A stretch of DNA of 56,310 nt from Synechococcus lacustris str. Tous (GTDB taxonomy: Bacteria; Cyanobacteriota; Cyanobacteriia; PCC-6307; Cyanobiaceae): contig NZ_PXVC01000017.1 of the NCBI RefSeq assembly GCF_003011125.1, positions 1-56,310 on the forward strand, written 5' to 3'. This document shows positions 1 through 56,310 of this stretch, piece by piece. The number at the start of each line of letters is the position of its first letter. Position 1 is the first letter of the stretch. The notes under the pieces were generated by a model. The model made no database searches. It was not told the origin of the DNA and saw only the letters and a list, made by a program, of their open reading frames with translations. A program made the position numbers and the translations under genes.

Positions 1-1369
1 CCCCAGGGGGACAAGCCTCAAACAAGCTTGCTAGGGGCGGTGCAGCTAGCCCTAAGCCAGCGGCAAATAGGTTCAAGAGCTGCTCCAGCTCCTTTTCATC
101 GCTGCAGGCATCAAGGCTGATGCCCAGCCCATTAGCCAGCTCTAAAAAGTTGAAACCCGCCGCTTCAGCCCTGGCAATCCAGCTGGCGGGATCCGCCACA
201 ACCAGCCGCAAGGTATCGAAACTGGGCTCGGCTACCAACTCAAAACCCAGCTGACTTAAACCCTTGGCCAAAGCTGCCGTTAAACGCTGCACCTGTTGGG
301 CTTGGGCCCGCAAACCAGCGGGGCCGTGGTGCACTGCATAGAAGCCAGCTAACACCGCCAGCAGCACCTGGGCCGTGCAGATATTGCTGGTGGCTTTATC
401 GCGGCGGATGTGCTGCTCCCTGGTTTGCAAAGCAAGCCGCAGGGCTGGATTGCCTTCTTTGTCTTTGGATACCCCAACCAAACGGCCGGGGATTTGTCTT
501 TTATAGGTTTCGCTGCAGGCAAAAAAAGCGGCGTGGGGTCCACCAAAGCCCAGTGGTACGCCAAACCTTTGGGCGCTACCAACGGCAATATCTACCCCTA
601 AATTTGCCACTGGTTCCATCAACACCTGGGCCAGGGGATCCACCACGGCAATAACCAGGGCCCCAGCTGCTTTTGCCCGAGCGATTACCGCCCCAGGGTT
701 GGGGCAAGCACCACTGGCCCCTGGCAGCTGCAGTAATAAACCAAAGCTATCGCTGCTGAATTTCATCTCGGCCGGATCCTCCAGCACCAACTCAATGGCT
801 AGGGGTTCAGCGCGGGTTTGCAGCACCGCCAGGGTTTGGGGAAACAGATCCGCTTGCACATGGAAACGCTTTGACTCCGGCCGGTTGCTCACTCCCCGAG
901 CTAGGGCCATCGCTTCCGCAGCTGCGGTGGCCTCATCCAGTAAGGAGGCATTGGCGATCGGTAAGCCGGTGAGCTCACTGATCAAGGTTTGGAAATTGAG
1001 TAGGGCCTCGAGGCGCCCCTGGGCAATTTCCGCTTGATATGGGGTGTAGGCCGTATACCAGGCCGGATTTTCAAACACATGGCGCTGCAACAGGGCCGGG
1101 GTGGGGCAGCTGTAGTAGCCGAGGCCGATCAAACTGCGCAGCAACTTATTTTCACTGGCCAGTTTTTGCAGATCGGCCAGGGCCTCACCTTCAGGGCAAC
1201 CCTCGGGTAAACCGCCAAGGGCCTCCTCAGGGCTCAGCAGGATCGCCGCAGGAACGCATTGCTGCAGCAACTCCTCCAGGTTTTGGCAGCCAAGCCGCTC
1301 CAGCATTAATGCTTGATCAAAAGGGGAAGGGCCGAGGTGGCGCTGCACAAAACCATCGGTTTGATTCAC
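1..1369 (-). CDS. gcvP: Glycine dehydrogenase (decarboxylating), GcvP, N-terminal part
   Basis: P protein of the glycine cleavage system: it decarboxylates glycine and passes the aminomethyl group to lipoyl-GcvH. The window holds about 456 N-terminal codons of a protein normally 950-980 residues long; the rest, including the PLP-binding lysine half, lies beyond the left edge. The N-terminus reads FVQRHLGPS, a family hallmark, and further on come YYSCPTPALLQRH and VGVSKDKEG, which fit GcvP closely. I place the start at a GTG whose first bases form GTGA with the gcvH stop, so the two genes overlap by 4 bases and are probably translationally coupled. In cyanobacteria this complex removes photorespiratory glycine. 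The frame stays open to the edge. Confidence 0.95.
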   Translation of the reverse strand, partial: MNQTDGFVQRHLGPSPFDQALMLERLGCQNLEELLQQCVPAAILLSPEEALGGLPEGCPEGEALADLQKLASENKLLRSLIGLGYYSCPTPALLQRHVFENPAWYTAYTPYQAEIAQGRLEALLNFQTLISELTGLPIANASLLDEATAAAEAMALARGVSNRPESKRFHVQADLFPQTLAVLQTRAEPLAIELVLEDPAEMKFSSDSFGLLLQLPGASGACPNPGAVIARAKAAGALVIAVVDPLAQVLMEPVANLGVDIAVGSAQRFGVPLGFGGPHAAFFACSETYKRQIPGRLVGVSKDKEGNPALRLALQTREQHIRRDKATSNICTAQVLLAVLAGFYAVHHGPAGLRAQAQQVQRLTAALAKGLSQLGFELVAEPSFDTLRLVVADPASWIARAEAAGFNFLELANGLGISLDACSDEKELEQLLNLFAAGLGLAAPPLASLFEACPPG

Positions 1370-1767
1370 TTGCTACTGCCCTCCACCTTGGCGCCATAGG
1401 CATCAGCGTCCATGAGGGCAGCAAGCTGTGCCGCATCTGTGGCTTCCAGCTCCAGCAACCAGCCGGCCCCATAGGGATCGCTTTGGAGCAACTCAGGCTG
1501 ATCGATCACCGCCTGGTTGCAGGCCAGCACCCGACCTGCAATGGGGGCATACATCTCCTCCACCGCCTTAACGGATTCAACGGTGCCAAAGCTTTTGCCC
1601 TGCTCTAAAGCAGTGCCAGGGCTGGGCAGTTCAACAAAAACGATGTCGCCCAGTTGCTGCACCGCAAAAGCACTGATGCCCACCCGCATGGGGGCTGCAT
1701 TGGGAGCTACATATTCATGGCTATCTGCATAACGCAGATCAGCGGGAAAGGAGAGGGCCATCGCCAT
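1366..1767 (-). CDS. gcvH: Glycine cleavage system H protein
   Basis: Lipoyl carrier of the glycine cleavage system; it shuttles the aminomethyl intermediate between P, T and L proteins. The 133-residue product has the normal length. It carries the lipoylation site in ESVKA within GTVESVKAVEEMYAPIAG, after the usual GDIVFVELP segment. The frame extends upstream to 1827, but the extra residues look unlike the family; the ATG at 1767 (or 1761) leads straight into the conserved LSFPADLRYADSHEY. It sits 16 bases after the aluminium-resistance family gene and overlaps gcvP by 4 bases, so the three probably form one minus-strand operon. gcvT lies about 45 kb away on the other strand. Confidence 0.93.
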   Translation of the reverse strand: MAMALSFPADLRYADSHEYVAPNAAPMRVGISAFAVQQLGDIVFVELPSPGTALEQGKSFGTVESVKAVEEMYAPIAGRVLACNQAVIDQPELLQSDPYGAGWLLELEATDAAQLAALMDADAYGAKVEGSSK

Positions 1768-1783
1768 GGGCTGGAAAGCTCCC

Positions 1784-3055
1784 TCAGTTTGGAGCAAGGG
1801 CCCACCAGCTTGTGAGGGCAGCGGCAAGGGCTAGGGCCCCATGGCTGCGATGGGTGCCCCCTTGGCTAAACAACACATAGGGTTCCCGCAGGGGGGCATC
1901 GGCGGAAAATTCACTGGTGCTGCCATCGACAAAACTGCCGCCTGCCATCAGCAATTCGCTTGCATATCCAGGCATGGGCGCGGGCACAGGCTTTAGGTAA
2001 CTCTCAACGGGAGAGCAGCTTTGGAAAGCATTGCAAACCACCTGTAACGCCCTGGGATCGCCAAATTTCACCGCTTGAATCACATCGCTGCGGGCTGCCC
2101 CCGCTAGGGGTTGCACCTCTAAAGCTTGATTGCTGAATACCTGGGCGATTAGATCAGCATTGATCAAAGCTTCCGCCACCATTTGGGGAGCGAGAAATAA
2201 ACCCTGAAATAAAAGGCGATGTAAATCAAAACCACTGCCGCCGGCTGAACCGATCCCAGGGGCCGTGAGGCGGCAGCAAGCCTGCTCCACTAATTCAGCC
2301 ACGCCAGCCACATAGGCACCACTGGGAACAATGGTGCCACCGAGGTTTTTGATCAGGGAACCAGCGATTAGATCGGCCCCCACAGCGGTGGGTTCCTCAA
2401 ATTCCACCAATTCGCCATAGCAGTTATCAACAAACACCAACACACCTGGCTGGATTGTTTTCAGCTGCTCCACCAGCCGGCCGATCTGAGCCACTGAAAG
2501 CGAAGGGCGCCAGCTGTAGCCGCAACTGCGCTGGATCAACACCATGCGGGTTGGCTGGCTGAGGGCATCGCTAAGGCCCAGCTCATCCACATGGCCCTCG
2601 CCAGTGAGCGCTAATTCGCTGTATTGGATCCCAAATTCCGCCAGGGAGCCCTGGCCGCTGCCGCGGATGCCGATCACCTCCTCCAGGGTGTCGTAGGGGC
2701 GGCCTGTGATCGATAGGAGCCGATCACCAGGGCGCAACACCCCAAACAGGGCAGCGGCAATCGCATGGGTGCCGCTCACAAATTGCAAACGCACTGCGGC
2801 CCGCTCCGCCCCCAGCACCCTGGCAAATACCCGATCAAGGGTGTCGCGGCCCTGGTCGTTGTGGCCGTAGCCATTCACCGAAGCAAAGTGATGGCTGCCA
2901 AGTTTTTCGGCTTGGAAAGCAGCCAACACCTTGGCTAATTGGGGTTGCACCGCTGCGGTGCGCTGCTTTGCAGCAGCTTCCAGCTGGGCTTGGGCGGCCG
3001 CAACGGCATCCCAGGCGGCGGGGCTTGCCTCGGGCCAGGTGGGATAGGAGTACAA
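1784..3055 (-). CDS. Methionine gamma-lyase/aluminium resistance family PLP enzyme
   Basis: 423-residue fold-type I PLP-dependent enzyme of the family annotated as aluminium resistance protein or YnbB (Pfam PF06838), related to cystathionine/methionine gamma-lyases. Supporting segments are FVSGTHAIAAALFG, where cofactor phosphate is bound, VFVDNCYGELVE with the aspartate that contacts the pyridine nitrogen, and SLIKNLGG with the likely Schiff-base lysine. The C-terminus has YVLFSQGGTHRSHG, typical of the family. The longest frame begins with a TTG at 3055, which suits the family length. The physiological substrate of cyanobacterial members is not settled. It is the first gene of the minus-strand unit leading into gcvH-gcvP; a link to glycine metabolism is suggested only by position. 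Confidence 0.85.
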   Translation of the reverse strand: MYSYPTWPEASPAAWDAVAAAQAQLEAAAKQRTAAVQPQLAKVLAAFQAEKLGSHHFASVNGYGHNDQGRDTLDRVFARVLGAERAAVRLQFVSGTHAIAAALFGVLRPGDRLLSITGRPYDTLEEVIGIRGSGQGSLAEFGIQYSELALTGEGHVDELGLSDALSQPTRMVLIQRSCGYSWRPSLSVAQIGRLVEQLKTIQPGVLVFVDNCYGELVEFEEPTAVGADLIAGSLIKNLGGTIVPSGAYVAGVAELVEQACCRLTAPGIGSAGGSGFDLHRLLFQGLFLAPQMVAEALINADLIAQVFSNQALEVQPLAGAARSDVIQAVKFGDPRALQVVCNAFQSCSPVESYLKPVPAPMPGYASELLMAGGSFVDGSTSEFSADAPLREPYVLFSQGGTHRSHGALALAAALTSWWALAPN

Positions 3056-3127
3056 AACAAAAAATTGCTAACCACTAACCACATTCCTGCAGCGGTGGCA
3101 CCCTCGATACCGTTAAATTTGAACCTT

Positions 3128-3183
3128 CAGTTGTTTTAAACAAAACAAGCTGGTTTCCCCGGTTGCAACAACTGGGCTTTTTC
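3128..3183 (+). promoter_or_regulatory. Possible transcription attenuator in the desaturase leader
   Basis: Three mutually exclusive pairings can be drawn in 55 bases just before the desaturase. CAGTTGTTTT at 3128-3137 can pair with AAAACAAGCTG at 3142-3152 (one bulged G). The same segment can instead pair with AACAACTG at 3167-3174. The latter also forms the right arm of a terminator-like hairpin, CCCGGTTG (3158-3165) with CAACTGGG (3169-3176), loop CAA, followed by CTTTTT. No plus-strand gene lies upstream for this hairpin to terminate, and the T-run is only on the plus strand. The arrangement resembles a terminator/antiterminator switch. Seen by eye; no folding energy was computed. Confidence 0.45.
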
Positions 3184-3194
3184 TGGAGATTCAA

Positions 3195-4124
3195 TTGGTT
3201 GCCGCTGCCCAGCCTTCCCCTAACACCTCTTTGAGTACCGCCGCATTAAGTGAGCAAGAACTGCAGGAAAGGCTGTATGCCAAGCGCAACCCGTTGCCGC
3301 CAAAACAAAGAAAGCTAAAAAAAGGCACCTTCTTGTTCATGCTGGCCAACCATGTGGGGGCCGTGGCGGCACTGCTGCCGATGTTTTGGAGTTGGTGGGG
3401 ACTACTGGCTTTTGCAAGCCTCTATTGGGTAACAGTGCTTGGCGTAACCCTTGGCTTACACCGATTGGTGGCCCACCGCAGCTTTGAAACGCCCCAATGG
3501 TTGGAGCGCCTGCTGGTGTTGATGGGCACCTTGGGTGCCCAAGGTGGGCCGGTGGAATGGGTGGGTTTGCATCGTCACCACCACAAATTTTCCGACCAAG
3601 AAAACGACCACCATGATGCCGGCAGGGGTTTGTGGTGGGCCCATAGCGAATGGATGTTGCACAACATCCCTGCCCTGGAACATGTAGATAAATTCACCGG
3701 CGACCTGCGCCGCGATCCCTTCTACAACTGGTTGGATCGTTGGTTTTTATTGCTGCAGTTACCCCTTGGTGGGCTGCTCTATTGGTTTGGCGAAGCAAAT
3801 CAAATCCACGGCGGTGGTTTAGGCCTAGTGCTTTGGGCGATACCCCTAAGGCTCACCGTTGTTTATCACGTTACCTGGCTTGTTAATTCAGCCACCCACG
3901 TATTTGGCTATCGCAATTTCGCCTGCCCAGATCGCTCAACCAACTGCTGGTGGGTGGCGCTTTTGAGCTTTGGTGAGGGCTGGCACAACAACCACCACGC
4001 CTTCCCCCATTCCGCCCGCCACGGCTTGCGTTGGTTTGAATTTGATATCACTTGGCAACACATCAAAGTGCTGCGGCGCCTTGGCCTTGCCCGCAAGTTG
4101 CGCCTTGCCCGCTATCCCGGTTGA
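3195..4124 (+). CDS. Acyl-lipid/acyl-CoA desaturase (delta-9 type), first copy
   Basis: Membrane di-iron desaturase of 309 residues that introduces a double bond into membrane fatty acyl chains, as in cyanobacterial DesC. Three histidine boxes are visible: HRLVAH near residue 90, HRHHH near 126 and HNNHH near 264. Hydrophobic segments precede the first box and lie between the second and third. The start is a TTG; GGAG at 3185-3188, six bases upstream, supports it, and no ATG occurs before the membrane domain. The leader may hold an attenuator (3128-3183). The gene ends convergently with the next gene, overlapping it by 13 bases. A paralogue lies about 0.8 kb downstream. Regiospecificity cannot be read from the sequence. 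Confidence 0.92.
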   Translation: MVAAAQPSPNTSLSTAALSEQELQERLYAKRNPLPPKQRKLKKGTFLFMLANHVGAVAALLPMFWSWWGLLAFASLYWVTVLGVTLGLHRLVAHRSFETPQWLERLLVLMGTLGAQGGPVEWVGLHRHHHKFSDQENDHHDAGRGLWWAHSEWMLHNIPALEHVDKFTGDLRRDPFYNWLDRWFLLLQLPLGGLLYWFGEANQIHGGGLGLVLWAIPLRLTVVYHVTWLVNSATHVFGYRNFACPDRSTNCWWVALLSFGEGWHNNHHAFPHSARHGLRWFEFDITWQHIKVLRRLGLARKLRLARYPG

Positions 4125-4789
4125 CGCAAACGATCCAATAACTTATCCACGCTGGGAAAGTTAATCTCCAACGCATTAAGCGCTGTTAGCAGTTCTGGTA
4201 ATTCCAGATCCAGTTCACTGGCGTTGTAATCCTGGAGGCCAGCCATCACAGCGGCAAATTTTTCGCGGCGCTGCCGCTTTTCAACGCCATAGGCCGCCAT
4301 TACCCGGCCGCTGCACTTACGCCAGGGCTGGCCAGCCGCGAGCAGATCAGCCAAGGCAGCGCTTAGGGCTGGGGATTCCGCTTCGCTGATGCGCAGATCA
4401 AAACCAGGGGGAAGGGGCCTTAAACCAACAAAGATTTCCAGCAATTCACCAGCGCCTAACACCAGGCCAGCGGCATCGATTAGGGCATGGGGAGCTGCCC
4501 CGATGCCATCGCTTAGTTCCTGCTGATCGGCAATTTCGGCGAGGGGGATCGGCGTTTGCGCTAACCACTTGTTGCAGCAGCCGAGGGCAAGGAACACCTC
4601 TGGGCCAGGGGAAGCCAACTTGCGATTGCGCAGATTTGAGAGCTGGGAGCTGTGCAACCTGCCAAGATCTAGGCGCTCCGCCAGGGCTGGCAGCACCCTG
4701 TGGGACCAGCCATTGCGTTCATGCCAGGCCCTCAAAAGGGCAGCAAAAGCGCCGTGGCCATGCTCCAAGCGCTGGCGATAATCCACCAA
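4112..4789 (-). CDS. Conserved hypothetical protein, possible helix-turn-helix
   Basis: 225-residue soluble protein, not assigned to a named family with certainty. The N-terminal 70 residues include LDLGRLHSSQLSNLRNRKL, which looks like a helix-turn-helix of the XRE kind followed by a segment ending FLALG; this is inference from residue pattern. The C-terminal half is helical and rich in leucine and charged residues. The start is TTG at 4789 or the adjacent GTG at 4786. It lies between two desaturase genes, convergent with the first (13-base overlap) and divergent from the second across a 115-base region with three related inverted-repeat half-sites. A regulatory link to the desaturases is possible but unproven. 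Confidence 0.7.
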   Translation of the reverse strand: MVDYRQRLEHGHGAFAALLRAWHERNGWSHRVLPALAERLDLGRLHSSQLSNLRNRKLASPGPEVFLALGCCNKWLAQTPIPLAEIADQQELSDGIGAAPHALIDAAGLVLGAGELLEIFVGLRPLPPGFDLRISEAESPALSAALADLLAAGQPWRKCSGRVMAAYGVEKRQRREKFAAVMAGLQDYNASELDLELPELLTALNALEINFPSVDKLLDRLRQPG

Positions 4790-4802
4790 TGGTTAGCGAT
4801 GG

Positions 4803-4812
4803 GAATTCGTAT
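4803..4812. promoter_or_regulatory. Outlying half-site related to the desaturase operator candidate
   Basis: GAATTCGTAT here is the exact reverse complement of ATACGAATTC at 4888-4897, the right arm of the larger inverted repeat upstream of the second desaturase. It lies 14 bases upstream of the start of the divergent hypothetical gene, where binding of a shared regulator could affect that gene too. Assignment as a protein-binding site is inference. Confidence 0.35.
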
Positions 4813-4857
4813 GCAGCTCAGCTTAATGCTCCTCCACACCCAAGTCCCTGCTTAATC

Positions 4858-4898
4858 CGAATACGTATTGCTATGATTTGATGATCAATACGAATTCG
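4858..4898. promoter_or_regulatory. 13-base inverted repeat upstream of the second desaturase
   Basis: CGAATACGTATTG (4858-4870) and CAATACGAATTCG (4886-4898) are inverted repeats matching at 12 of 13 positions, separated by 15 bases. The spacer holds TATGAT at 4872-4877, a plausible -10 element. The left arm itself contains the palindrome AATACGTATT. The right arm ends 6 bases before the desaturase ATG, and no Shine-Dalgarno sequence is evident. It could be a repressor operator covering the promoter, or an RNA hairpin covering the initiation region. The sequence cannot decide between these. Confidence 0.5.
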
Positions 4899-4904
4899 AT
4901 CTGA

Positions 4905-5813
4905 ATGACCAGCGCAGCATTCGCCAGCATTTCCCCCCCCAGGCGCTCCCCCAGCCTGGGCAACCCCCGCAAAGGCGAGCAAGCGGGCACGGTGCCAAAG
5001 GGCGCCCGCTGGGCCACCCTCGGTTTCATGCTGGCAATTCATCTGTTGGCGGCCTATGCCCTGCTGCCCCAATTTTGGAGTTTGCCGGCCCTGGCTTCTC
5101 TGCTGGTGCTCTATTGGCTCACGGCCTGCCTCGGCGTAACGATTGGCTATCACCGCCTGCTAAGCCACCGGGCCTTTCGCCTCCCCCAATGGCTAGAGCG
5201 CTTCTTTGCCACCTGCGGCGCCCTCAGCGCCCAACACGGACCAATCGATTGGGCAGGCCTGCACCGTCATCACCATAAGTTCTCCGATACGGATGCTGAT
5301 CACCACAACAGCCACCGGGGCTTTTGGTGGAGCCACATGGGCTGGATGTTCCAGGAAATCCCCGCCATGGCCTCCGTGCCCAGGCTCACTGGTGATCTGG
5401 CCAAAGATCCCTACTACCGCTGGTTGAACAAGTGGTTTCTGGTTTTGCAGTTACCCCTTGCCGGCTTGCTTTTTTGGATCGGCAGCGTAACCGGCGCCGG
5501 CGGCTGGGCCCTGGTGCTCTGGGGCATCCCCCTGCGCTTAGTACTTGTGTATCATATCACTTGGCTTGTGAATTCCGCCACCCACTGCTGGGGCAGCATT
5601 GCTTATCCCAGTGGTGATGGCTCCCGCAACAACCCCTGGGTGGCTGCACTCACCTTTGGTGAAGGCTGGCATAACAACCACCACGCCTTCCCCCACTCCG
5701 CTAAGCACGGTTTGCAACCGGGTCAAATCGACCTCACCTGGCAACACATCCGCCTTTTAAAGGCCCTAGGCCTTGCCACAAAGGTGCGCTTACCAGCTGG
5801 TGCCGTAGGCTGA
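4905..5813 (+). CDS. Acyl-lipid/acyl-CoA desaturase (delta-9 type), second copy
   Basis: 302-residue paralogue of the desaturase ending at 4124. It has the same order of histidine boxes: HRLLSH near residue 83, HRHHH near 120 and HNNHH near 256. The central and C-terminal parts align almost block for block, including LVLWGIPLRL and LTFGEGWHNNHHAFPHSA, while the N-terminal 40 residues differ. It acts in the membrane on fatty acyl chains, with a likely ferredoxin electron supply (family knowledge). The ATG at 4905 directly follows the inverted repeat, which suggests regulation different from the first copy. rplI follows 40 bases later on the same strand. Different acyl positions or temperature regimes for the two copies are inference. 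Confidence 0.92.
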   Translation: MTSAAFASISPPRRSPSLGNPRKGEQAGTVPKGARWATLGFMLAIHLLAAYALLPQFWSLPALASLLVLYWLTACLGVTIGYHRLLSHRAFRLPQWLERFFATCGALSAQHGPIDWAGLHRHHHKFSDTDADHHNSHRGFWWSHMGWMFQEIPAMASVPRLTGDLAKDPYYRWLNKWFLVLQLPLAGLLFWIGSVTGAGGWALVLWGIPLRLVLVYHITWLVNSATHCWGSIAYPSGDGSRNNPWVAALTFGEGWHNNHHAFPHSAKHGLQPGQIDLTWQHIRLLKALGLATKVRLPAGAVG

Positions 5814-5853
5814 TGGATCGACCCAGCAGTAGCACAACTCTCAATTAAATCCC

Positions 5854-6312
5854 ATGGCTAAGCGCGTTTCGGTGGTTCTCAGCGAAGACATCTATACCCT
5901 TGGAAAAAACGGCGACCTGGTGGATGTGGCCCCCGGCTATGCCCGTAATTACCTTTTGCCCACCGGCAAGGCCCTTGCCGTTACCCCAGCGGTGCTGCGC
6001 CAGGTGGAGCACCGCCGCGCTAAGGAAGCCGAACGGCAAGCGGCCTTGAAGGCTGAGGCCGTGGCCTTCCGCACCGCCCTAGACACGATTGGTCGTTTCA
6101 CCGTGAAGAAACAAACCGGTGGTGATGATGTGCTGTTTGGCACCGTTACCAACGTGGATGTGGCCGAGGCGATTGAAGCAGCCACCAAGCAGGCGGTTGA
6201 TAAGCGTCATATCAATGTGCCTGAAGTGCATCGCACCGGCAGCTACAAAGTGCAGGTGAAGCTCCACCCCGAGGTAACAGCTGAGATCAATTTGGAGGTG
6301 GTGAGCCACTAA
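5854..6312 (+). CDS. rplI: 50S ribosomal protein L9
   Basis: 152-residue L9, which binds 23S rRNA with its N-terminal domain and helps fidelity of translocation. The N-terminus shows the family signature: [19 protein letters not shown], then [10 protein letters not shown], with the RNA-binding glycines and lysines in place. A long charged helix near residues 42-72 connects to the C-terminal domain, where [13 protein letters not shown] is typical. Length is normal. It is followed after 7 bases by dnaB, an arrangement common in bacteria, and both are probably co-transcribed with mnmG. Confidence 0.97.
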
Positions 6313-6319
6313 ATAGCAA

Positions 6320-7720
6320 ATGGTTTCTGTTCCCATAAACGAACCCGAACGGGAACGACCCAAACGCACTGGTGTGGAGCTGTTTGAAGCCACACCAGAT
6401 CAATTGCCGCCCCAAAACCTGGAGGCGGAAGAGGTAATTCTTGGCGGCATATTGCTAGATCCCGATGCCATCGGCCGGGTGGCTGATGTGTTGCAACCGG
6501 AAGCTTTTTACCTGGGAGCCCATCGAGAGATCTATCGCACCGCCCTGATGCTGCACAGCCAGGGCAAACCCACCGACCTCACGGCGATGGGTGCCTGGCT
6601 GGCCGACACCGGTCAATTGGAAAAAGTAGGCGGCACCAGCCGTTTAAGCGAACTGGTTGAACGCACCCTCAGCACCGCCTCAATCGATGAGGTGGCGAAG
6701 TTGGTGATGGATAAATACCTGAGGCGTCAATTGATTCGCTCTGGCAACCAGGTGATTCGCTTGGGGTTTGATCAAAGCAAACCGATGGAACAGGTGCTGG
6801 ATGAAGCGGAGCAGGAAATATTTGCCATCAGCCAAGCAAAACCAAGTATTGGCCTCACCCCCACCGCTGAAATCCTCACCCGCACATTTGAAGAAATCGA
6901 AACCCGTTCCCTAGGCACAGCCGTAGCTGGGATCCCGGTTAATTTCTACGACCTCGATGCCATGACCCAAGGCTTACAACGCAGCGATTTGATAATTGTT
7001 GCTGGCAGGCCGGCCATGGGTAAAACATCAATTGTGTTAAACATGGCCAAAAATGTGGCCCAGCTCCACAACTTACCTGTGTGTGTATTCAGCCTAGAGA
7101 TGAGCAAAGAACAACTCACCTATAGGTTGTTATCGATGGAGGTGGGCATTGAAAGCGGCCGCCTACGCACGGGCAGGCTCCATCAAGATGAATGGCCATT
7201 GCTGGGGCAAGGCATTAGCAACCTTGGCAGATTGCCATTATTTATAGACGACAAACCAAATACTAGCGTATTAGAAATGCGCTCTTTATGCCGGAGATTA
7301 ATGGCAGAACATGGCCGTGAATTGGGCTTAATTGTGATCGACTATCTTCAATTAATGGAGGGTTCAGGTTCTGAAAATCGGGTGCAGGAGCTATCAAGAA
7401 TTACGCGGGGTTTAAAAGGTATGGCACGGGAATTAAATGTGCCTGTGATTGCCCTATCCCAGTTGAGCCGTGGCGTAGAAGCACGCACTAACAAAAGGCC
7501 AATGCTCAGCGACCTGCGCGAATCGGGTTCAATCGAGCAAGATGCCGATATCGTAATGATGATTTACAGGGATGAGTATTACAACCCGGAAACCCCCGAC
7601 CGGGGCATCACCGAAGTAATCATCACCAAACATCGCAACGGCCCCGTGGGCACCGCCAAGTTGTTATTTGAACCGCAATTCACCCGCTTCCGCAACCTGG
7701 CGGCACCAAGCGGCTTTTAA
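6320..7720 (+). CDS. dnaB: Replicative DNA helicase DnaB
   Basis: 466-residue hexameric 5'-3' helicase that unwinds DNA at the replication fork. The N-terminal domain starts around PPQNLEAEEVILGGILLD. The RecA-type C-terminal domain has the Walker A motif GRPAMGKTS near residue 230, Walker B around LIVIDYLQLM, and the later motif LRESGSIEQDADIV. Length matches intein-free DnaB; some cyanobacterial dnaB genes carry inteins, and none is present here. The ATG lies 7 bases after the rplI stop. The gene ends 35 bases before mnmG. Confidence 0.97.
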   Translation: MVSVPINEPERERPKRTGVELFEATPDQLPPQNLEAEEVILGGILLDPDAIGRVADVLQPEAFYLGAHREIYRTALMLHSQGKPTDLTAMGAWLADTGQLEKVGGTSRLSELVERTLSTASIDEVAKLVMDKYLRRQLIRSGNQVIRLGFDQSKPMEQVLDEAEQEIFAISQAKPSIGLTPTAEILTRTFEEIETRSLGTAVAGIPVNFYDLDAMTQGLQRSDLIIVAGRPAMGKTSIVLNMAKNVAQLHNLPVCVFSLEMSKEQLTYRLLSMEVGIESGRLRTGRLHQDEWPLLGQGISNLGRLPLFIDDKPNTSVLEMRSLCRRLMAEHGRELGLIVIDYLQLMEGSGSENRVQELSRITRGLKGMARELNVPVIALSQLSRGVEARTNKRPMLSDLRESGSIEQDADIVMMIYRDEYYNPETPDRGITEVIITKHRNGPVGTAKLLFEPQFTRFRNLAAPSGF

Positions 7721-7755
7721 TTCAAAACCAAACAACAGCAACATAATTTATAAAT

Positions 7756-9696
7756 ATGACCCTCTCCACTGCAGCAACTGAAAGCTTCGAGCTAATTGTG
7801 GTTGGTGGCGGCCATGCCGGCTGTGAGGCGGCCCTCACCGCTGCCCGGCTGGGGATCAACACTGCCCTTTTTACCCTCAATTTAGATCGGATCGCCTGGC
7901 AGCCCTGTAATCCAGCTGTGGGCGGACCCGCTAAAAGCCAGCTGGTGCATGAGGTGGATGCCCTTGGTGGTGTGATCGGCCGCCTTGCTGATGCCACCGC
8001 TTTGCAAAAACGGGTGCTTAACGCCAGCCGCGGCCCTGCGGTTTGGGCCTTGCGGGCCCAAACCGATAAGCGGGCCTATGCCCAACAGATGCTGCAGTTG
8101 CTGCAAAACACCCCAAACCTCTCCCTGCGGGAGGCGATGGTTACCGGCCTCGAGGTGGAAGGGAAACCAGGCGAAAATGGCCGCATCCGTGGCATCAACA
8201 CCTATTTCGGCAGTGTTTATGGTGCAGACGCCGTAGTGCTCACCACCGGCACATTTTTGGCTGGCACCATCTGGGTGGGCAACCAATCGATGAGTGCTGG
8301 CAGGGCAGGGGAGCAGGCAGCTGTTGGGCTAAGCGAAGCACTCAAGGCCTTGGGCTTTCAGATGGGAAGGCTAAAAACCGGCACCCCAGCCCGGGTGGAT
8401 CGCCGCAGCATTGATTTTTCTGGGCTTGAGGAACAACCAAGTGATGCGGCCGATCGCTTCTTTTCCTTTGATCCAGCCGCCTGGGTAAGCGGCGAGCAGA
8501 TCAGTTGCCACATCACCCGCACCACTGCAGCCACCCATCAACTAATCAAAAACAACCTGCACCTAACGCCTATCTATGGCGGCTTTATCGATAGCAAAGG
8601 GCCCCGCTATTGCCCCTCAATTGAAGATAAAATTGTCCGGTTTGCTGAAAAGGAAAGTCACCAGATCTTCCTGGAGCCGGAGGGGCGCCATACACCAGAG
8701 ATCTATGTGCAAGGCTTTTCCACCGGGCTACCAGAGCGGTTGCAACTCGAATTGCTACGCACCCTGCCGGGCCTTGAGCAGTGCGTGATGTTGCGGCCGG
8801 CCTACGCCGTTGATTACGACTATCTCCCCGCCACCCAACTAAAACCATCTCTTGAAACCAAACGGCTGGCGGGGCTCTTCTCCGCAGGCCAATTGAATGG
8901 CACCACCGGCTATGAGGAGGCCGCTGCCCAAGGCTTAGTGGCAGGGCTAAATGCTGCACGAATGCTGAGGCAAAAGCCAGCGGTTCATTTTCCAAGGGAG
9001 GGCAGTTATATCGGCACGATGGTTGATGATTTGATCAATAAAGATCTGCGGGAACCCTACCGGGTACTCACTAGCCGCAGTGAATATCGCTTGATATTGC
9101 GCGGTGATAATGCCGATCGGCGCCTCACTCCATTGGGCCGAGAGTTGGGTTTGATCGATAACCGTCGCTGGCAATTATTTGAACAAAAACAAGTTGCCAT
9201 AACAGCTGAAATTCAACGTTTAGAACAACAACGGCTGCGGCTAAATGATCCTGCAGCAGAGGCTGTAATCGCTGAAACCGGCGCTCCGATTCGCGGTTCG
9301 ATCACCCTTGCCGATTTATTGCGGCGCCCTGGATTCCATAGCGCTGATTTAGTTCGCCATGGCCTAGCAGCTGCCAACCTGCCTGCAGCTGTTCAGGAGG
9401 GGGCGGAAATTGATGTGAAATACAGCGGCTATTTAGCCCGCCAAGAACAGCAAATCCAACGGGTACAGGAGCAGGGCAAAAGGGCTATCCCCATGGCGAT
9501 GGCCTACGCCGATATCAACACCCTTTCGAGGGAAGCGCGTGAAAAATTAGCTGCTGTGCAACCCCTAAGCCTTGGCCAAGCGGCCCGTATTCCTGGCGTT
9601 AGCGCCGCCGATATCACCGCCCTATTGCTGCATTTGGAATTGCAAGAACGGCAAGCAAAACAATTAGCCCTCGCCAGTAACCCCAAAGATCGATAG
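7756..9696 (+). CDS. mnmG: tRNA uridine-5-carboxymethylaminomethyl modification enzyme MnmG
   Basis: 646-residue FAD protein (formerly GidA) that works with MnmE to place the cmnm5 group on the wobble uridine of certain tRNAs. The dinucleotide-binding motif [12 protein letters not shown] lies at residues 15-26. Other family segments are [31 protein letters not shown] and [21 protein letters not shown]. The helical C-terminal domain that meets MnmE and tRNA is present (YSGYLARQ and following). Length is that of the full enzyme. It follows dnaB by 35 bases on the same strand. Confidence 0.97.
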
Positions 9697-9750
9697 GTTG
9701 GCTCGTTCGCGGCGCCCTCCCTGACCACCAACCTGCGCCATCTCGATCAA

Positions 9751-10458
9751 GTGCGTCGCAACCGTTCCTATTGGGAATTGCGGGCAGAACAGATCATGGA
9801 CCGAGTATTTGAACCCCTGGAGGGAAGCCCTGCGCGCCAAAAAACGATCGTTACACCAACACTTACGCCATCAATTCCCAGTAAGCCAGCAGCTAAGCGC
9901 TGGCAGCTCACCACACCAACGGCTCTGTTAATTGGCCTCACCTTGGCCAGTGCGGTGGCAGCCATGTTTTCAATGCTGCTATGGCGCAGCTGGATGCAGG
10001 CCCGGCAAGACCTGCACCAGGAACGTCAACTCTTGGTGCTGGAGAGATTGCGGGAACTCGGTCCCATCAGCCCCCCCAATCCAACCCTGATTCAACTGCC
10101 GCCTCCATTGCCTCCTCAATTGCTGCCGCCCAGTGAAGCCAACCTGCCGGAACTGGATGCCGGCTCGTTTGAAACAGCTGAGCGCACTCCAGAGCCAATT
10201 CGCGTGCCGATTCCAACCAAGCCAGCAGCAGCCGGCACATCAAATACGGCAACACCACCCCTACCTGAACTGCTTGGGGTGGTGCAGGTGCCTGGCCGGG
10301 GCAGCACAGCCATCTTCAACACCAGCAACGGTTCAGTAACAGCGGCCATTGGTGATGCCATAGGCAACAGCGGCTGGCGCTTGCAAAGTGCCAGCAATGA
10401 TCAAGCCCAAATCAGCCGCCAGGGGGTAATCCACCAGCTCAGCTTGAGCAGCCGCTGA
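9751..10458 (+). CDS. Membrane-anchored proline-rich hypothetical protein
   Basis: 235 residues, family not recognised. A basic N-terminus of about 65 residues is followed by one transmembrane segment (ALLIGLTLASAVAAMFSML, about residues 58-76), a helical stretch, a proline-rich linker near residues 105-170, and a compact C-terminal domain starting at LPELLGVVQVPGRGSTAIF. That last part resembles the small beta domains of PilP/GspC-like proteins, where a short domain follows a Pro-rich linker, but this is only a pattern resemblance. The start is GTG at 9751; no ATG exists between the mnmG stop and this point. It overlaps nothing and is followed 1 base later by the chorismate lyase gene. Confidence 0.7.
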   Translation: MRRNRSYWELRAEQIMDRVFEPLEGSPARQKTIVTPTLTPSIPSKPAAKRWQLTTPTALLIGLTLASAVAAMFSMLLWRSWMQARQDLHQERQLLVLERLRELGPISPPNPTLIQLPPPLPPQLLPPSEANLPELDAGSFETAERTPEPIRVPIPTKPAAAGTSNTATPPLPELLGVVQVPGRGSTAIFNTSNGSVTAAIGDAIGNSGWRLQSASNDQAQISRQGVIHQLSLSSR

Positions 10459-10459
10459 G

Positions 10460-11065
10460 ATGGATCAAACGCTGCAACCCTCACCGCCAGCGCTCTGGAC
10501 GGCCCCCAACCTCGATGGTGAACCGCTCAGTGGCCCCTGGCAATTGCTGCTGCTTGGGGATGGCAGCCCCACCCGTCATTTGCAACTGCTAACCGGCCAC
10601 GCCGTGGAGGTGGAGGTGGCAGCAATGGCAGCAGATCAGCAACTGGGCGCCGCGCCACAGGAGGTGCAGGAACTACAGGCACCGCTATTAAGGCGCCAGG
10701 TGTGGCTGATCTGTGGCGGTGAAACCATGGCTTGGGCTGAAAGCTGGTGGAACCAAAGCCAGGCGGCTCAAAATCTGAAGGAGCGCCATCAACCGATTTG
10801 GCGCAGCCTCACCAGCAACCGCAGCGAACTATTTCGTGAGGTGGATGGCCTCGCTGTGGTGCAAGCCCCATGGCTGCAGGAACGCTTCCAGAGGCCAGGA
10901 CCTTTTTGGAGTAGGCATTACCGCTTTTTCCGGCAGGGGACAACCCTCACGGTGATCAGAGAGGTGTTTTCGCCTGCACTGGAAGGGTTGCTGGGCCCCG
11001 CCTGCGCAGCAAAAAATAATGAATTTTTGTTAAACGTGTGTGGGGATGCTGCCAAAGCGGCTTGA
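10460..11065 (+). CDS. Chorismate lyase (cyanobacterial type)
   Basis: 201-residue protein matching the cyanobacterial chorismate lyase family (PF01947; Synechocystis Sll1797 type), which converts chorismate to 4-hydroxybenzoate plus pyruvate, the entry step of plastoquinone biosynthesis. Family-like segments are LLTGHAVEVEV, LLRRQVWLICGGETMAWAES, IWRSLTSNRSELFREVDGL and FWSRHYRFFRQGTTLTVIRE, the last carrying the terminal glutamate expected near the active site. It starts one base after the preceding hypothetical gene, so the two are probably co-transcribed. A chorismate-using pabB gene lies at the other end of this window; the two do not appear linked beyond sharing the substrate. Confidence 0.85.
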   Translation: MDQTLQPSPPALWTAPNLDGEPLSGPWQLLLLGDGSPTRHLQLLTGHAVEVEVAAMAADQQLGAAPQEVQELQAPLLRRQVWLICGGETMAWAESWWNQSQAAQNLKERHQPIWRSLTSNRSELFREVDGLAVVQAPWLQERFQRPGPFWSRHYRFFRQGTTLTVIREVFSPALEGLLGPACAAKNNEFLLNVCGDAAKAA

Positions 11066-11095
11066 CAGGTTGCGTTTTTCTGCTCTCTCGGCAGG

Positions 11096-11566
11096 ATGTT
11101 CACACTATGGGAATTCCAAATGGATCCCAACCAACCCTGGTTAACCCTCACCGACCTTGGTCGCTTATTTGGTATCTCAGCCGTGTTCTGCGGCAAATTA
11201 CTGAGTGAAGCTGGCCTGCGCGACCCAGACGGCATGCCAAATGATGCAGCCCTTGATGGCGGCTACGCCTTCCGCAGGCCTGAACACAACGCCAATCGCT
11301 CAATCCTTTGGCACCAACAACGTTGCTCCGAATTGCTCTTAGAAAAAGGTTTACAACCCATGGATGAACAACAACTGGTATTGCAATGGGCCGACTTGCT
11401 CGCCGCCCTAGATGAGGGCTCCCCTTCCATCGATGCTTCCCCTGCTCAAATGGCCGAGGATCTACCCGGTCATTTGGTGCCTGCTGTGAACCAACGGCTC
11501 CAACTGCTTGGCAGTTCCTTCCAAGTAAGTGGCCGTGAAGCCGTAGCCGCTGGCAACAAGAAGTAA
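11096..11566 (+). CDS. Small hypothetical protein with possible N-terminal helix-turn-helix
   Basis: 156-residue soluble protein, not recognised. The N-terminal part, WLTLTDLGRLFGISAVFCGK followed by LLSEAGLRD, looks like a winged-helix or DNA-binding helix-turn-helix similar in pattern to those of phage antirepressor-like proteins. The rest has no motif I can name and ends in a short Lys-rich tail. The frame begins with ATG at 11096, but the second ATG at 11120 (MDPNQPW) also suits. It lies between chorismate lyase and PhoX, ending 11 bases before phoX. Whether it regulates phoX is unknown. Confidence 0.6.
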   Translation: MFTLWEFQMDPNQPWLTLTDLGRLFGISAVFCGKLLSEAGLRDPDGMPNDAALDGGYAFRRPEHNANRSILWHQQRCSELLLEKGLQPMDEQQLVLQWADLLAALDEGSPSIDASPAQMAEDLPGHLVPAVNQRLQLLGSSFQVSGREAVAAGNKK

Positions 11567-11577
11567 ACGCTTCGTTT

Positions 11578-13689
11578 ATGAATCTTGCCCGGCGAGAGTT
11601 TTTATTGTTGCTTGGCGGCACTGCCGCTGGCCTTGCCTTCAACCAAGCCGGAATCGCTAAACCTGCAGTAGCGGCAGTAGCTAATAAACCGCTTGCTTTT
11701 AAACCACTACGCACTCCATTGCCATTGCCCACCGACGGCCTCAGTGCCGCTGAGCAGTTATTGCAATATCGAGTTGTAACTATCAACGATCGCCTCGAAA
11801 TCCCTGAGGGCTATAGCCAAGAGTTATTAGCCAGCTGGGGAGATCCGGTTGGCAATAGTCGATTTGGCTACAACAACGACTACTTGGCCCTCACCCCCCT
11901 AAGCCCGGAGCAGGCACTGCTCACGGTGAATTTCGAATACATCAGCCCCCTGCCCTGGCGCCAGGCATTCACTGAGGTGTTAGCTGAAAAGCTGCCCTAC
12001 AGCAGCGTGGTGGCTGGGCTTGAACCCCATGGCGGCAAAATCAATGCCTGGGGCTTGCCGGCAGCAGATCCATTGCGGCTTGAGATCGAAAAGCTGGCGC
12101 AACAGGCATTAATCGATCAAGGTTTAGGCGTAATCCAACTGCAACGCTTGAGCAATGGCGGTTGGCGCCGCAACCCTGGCCGCCTCGATCGCCGCATAAC
12201 TGGCCTGGCGGGCCTTAAGGAGCCAAGCCAACTGCTGCGCAGCACTGGCCCTGCCGTTGCAGTGTTTAAAAGCAGCAAGCGCCAGGGTTTTAACGATGGC
12301 CTTGGGGAGGCAATTATCGGCACTTTTGCTAATTGCGCCGGGGGCACCACCCCCTGGGGGACGGTGTTGAGTGCAGAGGAAAACTTTCAATCCCAGGTGC
12401 CGGAGGCTGTTTATGCCGACGGCAGCTCCTTTCCCCCCAGTGCCAAACCATTCCAATGCACGCAACAATCGCTTTATGGCCTCGGCAATCCCTTTGGTTT
12501 AGCTGGTAATAAATATGGCTGGATGGTGGAGCTAGATCCGGCCAACCCAAACGACCCCGGCACAAAACACACAGCTTTGGGTCGCTTTCGCCATGAGGCG
12601 GTAGCCATCAGGGCAGATGCCGGAAAGCCCTTAGAGGTTTATTCCGGTTGCGATCGCCGCGGCGGCCATATCTATAAGTTTGTGAGCAATGGGCTGGTGC
12701 AAAACCCTAAAGATCCAGCCAATAGCGAGCTGTTTCATGCCGGCGTGCTCCATGGCGCTGTTTTCAATCCCAATGGCAGCGGTGAATGGCGGCCCCTACT
12801 GCCCACAACAGCTGTAGCTCCGATCGCTGCACCGGTGCTAGTGCCCCATGCCAACCGCAAACAAGGGGGCGCCCAACTTCTCAAACAAAGCAGCGAAATC
12901 AGCGCCTATAGCAACCAATACCGCAATCTCGGCGATCTATACAGCGAATTGGGCGCGATCTTGATCGATGCCCACCTTGCCGCCAATGCGGCTGGCATCA
13001 CAGGCACCGCCAGGCCAGAAGACACTGATATTGATCCCCGCAATGGCGATTTATTAATTGCCTTCACCTCCGGTCTGCCCGGTGATGAAGGGGTGCCCGA
13101 CCAAAGCATCTTTAAGGGGCCTAAGGGTCAAACCCCCTGGAATGGCGGTTGGATTATGCGGCTGCGGGAAAGCGCTGGCGGCAAATTCAAATGGAGCATG
13201 GTGGCAACTGGCGGCACACCCCAAGAAGGGGGTCTTGGCTTTGCCAATCCCGACAACCTTGCATTCGATCCCAGCGGTGCCCTTTGGATGGTTACCGACA
13301 TCGGCACCAAAGAGCAAAACGACTACCGCAGCGGTGGTGAATATGGCAACAATGCCTGCTGGGTACTGCCCACTGGCGGCAGCCAAGCGGGCAAGGCTTT
13401 TTGCTTTGCGATCGGCCCGATGGAATCGGAACTCACCGGTCCGTGCCCCAGCGCTGATGGCCGCAGCCTTCTACTCGCCGTGCAACATCCAGGCGAATTA
13501 AACGGAAGGCGGCAACGGGGAGCAAAGGAAGCCCGTGGCTTTGAACTGCAAAACAATGCAGGCAAAAGCTTTAAGCAATTGCGCTGGGTACCCCTTGGCT
13601 CCAATTGGCCCCAGGGAAGCAGTGATGCCTGGCCCCGCCCTGGGGTGGTGGTGATTCGCCGCAATGATGGCGCGCCCCTGTTGGGTTAG
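11578..13689 (+). CDS. phoX: PhoX-family alkaline phosphatase (DUF839), Tat-exported
   Basis: 703-residue phosphomonoesterase of the PhoX family, which uses calcium and iron and frees phosphate from organic phosphates outside the cytoplasm. The N-terminus is a twin-arginine signal: ARREFLLLLGG followed by a hydrophobic stretch and an alanine-rich end, so folded export is likely. Diagnostic parts are NCAGGTTPWGTVLSAEENF (the EE pair is a metal-ligand region), GRFRHEAVAI, YSGCDRRGGHIYKFVS and DNLAFDPSGALWMVTDIG. Length fits PhoX of picocyanobacteria. It is convergent with a DUF1269 gene (3-base gap). It is probably phosphate-starvation controlled as in other cyanobacteria, though only 11 bases separate it from the gene upstream. 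Confidence 0.92.
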   Translation: MNLARREFLLLLGGTAAGLAFNQAGIAKPAVAAVANKPLAFKPLRTPLPLPTDGLSAAEQLLQYRVVTINDRLEIPEGYSQELLASWGDPVGNSRFGYNNDYLALTPLSPEQALLTVNFEYISPLPWRQAFTEVLAEKLPYSSVVAGLEPHGGKINAWGLPAADPLRLEIEKLAQQALIDQGLGVIQLQRLSNGGWRRNPGRLDRRITGLAGLKEPSQLLRSTGPAVAVFKSSKRQGFNDGLGEAIIGTFANCAGGTTPWGTVLSAEENFQSQVPEAVYADGSSFPPSAKPFQCTQQSLYGLGNPFGLAGNKYGWMVELDPANPNDPGTKHTALGRFRHEAVAIRADAGKPLEVYSGCDRRGGHIYKFVSNGLVQNPKDPANSELFHAGVLHGAVFNPNGSGEWRPLLPTTAVAPIAAPVLVPHANRKQGGAQLLKQSSEISAYSNQYRNLGDLYSELGAILIDAHLAANAAGITGTARPEDTDIDPRNGDLLIAFTSGLPGDEGVPDQSIFKGPKGQTPWNGGWIMRLRESAGGKFKWSMVATGGTPQEGGLGFANPDNLAFDPSGALWMVTDIGTKEQNDYRSGGEYGNNACWVLPTGGSQAGKAFCFAIGPMESELTGPCPSADGRSLLLAVQHPGELNGRRQRGAKEARGFELQNNAGKSFKQLRWVPLGSNWPQGSSDAWPRPGVVVIRRNDGAPLLG

Positions 13690-13692
13690 GGC

Positions 13693-14199
13693 CTAGCCCA
13701 GTTTTTTAGTGGCTTGATCGAGCATTTCCTGCAGGTGAGCCTCATCCGTGTGGCTGAGGTTGGTTTGCAGCAGATGGGCATGGGGAGCATGGCTGCGTAG
13801 TTTCTCGATCACCCGATCAACTGTTGCCTCTTTCACCATCAAGCAGAGGGCAGCTGTATTTGGCCTAAGGGTGTCGCCCACCTCCCGCAAAAAGCCATCA
13901 TTTATGCCCAGGTCGGTGAGGGCACCGGAGGCAGCGCCTACACCAGCACCAACGGCAGCACCAAGCAGGGGATTAAGGAAAATCAAACCCACCAAGCTGC
14001 CCCAAAAACCACCACTCACAGCGCCTGCGGTGGTGAGATTTAGGGCCTGATGCAGTTCAACTTTGCCTTCGCTATTGCATTCCACCACCACCGCATCCTC
14101 AAGGGCGATCAGATGGTCTTGCTGCAGAGCAACCAATTCCTTACGCACATCTTGGGCTTCTGCGGCGCTATCAAAGCCAAGAACAATCAACTGACCCAT
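13693..14199 (-). CDS. DUF1269 domain-containing protein
   Basis: 168 residues. Family DUF1269 (PF06897), function unknown. The N-terminus reads QLIVLGFDSAAEAQDVRKEL, followed by a glycine/alanine-rich hydrophobic middle (SGGFWGSLVGLIFLNPLLGA, about residues 61-80, continuing to residue 95) that could insert into or lie on membranes as a hairpin, and a C-terminal domain with FLREVGDTLRPNTAALCLMV, which is strongly conserved in the family. The start ATG at 14199 gives the usual length. It is tail to tail with phoX. Confidence 0.8.
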   Translation of the reverse strand: MGQLIVLGFDSAAEAQDVRKELVALQQDHLIALEDAVVVECNSEGKVELHQALNLTTAGAVSGGFWGSLVGLIFLNPLLGAAVGAGVGAASGALTDLGINDGFLREVGDTLRPNTAALCLMVKEATVDRVIEKLRSHAPHAHLLQTNLSHTDEAHLQEMLDQATKKLG

Positions 14200-14252
14200 G
14201 GGTGCTGATAAAAGCTGCCTAATGCTTAGCAGGCCCAGGTGAAATAACCCAC

Positions 14253-14549
14253 CTAAGTGTTACGGCGCCGATGGGAACGGGGCATTGGCCTTGAGCTGGG
14301 TGCTGGATCTGGAGTTGGTTCCACCGCTGGTTTGGGCTCAGGGCGTTGCCAATGGGGTGTTGTGAAAATATCGTTGTTGGGCCAGCTTTCCTGGGCTGGC
14401 GAACGGCGTGAAATGGCATCTAAGGGGCGTTTGGATGGACGGCGTGAACCGGGGCGAGCACCGGCAACCCCATCAACAAACTCCCGGCCACGGTCTAGCC
14501 AGCCCTCAAGCCGTTCTTCTAAACCAGCATCAAAAAAACGTTCTGCCAT
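14253..14549 (-). CDS. Small basic hypothetical protein
   Basis: 98 residues, no known function. The N-terminal 30 residues (AERFFDAGLEERLEGWLDRG and on) look like an amphipathic helix; the remainder is Pro/Arg/Ser-rich, low in complexity and probably disordered, ending in an Arg-rich tail. I believe it resembles a small protein found in other marine and freshwater picocyanobacteria, but this is memory, not a search. It follows the sprT-like gene and a small membrane ORF on the same strand. Confidence 0.6.
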   Translation of the reverse strand: MAERFFDAGLEERLEGWLDRGREFVDGVAGARPGSRRPSKRPLDAISRRSPAQESWPNNDIFTTPHWQRPEPKPAVEPTPDPAPSSRPMPRSHRRRNT

Positions 14550-14555
14550 CTGCCA

Positions 14556-14714
14556 TCAGGGCCTTGCTTGCACATTAATGCTGCTGCGGCGCAATTGGCT
14601 TTCCCGCCATAGGCCAATGGCGCTGATCACCCAGCCACTCACCAATATTCCGCCCAGAAATTCAGCCAAGTTGCTTAACGGTATTAGGGCTGAACTTAAG
14701 GGCAAAACGGGCAT
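14556..14714 (-). CDS. Small single-span membrane protein candidate
   Basis: Short frame of 52 residues from ATG at 14714, or 37 residues from a TTG at 14669 that overlaps the sprT-like stop. The shared part, AEFLGGILVSGWVISAIGLW, is a clean transmembrane segment followed by a basic tail (RESQLRRSS). The shorter version overlaps sprT by only 8 bases and would be translationally coupled. It fits neatly between the sprT-like gene and the 98-residue gene on the same strand. It is not any photosystem small subunit I recognise. It could be a real small membrane protein or chance. Confidence 0.4.
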   Translation of the reverse strand: MPVLPLSSALIPLSNLAEFLGGILVSGWVISAIGLWRESQLRRSSINVQARP

Positions 14715-15201
14715 CCCACACCCCAGCGTTGTGGCGTTCGCAACAACTTCGGCAGGCCAGGCCCTTACGGCGGCGGCGGTAGGCAATTTTTTTGCCGCAG
14801 TTAGAACAACTGGCCCACCAGGCGGCAGCCTGCACCGGCAGGGGGTAGCTATGGCGCAAACTCACCTGGAAGCCTGGCTGGGCCTGATTTATGTGGGCCA
14901 TGCGCGCCTTGAATTGGGGCCCATGCACCTCTTTCAAGCCCAACACCCGATCCACCCAGGCGTGGATCATTTCATGGCAAAGGGTGCTCAAAGTGGCCTC
15001 TGGCGGCAGGGGCACGAGCACCACCCGCGACAGCACAATTTCACTAATCCCTGGGCCAAAGCGGTAGAAGCCAGCGGTGCGGCTGAGGCGGCCATCACTC
15101 CAACGCAACAGCAAAGGGGGGTTAATTAAGGCGGCTAGGGAAGCATCGAAATATTGCCGATCTAAGCGATGAAACAGTGGTAGTAATGGTTCTAGGGGCA
15201 T
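14662..15201 (-). CDS. SprT-like zinc metallopeptidase-domain protein
   Basis: 179 residues. The SprT-like family signature is clear: LSTLCHEMIHAW, with the HExxH-type zinc motif, and a C-terminal zinc ribbon formed by CSNCGKKIAYRRRRKGLACRSC. The family includes SPRTN, a DNA-protein crosslink protease, but bacterial functions are mostly unknown. The frame runs up to 15279, yet the ATG at 15201 (MPLEPLLPLFHRLD) begins the conserved domain and avoids overlap with the divergent plus-strand gene. The stop overlaps a small membrane ORF. Confidence 0.8.
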   Translation of the reverse strand: MPLEPLLPLFHRLDRQYFDASLAALINPPLLLRWSDGRLSRTAGFYRFGPGISEIVLSRVVLVPLPPEATLSTLCHEMIHAWVDRVLGLKEVHGPQFKARMAHINQAQPGFQVSLRHSYPLPVQAAAWWASCSNCGKKIAYRRRRKGLACRSCCERHNAGVWDARFALKFSPNTVKQLG

Positions 15202-15281
15202 GGCTTGATTTTGACGCCAGCAAAAGGCCAACGCAATGGAACGCCGTCCTTCAGACTCACACCACTTCAACTCGCCCACCC

Positions 15282-17806
<2,525 letters not shown>

Positions 17807-17842
17807 AAGCAATGCATCATCATAAAAGTTATAAGATTTTTT

Positions 17843-20800
17843 GTGAGCTTAACTTTCGTTGGCTTGAGTCCTGCAACTGAAGCGGTTAACGGTGTAATAA
17901 ATTTATCAGCACTTGGTGCTAACGCTGAGATAACAGCTTTTAATAGCAAAACAGGATATGGCTACACGGTTGGTGGTGGTTCCGGAGCGATAATAGTATT
18001 AGATTTAAGGGATCCATCTAAAGCAAAAGCGGTTGCAAAAGCCGCCCCGACAGTAACTGGTCAAACCCTTCAAAGTGCAGCAGTATTTGGAAATCTGCTG
18101 GCAGTAGCAGTACAAAATACTGTCAAAACAGAGTCAGGTTTTGTTCAATTCTACAACCTAAGTGATCCAGCCCTGCCAGTGCATGTGAGCACGGTTACAG
18201 TTGGTGCACTGCCAGATATGGTTAAATTTAATGCAGATGGAACTAAACTTATTGTAACCAATGAAGGAGAACCCAATAGTGATTATACTATTGATCCAAT
18301 TGGCTCAATCTCTTTAATCGATACAAGCAAATACAGCGGTACATCACCGATTGCACCCGCTCAAAGCAATGTAGCAACGGTAGATTTTAGTGCCTGGAAC
18401 AATCGCAAGGAAGAGCTTATAAACCGCGGCATAAGAATAACTGGAAAAACAGGCGTAACAACAAATCTTGCCCAAGATATTGAGCCGGAAGCAATTGCAA
18501 TAGCAGCAGATGGTAAAACAGCTTACATTTCACTGCAAGAAAACAATGCAATTGCAGTTCTTGATATCAGCACTACCACACCTAAAATAACTTCATTCTT
18601 TTCAGCCGGCATTCAGGATTGGGATCGGGGCTCAGCCACAGCTAAAAATTATAGCTATACGCTTTCCTATGCAAGAGGAAATACAAATCTGCCAACAGGC
18701 GTTCAAGCTGGAGGCCTGTCAGGTTTAACATTTAGTGGAACAGAAACTATTGAAGGTAAAAGCCTAGATATCTACTATTCCATCACAGACCGTGGGCCTA
18801 ATGGAGCCATAGTTGATGGCAAACGCCAGTTTCTAGATCCAACATTTCAACCTACTATTTATAAACTTGGCATGGATCGTGCCACGGGTGCAGTAACCGA
18901 ATTAAGTAAATTAGGTTTAAAACGCGCAGATGGAACGGCCTTAACAGGACTACCTCAGCTTTCCGGTAAAGACGACATCCCCATCACCGCTAGCAATGCA
19001 GCCATTGCCTATGATCCCTTTGGCATTGACTCAGAAACAATTTCAATATTCGAAACAAATATTGGAGGCGCAAATAAGAAAGTATTTGCGATTGGTGACG
19101 AGTATCGCGGCCAAATATCAATATTTGATTTCACAACAGGTAACCTGATCCAGCGCTACATTCCCTCAGGACAAAAAGCATTACTACAAACACAACACAA
19201 TGTGGGTGGAGCAACCCCAATTGGGGCTGAAACAATTGATAGTCTTCCTGCGATATACGGCAACCGATGGAGTAATCGCGGAATTGAAGGAATGGCATAC
19301 AACAGCAAAGATGGTTTGCTTTATGCATTCATTCAAAGCCCCCTAGATGTTGATAGCAATAATGATGGAGTGGTGGCTGAGCGAAGCAAATCTCAATTAA
19401 CCAGAATTCTTGCAGTGAATCCTGCAACGGGCGCAGCAGTTAAGGAGCACTTTTATTTTCTAAGCGGCCGTTTAAACCAGGACAAAATTGGTGATGTTGC
19501 CTACGACGCCAGCCGCGATGTGTTCCTTGTTATGGAAAGAGATAGTTCAAGATTAATCGATGGCTTTAAACATGTATATGAAGTAGACATGCGTGGCGCC
19601 ACTAATACTTTAGCAATAACCACGGCAACTAATCAAACTACTGATGGCTGGCTGAAGAAAATAAATGTTGCTAGCCCCGAATTACTAGATAACACACTAA
19701 CACTTGTAGACGGCGTATATAAATCATCTAGTGCTGATTTGCTAGCTGCAGCAGGTATTAAAATTGCAAACAAGGTTGAGCTATTCAACCTACCTTCAGT
19801 GGGTGGCAGCCTTGGCTTCGATAAACCCGAAGGCTTAACCATAAGAGATGATGGTTCCTTAGTAATCAATTACGACAACGACTTCGGCCTTGAAGGGGCA
19901 AATGGAAACGCCTTTACAGTTGTTAACTTCAGCGACCCTGCATTAGATACAGAAGATAACGCAGGCGGTGGCTACACTCCAGCCAAAAACCATGATGTTT
20001 ATGGCCTAGTAATGCCAGATGGCCTAGCAACAATGAGTTATAAAGGGCAAACATATATTTTAGCTGCTGGAGAAGGTGATGATCGCAATGATTTCCTCAA
20101 TCCAGACGAAACAGAAAGAGTTTCAGCATTACTTACGGCGGCAACAACTGCAAATGCCACAACCGCGCAAAAAGCGGGTTTAACAGCAACAAACTCGGCT
20201 AGGCTATCAATACTTAAAAATGCTGGCGATTATGATGCTGATGGATTTATAGATCAAGCCTACACACTCGGATCAAGATCCTTAAGAATATTTGATTCCA
20301 AAGGCAACGTTGTATTTGATTCAGGATCTGCCCTTGAAGATTTAGCTAATAGCAAAGGAGTGTATCCAGTTAATGATCGTGAAGATGCAAAGGGTGTTGA
20401 ACCAGAAATGGTTGAAGTAGCGATTATTAACGGACGGACCTATGCATTTGTAGCACTTGAGCGCACTACAACAAGCCTTGCTGCAATATTTGATGTAACA
20501 AATCCATATAAGCCACTAGCAATAGACCCAATCCAATTTCCTGGTGCAAAGCGAATTGAGGGGCTCACATTTCTCACTGCTAATGACAAACGTTATGTAA
20601 TAGCTTCAAGTGAAGATAACGATGTTGTATCCGTACAAGAAACAAGTCTACCAACAAATTTCAAACTGCAATTACTTCATTTGGCAGATGGTGAAGCCGG
20701 TTTATTGGCCTCACAAACAGCACCTTATCTTGCAGCTGTAATGGAAGGTTTTGAAAGCTCCTATTCAAATAACCTAATTTTAGCTGGAGGTGATAACTTC

Positions 20801-23245
20801 ATACCCGGACCCTTTGCCAATGGAGGAACCGATATAAGCGTACGTGATGAATTAAATGCAACTACGGGCTCAACAATTAGTTTAGCTGCAACAACTAACC
20901 ATCCAACATTTGCAGTGGATATAGCTATTCACAATATCTTGGGTGTTGAAGCTTCAACTATTGGCAACCATGAGTTCGACCTAGGCTCAAGGGTTTTTAA
21001 AGATAGTTTTACAGCAGGATCTGGGTGGGTGGGAGCACAATTCCCTTACCTTTCAGCTAATCTTGATTTCAATGCAGATGCTGATCTAAAAACAAGTTTT
21101 ACAGACACTGTTGCCACTGCTGGCCTAGAAACTGCAAGCAGCCTGAAAGGCAAGATTGTTCCATCAGCAATCATAGAAAAAAATGGTGAGAAGATTGGTT
21201 TAGTTGGAGCAACAACTCAAGTAATTGAGCAAATCTCATCAACTGGCGGTGTAGAAGTAAAGGGATTTGCAGGCGATGGCAGCGAGAAAGATAATATGGT
21301 TTTGCTTGCAAGCCAACTACAACCTGTAATTGATGATCTAATAAATCAGGGCGTAAACAAGGTGATCCTCATGGCTCACCTACAACAAATTAACAATGAA
21401 AAAACCCTTGCACCACTTCTTAAAGGTGTAGATATTATCCTGGCAGCAGGATCTAATACCCGCTTGGGTGATAGCAACGACGTTGCCGTGGAGTTCCCTG
21501 GCCATGCTGCAAATTTTGCTGATAAATACCCGCTGGTGACGGCGGGCGCAGACGGGGCACCAACAGTTATTGTTAACACCGATAATGAATACACCTATCT
21601 AGGTAGATTAGTTGTTGATTTTGATTCCCAAGGCAAAATAATTCCAGCAAGCATAGATCCATTAATCAGCGGTGCCTATGCTGCCACTGCTGCAAATGCA
21701 GCGAAGGCATGGGGAGTGTCAGAAACTGAACTTACAACAACTGCTTTTGCAGAAAACAGCAAGGCAGAGAATGTTCAAGATCTAACTGATGCTGTTCAAG
21801 CAGTTATAAGTTCAAAAGATGGACAAATTTGGGGTTACAGCAATGTTTACCTTGAAGGCGAACGCAATATTGTTCGCAATCAGGAAACAAATTTAGGTAA
21901 TCTTAGCGCAGATGCAAATCTTGCATTTGCCAAATCTGTTGATCCAACAGTGGTTCTCTCCTTGAAAAATGGGGGTGGTATTAGATCACAAATTGGTTCT
22001 ATTGATGTTGTAAGTGGATCAAAAACAACCACTACCGCAAATTCCACTGCAAACAAAGTTGCAGGAGCAATTTCAACCCTAGACATTGAAAACTCCCTTA
22101 GATTTAATAATTCACTTTCGCTGGTAACAGTAACAGCTACTAAATTAAAGGAATTACTTGAGCATGGCGTTGCAGCTACACCAAATCAAGGCAGATTTCC
22201 TCAAGTTAGCGGCGTTTCTTTCAGCTACGACCTAACAAAACCAGCTGGCAGCCGCATCGTGAGTGCCACCATAGAAGATAGCGAGGGTGGAGATCTTGAT
22301 GTGGTGGTTCTGGGGGGGAATCTAGTTGGTGATCCAAACAGATCCTTCCGCATGGTTACATTAAACTTCCTTGCAGGTGGAGGCGATAGTTATCCTTTTG
22401 CCAAAGATAATGTAGGCGAAAACAGAATTGATTTGTTAAAAACTGGAGCACCAAAAACTGGTTCTGCCACTTTTGCCGACAACGGATCAGAGCAAGATGC
22501 TTTAGCCGAATTCCTTAAAACAAATTATCCAACTCTTCAAAAGACCTTTAATAAATCAGAAACCACAGACTTATTAGACACACGCATTCAAAATCTAGCA
22601 GTAAGAAGTGATGAGATAATTGATCCTGTAAGAATTGGAACAGCAGGTGACGACAATGCAATTCCAGGCCAAACAACAATTGCTGGATTTAATGGAAAAC
22701 TAGATCAATTATTCACAGGCGCTGGCAATGACACAGTTGACACGGCCATAGCAAGTGGATACGAAAATAAAATATTCGCGGGATCAGGAGTTGATACTAT
22801 TTTCGCCAGCAGTAGAGATATTATTACTGGCGGCAGCGGTAATGACGAACTTTATGCATACAATGGCGATAATAATCGTCTTAGCGGTGGCACAGGAAAC
22901 GACAACTTCCACCTTGGCAGCTCTGGCAATCGTGCCCTAGGCGGCGACGGCAACGATGTTTTCAACGTTGGTGGTGAAGCTGGCACCAACTACCTCAATG
23001 GTGGTGCCGGCGTTGATCAGTTCTGGCTAGTGAGTGGTTCTAAAGATCTGCCCGCTGCCAAACAATTCGTGATGGATTTCACTCCAGGCGAAGATAAAGT
23101 TGGTCTGCGCGGGTACACCTTTGCTGATTTGAGTTTCACTCAAGCCGGCAGCGATACCCTCCTAACCATCGCCAGCACCGCCGTTGGGCATTTCAGCAAC
23201 ACCAGTGCTAGTGCACTGAACAACGTCAATAACTTTGCCTTCTAA
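17843..23245 (+). CDS. Giant RTX protein: phytase-like propeller plus 5'-nucleotidase-like domain
   Basis: 1800 residues, no signal peptide, C-terminal calcium-binding repeats, so type I secretion is likely. Order: a choice-of-anchor I beta-propeller (about 1-250), an esterase-like-activity-of-phytase domain (about 255-700; YDPFGIDSETISIFE, NRGIEGMAYNSKDGLLYAF), return of the propeller family (about 710-930), a metallophosphatase from about 939 (LQLLHLADGEAG, GNHEFDLGS near 1039), a 5'-nucleotidase C-terminal domain (NLGNLSADANLAFA near 1349, GDSYPFAKDN near 1513), then RTX nonapeptides from about 1600. Expected role: release of phosphate from nucleotides or other phosphoesters outside the cell. 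Two metal-ligand motifs are altered (DGE for DxH; GSNT for GHxHT). Start is GTG. The last 363 bp nearly duplicate the next gene. Confidence 0.82.
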   Translation: MSLTFVGLSPATEAVNGVINLSALGANAEITAFNSKTGYGYTVGGGSGAIIVLDLRDPSKAKAVAKAAPTVTGQTLQSAAVFGNLLAVAVQNTVKTESGFVQFYNLSDPALPVHVSTVTVGALPDMVKFNADGTKLIVTNEGEPNSDYTIDPIGSISLIDTSKYSGTSPIAPAQSNVATVDFSAWNNRKEELINRGIRITGKTGVTTNLAQDIEPEAIAIAADGKTAYISLQENNAIAVLDISTTTPKITSFFSAGIQDWDRGSATAKNYSYTLSYARGNTNLPTGVQAGGLSGLTFSGTETIEGKSLDIYYSITDRGPNGAIVDGKRQFLDPTFQPTIYKLGMDRATGAVTELSKLGLKRADGTALTGLPQLSGKDDIPITASNAAIAYDPFGIDSETISIFETNIGGANKKVFAIGDEYRGQISIFDFTTGNLIQRYIPSGQKALLQTQHNVGGATPIGAETIDSLPAIYGNRWSNRGIEGMAYNSKDGLLYAFIQSPLDVDSNNDGVVAERSKSQLTRILAVNPATGAAVKEHFYFLSGRLNQDKIGDVAYDASRDVFLVMERDSSRLIDGFKHVYEVDMRGATNTLAITTATNQTTDGWLKKINVASPELLDNTLTLVDGVYKSSSADLLAAAGIKIANKVELFNLPSVGGSLGFDKPEGLTIRDDGSLVINYDNDFGLEGANGNAFTVVNFSDPALDTEDNAGGGYTPAKNHDVYGLVMPDGLATMSYKGQTYILAAGEGDDRNDFLNPDETERVSALLTAATTANATTAQKAGLTATNSARLSILKNAGDYDADGFIDQAYTLGSRSLRIFDSKGNVVFDSGSALEDLANSKGVYPVNDREDAKGVEPEMVEVAIINGRTYAFVALERTTTSLAAIFDVTNPYKPLAIDPIQFPGAKRIEGLTFLTANDKRYVIASSEDNDVVSVQETSLPTNFKLQLLHLADGEAGLLASQTAPYLAAVMEGFESSYSNNLILAGGDNFIPGPFANGGTDISVRDELNATTGSTISLAATTNHPTFAVDIAIHNILGVEASTIGNHEFDLGSRVFKDSFTAGSGWVGAQFPYLSANLDFNADADLKTSFTDTVATAGLETASSLKGKIVPSAIIEKNGEKIGLVGATTQVIEQISSTGGVEVKGFAGDGSEKDNMVLLASQLQPVIDDLINQGVNKVILMAHLQQINNEKTLAPLLKGVDIILAAGSNTRLGDSNDVAVEFPGHAANFADKYPLVTAGADGAPTVIVNTDNEYTYLGRLVVDFDSQGKIIPASIDPLISGAYAATAANAAKAWGVSETELTTTAFAENSKAENVQDLTDAVQAVISSKDGQIWGYSNVYLEGERNIVRNQETNLGNLSADANLAFAKSVDPTVVLSLKNGGGIRSQIGSIDVVSGSKTTTTANSTANKVAGAISTLDIENSLRFNNSLSLVTVTATKLKELLEHGVAATPNQGRFPQVSGVSFSYDLTKPAGSRIVSATIEDSEGGDLDVVVLGGNLVGDPNRSFRMVTLNFLAGGGDSYPFAKDNVGENRIDLLKTGAPKTGSATFADNGSEQDALAEFLKTNYPTLQKTFNKSETTDLLDTRIQNLAVRSDEIIDPVRIGTAGDDNAIPGQTTIAGFNGKLDQLFTGAGNDTVDTAIASGYENKIFAGSGVDTIFASSRDIITGGSGNDELYAYNGDNNRLSGGTGNDNFHLGSSGNRALGGDGNDVFNVGGEAGTNYLNGGAGVDQFWLVSGSKDLPAAKQFVMDFTPGEDKVGLRGYTFADLSFTQAGSDTLLTIASTAVGHFSNTSASALNNVNNFAF
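22883..23245 (+). repeat. 363 bp near-identical 3' segment, copy 1
   Basis: Matches 25773-26135 at a constant offset of 2890 bases with roughly 14 mismatches by eye, without gaps, up to and including both stop codons. It encodes the last RTX repeats and the C-terminal domain ending FSNTSASALNN and then NFAF. Upstream of 22883 the homology continues in protein but falls off sharply in DNA, which suggests gene conversion limited to the 3' ends. Confidence 0.9.
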
Positions 23246-23291
23246 AATTAGGATTGATTCTGTATGTATTGCAGAAAACACCGCAATTAAG

Positions 23292-23363
23292 TTTAACTAG
23301 TTAATATTAGTAAGATAAACAGATTGTTTATCGAGAGGTTAAAACTTAACTAGTTCTTATCCA
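23292..23363 (+). promoter_or_regulatory. Repeated TTAACTAGTT sites and Pho-box-like units
   Basis: TTTAACTAGTT begins at 23292 and CTTAACTAGTT at 23345; both contain the palindrome AACTAGTT. From 23345, CTTAACTA and CTTATCCA (23356-23363) are spaced 11 bases apart and match the cyanobacterial Pho-box unit at 8 and 7 of 8 positions. A third in-phase unit is not convincing. They lie 16-87 bases before the second giant gene. Regulation by PhoB is inference from this pattern and the phosphatase neighbourhood. Confidence 0.35.
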
Positions 23364-23378
23364 TCATCTTTCTTTCCC

Positions 23379-26135
23379 ATGAGCACCACTCCAAAGACAA
23401 TCGGTCAAGTAACAGCCCTAATTCCTGAGGCAAGCACTGCCAATGATGCCTTTGAGCGTATTGATGGCAAGAGTGGCGATACGGCGTTTCCCTATGCAAA
23501 ATTCAAAACATTAGCTACTGTTGGTGAAATTGATCCAGTAACTAAAAAAGCTTTAACCGGCTACCCAGACGGCAATGCAGCCTGGCTAAAAGATAACGAC
23601 ACAGTTCGTGTTGCATATCAGAGTGAATCATATGCAACGATGTCGAATCAAACATATGGCTGGGAAATGAGCAACGGTGTTAAATTTACCGGATCACATA
23701 TTCATACAATTGATTACGATCGGGCAAAATTTGCAGATTTTCTAGACAACGGCTCCTCAGCGAGCGAAATGTTTAAAACATCGGGCAATCTTTTCAATAA
23801 AGTTTATAACGTATTTGGCCAAGAAGTTGTCAAGAAAAATACTACCAAAACTGATTTAGCTGCTAAATGGGGAAACCAAACCAATCCCGATGGCACATTA
23901 GTTGAATTTATTGCAGGTAGCCCTGCAAGCGGCACAACGGCTGCTGTTAAAGACATGCGCCTAACTGAAGGCGATTTCTTCTTCCATTCATTCTGTGGAT
24001 CTTGGTACGAACCAGCTAATAAATACGGCACTGAAATTGGCTTCAAAGATGATATTTGGCTAATGGGAGAAGAATGGAATATCGGCAGAAGTATGTTTGC
24101 AGATCCTGATGGCACTGGCCCCTTAACTGGTACCGACGTAGCCAATGGCACCATGGGCCTTGCTTCCATGGTTGTGGATGTTAAAAACGGTGTTGCCTAC
24201 ACGGCACCGGCCCTAGGCCAAGCAGGCTATGAAAAATTAATGCCAATAAATCCTGGCAATAAAGATTTCGTAGTAATTGTTGCCTCAGGATACAACCACG
24301 ATATGCAGGTTGCTCCTCTTAAAGTTTATGTTGGCCGCAAGGGTTTAGATGCAGCAGGTAATGCAATTACTGATTCTGCTAATCCAAGGGATAAATTTCT
24401 AGCTAATAATGGTTTGCTTTACGGGCAACTTTATGGCATGGCAGCAAGCGCTGTCACCTATCAAACACTTGGCATCACAACTGTTGATGCAGATGCCAAG
24501 ATGCTTGATGCATATCTCACCAACAAAGCAGCACCAGCAAATTTTGATGCCCGCTTCTACCCAACTAACTTTCGTTGGAATGGATTTGACACTCCAGAAG
24601 CTGTAAAAGACACTGAAATTTTACTTTGGCAGAAAGATGGGGATATCCCTACTGGTGGAACAACAGCCGAGGCAAATCTTCAGCCCACTGGTTATACGTA
24701 TTTTAATAGCGACACGAAAGTTGAGCATCCAGCGGCCGATCCAGATATCACTAAATCACGCTACTTTCAAAATCACACCGCAACGGGTGGTTTATTAGCA
24801 ATTGATTTCACAAGCTCAATCCTTGCAGATTTAAACTTAACTAATAACGACAAAGACAACAATAAGTTACCCGACTATTTATCTGCCAAAGTTACTCGTG
24901 CACTCGCTGGAGTTGATGGCGCCCTGAATGTTGATGTGGGTGGCAAAGGTGTGGCTCACTTTGACGCAACAGTTAATCCAACAGGAGCAAAAACAGCTTC
25001 AATTCATGTGGGTGCAAACAAAGCTCAATTGGTAGCACCAGACGGATTACTCTGGACCAAATCATCAGATGGCGATGTTCTAATTCTTGATGAAGATTCC
25101 GGAAATGCCTATGGAGAGAGAAAGATTGCCCTCGTAGTTAATCCCACCACGTTAAATGTTACGCCTGATGGCACTGGCTATTTTATCGCTCAAGCTGGTG
25201 GCTCAAAAAACCCTCGCGCAACAGATAAAGTTGCGGCAATGGAAGGAACCTATCAATCCGCCAGAGGAGCTGAATTTTCTGGCTCATGGGACGTAACTGC
25301 ACTTGTTGCCCGTAAAGACAATGGTAGTTTTTATTCCACTGAAGAACTAAAAGGGGGAGGCGCTCAAATTGTTGAACAATCTCGCCCATTATCAGAACAC
25401 CTATTCATTGGTGTAGTTCAACAACCGGGTGAATCAGGTGGCCAAGTAGCTGCACAGAAGGCAGATTATGGCGGTCAAATATTCCAATTCAGTTTGGATC
25501 TTCCCAATGTGGCTCCTAAACCAGTGTTGGGGACCACAGGCGACGACAAACTGCTGGTAGCAGATGCAAGCAAAGGTGCAGCAATGATAATGAATACAAT
25601 TATCACAGGAGCAGGAAACGACGAGGTTGAAATCGCAGCCAACCGTGGTTTTGAAAATAAAATATTCTCTGGCTCTGGCGTAGATACTATTTTTGCCGGA
25701 ACACGCGACGTAATCACTGGTGGCAGTGGAAACGACGAACTTTATGCCAATGGTGGCAATGGAAACCGCTTAAGCGGCGGCACAGGAAACGACAACTTCT
25801 ACCTTGGCAGCTCAGGCAATCGTGCCCTAGGCGGCGACGGCAACGATGTTTTCAACGTTGGTGGTGAAGCTGGCACCAACTACCTCAATGGTGGTGCCGG
25901 CGTTGATCAGTTCTGGCTAGTGAGTGGTTCTAAAGACCTGCCCGCTGCCAAACAATTCGTGATGGATTTCACCCCAGGCGAAGATAAAGTTGGCCTGCGC
26001 GGATATAGCTTTGCTGATTTGAGTTTCACTCAAGCCGGCAGCGATACCCTCCTAACCATCGCCAGCACCGCCGTTGGACATTTCAGCAACACCAGTGCAA
26101 GCGCACTGAACAACACCAATAACTTTGCCTTCTAA
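23379..26135 (+). CDS. Large RTX-type secreted protein, possibly distant PhoX-like phosphatase
   Basis: 918 residues, no signal peptide. The N-terminal 720 residues are not confidently assigned. Segments such as VRVAYQSESYATMSNQTYG, FFFHSFCGSWYEP, DDIWLMGEEWNIGR, GYNHDMQVAPLKVYVGRK and LDEDSGNAYGERK recall the layout of PhoX/DUF839 proteins (a CxGS-like loop, a GEEW acidic pair, a late acidic loop), but the match is by impression. RTX repeats follow from about residue 735 (GAGNDEVEI, GGSGNDELYA, GGDGNDVFNV), then the same C-terminal domain as the previous gene. Location between two genes with phosphatase domains supports a phosphorus-related role; this is inference. Export would need a type I system, not in this window. 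Composition is AT-rich like its neighbours. Confidence 0.75.
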   Translation: MSTTPKTIGQVTALIPEASTANDAFERIDGKSGDTAFPYAKFKTLATVGEIDPVTKKALTGYPDGNAAWLKDNDTVRVAYQSESYATMSNQTYGWEMSNGVKFTGSHIHTIDYDRAKFADFLDNGSSASEMFKTSGNLFNKVYNVFGQEVVKKNTTKTDLAAKWGNQTNPDGTLVEFIAGSPASGTTAAVKDMRLTEGDFFFHSFCGSWYEPANKYGTEIGFKDDIWLMGEEWNIGRSMFADPDGTGPLTGTDVANGTMGLASMVVDVKNGVAYTAPALGQAGYEKLMPINPGNKDFVVIVASGYNHDMQVAPLKVYVGRKGLDAAGNAITDSANPRDKFLANNGLLYGQLYGMAASAVTYQTLGITTVDADAKMLDAYLTNKAAPANFDARFYPTNFRWNGFDTPEAVKDTEILLWQKDGDIPTGGTTAEANLQPTGYTYFNSDTKVEHPAADPDITKSRYFQNHTATGGLLAIDFTSSILADLNLTNNDKDNNKLPDYLSAKVTRALAGVDGALNVDVGGKGVAHFDATVNPTGAKTASIHVGANKAQLVAPDGLLWTKSSDGDVLILDEDSGNAYGERKIALVVNPTTLNVTPDGTGYFIAQAGGSKNPRATDKVAAMEGTYQSARGAEFSGSWDVTALVARKDNGSFYSTEELKGGGAQIVEQSRPLSEHLFIGVVQQPGESGGQVAAQKADYGGQIFQFSLDLPNVAPKPVLGTTGDDKLLVADASKGAAMIMNTIITGAGNDEVEIAANRGFENKIFSGSGVDTIFAGTRDVITGGSGNDELYANGGNGNRLSGGTGNDNFYLGSSGNRALGGDGNDVFNVGGEAGTNYLNGGAGVDQFWLVSGSKDLPAAKQFVMDFTPGEDKVGLRGYSFADLSFTQAGSDTLLTIASTAVGHFSNTSASALNNTNNFAF
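25773..26135 (+). repeat. 363 bp near-identical 3' segment, copy 2
   Basis: Second copy of the segment at 22883-23245; most differences are silent or conservative. It encodes the terminal RTX repeats and probable secretion signal of the 918-residue protein. Strong conservation of only the export-related tail fits concerted evolution of the secretion signal. Confidence 0.9.
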
Positions 26136-26163
26136 TTAAGCACCATCCATTAATTGGCTGATA

Positions 26164-26190
26164 TTCCCCCCTTATCAGGGGGGATTTTTA
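26164..26190 (+). terminator. Rho-independent terminator after the 918-residue gene
   Basis: A perfect CCCCCC/GGGGGG stem (26166-26171 with 26178-26183), loop TTATCA, extended by one T-A pair and followed by ATTTTTA. It lies about 30 bases after the stop codon and 38 bases before the next giant gene, so the third gene probably has its own promoter in the short AT-rich remainder. Confidence 0.8.
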
Positions 26191-26227
26191 TAATTTAGTA
26201 ATTTACCATCAATCACCAAGTTTAACC

Positions 26228-29200
26228 ATGCCTGCACTGTTTAGCACCAGCTATAGCCAAGATTTCAATAGCTTGGCTGCAAGTGGAACACTTAATGCAT
26301 GGGAAAATGATACAACCATTCCTGGTTGGCATTTATTTCGTCAACCAGCAAGCACCCCCGTTGCGATTACTGCATATAACGCCGACACAGGTGCCATTAG
26401 CAGCGGAAGTTTTTATAGCTTTGGGTCAACAGGCAGTAGCGAACGTGCTTTAGGCGGTTTAGCTTCAGGGGGTACTTACTTTGGTGGACCATTATCAGCG
26501 GCGGTAGCCGGCTGGATAGCTCTTTCACTTAAAAATCAAAGTAGTTTCAATATCAGTTCTCTAACTATTGGCTTCAGTGGTGAACAGTGGCGAAACGGTG
26601 GTAACGCAGAAACACAAAGTATGTTGATGGAATATGGCTATGGCACTAATTTTAGTGACGTAACAACTTGGAACAAACCAGCAAGTTCATTTAAAAACTT
26701 CACATCTCCCATTGCCACCACAGCAGCAGCGGCCGTTGATGGCAATAATGCAGGTAAAATATCAAGCCTTGGTGGTAACCTCGATCTAACAGCAACCCCC
26801 TGGACCCCAGGATCTAACCTTTGGCTGCGCTGGATAGATAATAATGATTTCGGCAGTGATCACGGCTTAGCTATTGACGATGTAAGCATAACAACTTCAA
26901 CAACTCCTACGCCTACACCTCCTGCAAGTGCGGATTATTCAAATGATCCACTTAAGCCAACCGTAATTTCACTCAACGGGTCAGCCGCAGCATTTAAAAC
27001 ATCTATTTCAAACAACGTTACAGGCACATCAGACGTAGCAGACTATGTAACTTTTGAGGTCCCCGCAAACCAAATACTGTCTTCTATTAAATTAGCATCA
27101 TACACTTCCACAGATAGCAAAGCATTTATAGGTCTACAATCTGGTAAAGAAATAACAGCGTCTGCATCAAACGCAACTCCACTAAAGGGCTATAGTCATT
27201 TCGGAACTGCCTCGGAAGCAGCAACTGCCAAAGTTGGCGAGGATTTAATTTCGAAGTTTGGTGGACCATTAACTGCTGGCAATTACAGTTTATGGATACA
27301 GCAAATTGGCGCATCTACAGACTACTCTTTTGACCTACAACTAAGCGATGCTCCCGCATCACTTCCAGTTATTTCAATAATTGCAACTGATGCCTCTTCC
27401 GGTGAATTTGGCGATGCCGCCAGCCTACGAATCAGCCGCACTGGTTCAACCACCTCTGCATTAGAAGTGCAATTGAGCTTGCGCGGTGGAGATGCGCTAG
27501 CCACAAATGCCGATCTAAAAACTCCATTGCCCGCATCGCTAACAATTCCTGCCGGTGCAGCAAGTATTGATTTAGCTATTGAAGCATTAGATGATGCCGT
27601 CAGTGAAGCCACTGAAAATCTAATAGTTGAAATTAAAGCTGCTAACACATACAGTATTTCAGAAACAGCTGGCAACGCAACAGTAGCAATCATTGACAAC
27701 GACAGAATTAGCAAGATTTCTGAAATTCAGGGCAACTCAACTGCTACACCACTACTGAATCAAAGTGTTACAATTAGCGCTATAGTAGTTGGTGATTTCC
27801 AATTAACAAGCGAACTAGGTGGCTTCTTCCTTCAAGAAGAGATTAGTGATTGGGATACTAGTTCCTTAACTTCTGAAGGTATTTATGTAGCCTACCCGCT
27901 CTCAGGCACCAACGCTAATGTGGTAATTGGTGATCGTGTAATTCTCACTGGAACTGTTGGTGAACTCTTTAATCAAACCGCTATTACCACTGTTAATGCT
28001 CTAAAAGTAGACTCCCAAGCGCGCTTAGTTGACACACAGCGTGTAGATGTTCCCAACCTACTAGCTCAACGCAATAATAGCCTTGATCTAGAGCCCTTCG
28101 AGGGCATGTGGGTACGCTTTCCCGAGAAATTAACTGTTAATGGCTTATATGGTCAATTCCGTTTTGGCGAAATTGAATTAAGCGCTGGTGGTTTACCCCA
28201 GCAACCCACTAATGTGATGGCACCTGGTGCAGCTGCTTATGCAGCAGAGCTGGCTACAGCTAAGCTTGAATTAGTTTTAGATGATGGCAGCAACAGTAGC
28301 TATCGAGCCGCATCTGCAGCAACACCTGCCGCACCAGTACGCGATCAATTACTGCGACGCGGAGATAGTATTAAAGCCGTAGAGGGAATCATTAGCTACG
28401 GTTTTGATAAGTACCGCCTGCAACCAACTACAACACTTTCATTTACAACAGAAAACCCAAGACCAGCAGCTCCAATTGCAGCAAAAACTGGAGAAGTAAG
28501 GATCGCAAGTTTTAATGTATTAAATACATTTAGCACACTAAATACAACCGGAGCCCTAGTGGGGAACACGGGGCTAGCTCCTAGAGGTGCAAACACAGCT
28601 GAAGAGTTAGAACGGCAACTCAACAAACTTACGGTTGCACTTAATGGCTTAAAAGCAGATATTATTGGTTTAATGGAGTTGGAAAACGATTCAGATGATA
28701 AAACCCTGAAAACAATTGTTGATCGCCTCAATGCGTCCCAAGCCAGCGGATCCACAGCCAACTATAGCTTTATACCCACGGGAACAATTGGAACAGATGC
28801 AATAAAAGTTGGTATAGTATACAACAATAAAGTTGTTACACCGTCTACAAATGGCAAAGCGATCTTATCCGATTCAAGCTTTACTGATCCACTCTCAAGT
28901 GGCGTATCTAAAAATCGTCCAGCTCTAGCTCAAGCATTTAGCGAAACAGCCACTGGCGAAGTTGTTAACGTAGTAGTAAATCATCTCAAATCAAAAGGTG
29001 CAGGGGGAGATACGGGGCTTGATGTGGATCAAAAAGATGGCCAAGCTGCCTTTAATGCAACCCGCACTGCTGCAGCCAAAAAACTACTTGATTGGATCTC
29101 CACCAAACCAACGGGTAATAGCGATGCTGATTGGATAATCCTGGGCGATATTAATGCCTATGCAAAAGAAGATCCAATCAAGGTTTTTGAAGCAGCTGGT

Positions 29201-31804
29201 TATCGAAATGCATTGCCATCATTTACGGCTGAACCCGCCTCAAGCTACGCCTTTTATAACCCTGTTGATATGAGTGGGGCCTTGGATCATATGATGATAT
29301 CTGCTCCATTAGTTAAACAGGCAATCAAGGCAGATGATTGGAATATAAATTCAGCTGAGGGTGCTTTCCGCGATTACAACCGAGATACCAACAGCAATGG
29401 CAACGCAACTGTTCGCGATTTCTATGCGGTTGATCCCTATCGCACCTCAGATCATGATCCTGTAATCCTGGATTTAGATCTGGGCCGCGCTTTACCTACA
29501 GGGCTCAAATTCAATCACGGCGTTGCTTCTGGCGACCCATATACCAATTCTGTTATCCTTTGGAGCCGCATTTCAGCAGCCAAAGATTTCGCTGGCCTTA
29601 TAGATGTTCAGTGGGAGATATCTAAATCAGCTAGCTTTAGTGCTGGATCAATAGTTGATAGTGGAGTATTCAGCACAAGCGCCGCCCGCGATTGGACAGT
29701 GAAAGTTGAGGCTGATGGCCTCAGCGCAGATACCAATTATTTCTATCGCTTCCGTAGTGGTGATTTAATCTCTGAAATTGGAAAAACCAAAACACTACCT
29801 GTTGGTTCCGATCCAGTTAGATTAGCCGTATTCTCATGTGCAAATTTCACCGCAGCTGAGCAATTCTCAGCATACGGGCGTGCAGCTTCTGAACATGAAA
29901 AAACTCCCTATGATGCCCTTTTACATCTAGGCGACTATATCTATGAATACGGTGCCGGCGGTTATGGAGCAGCTGAATCCGCAGCAACTAGCCGTGGTTT
30001 TGAACCAAATCGGGAAATAGTAAGCCTAGAAGATTACCGTTTACGTTATGCCCAATATCACAGTGATTTAAATCTACAAAAATTGCGTTCTTCTGCGCCA
30101 TTAATTGCAATTTGGGACGATCACGAAAACGCAAATGATAGTTGGGCTGGTGGAGCTCAAAATCACCAAACAGAAACCGAAGGGGAATGGCAAACCAGGC
30201 GTGATGCTGCTCTCAAGGCCTACCATGAATGGTTACCTATTCGCGAGCCTGGCTTACGCCAGGCAAGTGATGGAGCTACTGCACTATCACCACTTAGCCA
30301 AGGCTATCGGAGCTTTAACTTTGGAGATGTGTTGTCTTTACACATCCTTGAAACAAGGCTTACCGCAAGAGATGAACAGCTTAAATATCCCGATGCTGCT
30401 GCTGTACAAGCCCGAATTGGAGCTATCCTCGCAGATCCAACGCTCACTGCAACCTATGCAACAAATTATAAATTAACCGCTCCTAAATCTGCAGCAGATG
30501 TTCCAACCTTCGGCGCAGCTCTTGCGCAACCTGTTACGCAAGAGCTAGTTTTTGCTGCAGTTCAGAAAGCATTAGGTGATCCAGAGAGAGATTTAATTGG
30601 AGATACACAATTAGCCTGGTTGCAAACTCAACTTGCAACTTCAAAAGCTCCTTGGCAAATACTTGGCCAGCAGGTACTAATGCAATCAATGGCCGTACCA
30701 GCAGAATTATTACTTGATGCAGGAAATCCAGCCCTGTTAGATAAATATGCAGCACCGCTCCAAAAACTTGCCACTGGCACAGCCTTTGCAAACCTACCCG
30801 CAGCTGAGCAAGCATTGTTTGCAGAAGCGGCAAAGATTCCTTATAACCTCGATGCTTGGGATGGTTATGGAGTTGAGAGGGAAACAATTCTCCAAAGTGC
30901 CCTTGCGCTCGGCAAAAAGTTAATAAGCTTGGCAGGAGATACCCATAATGCTTGGGCTGGCGTTTTAGATACTTTTACAGCCGCACCCTCTGGCAATAAA
31001 CCAGCAGGAACAGTAGTTGGTGTTGAATTTGCCACCCAGGGTGTTACATCACCTGGCCTTGAAAAATATCTACCTGGAGCAGATGCTTACATCAGGGCCA
31101 AGTATCCTGCAGTTGATGGTTTAGATGGTGTTTTCACAGGCTATGTAAACGGCTTGAAATACGCCGATCTAAATCGTAGGGGCTACCTAGATCTCACAGT
31201 GAGCCCAGCTGCTGCAGTTGGCACATTCGTATTCACGGATGGGGCTACAGAAACTGTTGTAGCAGATGCCAAACTAAATATTGCCTTAAATTCTGCGCCA
31301 AAAACTATTAGCTGGTTACCTACCTGGCAAGAACTTGATTTAGTTAACGGCATTGCTGTTGATTCAAAAGGAGCACAATTCCTCCTCGACCCTGCAAGTT
31401 ATGCCGCAAGCCCCCGCAGCGGCGTTCAACTTGCTGATGTATCAGTTGTTGGCTCAACGGGCGCGGATCGGATTTTTACAGGCATCGGCTCATTGATAGA
31501 TGCCCACGAAGGAAACGATGAGCTATTTACCACCGACAGCCTTGGCAATAACACCCTTATAGGTGGAAAAGGTATTGACAACTTCTACCTAAAACAATCT
31601 AGCGATTGGATTATTGGCGGCAGTTTATTTGGAAATCATGAAAAATATGGCACCAACCCTTACACTGCGTTAAGTGATATAACAACTGATAAGTTCTACA
31701 TTGATTCCTCCTCTTTCCAAGAAGGAAAGCCCCCTGTAACTATCTCAGATTTTAGTTTTGGAACTGATCAGGCATTTATCGATGGTTTAGCCGTAAACAG
31801 TTAA
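26228..31804 (+). CDS. Giant fusion: ExeM-type nuclease plus PhoD phosphatase, frame broken at 3' end
   Basis: 1858 residues in this frame, no signal peptide. Order: an N-terminal secreted-type beta domain (1-235), a pre-peptidase-like beta domain (about 235-375), a Calx-beta-like domain (about 378-490), an ExeM/NucH OB-like part (about 495-740), an endonuclease/exonuclease/phosphatase domain (about 755-1085; ASFNVLN, LMELEND, NHLKSKG, LGDINAYAKEDP, SDHDPV), a PhoD phosphatase (about 1095-1640; HLGDYIYEYG, IWDDHENAND, SLAGDTHNAWAG), and RTX-like repeats (about 1735-1790). It would degrade extracellular DNA and release phosphate. The TAA at 31802-31804 abuts a long open frame in +1 that continues the protein to 33389. 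A one-base indel gives about 2386 residues. Confidence 0.85.
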   Translation: MPALFSTSYSQDFNSLAASGTLNAWENDTTIPGWHLFRQPASTPVAITAYNADTGAISSGSFYSFGSTGSSERALGGLASGGTYFGGPLSAAVAGWIALSLKNQSSFNISSLTIGFSGEQWRNGGNAETQSMLMEYGYGTNFSDVTTWNKPASSFKNFTSPIATTAAAAVDGNNAGKISSLGGNLDLTATPWTPGSNLWLRWIDNNDFGSDHGLAIDDVSITTSTTPTPTPPASADYSNDPLKPTVISLNGSAAAFKTSISNNVTGTSDVADYVTFEVPANQILSSIKLASYTSTDSKAFIGLQSGKEITASASNATPLKGYSHFGTASEAATAKVGEDLISKFGGPLTAGNYSLWIQQIGASTDYSFDLQLSDAPASLPVISIIATDASSGEFGDAASLRISRTGSTTSALEVQLSLRGGDALATNADLKTPLPASLTIPAGAASIDLAIEALDDAVSEATENLIVEIKAANTYSISETAGNATVAIIDNDRISKISEIQGNSTATPLLNQSVTISAIVVGDFQLTSELGGFFLQEEISDWDTSSLTSEGIYVAYPLSGTNANVVIGDRVILTGTVGELFNQTAITTVNALKVDSQARLVDTQRVDVPNLLAQRNNSLDLEPFEGMWVRFPEKLTVNGLYGQFRFGEIELSAGGLPQQPTNVMAPGAAAYAAELATAKLELVLDDGSNSSYRAASAATPAAPVRDQLLRRGDSIKAVEGIISYGFDKYRLQPTTTLSFTTENPRPAAPIAAKTGEVRIASFNVLNTFSTLNTTGALVGNTGLAPRGANTAEELERQLNKLTVALNGLKADIIGLMELENDSDDKTLKTIVDRLNASQASGSTANYSFIPTGTIGTDAIKVGIVYNNKVVTPSTNGKAILSDSSFTDPLSSGVSKNRPALAQAFSETATGEVVNVVVNHLKSKGAGGDTGLDVDQKDGQAAFNATRTAAAKKLLDWISTKPTGNSDADWIILGDINAYAKEDPIKVFEAAGYRNALPSFTAEPASSYAFYNPVDMSGALDHMMISAPLVKQAIKADDWNINSAEGAFRDYNRDTNSNGNATVRDFYAVDPYRTSDHDPVILDLDLGRALPTGLKFNHGVASGDPYTNSVILWSRISAAKDFAGLIDVQWEISKSASFSAGSIVDSGVFSTSAARDWTVKVEADGLSADTNYFYRFRSGDLISEIGKTKTLPVGSDPVRLAVFSCANFTAAEQFSAYGRAASEHEKTPYDALLHLGDYIYEYGAGGYGAAESAATSRGFEPNREIVSLEDYRLRYAQYHSDLNLQKLRSSAPLIAIWDDHENANDSWAGGAQNHQTETEGEWQTRRDAALKAYHEWLPIREPGLRQASDGATALSPLSQGYRSFNFGDVLSLHILETRLTARDEQLKYPDAAAVQARIGAILADPTLTATYATNYKLTAPKSAADVPTFGAALAQPVTQELVFAAVQKALGDPERDLIGDTQLAWLQTQLATSKAPWQILGQQVLMQSMAVPAELLLDAGNPALLDKYAAPLQKLATGTAFANLPAAEQALFAEAAKIPYNLDAWDGYGVERETILQSALALGKKLISLAGDTHNAWAGVLDTFTAAPSGNKPAGTVVGVEFATQGVTSPGLEKYLPGADAYIRAKYPAVDGLDGVFTGYVNGLKYADLNRRGYLDLTVSPAAAVGTFVFTDGATETVVADAKLNIALNSAPKTISWLPTWQELDLVNGIAVDSKGAQFLLDPASYAASPRSGVQLADVSVVGSTGADRIFTGIGSLIDAHEGNDELFTTDSLGNNTLIGGKGIDNFYLKQSSDWIIGGSLFGNHEKYGTNPYTALSDITTDKFYIDSSSFQEGKPPVTISDFSFGTDQAFIDGLAVNS

Positions 31805-31985
31805 AGGAAATATTCTCACATTTGCCACTCCAGCAGGGATTACCCAAAGCGATTTAGATAAGCTGCAAACTGAACTCGCAGTTTATGATGGTAAATCAAT
31901 AAATCCATTCACATTTAAATTATCTTTATCAGAATCAACTCCAATAGAATATATAACAACCGAAGGTAAACTAATTAACCCGGTA

Positions 31986-33389
31986 ATGCGAGCAAGTTCT
32001 GGCAACCTAGATTCTGTTCCAAAAATTGCTCGCGCCTCTATAAGCCCAACATTCACGGATAAACCTGCAAAATTAGATATCGGCAAAACAAGTGTCAATT
32101 TTGATATTAAACCTAATGAATCCAGTGCTTCCAAAAATACTGCGGTCGTTGCAATGGATTTGGCACCGATGCTTGATGGCATGACTCCTACTAATAAGCG
32201 CCTTGCATACTTTACTTTTGATACCCCTGGTGAAGGTGCCGATCCTGTTGCAAAAGCATTCACCTATGATCCAATAAAAAAAGCAGGTGCCCAATTCTTC
32301 GATCTTGATGGCAAAGATGGTGCGGAAACTGTGCGCCTTAAATTCATAGATAATGGTTATGGCGATAAGAATCCGGCAGTTGGAATTATTGAAGACCCCT
32401 CCACTGCAGGTGTTGTTGAGCTTGCACCTATTCTAACTAGCAAAGGCTCAATTCTCTCAGTGGAGGATCCGAATGACAAAGTTTCTCCAGCCGCGGTTGT
32501 ATTAAGATCATCAATCACAAGCCGGGCAAACAGCGTTAACCAACTTGGCTATGTTGCATTCAGCAACTCTGAAGATACAACTATTACATATAACATTCTT
32601 AAAGATAGGGCTAATATTTTATTTGCTAATTTAGAATCTGGCGATGTGCCTTCTCTGGCGAATATTAATTTAAGTAGAGACATAAGCATTATCAACGGGC
32701 AGAAACTTGTGTTCTTTGAAGTGGTTGATTCAACCCTAGACAAACTAATGGGACAAGCTTCTAGTGTTAGAGAATTTGGCACTAATTTCCGTACACTTAC
32801 ACTCAACGGCAGTGCTACAACCACCAATGCAACCAGTGGTGGAAATACTCTCAAGATTGATTTAATTAATTCTTCTCTATCCATTGGCGACTTGATTTCT
32901 ACAGACGTACAAGAATCACCTATTCTTGATTTCAGTTCATTATCTGGCACTTCTCTAACAGGTTCTGTAACCGTGGCACGAGAAGCAAGTTATAACTCAA
33001 CTATTGGCTTCTACAAAATTGAGAATGCTGGCGGGGCAGTAAGGGATAGTCTTGGGGCAATACTCCAGCCAGGAGACGCTAATTATAGAACTGCAGCGCT
33101 AAGTTCAAACAATATTTTCAGTAACTTTGGCTCCTTAACCGCAGCAAATGGTGGGAATACCACCACAAACCTCACAACATTCAGTGATGCTGGTTTACTA
33201 GCTCCATACGCAACTGTTGCTAACATCGGTGAAACTTTCTTTGCCTTTGGCAAAGCTAATAGCGACGGAATTAACCATTTCCGAGCCCTTGGCAGCAATT
33301 CCTTTGGCCTGGAGGACGTTAAAGGCGGTTTCGACCTCGACTATGATGATATGATTGTAAGCTTCAACTTTAAACTGGCTACTGCTTAA
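31986..33389 (+). CDS. Out-of-frame 3' portion of the giant protein (DUF4114 tail)
   Basis: From the first ATG at 31986 this frame gives 467 residues, but it is open from about 31797 and reads on naturally from the preceding gene (GNILTFATPAGITQSDLDKL), so I take it as the C-terminal part of that protein. The C-terminus has the DUF4114 pattern: FSDAGLLAPY, ETFFAFGKANSDG and FGLEDVKGGFDLDYDDMIV, common near the ends of secreted cyanobacterial RTX-type proteins. No ribosome-binding site or promoter is evident before 31986. Either a real inactivating or truncating mutation, a sequence error, or (less likely) recoding explains the split. Confidence 0.75.
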   Translation: MRASSGNLDSVPKIARASISPTFTDKPAKLDIGKTSVNFDIKPNESSASKNTAVVAMDLAPMLDGMTPTNKRLAYFTFDTPGEGADPVAKAFTYDPIKKAGAQFFDLDGKDGAETVRLKFIDNGYGDKNPAVGIIEDPSTAGVVELAPILTSKGSILSVEDPNDKVSPAAVVLRSSITSRANSVNQLGYVAFSNSEDTTITYNILKDRANILFANLESGDVPSLANINLSRDISIINGQKLVFFEVVDSTLDKLMGQASSVREFGTNFRTLTLNGSATTTNATSGGNTLKIDLINSSLSIGDLISTDVQESPILDFSSLSGTSLTGSVTVAREASYNSTIGFYKIENAGGAVRDSLGAILQPGDANYRTAALSSNNIFSNFGSLTAANGGNTTTNLTTFSDAGLLAPYATVANIGETFFAFGKANSDGINHFRALGSNSFGLEDVKGGFDLDYDDMIVSFNFKLATA

Positions 33390-33553
33390 TGCATAAAGAA
33401 ATTGAACCTATTGTGTTCAGTTGGATTAAAACCGAATGCGGCAGATCAAAATATATAGAACTAGCTAGCCGTAAAGGGATAGCTGCGCGTTTGCGGCTTA
33501 GCTGGTTTGTGTTGATTGCAGCGATAAGGGACTTACGCCTAACTCAGGATCAG

Positions 33554-34168
33554 CTATGAATTATTGTTATTTAATACCCTTTGGGCAGCCTTGCCAACAA
33601 ACCAAACACTTGCAAGGGTTGCAAATAAACCGATAATCCTCACGGCCCAGCTGAGTGGATCTGCCCTGCCGGAGAGCACCTCACCAAAACGGGCCACATC
33701 ACCGGCTAATGCGCCGAGGCCACAAAATAAAATTGTGCCTGGCAAAATACCAATTAAACCAATGCTGTAATCCCTCAAGCTCACCTCACTTAAGCCATAG
33801 GCAAAATTAAGTAAACTGAATGGAAATGCAGGAGACAACCTAGTTAATAAAACTAATTTCAAACCCTCTTTACTTACAGCTTGTTCAAGCGATTGCAATT
33901 TAGGCACTGCTGCTAAACGGCGGCGGGCCCAATCCCGCAGCCAATGGCGCCCCAGCAGGAAGGCCGCCTCCGCCCCAAGGCAAGCACCGATAAACACCAC
34001 CAAACTGCCCCACCATGGCCCATAAAGGGCACCCGCCAACATCGAAGCCCACACCCCAGGCAACAACAGCGTTACCCAAACCGCATAAAGGGGTATAAAT
34101 AAAACCGCTCCCAAGGGGGATTGCAGCAAGGGCAGCACCTGGCTAAGCCAGGAAGATGAATCATCCAT
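33554..34168 (-). CDS. TVP38/DedA-family (VTT domain) membrane protein
   Basis: 204 residues from ATG at 34168. SNARE-associated/VTT family of inner-membrane proteins, related to DedA proteins that flip or handle lipids. The conserved core is visible: SMLAGALYGPWWGSLVVFIG, EAAFLLGRHW, then LVLLTRLSPAFPFSLLNFAY and GILPGTILFCGLGALAG. Four to five membrane spans are predicted by eye. The frame extends to 34231, but the extra residues are not hydrophobic in the normal way. It stands alone between the giant gene (164-base gap with nothing evident) and a 266-base gap before vapC. Confidence 0.88.
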   Translation of the reverse strand: MDDSSSWLSQVLPLLQSPLGAVLFIPLYAVWVTLLLPGVWASMLAGALYGPWWGSLVVFIGACLGAEAAFLLGRHWLRDWARRRLAAVPKLQSLEQAVSKEGLKLVLLTRLSPAFPFSLLNFAYGLSEVSLRDYSIGLIGILPGTILFCGLGALAGDVARFGEVLSGRADPLSWAVRIIGLFATLASVWFVGKAAQRVLNNNNS

Positions 34169-34231
34169 GATTAACAATACGCAATCGGGGTGTTTATGCC
34201 ATGGTGCGTAGGGAACTGATTCCATAAACAA

Positions 34232-34497
34232 CCATGCAGAAAGCAGCTAGCAATGCCGAAGGCTTTGAACCCTTTGAATAAGTATTTGAACAGTATGTAA
34301 TGGCAACCAAGCTTAATAGCGATTACAAATTCAGTGAACAGCTGCACCTTTTACCTAGCCAGCAGCTCAGTTACATCTACCACTGAAGGCGCTTGTTGCC
34401 GGGGGACGATAAAACTTGCCATTTTTAAACCCTACTGCACTTTGATAGCTTTTGCGCCAGGAGGAAGAACAAAATAGCTAATTCCAATTGATATAAA
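34232..34497. other. Gap without a supported gene
   Basis: 266 bases between the VTT-domain gene start and the vapC stop. Only very short frames occur on either strand. No tRNA, clear terminator or repeat stands out. It may be degraded sequence flanking the toxin-antitoxin insertion. Confidence 0.5.
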
Positions 34498-34902
34498 TTA
34501 CGCAACCCAATTTTCAATTTGCAATTGCGAATAGGCTTGAAAATCTCCAGGGTTATTAGTTACAAGAATTACCTCCAACGCTATAGCATGCGCGGCTATT
34601 AACTTATCGAGCAAATCACGGCGGCGCAGCCGCGTTTCCCATCGAACTGGCGCATAAGCGGCGGCAGCTAATCCATCAAACGCGCGTACAGGCACATCCA
34701 CAAGAAAAAGGTCTAGTGCCTCCCGATTGCGGGCGCGCTCAGTTCCAGAAGCGATTACCCCAAACTCCAGCTCCGCCAGTGTGATCGCTGAAATCAACAG
34801 CTCCCCGACACGGCAACGAGAAAAGCGATTAAGTACCTGAGGAGGTTGATGCTTCATCAGATAGATACAGATATTGGTATCAAGAAGGTATTTGGGCCGC
34901 AA
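34498..34902 (-). CDS. vapC: VapC-type PIN-domain toxin
   Basis: 134-residue PIN-domain ribonuclease, probably cutting tRNA or other RNA when free of antitoxin. Acidic active-site residues are in place: LLDTNICIYLM (first Asp), ITLAELEFG (Glu), RDLLDKLIAAHA (Asp) and TNNPGDF (last Asp). The start is a TTG that directly follows the vapB stop with no spacer, so translation is coupled. Length is normal. It is the downstream gene of a vapBC pair, on the same strand as and just after valS. Confidence 0.9.
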   Translation of the reverse strand: MRPKYLLDTNICIYLMKHQPPQVLNRFSRCRVGELLISAITLAELEFGVIASGTERARNREALDLFLVDVPVRAFDGLAAAAYAPVRWETRLRRRDLLDKLIAAHAIALEVILVTNNPGDFQAYSQLQIENWVA

Positions 34903-35139
34903 TTAAAAAACCTCTCGATCAGCTTGCTCCTGTTCACCGCGGCCAGCAACCATGAAATTAGGCGAAAACTGGGCAAGCGCAGCTAGGGCACCGCAAATTG
35001 GCCGGCCGGCTGGGCGAATGCGCAGTTCATCTCCCACTCGATCAATCTCCAGCTCCAAATCACTGCGGGCAAAGGCATACTCAGCCGGAATGCGCACAGC
35101 CTGGGAATTACCGTTTCGGAAAAGCCTGGTGATAGCCAT
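34903..35139 (-). CDS. vapB: VapB-type antitoxin (AbrB/SpoVT fold)
   Basis: 78-residue antitoxin. The N-terminal swapped-hairpin DNA-binding domain reads ITRLFRNGNSQAVRIPAEYA, the standard VapB/AbrB motif; the C-terminal part, poor in structure, should bind the PIN toxin. Such antitoxins repress their own promoter as complexes with the toxin. Its stop codon is immediately followed by the vapC start. It begins 48 bases downstream of the valS stop; a promoter could lie in that short gap or transcription may come from valS. Confidence 0.88.
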   Translation of the reverse strand: MAITRLFRNGNSQAVRIPAEYAFARSDLELEIDRVGDELRIRPAGRPICGALAALAQFSPNFMVAGRGEQEQADREVF

Positions 35140-35187
35140 TGAACGCGCAAAAAGCCGTTTGGATGTATGAGTACATCCTAGAGCTAA

Positions 35188-37935
35188 TTATCCCAAATCT
35201 CCTAAACTTTTGCGCGCCAGATCAGCCTGGGCTTCTGCCTCCCTTAAGTTTGCACGGCACTCAAGCACCACATCTGCTGGTGCCTTATCAGCAAAATTTG
35301 GATTCGCAAGGCGGCTGGCTAAACCGGCGATATCTTTTTCTGCTTTTGCTAAATCTTTCTCCAAGCGGCTGCGTAAAGCATCAAGATCTTGCTCTGGCAA
35401 TTGCAACTGCACCTGAGATGTACCACTAATACCCATTAACGAACGAGGCATTTCAGGCATTTCAGTGCTGATTTCCACCAATTCTACTTTTATTAATACA
35501 GCTAAATCTGGTATTGCTAATTTAAGCACTTTTAGCAACTCAGGCCGAGCACTAGTTATTACTAGCCTTGATACTTTTTGCGCTGGTTTCATTCCGCCTG
35601 TGGCCCTTAGGTTGCGAGCAACTCTTACTAATTCGATCATTTCAGCAAAATTATCTTCCAATTCAAGATCTATCGCCTGCAGATCAAGCGCTGGCCATGG
35701 CTCCAAAGCCAGTAGTTTTTGCTCTGGAAATCCAGTTAATCCATGCCACAATTCCTCTGTGAGATGGGGCATTAATGGATGCAACATAACAAATAATTCA
35801 GTTAATACCTTTGCCAACACCTGGCGGGCAGTGCGCTGCTGGGCTGGATCCTGCAGGCGCCTCTTAAGCAATTCGATCGTCCAATCACACACCTCATTCC
35901 AAGCGAATTCATACAAACCCTTGGCCGCTTCACCGAGGGCGTAGCTGCCATAGCGCTGGGCTGTTTCTTGATTTACCCGCGCTAGCCGCGCCAGGATCCA
36001 ACGATCGGCAAGTTGCAGCTGGGCTGGATCAGGCACACCAAGGCTTTGCGGCGTTTCACCACCGAGGTTTAGCAGGGCAAAGCGCGTGGCATTCCACAAC
36101 TTATTGGCGAAATTACGGGCCCCTTCCACCGTGGCGGAACTGTCGGTTTTGCGGTTGTAATCAAGGCGGATATCTTGGCCGGCACCCGCCACTTCACGCA
36201 CCACAGCAAAACGCAGGGCATCAGCGCCGTAGCGATCAATCAACAGCAATGGATCGATGCCATTACCAGCTGATTTGCTCATCTTGCGGTTTTGTTCATC
36301 CCGCACTAGGCCGTGAATATAAACATCAGCAAAGGGAATCCAGGCTTCTTCTGCGCCGCGGGGATTTAAAACAGCGGCCAGCATCGTCATGCGGGCCACC
36401 CAGAAAAAGATGATGTCGAAACCGGTTACCAACACGCTGGTGGGATACCACTTAGCTAAATCAGCTGCCGAGCCATCGGGCCAGCCAAGGGTGGAAAAGG
36501 GCCACAACCCACTGGAAAACCAGGTATCGAGCACATCTTCATCCTGCTCGATTTGCACATCGGCGCCGTATTGAGCCATGGCCAGCTGCAGGGCCTCCGT
36601 TTCATCACGGGCCACCACATAGGGGGTGGCATCGCTTACCCGGCCGGCAGTTTCACTGATCACAAACCAGGCGGGGATGCGATGGCCCCACCAGAGCTGG
36701 CGGCTGATGCACCAATCGCGAATATCGGTGAGCCAATCCAGGTAAACCTTGCTCCACCGCTCCGGCACAAACTGGGGTTTGCTTTGCGCTAACGCCTCGC
36801 GGCAACGGGCCGCCAATGGTTCGGTTTTAACAAACCATTGGGTTGAAAGCAGCGGCTCCACCGGCACCTTGCCCCGCTCTGAATGGGGCACCGCATGGCG
36901 ATAGGGCTCCACCTTCACGAGGAAGCCCTCCGCTTCCATGGCAGCTACCACCGCCTTTCTGGCCTCAAAGCGATCTAGCCCCGCAAATTGAGCAGCGGCG
37001 GCATTCATGGAGCCATCTTTAGCCATCACAGTGATCAATGGCAGGCCATGGCGTTTACCGATGGCGAAGTCGTTGGGGTCGTGGGCGGGGGTTACCTTCA
37101 CGCAACCGGTGCCAAAGGCGGGATCCACATGGCTATCGGCAACGATTGGAATTTCCCGGCCCACCAAGGGCAGCGTGAGGGTTTTGCCAACTAGGGCGGC
37201 ATAACGGGAATCATCGGGATTCACCGCCACACCCGTGTCACCCAAGAGCGTTTCAGGCCGGGTGGTGGCCACCTCGAGGAAACCATTGCCACCGGTGAGT
37301 GGATAGCGGAAATGCCATAGGAAGCCATCCACCTCCTTCATCTCCACCTCTAGGTCGCTAACGGCCGAACCGGAAGCCGGGCACCAATTCACCAGATATT
37401 CACCCCGATAGATCAAACCCTGCTGATGCAAACGCACAAAGGCTTCAACAACAGCGCGATTGAGCTGGGCATCCAGGGTGAACCGCTGGCGCTGCCAATC
37501 AACGGAATAACCAAGCCGCTTTAGCTGGGCAACGATCCTGCCGCCACTCTCCTCTTTCCAAGCCCAGGCCCGGCCGAGGAATGCCTCGCGCCCCAGCGCT
37601 TTCCTACTGCTGCCTTCTTCTTTTAGTTGCTTCTCGAGGATTGATTGCACCGCAATTGATGCGTGGTCGGTGCCGGGCAGGCAAAGCACGTTTTTACCCT
37701 GCATGCGCTGAAAACGCACGATCGTGTCGATCAGGGCGGTATTAAAGGCATGGCCCATGTGCAGGCTGCCGGTTACGTTTGGCGGTGGGATCACCACAGC
37801 AAAGGGCTCGCCCGGGGCCAAGGGATCGGGGTGGAAGGCACCCTGTTGCTCCCAGGCCTGCTGCCAACGGGCTTCTGTGCTGATCGGGTCGTAGATCTTG
37901 GCTAAAGCTTCAGCGGGCGACTGGTCCTCAAGCAC
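35188..37935 (-). CDS. valS: Valyl-tRNA synthetase
   Basis: Class I aminoacyl-tRNA synthetase charging tRNA-Val. HIGH-type motif in [15 protein letters not shown], editing domain with [12 protein letters not shown], and KMSKS in [16 protein letters not shown]-terminal coiled coil ends the protein ([20 protein letters not shown]). I prefer a GTG at 37935 (915 residues); the frame also extends to a TTG at 37968 (926 residues), with no strong ribosome-binding site at either. A tRNA-Val gene lies 2.9 kb away, without evident functional coupling. The promoter should be in the 120-base region shared with the divergent LuxR-type gene. Confidence 0.96.
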
Positions 37936-38057
37936 GGCATAAATATGGCGGTGGGGCCATCGTGGCAAAGCAAGGTTCGCAGCTTCTGAAACCAGCCTTA
38001 ATCACAGCCTTAAATAATTGATAATCTCCACTTTTTAGCAGTTAAAAATACGCCTTT

Positions 38058-38738
38058 TTGGCAGTGGATCTCACACCCCACCTAGAGCTGTTGCAGGAGC
38101 GCAATCAGGCAATTATTAAATTGATCAAAGGGGAGTCGGTGGTGCTCTGCCTTGGCGATCAGAATTTATTGATCAGCCATAGCTTCAACCCAAGCCATCA
38201 AGCACTGCTCAAGGGGCTGTGCAGCGCCGAAGCGGAAGCGGTGCATTTGGTGAAATTGCACAGGCCGAAATTCTTGGTTTGCCACGACAAATTGCTGCCA
38301 GGTGATGGCATTGAACTGATCAAACGCTGTAAAGCAAGCCAGCCCAGCCTAAAAACCCTGCTGGTGGTGTGCCAGCCAGGTAATTTCCAGCTGCAGCTTG
38401 CCCTTGCCGCTGGCGCCGATGCAATTTGCGCCGCCGATCGCATCGGCCAAGGCACGGTGCTGCAGGCCCTGCAATGCCTTAAGCAGGGAAGTTGCTACAT
38501 CGATAAAGGCCTGCGGGATAGGGCTGCGTTTGAGCCGAACAAGCTTTCGCCCAGGGAGCTAGAAGTGCTGCAAGAACTGCATCTCGGCTTTGATACCAAA
38601 GGAATTGCAAACCGTTTAGGCATCAGCCCAAACACCGCCAAGGGTTATCAAAAACAGCTATTTCAGAAACTTGGCGTTAGCAGACGCATGCATGCGGTGC
38701 TTACAGGCATACAGATGGGCCTATTGCAGGCACACTAG
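38058..38738 (+). CDS. LuxR/NarL-type response regulator
   Basis: 226 residues. The N-terminal receiver-like domain keeps a likely phospho-acceptor aspartate in FLVCHDKLLPGDGIEL (Asp four residues before Pro), though the upstream acidic pair is weak. The C-terminal LuxR helix-turn-helix is clear: LSPRELEVLQELHLGFDTKG, ISPNTAKGYQKQLFQKLGV. Start TTG at 38058, with a GTG two codons later also possible. No histidine kinase is adjacent. It lies divergent from valS and 20 bases before a small acidic protein gene; target genes are unknown. Confidence 0.85.
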   Translation: MAVDLTPHLELLQERNQAIIKLIKGESVVLCLGDQNLLISHSFNPSHQALLKGLCSAEAEAVHLVKLHRPKFLVCHDKLLPGDGIELIKRCKASQPSLKTLLVVCQPGNFQLQLALAAGADAICAADRIGQGTVLQALQCLKQGSCYIDKGLRDRAAFEPNKLSPRELEVLQELHLGFDTKGIANRLGISPNTAKGYQKQLFQKLGVSRRMHAVLTGIQMGLLQAH

Positions 38739-38758
38739 GAAGGCCGAGCCGTGCACCA

Positions 38759-39019
38759 ATGGCCCTAGACCTCAACGATCCAGATCTCGAGTTTGCCGAT
38801 CTGGTTTACGCATACCAAAGCTGGGTGCTAGCCGTTTTAAACGACGAAAAGCTCAACCCAGAGGGCGACAAGCTCAACAATGAAGACATCGCCGAGGACG
38901 CCATGAACGCCCTGCGCTTCCTGCCATCGGAAGTGACCTCTGCGGTGGAAACCACCCTCGCCCGCGCCTATGAAGTGGATGCGGAAGAACTAGCTGATCT
39001 GCTGTTTCCTGAGGATTAA
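38759..39019 (+). CDS. Small acidic hypothetical protein
   Basis: 86 residues, strongly acidic, mostly helical, no motif I recognise. It begins LDLNDPDLEFADLVYAYQSW and ends in EELADLLFPED. I think it belongs to a small conserved family of picocyanobacteria, on memory only. It follows the LuxR-type regulator by 20 bases and is probably co-transcribed with it. Confidence 0.6.
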   Translation: MALDLNDPDLEFADLVYAYQSWVLAVLNDEKLNPEGDKLNNEDIAEDAMNALRFLPSEVTSAVETTLARAYEVDAEELADLLFPED

Positions 39020-39028
39020 AGGAAAGTT

Positions 39029-39199
39029 TTAACTCTGGGGGGTTGTTTCTAACGATCCCACTAAAACTTCAAATTCCTTTTGCTGGCCAAGCCATAGGGC
39101 CTCCTCCCTAGCGCTTGGCAGTAATTGCAGCAGCTCGGCAGGCCTTAAATCGTGCCCTGCTCTTGAGAGAAACAGGTTCAGAGGCCTAAGGCAACACAC
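39029..39199 (-). CDS. Small ORF candidate on the minus strand
   Basis: A 56-residue frame from a GTG at 39199. It fills an otherwise empty 180-base gap and has protein-like composition: LRPAELLQLLPSAREEALWL, then GQQKEFEVLVGSLETTPQ. The stop lies 10 bases past the stop of the convergent acidic protein gene, and the start is 2 bases from the divergent membrane-protein start. A TTG just upstream could also start it. No homology search was possible. Confidence 0.4.
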   Translation of the reverse strand: MCCLRPLNLFLSRAGHDLRPAELLQLLPSAREEALWLGQQKEFEVLVGSLETTPQS

Positions 39200-39201
39200 C
39201 A

Positions 39202-39903
39202 ATGAGCACAGTTCCAGCCATCCGCACTACAGCGCCATATATAGGCATGCTGATGTTATCGGCTTGTCTGGATTTATTTGGACTGCATAATCGCTTCCTG
39301 GTGGATCTGGAACTTGCCCACAAGGCTTCTTTTAGTGCGGTATCACCCTACCTGGGTATTCTCTCAGGGATGCTATGGATTACAGGCGCTGGCTTTTGGA
39401 TTTACTTCATATTAAAAATTCTTCCTGCAATCATCGGCCGCACAAACCTAAACAGAAGGTTATTAAGAACAATTGGTTTGCTCGCAACCGTTCAGTTTCT
39501 TGACAATCTTTTGCTTATTTTTATAGACACCATGAATACAAGCATCAAGTCTTATCACTTGCTTATGGAGGGTATATTGCTATATTTTATGATCGGATTT
39601 ATATTTGTATTTTGGTATTGGTTTTTCGACTACCCTTCCAGAAGCATAGGTTTATCCACAGATTTTCAGGCAAAGGTTAATCGCATATCTTTCCCCGAAG
39701 AAATGGGATCTTCAGTAAATAATTGGCAGCCTGGCCTGCTTGATTATTTTTTCTTGGCGATGGTGGCAGGCATCAACCTAGGTATTGCAGAGGGGCATTC
39801 TCTAATGGGTTCTCGCCTCAAGGTGGCCCATTTATTTCACACCCTGTGCATGAGCGCAATTTTTATCATTATCGTTGCTAGGGCAATCGACACAATGTTT
39901 TAA
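39202..39903 (+). CDS. Polytopic membrane hypothetical protein, AT-rich
   Basis: 233 residues with five to six hydrophobic segments by eye, for example PYLGILSGMLWITGAGFWIY and GILLYFMIGFIFVFWYWFF, and a C-terminal one near FHTLCMSAIFIIIV. The tail (LDYFFLAMVAGINL) slightly recalls two-span channel proteins, but there is no selectivity filter. Codon use is AT-rich against its neighbours, suggesting acquisition. It lies beside the outer copy of the tRNA-Val end repeat. Function unknown. Confidence 0.65.
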   Translation: MSTVPAIRTTAPYIGMLMLSACLDLFGLHNRFLVDLELAHKASFSAVSPYLGILSGMLWITGAGFWIYFILKILPAIIGRTNLNRRLLRTIGLLATVQFLDNLLLIFIDTMNTSIKSYHLLMEGILLYFMIGFIFVFWYWFFDYPSRSIGLSTDFQAKVNRISFPEEMGSSVNNWQPGLLDYFFLAMVAGINLGIAEGHSLMGSRLKVAHLFHTLCMSAIFIIIVARAIDTMF

Positions 39904-39906
39904 TTA

Positions 39907-39919
39907 ATGCCCGGTGCCG
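39907..39919. repeat. Distal att-like copy of the tRNA-Val 3' end
   Basis: ATGCCCGGTGCCG is identical to 40804-40816, which is the 3' acceptor strand, discriminator and adjoining T-stem bases of the tRNA-Val gene. Such a partial copy at a distance on the 3' side of a tRNA is the normal footprint of a site-specific integration. The segment between the copies is about 0.9 kb and holds only the MNT-HEPN pair. Confidence 0.6.
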
Positions 39920-39988
39920 CGGAATATGATAACTTTAATCTAACTAACTACAACTAGTTCAACATTTGCGCAATCCAACCTAACTTTA

Positions 39989-40372
39989 ATGAGCACCTCA
40001 GCCCGCCATTACAGCTATCACTACCGAGTGGATGAGCCACTGCTGCGCACCATTGCGGCCGAGATCCAGGCAGCCATACCCGGCGCTGAAGTGCGCCTGT
40101 TTGGTTCCCGCGCCTGCGGCACTGCCCGCCCCGATTCCGATCTAGATCTGCTGATAACAGTGCCGGATGCCTGGTTGGCCAACCATTCGCGTTTAAACGA
40201 AACGGATGCCTTGGGTTGGAAATTGGCCCATCACCGCCTGCCGATCGAGCTACTGCTTTACTCCGCAAGCGAAGTGGAGCATCGTCGTCATGGCGGGATC
40301 AATGTGATCGCCGAGGCCTTCCGCTATGGGCGACGGCTGGATCCGGCGGAGCCACTGCATGGCCCCGGCTGA
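39989..40372 (+). CDS. mntA: MNT-type minimal nucleotidyltransferase (antitoxin of a HEPN/MNT pair)
   Basis: 127 residues. The nucleotidyltransferase core is intact: VRLFGSRACGTARPDSDLDL gives the GSxxxG and SDxDL metal-binding signature, and PIELLLYSASE supplies a probable third acidic residue. In MntA/HepT systems the MNT protein AMPylates the HEPN toxin and neutralises it. The ATG at 39989 is downstream of the att-like repeat. It overlaps the HEPN gene by 14 bases, so translation is coupled. GC-rich, unlike the membrane gene before it. Confidence 0.82.
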   Translation: MSTSARHYSYHYRVDEPLLRTIAAEIQAAIPGAEVRLFGSRACGTARPDSDLDLLITVPDAWLANHSRLNETDALGWKLAHHRLPIELLLYSASEVEHRRHGGINVIAEAFRYGRRLDPAEPLHGPG

Positions 40373-40751
40373 AACCTCAACCGGCTTTCTGCGCATTGCA
40401 CACCGCGATCTGCGTACCGCAATGGCCATGGCAGATTCATCACTTTTTGAAGAATCAACCTGGGGTTTTCATCTGCAACAAGCAATAGAAAAAGCTTTGA
40501 AGGCCTGGCTCCTGGTGCTCTCGCCTGAGCAACCACCTTTCAGTCACAACCTCAGGTTGTTGTTTTTGATGCTTCGCGACCAGGATGCCGCTGTTGAGCC
40601 ATTCCTAGGACTCAGCCGCTTCACCCTCTTTGCTGTGGTGTGGCGATACGACGAAGACCCGGAGCTAGAACACCTCAATCGCACTGCCTGGAACCAACTC
40701 TGCACTGAACTACTTGCCCATGTGGACGAGTTAGCCAGCTACTCACAATAA
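40359..40751 (+). CDS. HEPN-domain protein (partner of the MNT gene)
   Basis: 130 residues from ATG at 40359; the frame is open from 40326, but a start there would lengthen the overlap with mntA. The HEPN family pattern (PF05168) is visible: HLQQAIEKALKAWLLVL, then FSHNLRLLFLML. A canonical RX4-6H RNase motif is not evident, so ribonuclease activity is uncertain and it may belong to the subgroup lacking it. It is the last gene before tRNA-Val, within the repeat-bounded segment. Confidence 0.75.
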   Translation: MAPAETSTGFLRIAHRDLRTAMAMADSSLFEESTWGFHLQQAIEKALKAWLLVLSPEQPPFSHNLRLLFLMLRDQDAAVEPFLGLSRFTLFAVVWRYDEDPELEHLNRTAWNQLCTELLAHVDELASYSQ

Positions 40752-40804
40752 ATTCATTGGGATTAGAAGCTGTAGAAGCAAGTTTCTAACAATGTTTCTA
40801 CTTA

Positions 40805-40876
<72 letters not shown>

Positions 40877-40936
40877 GATCCAACCATTGTGCCAAACCGT
40901 GGGACCCGTAACACTGAGGTAAGTGCCCCTTGATAT

Positions 40937-41410
40937 GTGGCTACAGGCCGCCGCCACGATCAATTCACCAATTATCTCGCCCTGCCCTATGGCTTGATCT
41001 GCTTGCTGTGGCTGGGTTTAGCTGGTTTTTTAGTGGGTTCTTTTGCCTTTTGGTTTGGTGGCCTCTGGTTATCGCCAGATCTTGATACAAATTCCAGGCC
41101 AAGCCGCCGTTGGGGACCGCTGGCATGGCTATGGACGCCCTACAGAAAACTGGTGCGCCATCGAGGTTGGTTGTCCCACACGCCAATTCTTGGTAGTGCC
41201 TGCCGGCTGTTTTACCTGGCCAGCATGATCGCTTTGGCCTGCTGGTTGCTGCAGCCCTTAGGTGCCCCAGCCCCACAACATTTAGCGATCAAACTGCAAC
41301 AGTGCTGGCTTCTTAAACGGGGCCTGTGCATTGCTGCCCTAGGGGGGCTAGAAGCAAGTGCCTGGCTGCACCTGATCCAAGATGGTGATCCATTGCCCTG
41401 GCGCCGGTAA
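40937..41410 (+). CDS. DUF2227 family putative metal-binding membrane protein
   Basis: 157 residues. Matches the DUF2227 pattern (PF09988): an N-terminal GRRHDQFTNYL, hydrophobic segments (LPYGLICLLWLGLAGFLVGS), then LSPDLDTNSRPSRRWGPLAW and HRGWLSHTPILGS with His/Asp residues like those of membrane-bound metal-dependent hydrolases (YdjM/LexA-regulated type). Biochemical function unknown. Start is GTG at 40937. mazG follows 21 bases later, so the two may be co-transcribed. Confidence 0.8.
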   Translation: MATGRRHDQFTNYLALPYGLICLLWLGLAGFLVGSFAFWFGGLWLSPDLDTNSRPSRRWGPLAWLWTPYRKLVRHRGWLSHTPILGSACRLFYLASMIALACWLLQPLGAPAPQHLAIKLQQCWLLKRGLCIAALGGLEASAWLHLIQDGDPLPWRR

Positions 41411-41431
41411 TTCCACCAACTAACCAAACAA

Positions 41432-42205
41432 ATGGCCCTAGATGAATTAATTGCTGTAGTGGCGAAATTGCGGGATCCAGAAAGCGGTTGCCCTTGGGAT
41501 CTAAAACAAACCCATGCTTCCCTAGCGCCCTATGCCCTGGAGGAAGCCCATGAACTGGCAGATGCGATCGAACACGGTGATAACAACGCCTTGATGGATG
41601 AATTGGGTGATCTATTGCTGCAGGTGGTGCTCCATGCCCAAATCGCTAAGGAGCGGGGTGCCTTTGATTTAGGGCAGGTGATTGAAACCATCAGCGCCAA
41701 GATGCAGCGCCGCCATCCCCATGTGTTTAACCCAGAGGGGCCGACCCGCAGCTGGGAAGAAATCAAGGCAGAGGAACGGGCAGCCCGCGGTGAAACCAAT
41801 GGCGGTTTAAGCGCTCAACTACAACGCAAAGTGCGCGGCCAGCCAGCGATGGCCGCTGCGATGTTGATTTCTAAAAAAGCAGCCGCGGCCGGATTTGAAT
41901 GGCCCGATCTCGATGGCGTGTGGGCAAAGGTAGAAGAGGAACTAGATGAGCTAAAAGAAGCTGTTGCCAGTGGCAATCGCGCCCACGCCCAGGAGGAATT
42001 GGGTGATGTATTTTTCACATTGATCAATCTGGCCCGCTGGTGTGAATTAGATCCAACTGCTGGCTTAAGTGGCACTAACCATCGCTTCCTTGATCGTTTC
42101 TCCCGGGTGGAAGCAGCCCTTGCTGGTGAACTTGAAGGCTGCTCAATCACTGAACTAGAAAAACTATGGCAACAGGCAAAAGCTCAAATCAAAGCAGAGC
42201 GTTGA
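41432..42205 (+). CDS. mazG: Nucleoside triphosphate pyrophosphohydrolase MazG
   Basis: 257-residue all-alpha NTP pyrophosphohydrolase that cleaves NTPs to NMP and PPi and may clear aberrant nucleotides or adjust ppGpp. Two MazG repeats are seen: the first with CPWDLKQTHASLAPYALEEA and LMDELGDLLLQVVLHAQ, the second with VEEELDELKEA and HAQEELGDVFFTLINLARW; the EExxE and ExxD metal-binding sets are intact. It overlaps the convergent arfB gene by 22 bases at the 3' end. Confidence 0.94.
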   Translation: MALDELIAVVAKLRDPESGCPWDLKQTHASLAPYALEEAHELADAIEHGDNNALMDELGDLLLQVVLHAQIAKERGAFDLGQVIETISAKMQRRHPHVFNPEGPTRSWEEIKAEERAARGETNGGLSAQLQRKVRGQPAMAAAMLISKKAAAAGFEWPDLDGVWAKVEEELDELKEAVASGNRAHAQEELGDVFFTLINLARWCELDPTAGLSGTNHRFLDRFSRVEAALAGELEGCSITELEKLWQQAKAQIKAER

Positions 42206-42609
42206 TCTTTAATCAAACTGCGTTGCTTTTTTGCCCGCAGGCGCCTTTCCACTGCAGCACGGCTGGGGCGAGTGGCACGCCTTGGTGGTGGAGGTGGTGC
42301 AATTGCTGCCCGCAATAATTCAACTAATCGCCCTATGGCTGCCTCACGGTTACGCAATTGGGAGCGATATTCAGAAGCAGTTATAACCACAACCCCATCT
42401 AGCAAATCAACGGCCAAGCGCTGCATTGCCCTTGCTTTTAAATGCCTTGGCATTGCTTCACTACGGGCAAGATCAAAGCTCAATTGCACCCTGGAATCAA
42501 TTTTATTTACATTTTGGCCACCGGGCCCCGAAGACCTGGAAAAGCGCCAGCTGAGTTCAGCCGCTGGAATCACCAGATCCGGGCTGAGCCGTAAGCGATC
42601 GAGTTCCAT
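42184..42609 (-). CDS. arfB: Peptidyl-tRNA hydrolase ArfB (ribosome rescue)
   Basis: 141 residues, the normal size for ArfB/YaeJ. It frees ribosomes stalled without a stop codon: the GGQ motif in SSGPGGQNVNKIDSRV hydrolyses peptidyl-tRNA and the basic C-terminal tail (RRLRAKKQRSLIKDQRS) enters the empty mRNA channel. I choose the ATG at 42609 (MELDRLRLSPDLVIP); the frame goes on to 42744, but that region overlaps the start of the divergent plus-strand gene. The 3' end overlaps mazG. Confidence 0.9.
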   Translation of the reverse strand: MELDRLRLSPDLVIPAAELSWRFSRSSGPGGQNVNKIDSRVQLSFDLARSEAMPRHLKARAMQRLAVDLLDGVVVITASEYRSQLRNREAAIGRLVELLRAAIAPPPPPRRATRPSRAAVERRLRAKKQRSLIKDQRSALI

Positions 42610-42663
42610 GCCCGCATCTTGTAGAGCATCAATTAATGTTAGGGCTTGATGATGTAATTCCGC

Positions 42664-43362
42664 GTGCTTGCCGTCCTGTTGCCCCTGCTGCTTGGCCAAA
42701 TAATACCAAGCGTTAAACAAACCCAATTTCTTAAGCCAGCCCAAAACCTGCGGGATTCAAGATATTGTGAAATTGTTCCAATCTTTCGCCGCGGCCTAAA
42801 TTTTCAAATTCCAGTTTTTAATACCGCTGGCCTTAATGATTGCCCCGCCGATCTATGGGCACGTCAAAATGCAACAGAAATCGCCAAAAAATACAATGCA
42901 TTCATGGTGAAATTAAATGGTCCACGCTATTGGACAATGGATTTCATCAAGGCAGAAAAAACAACTGAATCCGGCAGGGTAGTGGAATTTAATGGCCTGC
43001 AAATGCGAGAGCGGGCAACAATTAGCTTGAACCTAGTTGATATTATTAACCTCCAAAAGCCATACCAGGCCCACAGCGTTATGCGCAATACTGTTTTTGG
43101 TTATTTAAAAGGTAAAAAAGTATATGAATTAAGCTCGCCAACGGGAGAGGTGTTTCGGATGCAAAGCTATGCTCAGATCGTAGATCCCTCCCTTAATATC
43201 AACAACCTAGACTCCCTAGGCGATCGCTTAAAGCTTCCCCAAGGCTGGAAATACCAAGTTAAAATCCTAAACAAAGATTCAAAACTCAAAGCAGATGGCA
43301 TTGCCTATGTGTTGCAGGATGATTTTCAAAACTCATACCAAAAGCAAACTAACTTGCCCTGA
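42664..43362 (+). CDS. Exported hypothetical protein
   Basis: 232 residues from GTG at 42664. A hydrophobic N-terminus (LAVLLPLLLGQIIPSVKQ) looks like a signal peptide. The mature part starts near CEIVPIFRRGLNFQIPVFNT and is rich in Lys and Asn, with segments such as WTMDFIKAEKT and PQGWKYQVKILNKDSKL. I do not recognise the family. Composition is AT-rich relative to its neighbours. It overlaps the convergent carbonic anhydrase gene by 30 bases. Confidence 0.65.
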   Translation: MLAVLLPLLLGQIIPSVKQTQFLKPAQNLRDSRYCEIVPIFRRGLNFQIPVFNTAGLNDCPADLWARQNATEIAKKYNAFMVKLNGPRYWTMDFIKAEKTTESGRVVEFNGLQMRERATISLNLVDIINLQKPYQAHSVMRNTVFGYLKGKKVYELSSPTGEVFRMQSYAQIVDPSLNINNLDSLGDRLKLPQGWKYQVKILNKDSKLKADGIAYVLQDDFQNSYQKQTNLP

Positions 43363-44085
43363 TTCAATATCAAAGTAAGCTGGTTGGATTTTCAGCTTGC
43401 CACTTGTTTGCGCCTTGCGCAGCAATTCGCTGCGTTTCGGTAGCTGGGCTGCCGAATAACAAGCGTTGCTTTTTATCGCTTCAGTGAGGTTATTACCGGG
43501 CACAAATGAAGCCCGTATCGGTGTAACTAAATCCTCTAATAATGGCGTTAGCATTGCATCTGCCATGGCGGCAGTTACGGCACCACAACCGCTATGGCCC
43601 AGCACCATAATCAATGGCACATCCAGATTTGCCACCGCATATTCCAAGGAAGCAACACCTTCATTAAAGGCGGTATTACCGGCGCTGCGCACACCGAATA
43701 ATTCACCATCACCTGTATTAAATAACCATTCCAACGGCACCCTTGAATCGGCGCAGGTGAGCACCGCCGCCCATGGCCTTTGGCCTTTTGCTAATGCCTG
43801 GGGTTTTATTTCGCAACCGCCATCGCCATAGGCCAGCTGCAGGGCCTGCATCCTTAAATCTGGGCTCTCTGCTTCCCCCGCTGCCGCCCAAGCCTTCATA
43901 AATCGCTGGTTGCCGGCAATTAATTGCTGCAGCGGTTTCAAGCTTGGTTTGCACACCTCAAGCTGAGCGCGTAGGTCACCATCAACAACCGCCGCCTGGG
44001 CTAACCCAGGCCAGCACTGGCCAAACCCCAAGGCCGCCCCTAAAAAGGCCGCCTTTTCCAATAGTTCCCTGCGGCTTGGTGCCAT
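43333..44085 (-). CDS. Beta-class carbonic anhydrase with Tat-type signal
   Basis: 250 residues. Interconverts CO2 and bicarbonate. Zinc-site motifs are CADSRVPLE and HSGCG, with the catalytic Asp/Arg pair in ADSR. The N-terminus is unusual: [19 protein letters not shown] is a good twin-arginine signal followed by an Ala-rich cleavage region, so the enzyme is probably periplasmic, like EcaB-type anhydrases of some cyanobacteria, and not carboxysomal. It could help supply inorganic carbon or limit CO2 leakage; this is inference. Single gene, convergent with the exported hypothetical. Confidence 0.88.
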
Positions 44086-44148
44086 AGCTCACCTGACAAG
44101 TGCCCTGGCCAAAGGTTTAGCTGTATTAGTAACCAATGCAATCCCCCC

Positions 44149-44997
44149 ATGCCCGAACCCGGCTGGATTGATGAAATATTTGATGGCGTGCGCTACGGCC
44201 TCGAGGGCACGGTGGTGGCAGAGGAGCAATCCGCCTTTCAACGGGTGTCGATCATTGAAAGCAAACGCTATGGCAAGGGCCTCTTGCTTGATGGCTGCTG
44301 GATGACAGCGGAAGGTCAAGAACGCCACTACCACGAATCCCTTGTGCATCCAGCCCTATGCGGCGCCGAAGCGATTGATCGGGTGCTGGTGATCGGTGGC
44401 GGTGATGGCGGTACCGCTAGGGAATGCCTGCGCCATGGAAGCGTTCAGGAGCTGCACATGGTGGAAATCGATGGCTTGGTGGTGGATTGGAGTAAGCAGC
44501 ACCTGCCCAGCCTTGGCGGAGGTTGTTGGACAGATCCCCGCTTCCAGCTCAGCGTTGGTGATGGCATCGCCTGGGCCGCTGCTGCAGCTGATGCCAGCTA
44601 CAACGTGGTGATCGTTGATGGTTCCGATCCAGCGGGCCCAGCCGAAGGCCTTTTCAACCGCGCCTTTTTTGAAAATTGCCGCCGCATCCTCAAACCAGGC
44701 GGTGTGTTTGCCACCCAAAGCGAATCACCGGAAGCCTTCCGCCAGGTGCACATCGACACAGTGAAACTGCTGCGGGAGGTATTTGGTTATGCCGATCCCA
44801 TGTATGGCTGGGTGCCGATGTATCCAAGTGGCTGGTGGAGTTGGACCTTTGCCGCCACCGATGGGGCCCGCTACCGCCAAGTTCAAGCCGATCGCGCTGC
44901 TGCCATTGCCGCCGGCTGTGAAATCTGGAGCCCCCGCTGGCAGCGGGGCGCCTTTGATGCCATCCCAGCCTTCATGGAAAGGGCCTTAAACCAATGA
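44149..44997 (+). CDS. speE: Spermidine synthase
   Basis: 282-residue aminopropyltransferase that makes spermidine from putrescine and decarboxylated SAM. Family motifs: [36 protein letters not shown], and [19 protein letters not shown] with the catalytic Asp. Length is usual. The stop overlaps the start of speB as ATGA. With agmatinase next door, the pair gives the arginine-agmatine-putrescine-spermidine route; arginine decarboxylase is not in the window. Confidence 0.95.
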
Positions 44998-45866
44998 GCG
45001 CGAGCTTCAGCCACGAATTATTTGAAACCGATGGCGCTATCTACATGGGCAGCCAGCGGGATCCAGCCGGCTGCCGCGTGGGCCTATTTGGCGTGCCCTA
45101 CGACGGCACCACCTCCTTTCGCCCTGGCACCCGCTTTGGGCCTGCGGCGATCCGCGAAGTGAGCAGCGGCCTGGAAAGCTATTGCCCCCAGCTCGATCTG
45201 GATCTAGAGGATCTCGCCTTTGCCGATCTCGGCGCGCTGGATATCCCCTTCGGCGCACCGGAGCCGGTGGTGATGGCGGTGCAACGGGCCACGGAGGCGG
45301 TGCTTGCCCTAGGGCTTAAACCACTAATGCTGGGCGGCGAACATTCGATCAGTTCTGGCGCCGTGGCGGCGGTGGCGGCGCAGCACCCCGATCTGGTGCT
45401 GGTGCAGCTTGATGCCCATGCCGACCTGCGCCACGAATGGCTTGGCGCCAAGCACAGCCACGCCTGCGCCATGCGCCGCTGCCTGGAGGTGCTGCCCAGC
45501 CAGCAATTGCTCCAGATCGCCATCCGCAGTGGCACCCGCGAGGAGTTCAGCGAGCTGCGTGCAACGGGCCGACTGGTGGCAATCGAGCAGCTGGTGCAAA
45601 CCCTGCAGCCCCTCAGGGGCAAGCCGATCTACCTCACCGTGGATTTGGATTGGTTTGATCCAGCGGTGCTGCCCGGCACCGGTACCCCTGAACCGGGGGG
45701 ATTTATGTGGAACCATTTTGCCGAGCTCATAACTGAGCTAAGCCAGCACAACCTTGTTGCCGCCGACGTGGTGGAACTGGCACCGATGCTTGATCCCAGT
45801 GGCGTGAGCAGCGTGCTAGCGGCAAAAGTTGTACGCAGCTTGTTATTAAGCCTCGGAAATTACTAA
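44994..45866 (+). CDS. speB: Agmatinase
   Basis: 290-residue ureohydrolase converting agmatine to putrescine and urea with two manganese ions. Metal-ligand motifs are visible: [21 protein letters not shown] and [20 protein letters not shown] (His and Asp ligands). The start ATG overlaps the speE stop by 4 bases. Its stop shares bases with the convergent Cys-rich small gene. Agmatinase is preferred over arginase because of the coupling to speE. Confidence 0.93.
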
Positions 45867-46087
45867 TTAATTTCAACTAATGGCAGCTGGTGGCTGTCGT
45901 TTGGGATAACACCCACCCGGTGGGTTGGGTGCAAAAGCGGTAGTTCCGGCGCTTTTGCAGTCCAGTGGTGGCAGCTGAGGTCGGCGGTGAGTTCAGGGTG
46001 CAACGGCACCTGCCGCAGGGCACACCAAGACAACCCACCAGCTGGTTGGCAATGTTTACAACTGCGGCAGCTGCTGCGGCCAGCCAT
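45863..46087 (-). CDS. Small Cys/His-rich protein
   Basis: 74 residues with closely spaced metal-binding candidates: CRSCKHC near the N-terminus, WCALRQVPLHPELTADLSCH and further His residues, suggesting one structural zinc site. I think it belongs to a small picocyanobacterial family that ends near HPELAADLxCHHW, on memory only. The stop overlaps the speB stop by 4 bases. Function unknown. Confidence 0.65.
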   Translation of the reverse strand: MAGRSSCRSCKHCQPAGGLSWCALRQVPLHPELTADLSCHHWTAKAPELPLLHPTHRVGVIPNDSHQLPLVEIN

Positions 46088-46235
46088 GGCATCTATTTAG
46101 GCGGTTCAACCTAGGGAGGATGCATCCAGTAGCAAAGTTTGGGCACTTAATTGCAGGTTTCCTGCGGAAATGCGAATCAAAGCGCAGCAATTGCAGGGGC
46201 CAGGGCAGCAGAATCCATGCAACTAAATCCAGCCG
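46088..46235 (+). promoter_or_regulatory. gcvT upstream region with alternative hairpins
   Basis: 148 bases between two divergent genes. AATTGCAGG occurs at 46149 and 46189. CCTGC at 46161-46165 can pair with GCAGG of either copy, and TGCG/CGCA (46171-46174, 46183-46186) can form an inner hairpin. Nothing resembles the conserved core of a glycine riboswitch. Whether the structure is used is unknown. Confidence 0.25.
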
Positions 46236-47324
46236 ATGCATCGCACCCCCCTCCATGAGTTGTGTTGCGCTGCTGGCGGCCGAATGGTGCCCTTTGCCGG
46301 CTGGGAGATGGCCGTGCAATTTGGCGGGGTAATCGCCGAACACAAGGCCGTACGCCAAAGCTGCGGCATGTTTGATATCTCCCACATGGGGTTTTTAAAA
46401 CTCGAAGGGCCCGGCGCTAAAGACAAATTGCAAGGGCTCGTGCCCTCTGATCTGCAGCGGATTGGCCCTGGGGAAGCCGCCTACACCGTTCTCCTAAATG
46501 AAGCGGGCGGCATCATCGACGACCTGATCATCTACGACAACGGTGTGGTGGCTGGTGTTGATCAGCTCTATGCCGTAATTAATGCCGCCTGCGCCGATGC
46601 TGATACGGCCTGGCTTGAGCAGCATCTGCTGGCTGCTGGCATCGAAATCAGCAACCACAAAGCTGGTGGCATTTTGCTGGCCCTGCAGGGCCCTGAGGCC
46701 GCCGAAAGGCTGGAGCAGCTCTCGGGTGAAGATCTCTCAGGGCTGCCCAGATTTGGCCATCGCCAATTGCAGATCAATGGTTCAGCGGTATTTGCAGGCC
46801 GCACTGGCTACACCGGGGAGGATGGCTTTGAGCTGCTGCTGAGCGCCCCAGCGGGCCAAGCCCTCTGGCAACAATTGCTGGAGGCTGGCGTTACCCCCTG
46901 CGGCCTTGGTGCCCGCGACAGCCTGCGCCTAGAGGCAGCCATGCATCTCTATGGCAGTGACATGAACAGCACCACAAGCCCCCTTGAAGCCAGCCTTGGC
47001 TGGTTGGTGCATTTGGAGATGCCGATTGATTTCATCGGTAGGGAAGTTTTGGAGCAACAAACCAATCAAGGCGTTGCGCAACGCTTGGTGGGGCTGCAAC
47101 TAAATGGCAGGGCCATCGCCCGCCACGGCTATCCAGTGCTGCACAACTCTGAGGTGGTGGGGGAAATCACAAGCGGCAGCTGGGCACCAAGCCTGGAGCT
47201 ACCGATAGCTCTGGCCTATGTGCCAACGGCCTTAGCCAAGCTGGGCACTGAATTAAGCGTTGATATCCGCGGCCGCCAGGAACCGGCCCAGGTGGTGAAA
47301 CGCCCCTTCTATCGCCGCAGCTGA
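46236..47324 (+). CDS. gcvT: Aminomethyltransferase, glycine cleavage T protein
   Basis: 362 residues; takes the aminomethyl group from GcvH, releasing ammonia and forming methylene-tetrahydrofolate. The N-terminus RTPLHELCCAAGGRMVPFAG, the central GRTGYTGEDGFELLL and LGARDSLRLEAAMHLYGSD are diagnostic, the last containing the folate-site segment. Length is standard. It is followed 40 bases later by aspS. It is separated by about 45 kb from gcvP/gcvH and read on the other strand, so the complex needs coordinated but independent expression. Confidence 0.95.
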   Translation: MHRTPLHELCCAAGGRMVPFAGWEMAVQFGGVIAEHKAVRQSCGMFDISHMGFLKLEGPGAKDKLQGLVPSDLQRIGPGEAAYTVLLNEAGGIIDDLIIYDNGVVAGVDQLYAVINAACADADTAWLEQHLLAAGIEISNHKAGGILLALQGPEAAERLEQLSGEDLSGLPRFGHRQLQINGSAVFAGRTGYTGEDGFELLLSAPAGQALWQQLLEAGVTPCGLGARDSLRLEAAMHLYGSDMNSTTSPLEASLGWLVHLEMPIDFIGREVLEQQTNQGVAQRLVGLQLNGRAIARHGYPVLHNSEVVGEITSGSWAPSLELPIALAYVPTALAKLGTELSVDIRGRQEPAQVVKRPFYRRS

Positions 47325-47364
47325 ACCGCCTGCATGGGATCATCCGATTCGCTGAACAACCGCC

Positions 47365-49155
47365 ATGCGCAGCCACTCCTGCGGCGACCTGCGCACCAAC
47401 GCCATCAACACCAAGGTGCTGCTCTGCGGCTGGGTTGATCGCCGCCGCGACCATGGCGGGGTGATCTTTATCGACCTGCGCGACCGCAGCGGCACCGTGC
47501 AGATCACCGTGGATCCCGATCTGGGTCCAGAAGCATTTGCGGTGGCAGAGCATCTGCGCTCTGAAACCGTATTGCAGGTGGAGGGCTGCGTGCGGGCTCG
47601 GCCAGCTGCTTCCTTGAATGAACGGCTGGCTACCGGGGCAGTGGAAGTGCTTGCCCAACAGCTCACGGTGCTCAACGCCCCCAGCCGGCCCCTGCCATTT
47701 CCAGTGTCGGTGCACGATGAAGAAAATACCCGCGAGGAACTACGGCTGCGTTATCGCTACCTGGATCTGCGCCGCGAAAGGATGCGGCGCAACCTCACCC
47801 TGCGCCATAAAACAATCCAAACCGCCCGTCAATTCCTGGAAGCTGAGGGTTTTATCGAGGTGGAAACACCGGTGCTAACCCGTTCCACCCCTGAGGGTGC
47901 CCGCGATTACCTAGTGCCATCACGGGTATGTGGTGGGGAATGGTTTGCTTTACCCCAATCACCGCAACTGTTTAAACAACTGCTGATGGTGGGTGGCCTC
48001 GAGCGCTACTACCAAGTGGCCCGCTGTTTTCGGGATGAAGATCTCAGGGCCGACCGTCAACCGGAATTCACCCAGTTGGATCTGGAGATGAGCTTCCTGG
48101 GTCAAGAGCAAATTCTTGATTTGAATGAACGCTTGATCGCTGCGATTTGGCAGGTGGTGAAGGGGGTGACCTTGCCATTGCCACTGCCGAGGCTCACCTG
48201 GCATGAAGCGATGGAGCGCTACGGCTGCGACCGCCCCGACACCCGCTACGGCATGGAGCTGGTGAATGTGAGTGATCTGGTGGCAACCATGGGCTTCAAG
48301 GTATTTAGCGGTGCTGTGGCTGCAGGGGGCAGCGTGAAATGCATTGCCGTTGCTGGTGGCAATGAGGCGGTGAGCAATGTGCGGATCAAACCCGGTGGTG
48401 ATGTGTTTTCAGAGGCGCAAAAAGCAGGGGCCGGAGGCCTTGCCTTTATTCGCGTTAGGGAAGGGGGTGAAATCGACACGATCGGCGCGATCAAAGACAA
48501 CCTCACAGAAACTGCCAAAGCGGAGCTGCTCAAGCGCACTGGCGCCACCCCTGGCACCCTCTTGCTGTTTGGTGCCGGCGACACGGCAACGGTGAATAAA
48601 GCCCTGGATCGGGTGCGCCAATACCTGGCAAAGGAGTTGGGGCTCATACCCGAGGGGGCCTGGAATTTCCTTTGGGTGGTTGATTTCCCGATGTTTGAGC
48701 GCAACAGCGAAGAAAATCGGCTTGAGGCGCTCCATCACCCCTTCTGTGCGCCAAACCCTGAGGACGCCCACGATCTGGCCACCGCCAGGGCCCAGGCCTA
48801 CGACCTAGTGCTCAATGGCCTCGAATTGGGTGGCGGCTCTCTGCGCATCCATAAAGCTGAATTGCAAAGGCAGGTGCTCCACACCATTGGCCTCGAGCCT
48901 GAGGAAGCGGAAAAGCAATTTGGCTTTTTGCTTGAAGCCTTGGAGCTGGGTGCACCACCCCATGGCGGCATCGCCTTTGGGGTAGACCGCATGGTGATGC
49001 TGTTGGCGGGTGAAGAATCAATCCGCGACACGATTGCATTTCCAAAAACCCAACAGGCCCGTTGCCTGCTCACCGGCGCCCCAGGTGCAGCCAGCACGGC
49101 CCAATTAGCGGAATTGAACGTGGCCAGCACCTGGGTAGAACCGGAAGATAACTAA
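47365..49155 (+). CDS. aspS: Aspartyl-tRNA synthetase (bacterial type with GAD insertion)
   Basis: 596-residue class II synthetase. N-terminal OB anticodon-binding domain ([20 protein letters not shown]), motif 2 ([19 protein letters not shown]), the GAD insertion (about residues 300-410) typical of bacterial enzymes, and motif 3 ([14 protein letters not shown]). [20 protein letters not shown] is motif 1. Such enzymes may charge tRNA-Asn too when AsnRS is absent; that cannot be judged here. The sigma-factor gene starts 47 bases after it. Confidence 0.96.
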
Positions 49156-49202
49156 CGCAAAGTTTTTCGCTGCCGCCGAATTTGTTCAGGCTGAAAGTGG
49201 CG

Positions 49203-50333
49203 ATGGTTGAAGGGTTGCTAGAGCGAGAGCGTCAACACAGCAGATCGCGCCGTTCCACGGCTGATTTGGTGCGCCTCTACCTGCAAGACATTGGCCGGGT
49301 GGATCTACTTAGCCAGGAGGAGGAACTCACCCTGGCCCGACTGGTGCAAAGGCGTGAACTACTGCTGCGCCAACGCCAGCAGCTGGCCAGTGGCAACCCC
49401 CGCCTAGCCCGGCTTGATCATTTGGATGAACAACGCCAAAGGGAGGCGTCACGCCTGGGCCATCAACCCTCCCAAGGGCAATGGGCGCAGGCCTGCCAGC
49501 TAAATCTGGCCGCCCTGCGCCAGGCCTTACAGGAAGGCAATCAAGCCTGGGCGGAACAGCTAGGCATCAGCAGCAGCGAATTGCAACAGCAACTCCACCG
49601 CGGCCGCAGGGCAAAGGAACGGATGATCCAAGCCAATTTGCGCTTGGTGGTAGCCGTTGCCAAAAAATATCAAAACCGCGGCATGGAACTGCTGGATTTA
49701 GTGCAGGAGGGAACTCTGGGTTTAGAGCGGGGGGTGGAGAAATTTGATCCCAGCCGGGGTTTTCGCTTTAGCACCTATGTGTATTGGTGGATTCGCCAGG
49801 GAATTACCAGGGCGATTGCCACCCAAAGCCGCACGATTCGCTTGCCGGTGCACATCACCGAAAAATTAAATCGGATCAAAAAAGCCCAACAACTGATCGC
49901 CGCGCGCCATGGCCGCAGCGCCAGCCTTAAGGATCTCAGCCTTGAGCTAAATCTGCCTGAGGCTGTGATCCGCGAAACGCTACAGAAGCTGCCCCATGCC
50001 GTTTCCCTCGATAGCCGCGTGGGCGGCAGCCAAGAAACGCAATTGGGGGAGCTGCTGGAGGATCCAATGCCCACGCCAGAGCAGCTGCTAAGCCGTGAAA
50101 AATTGCACGACGATCTGGAGGCACTGCTAGATCAATTGAGCGGCAAGGAAGCGCGGGTGATCCGTTTGCGGTTTGGCTTGGATAACGATTCACCCCAAAC
50201 CCTGGCTGAAATCGGCAAAAATCTGCAGCTATCGCGGGAACGGGTGCGTCAAATCGAAACGATTGCCCTGCATAAGCTGCGCCTGCCCGAGGCGCGCCTC
50301 AAGGTAAAAGACTACCTAGAAGACCTGGCTTGA
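49203..50333 (+). CDS. RNA polymerase sigma factor, group 2 sigma-70 type
   Basis: 376 residues from ATG at 49203; the frame also runs to a TTG at 49182. Regions: 1.2 (DLVRLYLQDIGRVDLLSQEE), 2.1-2.4 (NLRLVVAVAKKYQNRGMELL, DLVQEGTLGLERGVEKFD, RGFRFSTYVYWWIRQGITRA), region 3, and 4.2 (TLAEIGKNLQLSRERVRQIE). It lacks a long region 1.1, so it is an alternative group 2 factor (SigB-E type) for stress or circadian programmes, not the principal sigma. It precedes dps by 37 bases, so it may be linked to that stress gene. Confidence 0.93.
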   Translation: MVEGLLERERQHSRSRRSTADLVRLYLQDIGRVDLLSQEEELTLARLVQRRELLLRQRQQLASGNPRLARLDHLDEQRQREASRLGHQPSQGQWAQACQLNLAALRQALQEGNQAWAEQLGISSSELQQQLHRGRRAKERMIQANLRLVVAVAKKYQNRGMELLDLVQEGTLGLERGVEKFDPSRGFRFSTYVYWWIRQGITRAIATQSRTIRLPVHITEKLNRIKKAQQLIAARHGRSASLKDLSLELNLPEAVIRETLQKLPHAVSLDSRVGGSQETQLGELLEDPMPTPEQLLSREKLHDDLEALLDQLSGKEARVIRLRFGLDNDSPQTLAEIGKNLQLSRERVRQIETIALHKLRLPEARLKVKDYLEDLA

Positions 50334-50370
50334 TTCATGATGAATATTGCAAGTGCATCCGCCTAAAGCC

Positions 50371-50856
50371 ATGGCCCACCTAGCGCCCCCCATCGATATC
50401 GGTATCCCCGCCAACCAACGCCAGGAAATCGCCGAAGGCCTTGGGCGTCTGCTGGCCGACAGCTATGTGCTCTACCTAAAAACCCATGGCTTCCATTGGA
50501 ACGTAACCGGCCCAATGTTCAGCTCGCTGCACGCCATGTTCATGGAGCAATACACCGAACTCTGGACTGCCCTTGATGAAATCGCTGAACGAATCCGCGC
50601 CTTAGGCCATCTGGCACCCATGGGCGGCCGCCGCTACGCGGAGCTTTCCAGCATTGAAGAAACCCAGCAGGCCCCCGAGGCCCTGGCGATGGTTACTGAA
50701 TTGGTGAAGGGCCATGAGGCGGTAGCCCGCACCGCCCGGGGCCTCTTACCCCTGGCGGAAGCAGCGGAAGACGGCCCCACCGCCGATCTGCTCAATGCCC
50801 GTCTCCAAATTCACGAAAAAACAGCCTGGATGTTGCGCAGCATCCTCGAGGGCTGA
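50371..50856 (+). CDS. dps: Dps-family DNA-binding/iron-storage protein
   Basis: 161 residues from ATG at 50371 (frame open to 50347). The Dps signature is present: YVLYLKTHGFHWNVTGPMF, with the ferroxidase-site His, and ALDEIAERIRALG, with Asp and Glu ligands. Forms a 12-mer shell that oxidises iron(II) with peroxide and protects DNA. It follows the sigma factor and precedes pyrG by 30 bases on the same strand. Confidence 0.92.
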   Translation: MAHLAPPIDIGIPANQRQEIAEGLGRLLADSYVLYLKTHGFHWNVTGPMFSSLHAMFMEQYTELWTALDEIAERIRALGHLAPMGGRRYAELSSIEETQQAPEALAMVTELVKGHEAVARTARGLLPLAEAAEDGPTADLLNARLQIHEKTAWMLRSILEG

Positions 50857-53140
<2,284 letters not shown>

Positions 53141-53144
<4 letters not shown>

Positions 53145-53653
53145 CGGATTTGGGCTGGCTGGCTGTTTGTTTCCGCTTTCCAGAGGCGATAACGCACCTG
53201 GAAACCATCAGGTGCATAAATCACAATCGGCACACTTGCATTGAATGGCAACACGAATGGATTGCCTCCTAGGGGTACAAATTGCTTGCTAAGCCCTTGG
53301 CTGGGGCAGGCTTTTTTTGTAGATAACATCGCTCCCAATTGTTCAGCGCGATACACGGTGTAGCCAAAACCTGGCAGCACTTCTGAACGCAACCTGCCGG
53401 TAAAACGATGCAGGTTGCAATCCAGTTCCAATTCCTTACCCACCAGCAACTGCACCCGCCAATCGCTTGGATTATTTGAAATACTTGGGTTAGTAGGGGG
53501 TTTTAAAAGGGGGTTCAACTGGATCACCCAACGCTTTTCACCGGCCACGGCTTCGGGATAGGGCTTCAGATCAAGTAATGGAATTGCCCCTGCCGGCATA
53601 GCAACTGCTGAACAAAAAATCGCTGAACAAATCAGCCCTGAAATACTGCGCAC
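53141..53653 (-). CDS. Ecotin-like serine protease inhibitor, exported
   Basis: 170 residues from GTG at 53653. A signal peptide ([20 protein letters not shown]) precedes a domain aligning with ecotin from end to end: [45 protein letters not shown], then the reactive loop STKKACP and finally [20 protein letters not shown]. The two cysteines of the loop disulfide are present. The P1 position, Met84 in E. coli ecotin, is Lys, suggesting trypsin-like targets. The frame runs up to 53767 but would overlap queC. Ecotin inhibits host or predator serine proteases; defence against grazers is inference. Confidence 0.88.
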
Positions 53654-53690
53654 AGCTATTCGATTAAACTCAACCCATCCTGGCCCCCCC

Positions 53691-54368
53691 ATGCACCCTG
53701 CACCACCAACTGCCGTTGCCCTTCTTTCCGGGGGGCTTGATTCCGCCACCGCAGCGGCCATTGCCATAGAAGCGGGCTATCGATTGATTGGTTTGTCTTT
53801 TAACTACGGCCAGCGCCATCAACGGGAATTAGCAGCAGCAGCCCTGTTAGCTCGCCATTTCAACTTCAGTGAGCACCACACCATCAACGTAAACCTGGCG
53901 GCCTGGGGTGGCTCATCCCTAACCGATCTACAGCAAACAATTCCCAGCGCTGGAGTGCTGCCAGGCGTTATTCCAAATACCTATGTGCCAGGTAGAAACA
54001 CGGTGTTTATTGCCATGGCCCTAAGCCTGGCCGAGGCCCGCGGCGCCGAGCGGCTGGTGCTGGGCGTGAATGCGGTGGACTATTCCGGCTACCCCGATTG
54101 TCGGCCCGAATACCTAACGGCCTTCCAAAAATTGGCTGATCTAGCCAGTAAAAGTGGCCTTGAGGGCCATGGCGCCCAACTTTGGGCACCCCTAGTGCAA
54201 TGGAGCAAAACCGAAATCGTGGCGGAAGCCCTAAGGCTTCAGGTGCCTATCGCTGATACCTGGAGTTGTTATGCCGGCGGCGTTAAACCCTGTGGTGTGT
54301 GTGACAGCTGCCGGATTCGCGATGCTGCCCTAAGGGATGCGGGCAGGCCCGATCTTGCAAGTCGATGA
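53691..54368 (+). CDS. queC: 7-cyano-7-deazaguanine synthase QueC
   Basis: 225 residues; ATP-dependent conversion of CDG to preQ0, the queuosine precursor. P-loop-like motif [16 protein letters not shown] at the N-terminus; C-terminal zinc site [22 protein letters not shown] at 53691 lies on the palindromic CATG and is 37 bases from the start of the divergent ecotin gene. The stop overlaps the pabB start as ATGA. Length is normal. Confidence 0.96.
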
Positions 54369-55660
54369 CACAACTTCCCTGGTGGGATCCCAGTTGCCTT
54401 GCAACCGCCATGGCCCGCCATTTTGGCGAGGAGGGCCTGGTGTGGCTTGATGGTGATGGCAGCCAATTGGGCCAACGGGCGCTGTTGGCGGCGGCACCGC
54501 AAAGGCAATTGCGCTGTTGTGGTTTACCAGGCCAGCCCGGCAGTGCCGATCCCTTTGAAGCCCTTGAGGAAATCCAACAAAACCGAAACGGCATCTGGTT
54601 GGGCTGGCTTGCCTATGAAGCCGGCGCTTGGATGGAACCTGGCCGCCACTGGCAAAAGCCAGATATGGCAACCCTTTGGGCCGGCTGTTATGGCGTTGTG
54701 GTGCAACTTGATCTGCAACACCAACAGCTCTGGCTAAGCGGTGAAGGGCCCCAACGCCAGGCCCTTGAGGCTTTAATTCGCTCCGGCCCTGACCTATCGG
54801 AGGCTGCCGTTGCTCAAATGGGGGTTGCCATTGATCAATGGCATTGGCATACAACCATCAGCGAATTTGAGCGTCAAGTGGCAACCGTGCAGGCCTGGAT
54901 CGGTGCCGGTGATTTATTTCAAGCAAATCTCACCGCCTGCGCTGAGCACAACCTCACCGTTAAAAGCGGTGCCCTCCAGCTATATCAACGCTTACGCCGC
55001 CGATGTCCCGCCCCCTTTGGCGGGGTGATGGTGGCCAGCAACGCTGAGGCGGTATTAAGTGCCTCACCGGAACGTTTTCTCAGTTGTGATGCAGCTGGCA
55101 ATGTGGAAACCAGGCCGATTAAAGGCACCAGGCCCCGCCACCAAGATCCCGATTTGGATGCAGCGGCAGCAGCTGAATTAGTTAGCAGCCCTAAAGACCG
55201 AGCCGAAAATGTGATGATCGTTGATCTGTTGCGCAACGACCTCGGCCGGGTATGCACAACGGGCAGCATTGAGGTGCCGCAACTGGTGGGCTTGGAGAGC
55301 TATGCCCAGGTGCATCACCTCACCTCGGTGGTGAGCGGCAAGCTGCGGCCTGATCAAAACCCAGTGGCCCTATTGCGGGCCTGCTGGCCAGGTGGTTCGA
55401 TAACTGGCGCACCCAAAATCAGTGCCTGCAGCCACCTAAATCAATTGGAACCGGTAGCCAGGGGCCCCTACTGCGGCAGTTTTTTTCGGTTTAACGTTGA
55501 TGGCAGTTTTGATAGCAACCTATTAATCCGTAGCGTGATGTTGCGTGATAAACGCTTAAGAATCCATGGCGGTTGCGGCATCGTGGCCGATTCCAATCCG
55601 GAGCAGGAGGCTGCTGAACTGGGTTGGAAAATACAGCCACTGCTGGCGGCCCTCAGCTAG
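54365..55660 (+). CDS. pabB: Para-aminobenzoate/anthranilate synthase component I
   Basis: 431-residue chorismate-binding enzyme. C-terminal signatures are [30 protein letters not shown] and GGSITGAPK. Choice of PabB over TrpE rests on the pabC gene that follows directly and on the KGTRP segment, whose lysine is characteristic of PabB. It makes 4-amino-4-deoxychorismate for folate, with glutamine amidotransferase PabA elsewhere. It overlaps queC by 4 bases and pabC by 1 base. Confidence 0.9.
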
Positions 55661-56310
55661 TGCAAGCCATCGCCTGGATAAACAATCAATGGGGCGATCC
55701 CCAAAACCTGGGCATCTGCCTGAGTGATCGGGGCCTGCGGCTGGCTGAGGGAGTATTTGAAACGCTGCTGATTCAGGCAGGCACAGCCCAACTATTAGAT
55801 CAACATTTAGAGCGTTGGCGCAGGGGTGCCCAAACAATCGGCCTACCCCAACCACCTGATCGGGCCTGGCTCACAAACTGGCTTGCGGAAGCAATCAGGC
55901 GCAGCGGCATCGTTGCTGGGGCCCTACGGCTCAATTGGAGCCAAGGCGATGGCGGCGGCAGGGGTTTGGGCTTAGCAGAGAACGATGCAACGGGGCGTTT
56001 TTGGGCCACATTGCATGCCCATGAACCAAGTTTTCAACTACAGAGCACCATGGTGAGCACTCGCGTGCAACGTTGGGCAGATAGTTCATTGCGCCATTGC
56101 AAAACCTTTGCCTACGGGGAAATGGCCCTTGCCAAAAGGGAAGCAAACCAAGCCGGATATCACGATGCCCTGCTGTTGAGCAGTGCCGGCGGCCTCTGCT
56201 GTGGCAGCAGCGCCAACCTTTTAGTGCAACGGGATGGCAGATGGCTAACACCACCACTGGCTAGCGGCTGCCTACCTGGGGTAATGCGAGGGGAGGCCAT
56301 AGGTCGAGGA
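55660..56310 (+). CDS. pabC: Aminodeoxychorismate lyase PabC, partial
   Basis: The first 217 codons of a class IV (branched-chain-like) PLP enzyme; the C-terminus is cut off by the right edge. It splits pyruvate from aminodeoxychorismate to give p-aminobenzoate. Segments: DRGLRLAEGVFETLLI near residue 25, the PLP lysine in CKTFAYGEMALAKREA, and AGGLCCGSSANLLV. Start is GTG sharing one base with the pabB stop (TAGTG). With pabB it forms the p-aminobenzoate branch of folate synthesis. Confidence 0.88.
   Translation, partial: MQAIAWINNQWGDPQNLGICLSDRGLRLAEGVFETLLIQAGTAQLLDQHLERWRRGAQTIGLPQPPDRAWLTNWLAEAIRRSGIVAGALRLNWSQGDGGGRGLGLAENDATGRFWATLHAHEPSFQLQSTMVSTRVQRWADSSLRHCKTFAYGEMALAKREANQAGYHDALLLSSAGGLCCGSSANLLVQRDGRWLTPPLASGCLPGVMRGEAIGRG

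Follow-up and report, generated by a model that had tools for sequence, protein, structure and literature searches.

A two-hairpin desC1 leader with a putative weak terminator in the picocyanobacterium Synechococcus lacustris

Terminator/antiterminator pairs in mRNA leaders are found in trp/his-type attenuators and in riboswitch expression platforms, and hairpins that stabilise a message from its 5' UTR are known from the E. coli ompA type. Cyanobacteria are without Rho, and in S. elongatus just 22% of transcription units end at sites made of a hairpin and a U-tract (PMC13289151). In the same study, a canonical intrinsic terminator is defined by a 30-nt MFE below -10 kcal/mol together with 4 or more U in 8 nt (PMC13289151). 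The cyanobacterial RNA thermometer of hsp17 is a hairpin that buries the ribosome site and the start codon (PMC4477652). With regard to desaturases, the marine strain Synechococcus WH7803 possesses a core DesC3, which responds mainly to UV, and a DesC4, which is strongly responsive to low temperature and is absent from warm thermotypes (PMC7393227).

The locus described here lies in a 56,310-nt contig (NZ_PXVC01000017.1, hereafter the window) of Synechococcus lacustris str. Tous, a picocyanobacterium of the Cyanobiaceae, and was compared with relatives from Synechococcus, Prochlorococcus, Cyanobium and Vulcanococcus. The gene desC1 (3195-4124, forward strand) encodes a delta-9-type fatty acid desaturase (Pfam PF00487) and begins with a TTG at 3195. 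It is patchily distributed, with a match of at least 69% identity in 25 of 37 family genomes, and several complete genomes have the second desaturase type only (52-59%). On the basis of this distribution and of the WH7803 work (PMC7393227), desC1 is probably DesC4-like and accessory. Upstream lies a divergent gene of the Met_gamma_lyase family (1784-3055, reverse strand), so that, as the initial annotation had noted, there is no upstream gene in need of a terminator. Downstream, an ORF that matches neither Pfam nor NCBIfam (4112-4789, reverse strand) is followed by a second desaturase (4905-5813, forward strand). Between these two divergent genes there are three near-copies of GAATTCGTATTG, namely GAATTCGTATGC, GAATACGTATTG and the inverted CAATACGAATTC (4803-4814, 4859-4870 and 4886-4897), which look like operators. 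In the congener G001 (L148, G001:C13:160000-176000), the second desaturase, its neighbouring ORF and the Met_gamma_lyase family gene lie side by side.

A predicted -10 box, TAAATT (3114-3119, forward strand), places the transcription start at about 3126 and gives a predicted leader of about 70 nt. With this start, which is not downstream of 3137, the first pairing segment would stay in the transcript. The first hairpin, hp1, lies on the forward strand at the predicted 5' end of the mRNA (3128-3152, in which 3128-3137 pairs with 3142-3152); A3147 is bulged, there is one G-U pair, and the folding energy is about -6.5 kcal/mol. The second hairpin, hp2 (3158-3176), resembles a terminator and has 8 pairs (5 G-C, 2 A-U and 1 G-U) closed by the loop CAA. 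It is followed by C3177, by a run of five T (3178-3182) and by the Shine-Dalgarno sequence GGAG (3185-3188), all on the forward strand. All the pairings that the initial annotation had claimed are present in the sequence, with small corrections of coordinates. The 5' arm of hp2 is at 3158-3165 as described, and its 3' arm is at 3169-3176 rather than 3167-3174. The latter segment is instead an arm of the alternative pairing, in which CAGTTGTT (3128-3135) forms 8 Watson-Crick pairs with AACAACTG (3167-3174) and which had been proposed as an antiterminator; we judge it not to be functional, for the reasons given below.

The 30-nt segment ending at the U-run folds at -10.6 kcal/mol in the window and at -10.3 kcal/mol in the sister species Synechococcus sp. 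Cruz CV12-2-Slac-r (G003), narrowly below the published energy limit, and T5 in both species provides at least 4 U in 8 nt. Since hp2 with T5 falls within the published definition (PMC13289151) and since 8 of 8 pairs and T5 are kept in G003, the terminator-like reading of hp2 and T5 is supported. The terminator would be weak at best, because a terminator score of a published type, computed here, is about zero (-0.4 if scoring passes over the C ahead of the T-run and -27 otherwise); the same score is +1.2 in G003. It also counts against a terminator that the T-run has just 5 bases and adjoins the Shine-Dalgarno sequence. As a 30-mer, hp2 has a z value of about -2.4, and 6 of 200 shuffles fold equally well. 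A simple scan finds 3 terminator-like sites in 500 nt against an expected 1.2 +/- 1.1, the hp2 site having the longest stem. As genome background we used 189 kb of the same genome with 156 ORFs, where hairpins with a T-rich tail lie no more than 100 nt ahead of an ORF start at 4 sites, that of hp2 included; none of the other three has a stem as long as that of hp2 or a T5. Similar T5 tails are found on likely gene-end terminators of these 189 kb, and a gene-end explanation for hp2 is excluded because the upstream gene is divergent. Like the canonical terminators of S. elongatus PCC 7942 (PMC13289151), hp2 is a GC-containing hairpin just below -10 kcal/mol with at least 4 U in 8; it differs from them in standing directly before a Shine-Dalgarno sequence and not at a gene end, and in having a U-run of only 5 preceded by a C. 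For this one genus, then, a weak terminator in the leader, formed by hp2 and T5, is plausible.

Our tentative preference, held at somewhat less than even confidence, is for a leader of two hairpins, the second of which would be a weak and leaky intrinsic terminator and would lower desaturase output. According to this explanation, the desaturase mRNA leader of about 70 nt would fold into two independent hairpins, hp1 at its 5' end and hp2 upstream of the Shine-Dalgarno sequence. The second hairpin and U5 would then act as a leaky terminator that frees some polymerases before they reach the coding region, and this early release would result in less desaturase.

Three other genomes of the genus were compared, and a readable desC1 leader is present in G003 only. 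The gene is absent from G001, a 95%-complete congener, and no desC1 match was found in G002 (76% complete). This leader has retained its -10 box and spacing, both hairpins, T5, the Shine-Dalgarno sequence and the start. The -10 box TAAATT is identical (6/6) and its distance to the start codon nearly equal (74 and 75 nt in the two species). In G003 hp1 is a hairpin of equal shape with an arm identity of 17/21, and hp2 has an arm identity of 13/16, with all 8 pairs kept despite 3 substitutions in the arms. As read from the alignment, pair 3161-3173 changes from G-U to A-U (one-sided), pair 3165-3169 changes from G-C to U-G (two-sided), and the remaining six pairs are identical. Identity is 3/8 in the spacer, 2/5 in the linker, 13/13 from the Shine-Dalgarno sequence through the start codon, and 60% in both the upstream DNA and the early coding DNA; the hairpin arms are thus better kept than the spacer, linker, upstream or early coding DNA.

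This pattern bears on the explanation that the hairpins and a T5 next to the Shine-Dalgarno sequence arose by chance in an AT-richer spacer and owe their presence in the sister species to common descent alone. The leader z value in the window is only about -1.9, the 3 terminator-like sites against 1.2 expected are compatible with chance, and the leader is found in two species only. Against this, the arms are better conserved than their flanks, a two-sided change preserves pairing, the leader z value is -3.8 in G003, and the excess of structure extends over the family (see below). We therefore regard chance as improbable. Outside G003, a search for leader DNA similarity in 99 relatives found none that keeps the leader. 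One 25-nt leader match in another genome (G024) was ruled out, as it belongs to another locus. A search of 400 family genomes for the T5, Shine-Dalgarno and TTG motif gave no equivalent leader among the matches inspected, most of which are not gene starts; the pattern was slightly stricter than the spacing or sequence of G003, which it therefore missed. A scan of viral contigs returned distant desaturases only.

The initial annotation had further proposed a two-state switch, in which pairing of 3128-3135 with 3167-3174 is the ON state and which senses temperature, a ligand or the speed of RNA polymerase. We calculated energies for the transcript from 3126 to the end of the T-run, comparing the terminator state with the best fold that has no terminator. 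The folding energies speak in part for the switch, as the best such fold in the window is indeed the proposed antiterminator with an inner hairpin, yet at 37 C it reaches -13.4 kcal/mol against -17.4 kcal/mol for the terminator state. An 8-pair helix between the upstream segment and the 3' arm of hp2 is also rare, occurring in 1.6% of upstream shuffles. However, a gap as small as that of the window is found with 28.6% of shuffled upstream sequences and is not unusual. In G003 the gap is 8.7 kcal/mol at 37 C, and 3 of the 8 antiterminator pairs are broken there (3131-3171, 3133-3169 and 3134-3168, read from the alignment). The terminator part of the proposal is therefore borne out by its conserved arms, whereas the arms of the antiterminator are not kept. 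The terminator arms, being adjacent, should also snap together first, and no known aptamer was matched. With respect to temperature, the advantage of the terminator in the window grows from 4.0 kcal/mol at 37 C through 4.9 at 15 C to 5.3 at 5 C; this state remains the favoured one throughout 5-45 C, and folding of the leader up to the T-run over this range revealed no flip. Since cooling stabilises the terminator, a simple thermal switch would lower expression in the cold, which is the wrong sign for a cold-induced desaturase. A conserved alternative fold is absent, and the two-state switch is not supported; we consider it very improbable.

As in leader attenuators of the trp/his type and in riboswitch expression platforms, the putative terminator of desC1 stands in the leader of the gene that it would regulate, and the window offers a possible alternative pairing. 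The desC1 leader differs in that this pairing is not conserved and the terminator is favoured at every temperature, and neither a leader peptide nor, with riboswitches in mind, an aptamer was recognised in it. No known riboswitch class had been evident in the initial annotation, and in agreement with this no Rfam family matched the leader at gathering score: a search of the window found a tRNA elsewhere only, and the leader alone reached at best 14.8 bits against the 49.5 needed. An RNA thermometer with a buried Shine-Dalgarno sequence or start codon was likewise not found in the leader. Given the predicted start at 3126, GGAG lies outside hp1 and hp2 and pairs weakly with 3177-3180 in the 37 C fold. 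Stronger sequestration of the Shine-Dalgarno sequence, by 3120-3130, was ruled out, as that segment is mostly upstream of the predicted start. At 15 C another fold appears that draws in early coding bases, and its partner bases are changed in G003. Cyanobacterial hsp17 (PMC4477652) resembles desC1 in having a short hairpin leader, and differs in that the desC1 Shine-Dalgarno sequence is outside both hairpins.

Across the family, desC1 leaders (mean z -1.28, n = 73) are more structured than a control set of other leaders from these loci (mean z -0.44, n = 106; Mann-Whitney p = 1.6e-5, an optimistic value as the sequences are phylogenetically related). Relatives in other genera mostly have a -10-like box (TA-R/C-ATT or TAAGTT) 48-91 nt ahead of the start, and most desC1 relatives have a GGAG-type Shine-Dalgarno sequence and a TTG start. 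The TTG, as TTGGTY, follows such a Shine-Dalgarno sequence in nearly all relatives with a placeable start (L034-L113), and this conserved weak start may itself limit desC1 expression. The hairpins differ in sequence by lineage and are mostly without a T-run. Prochlorococcus-like leaders have CCGCTC/GAGCGG in one locus (L043) and CCACTT/AAGTGG in another (L053), with compensatory changes visible, and RCC307-type leaders have two adjacent hairpins (z = -4.0 for L040). A hairpin with a T-rich tail in a fitting place was seen in two Cyanobium loci (L108 and L112) besides the window and G003; two further hits were discounted, one having a TTT tail and the other overlapping the -10 box. The two Cyanobium loci carry their terminator-like hairpin and T-rich tail independently, about 28-58 nt ahead of the desC1 start.

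Because only two related species carry the hairpin with T5 and the leader hairpins of most relatives are without a T-run, hp2 may serve another purpose. The hairpins could act post-transcriptionally, hp1 blocking decay that depends on the 5' end, hp2 keeping the ribosome site open or tuning stability, and the U-run being an unstructured spacer. The hairpin-rich, lineage-specific leaders of the family, their excess of structure and their compensatory changes argue for such a role, and in Synechococcus 7002 control of desaturase mRNA was attributed to mRNA stability, possibly involving RNA structure (PMC3468840). In that strain, however, the transcript of desC itself is unchanged with growth temperature (PMC3468840), and T5 directly 3' of hp2, which such a role does not need, is kept in both species. 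The arrangement is similar to that of the ompA type, with a hairpin at the predicted extreme 5' end and another upstream of an accessible Shine-Dalgarno sequence, although the desC1 leader is shorter and has U5 after its second hairpin. On this evidence a post-transcriptional role is a possibility that we take seriously while considering it rather unlikely.

Vulcanococcus-type freshwater picocyanobacteria have a conserved 77-nt element in the desC1 leader (L044:2822-2899, L050:2875-2947, L110:2893-2965 and 12 more loci in one alignment). It consists of CCAGGCC-N2-TGGTGCGCAG, then a hairpin that varies and shows apparent compensatory changes, and then AGCGAA-CCGGAGCCTGCGCA just before the Shine-Dalgarno sequence. 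One such leader, searched against Rfam, gave no match, and a covariance model of the Vulcanococcus-type leader had no hit in the window or its genome. Two genomes from other genera of the family each have a single copy of the element, which again lies upstream of desC1. The element may be a new structured leader, and its sequence is not related to that of the window's leader. A broader idea, to which we give little credence, is that picocyanobacterial desC1 leaders form a fast-evolving class of cis-RNA in which a hairpin near the Shine-Dalgarno sequence is kept and its sequence rebuilt in each lineage, as an attenuator in the genus of the window and possibly as a ligand-binding form in the Vulcanococcus-type element.

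Returning to the weak leader terminator that we tentatively prefer, any regulation would act through termination efficiency, mRNA decay or the promoter and not through a two-state switch, because there is no conserved alternative fold. The desC1 leader is a modest, fairly ordinary regulatory leader and not a demonstrated sensor, and a leader terminator alone would not show temperature sensing. It is unsettled how cyanobacteria, in which no transcription factor for this is obvious, set their desaturase levels, and a role of mRNA structure has been proposed (PMC3468840). A leader with conserved hairpins, with a putative weak terminator in one genus and other hairpins elsewhere, offers a concrete and testable element for this question.
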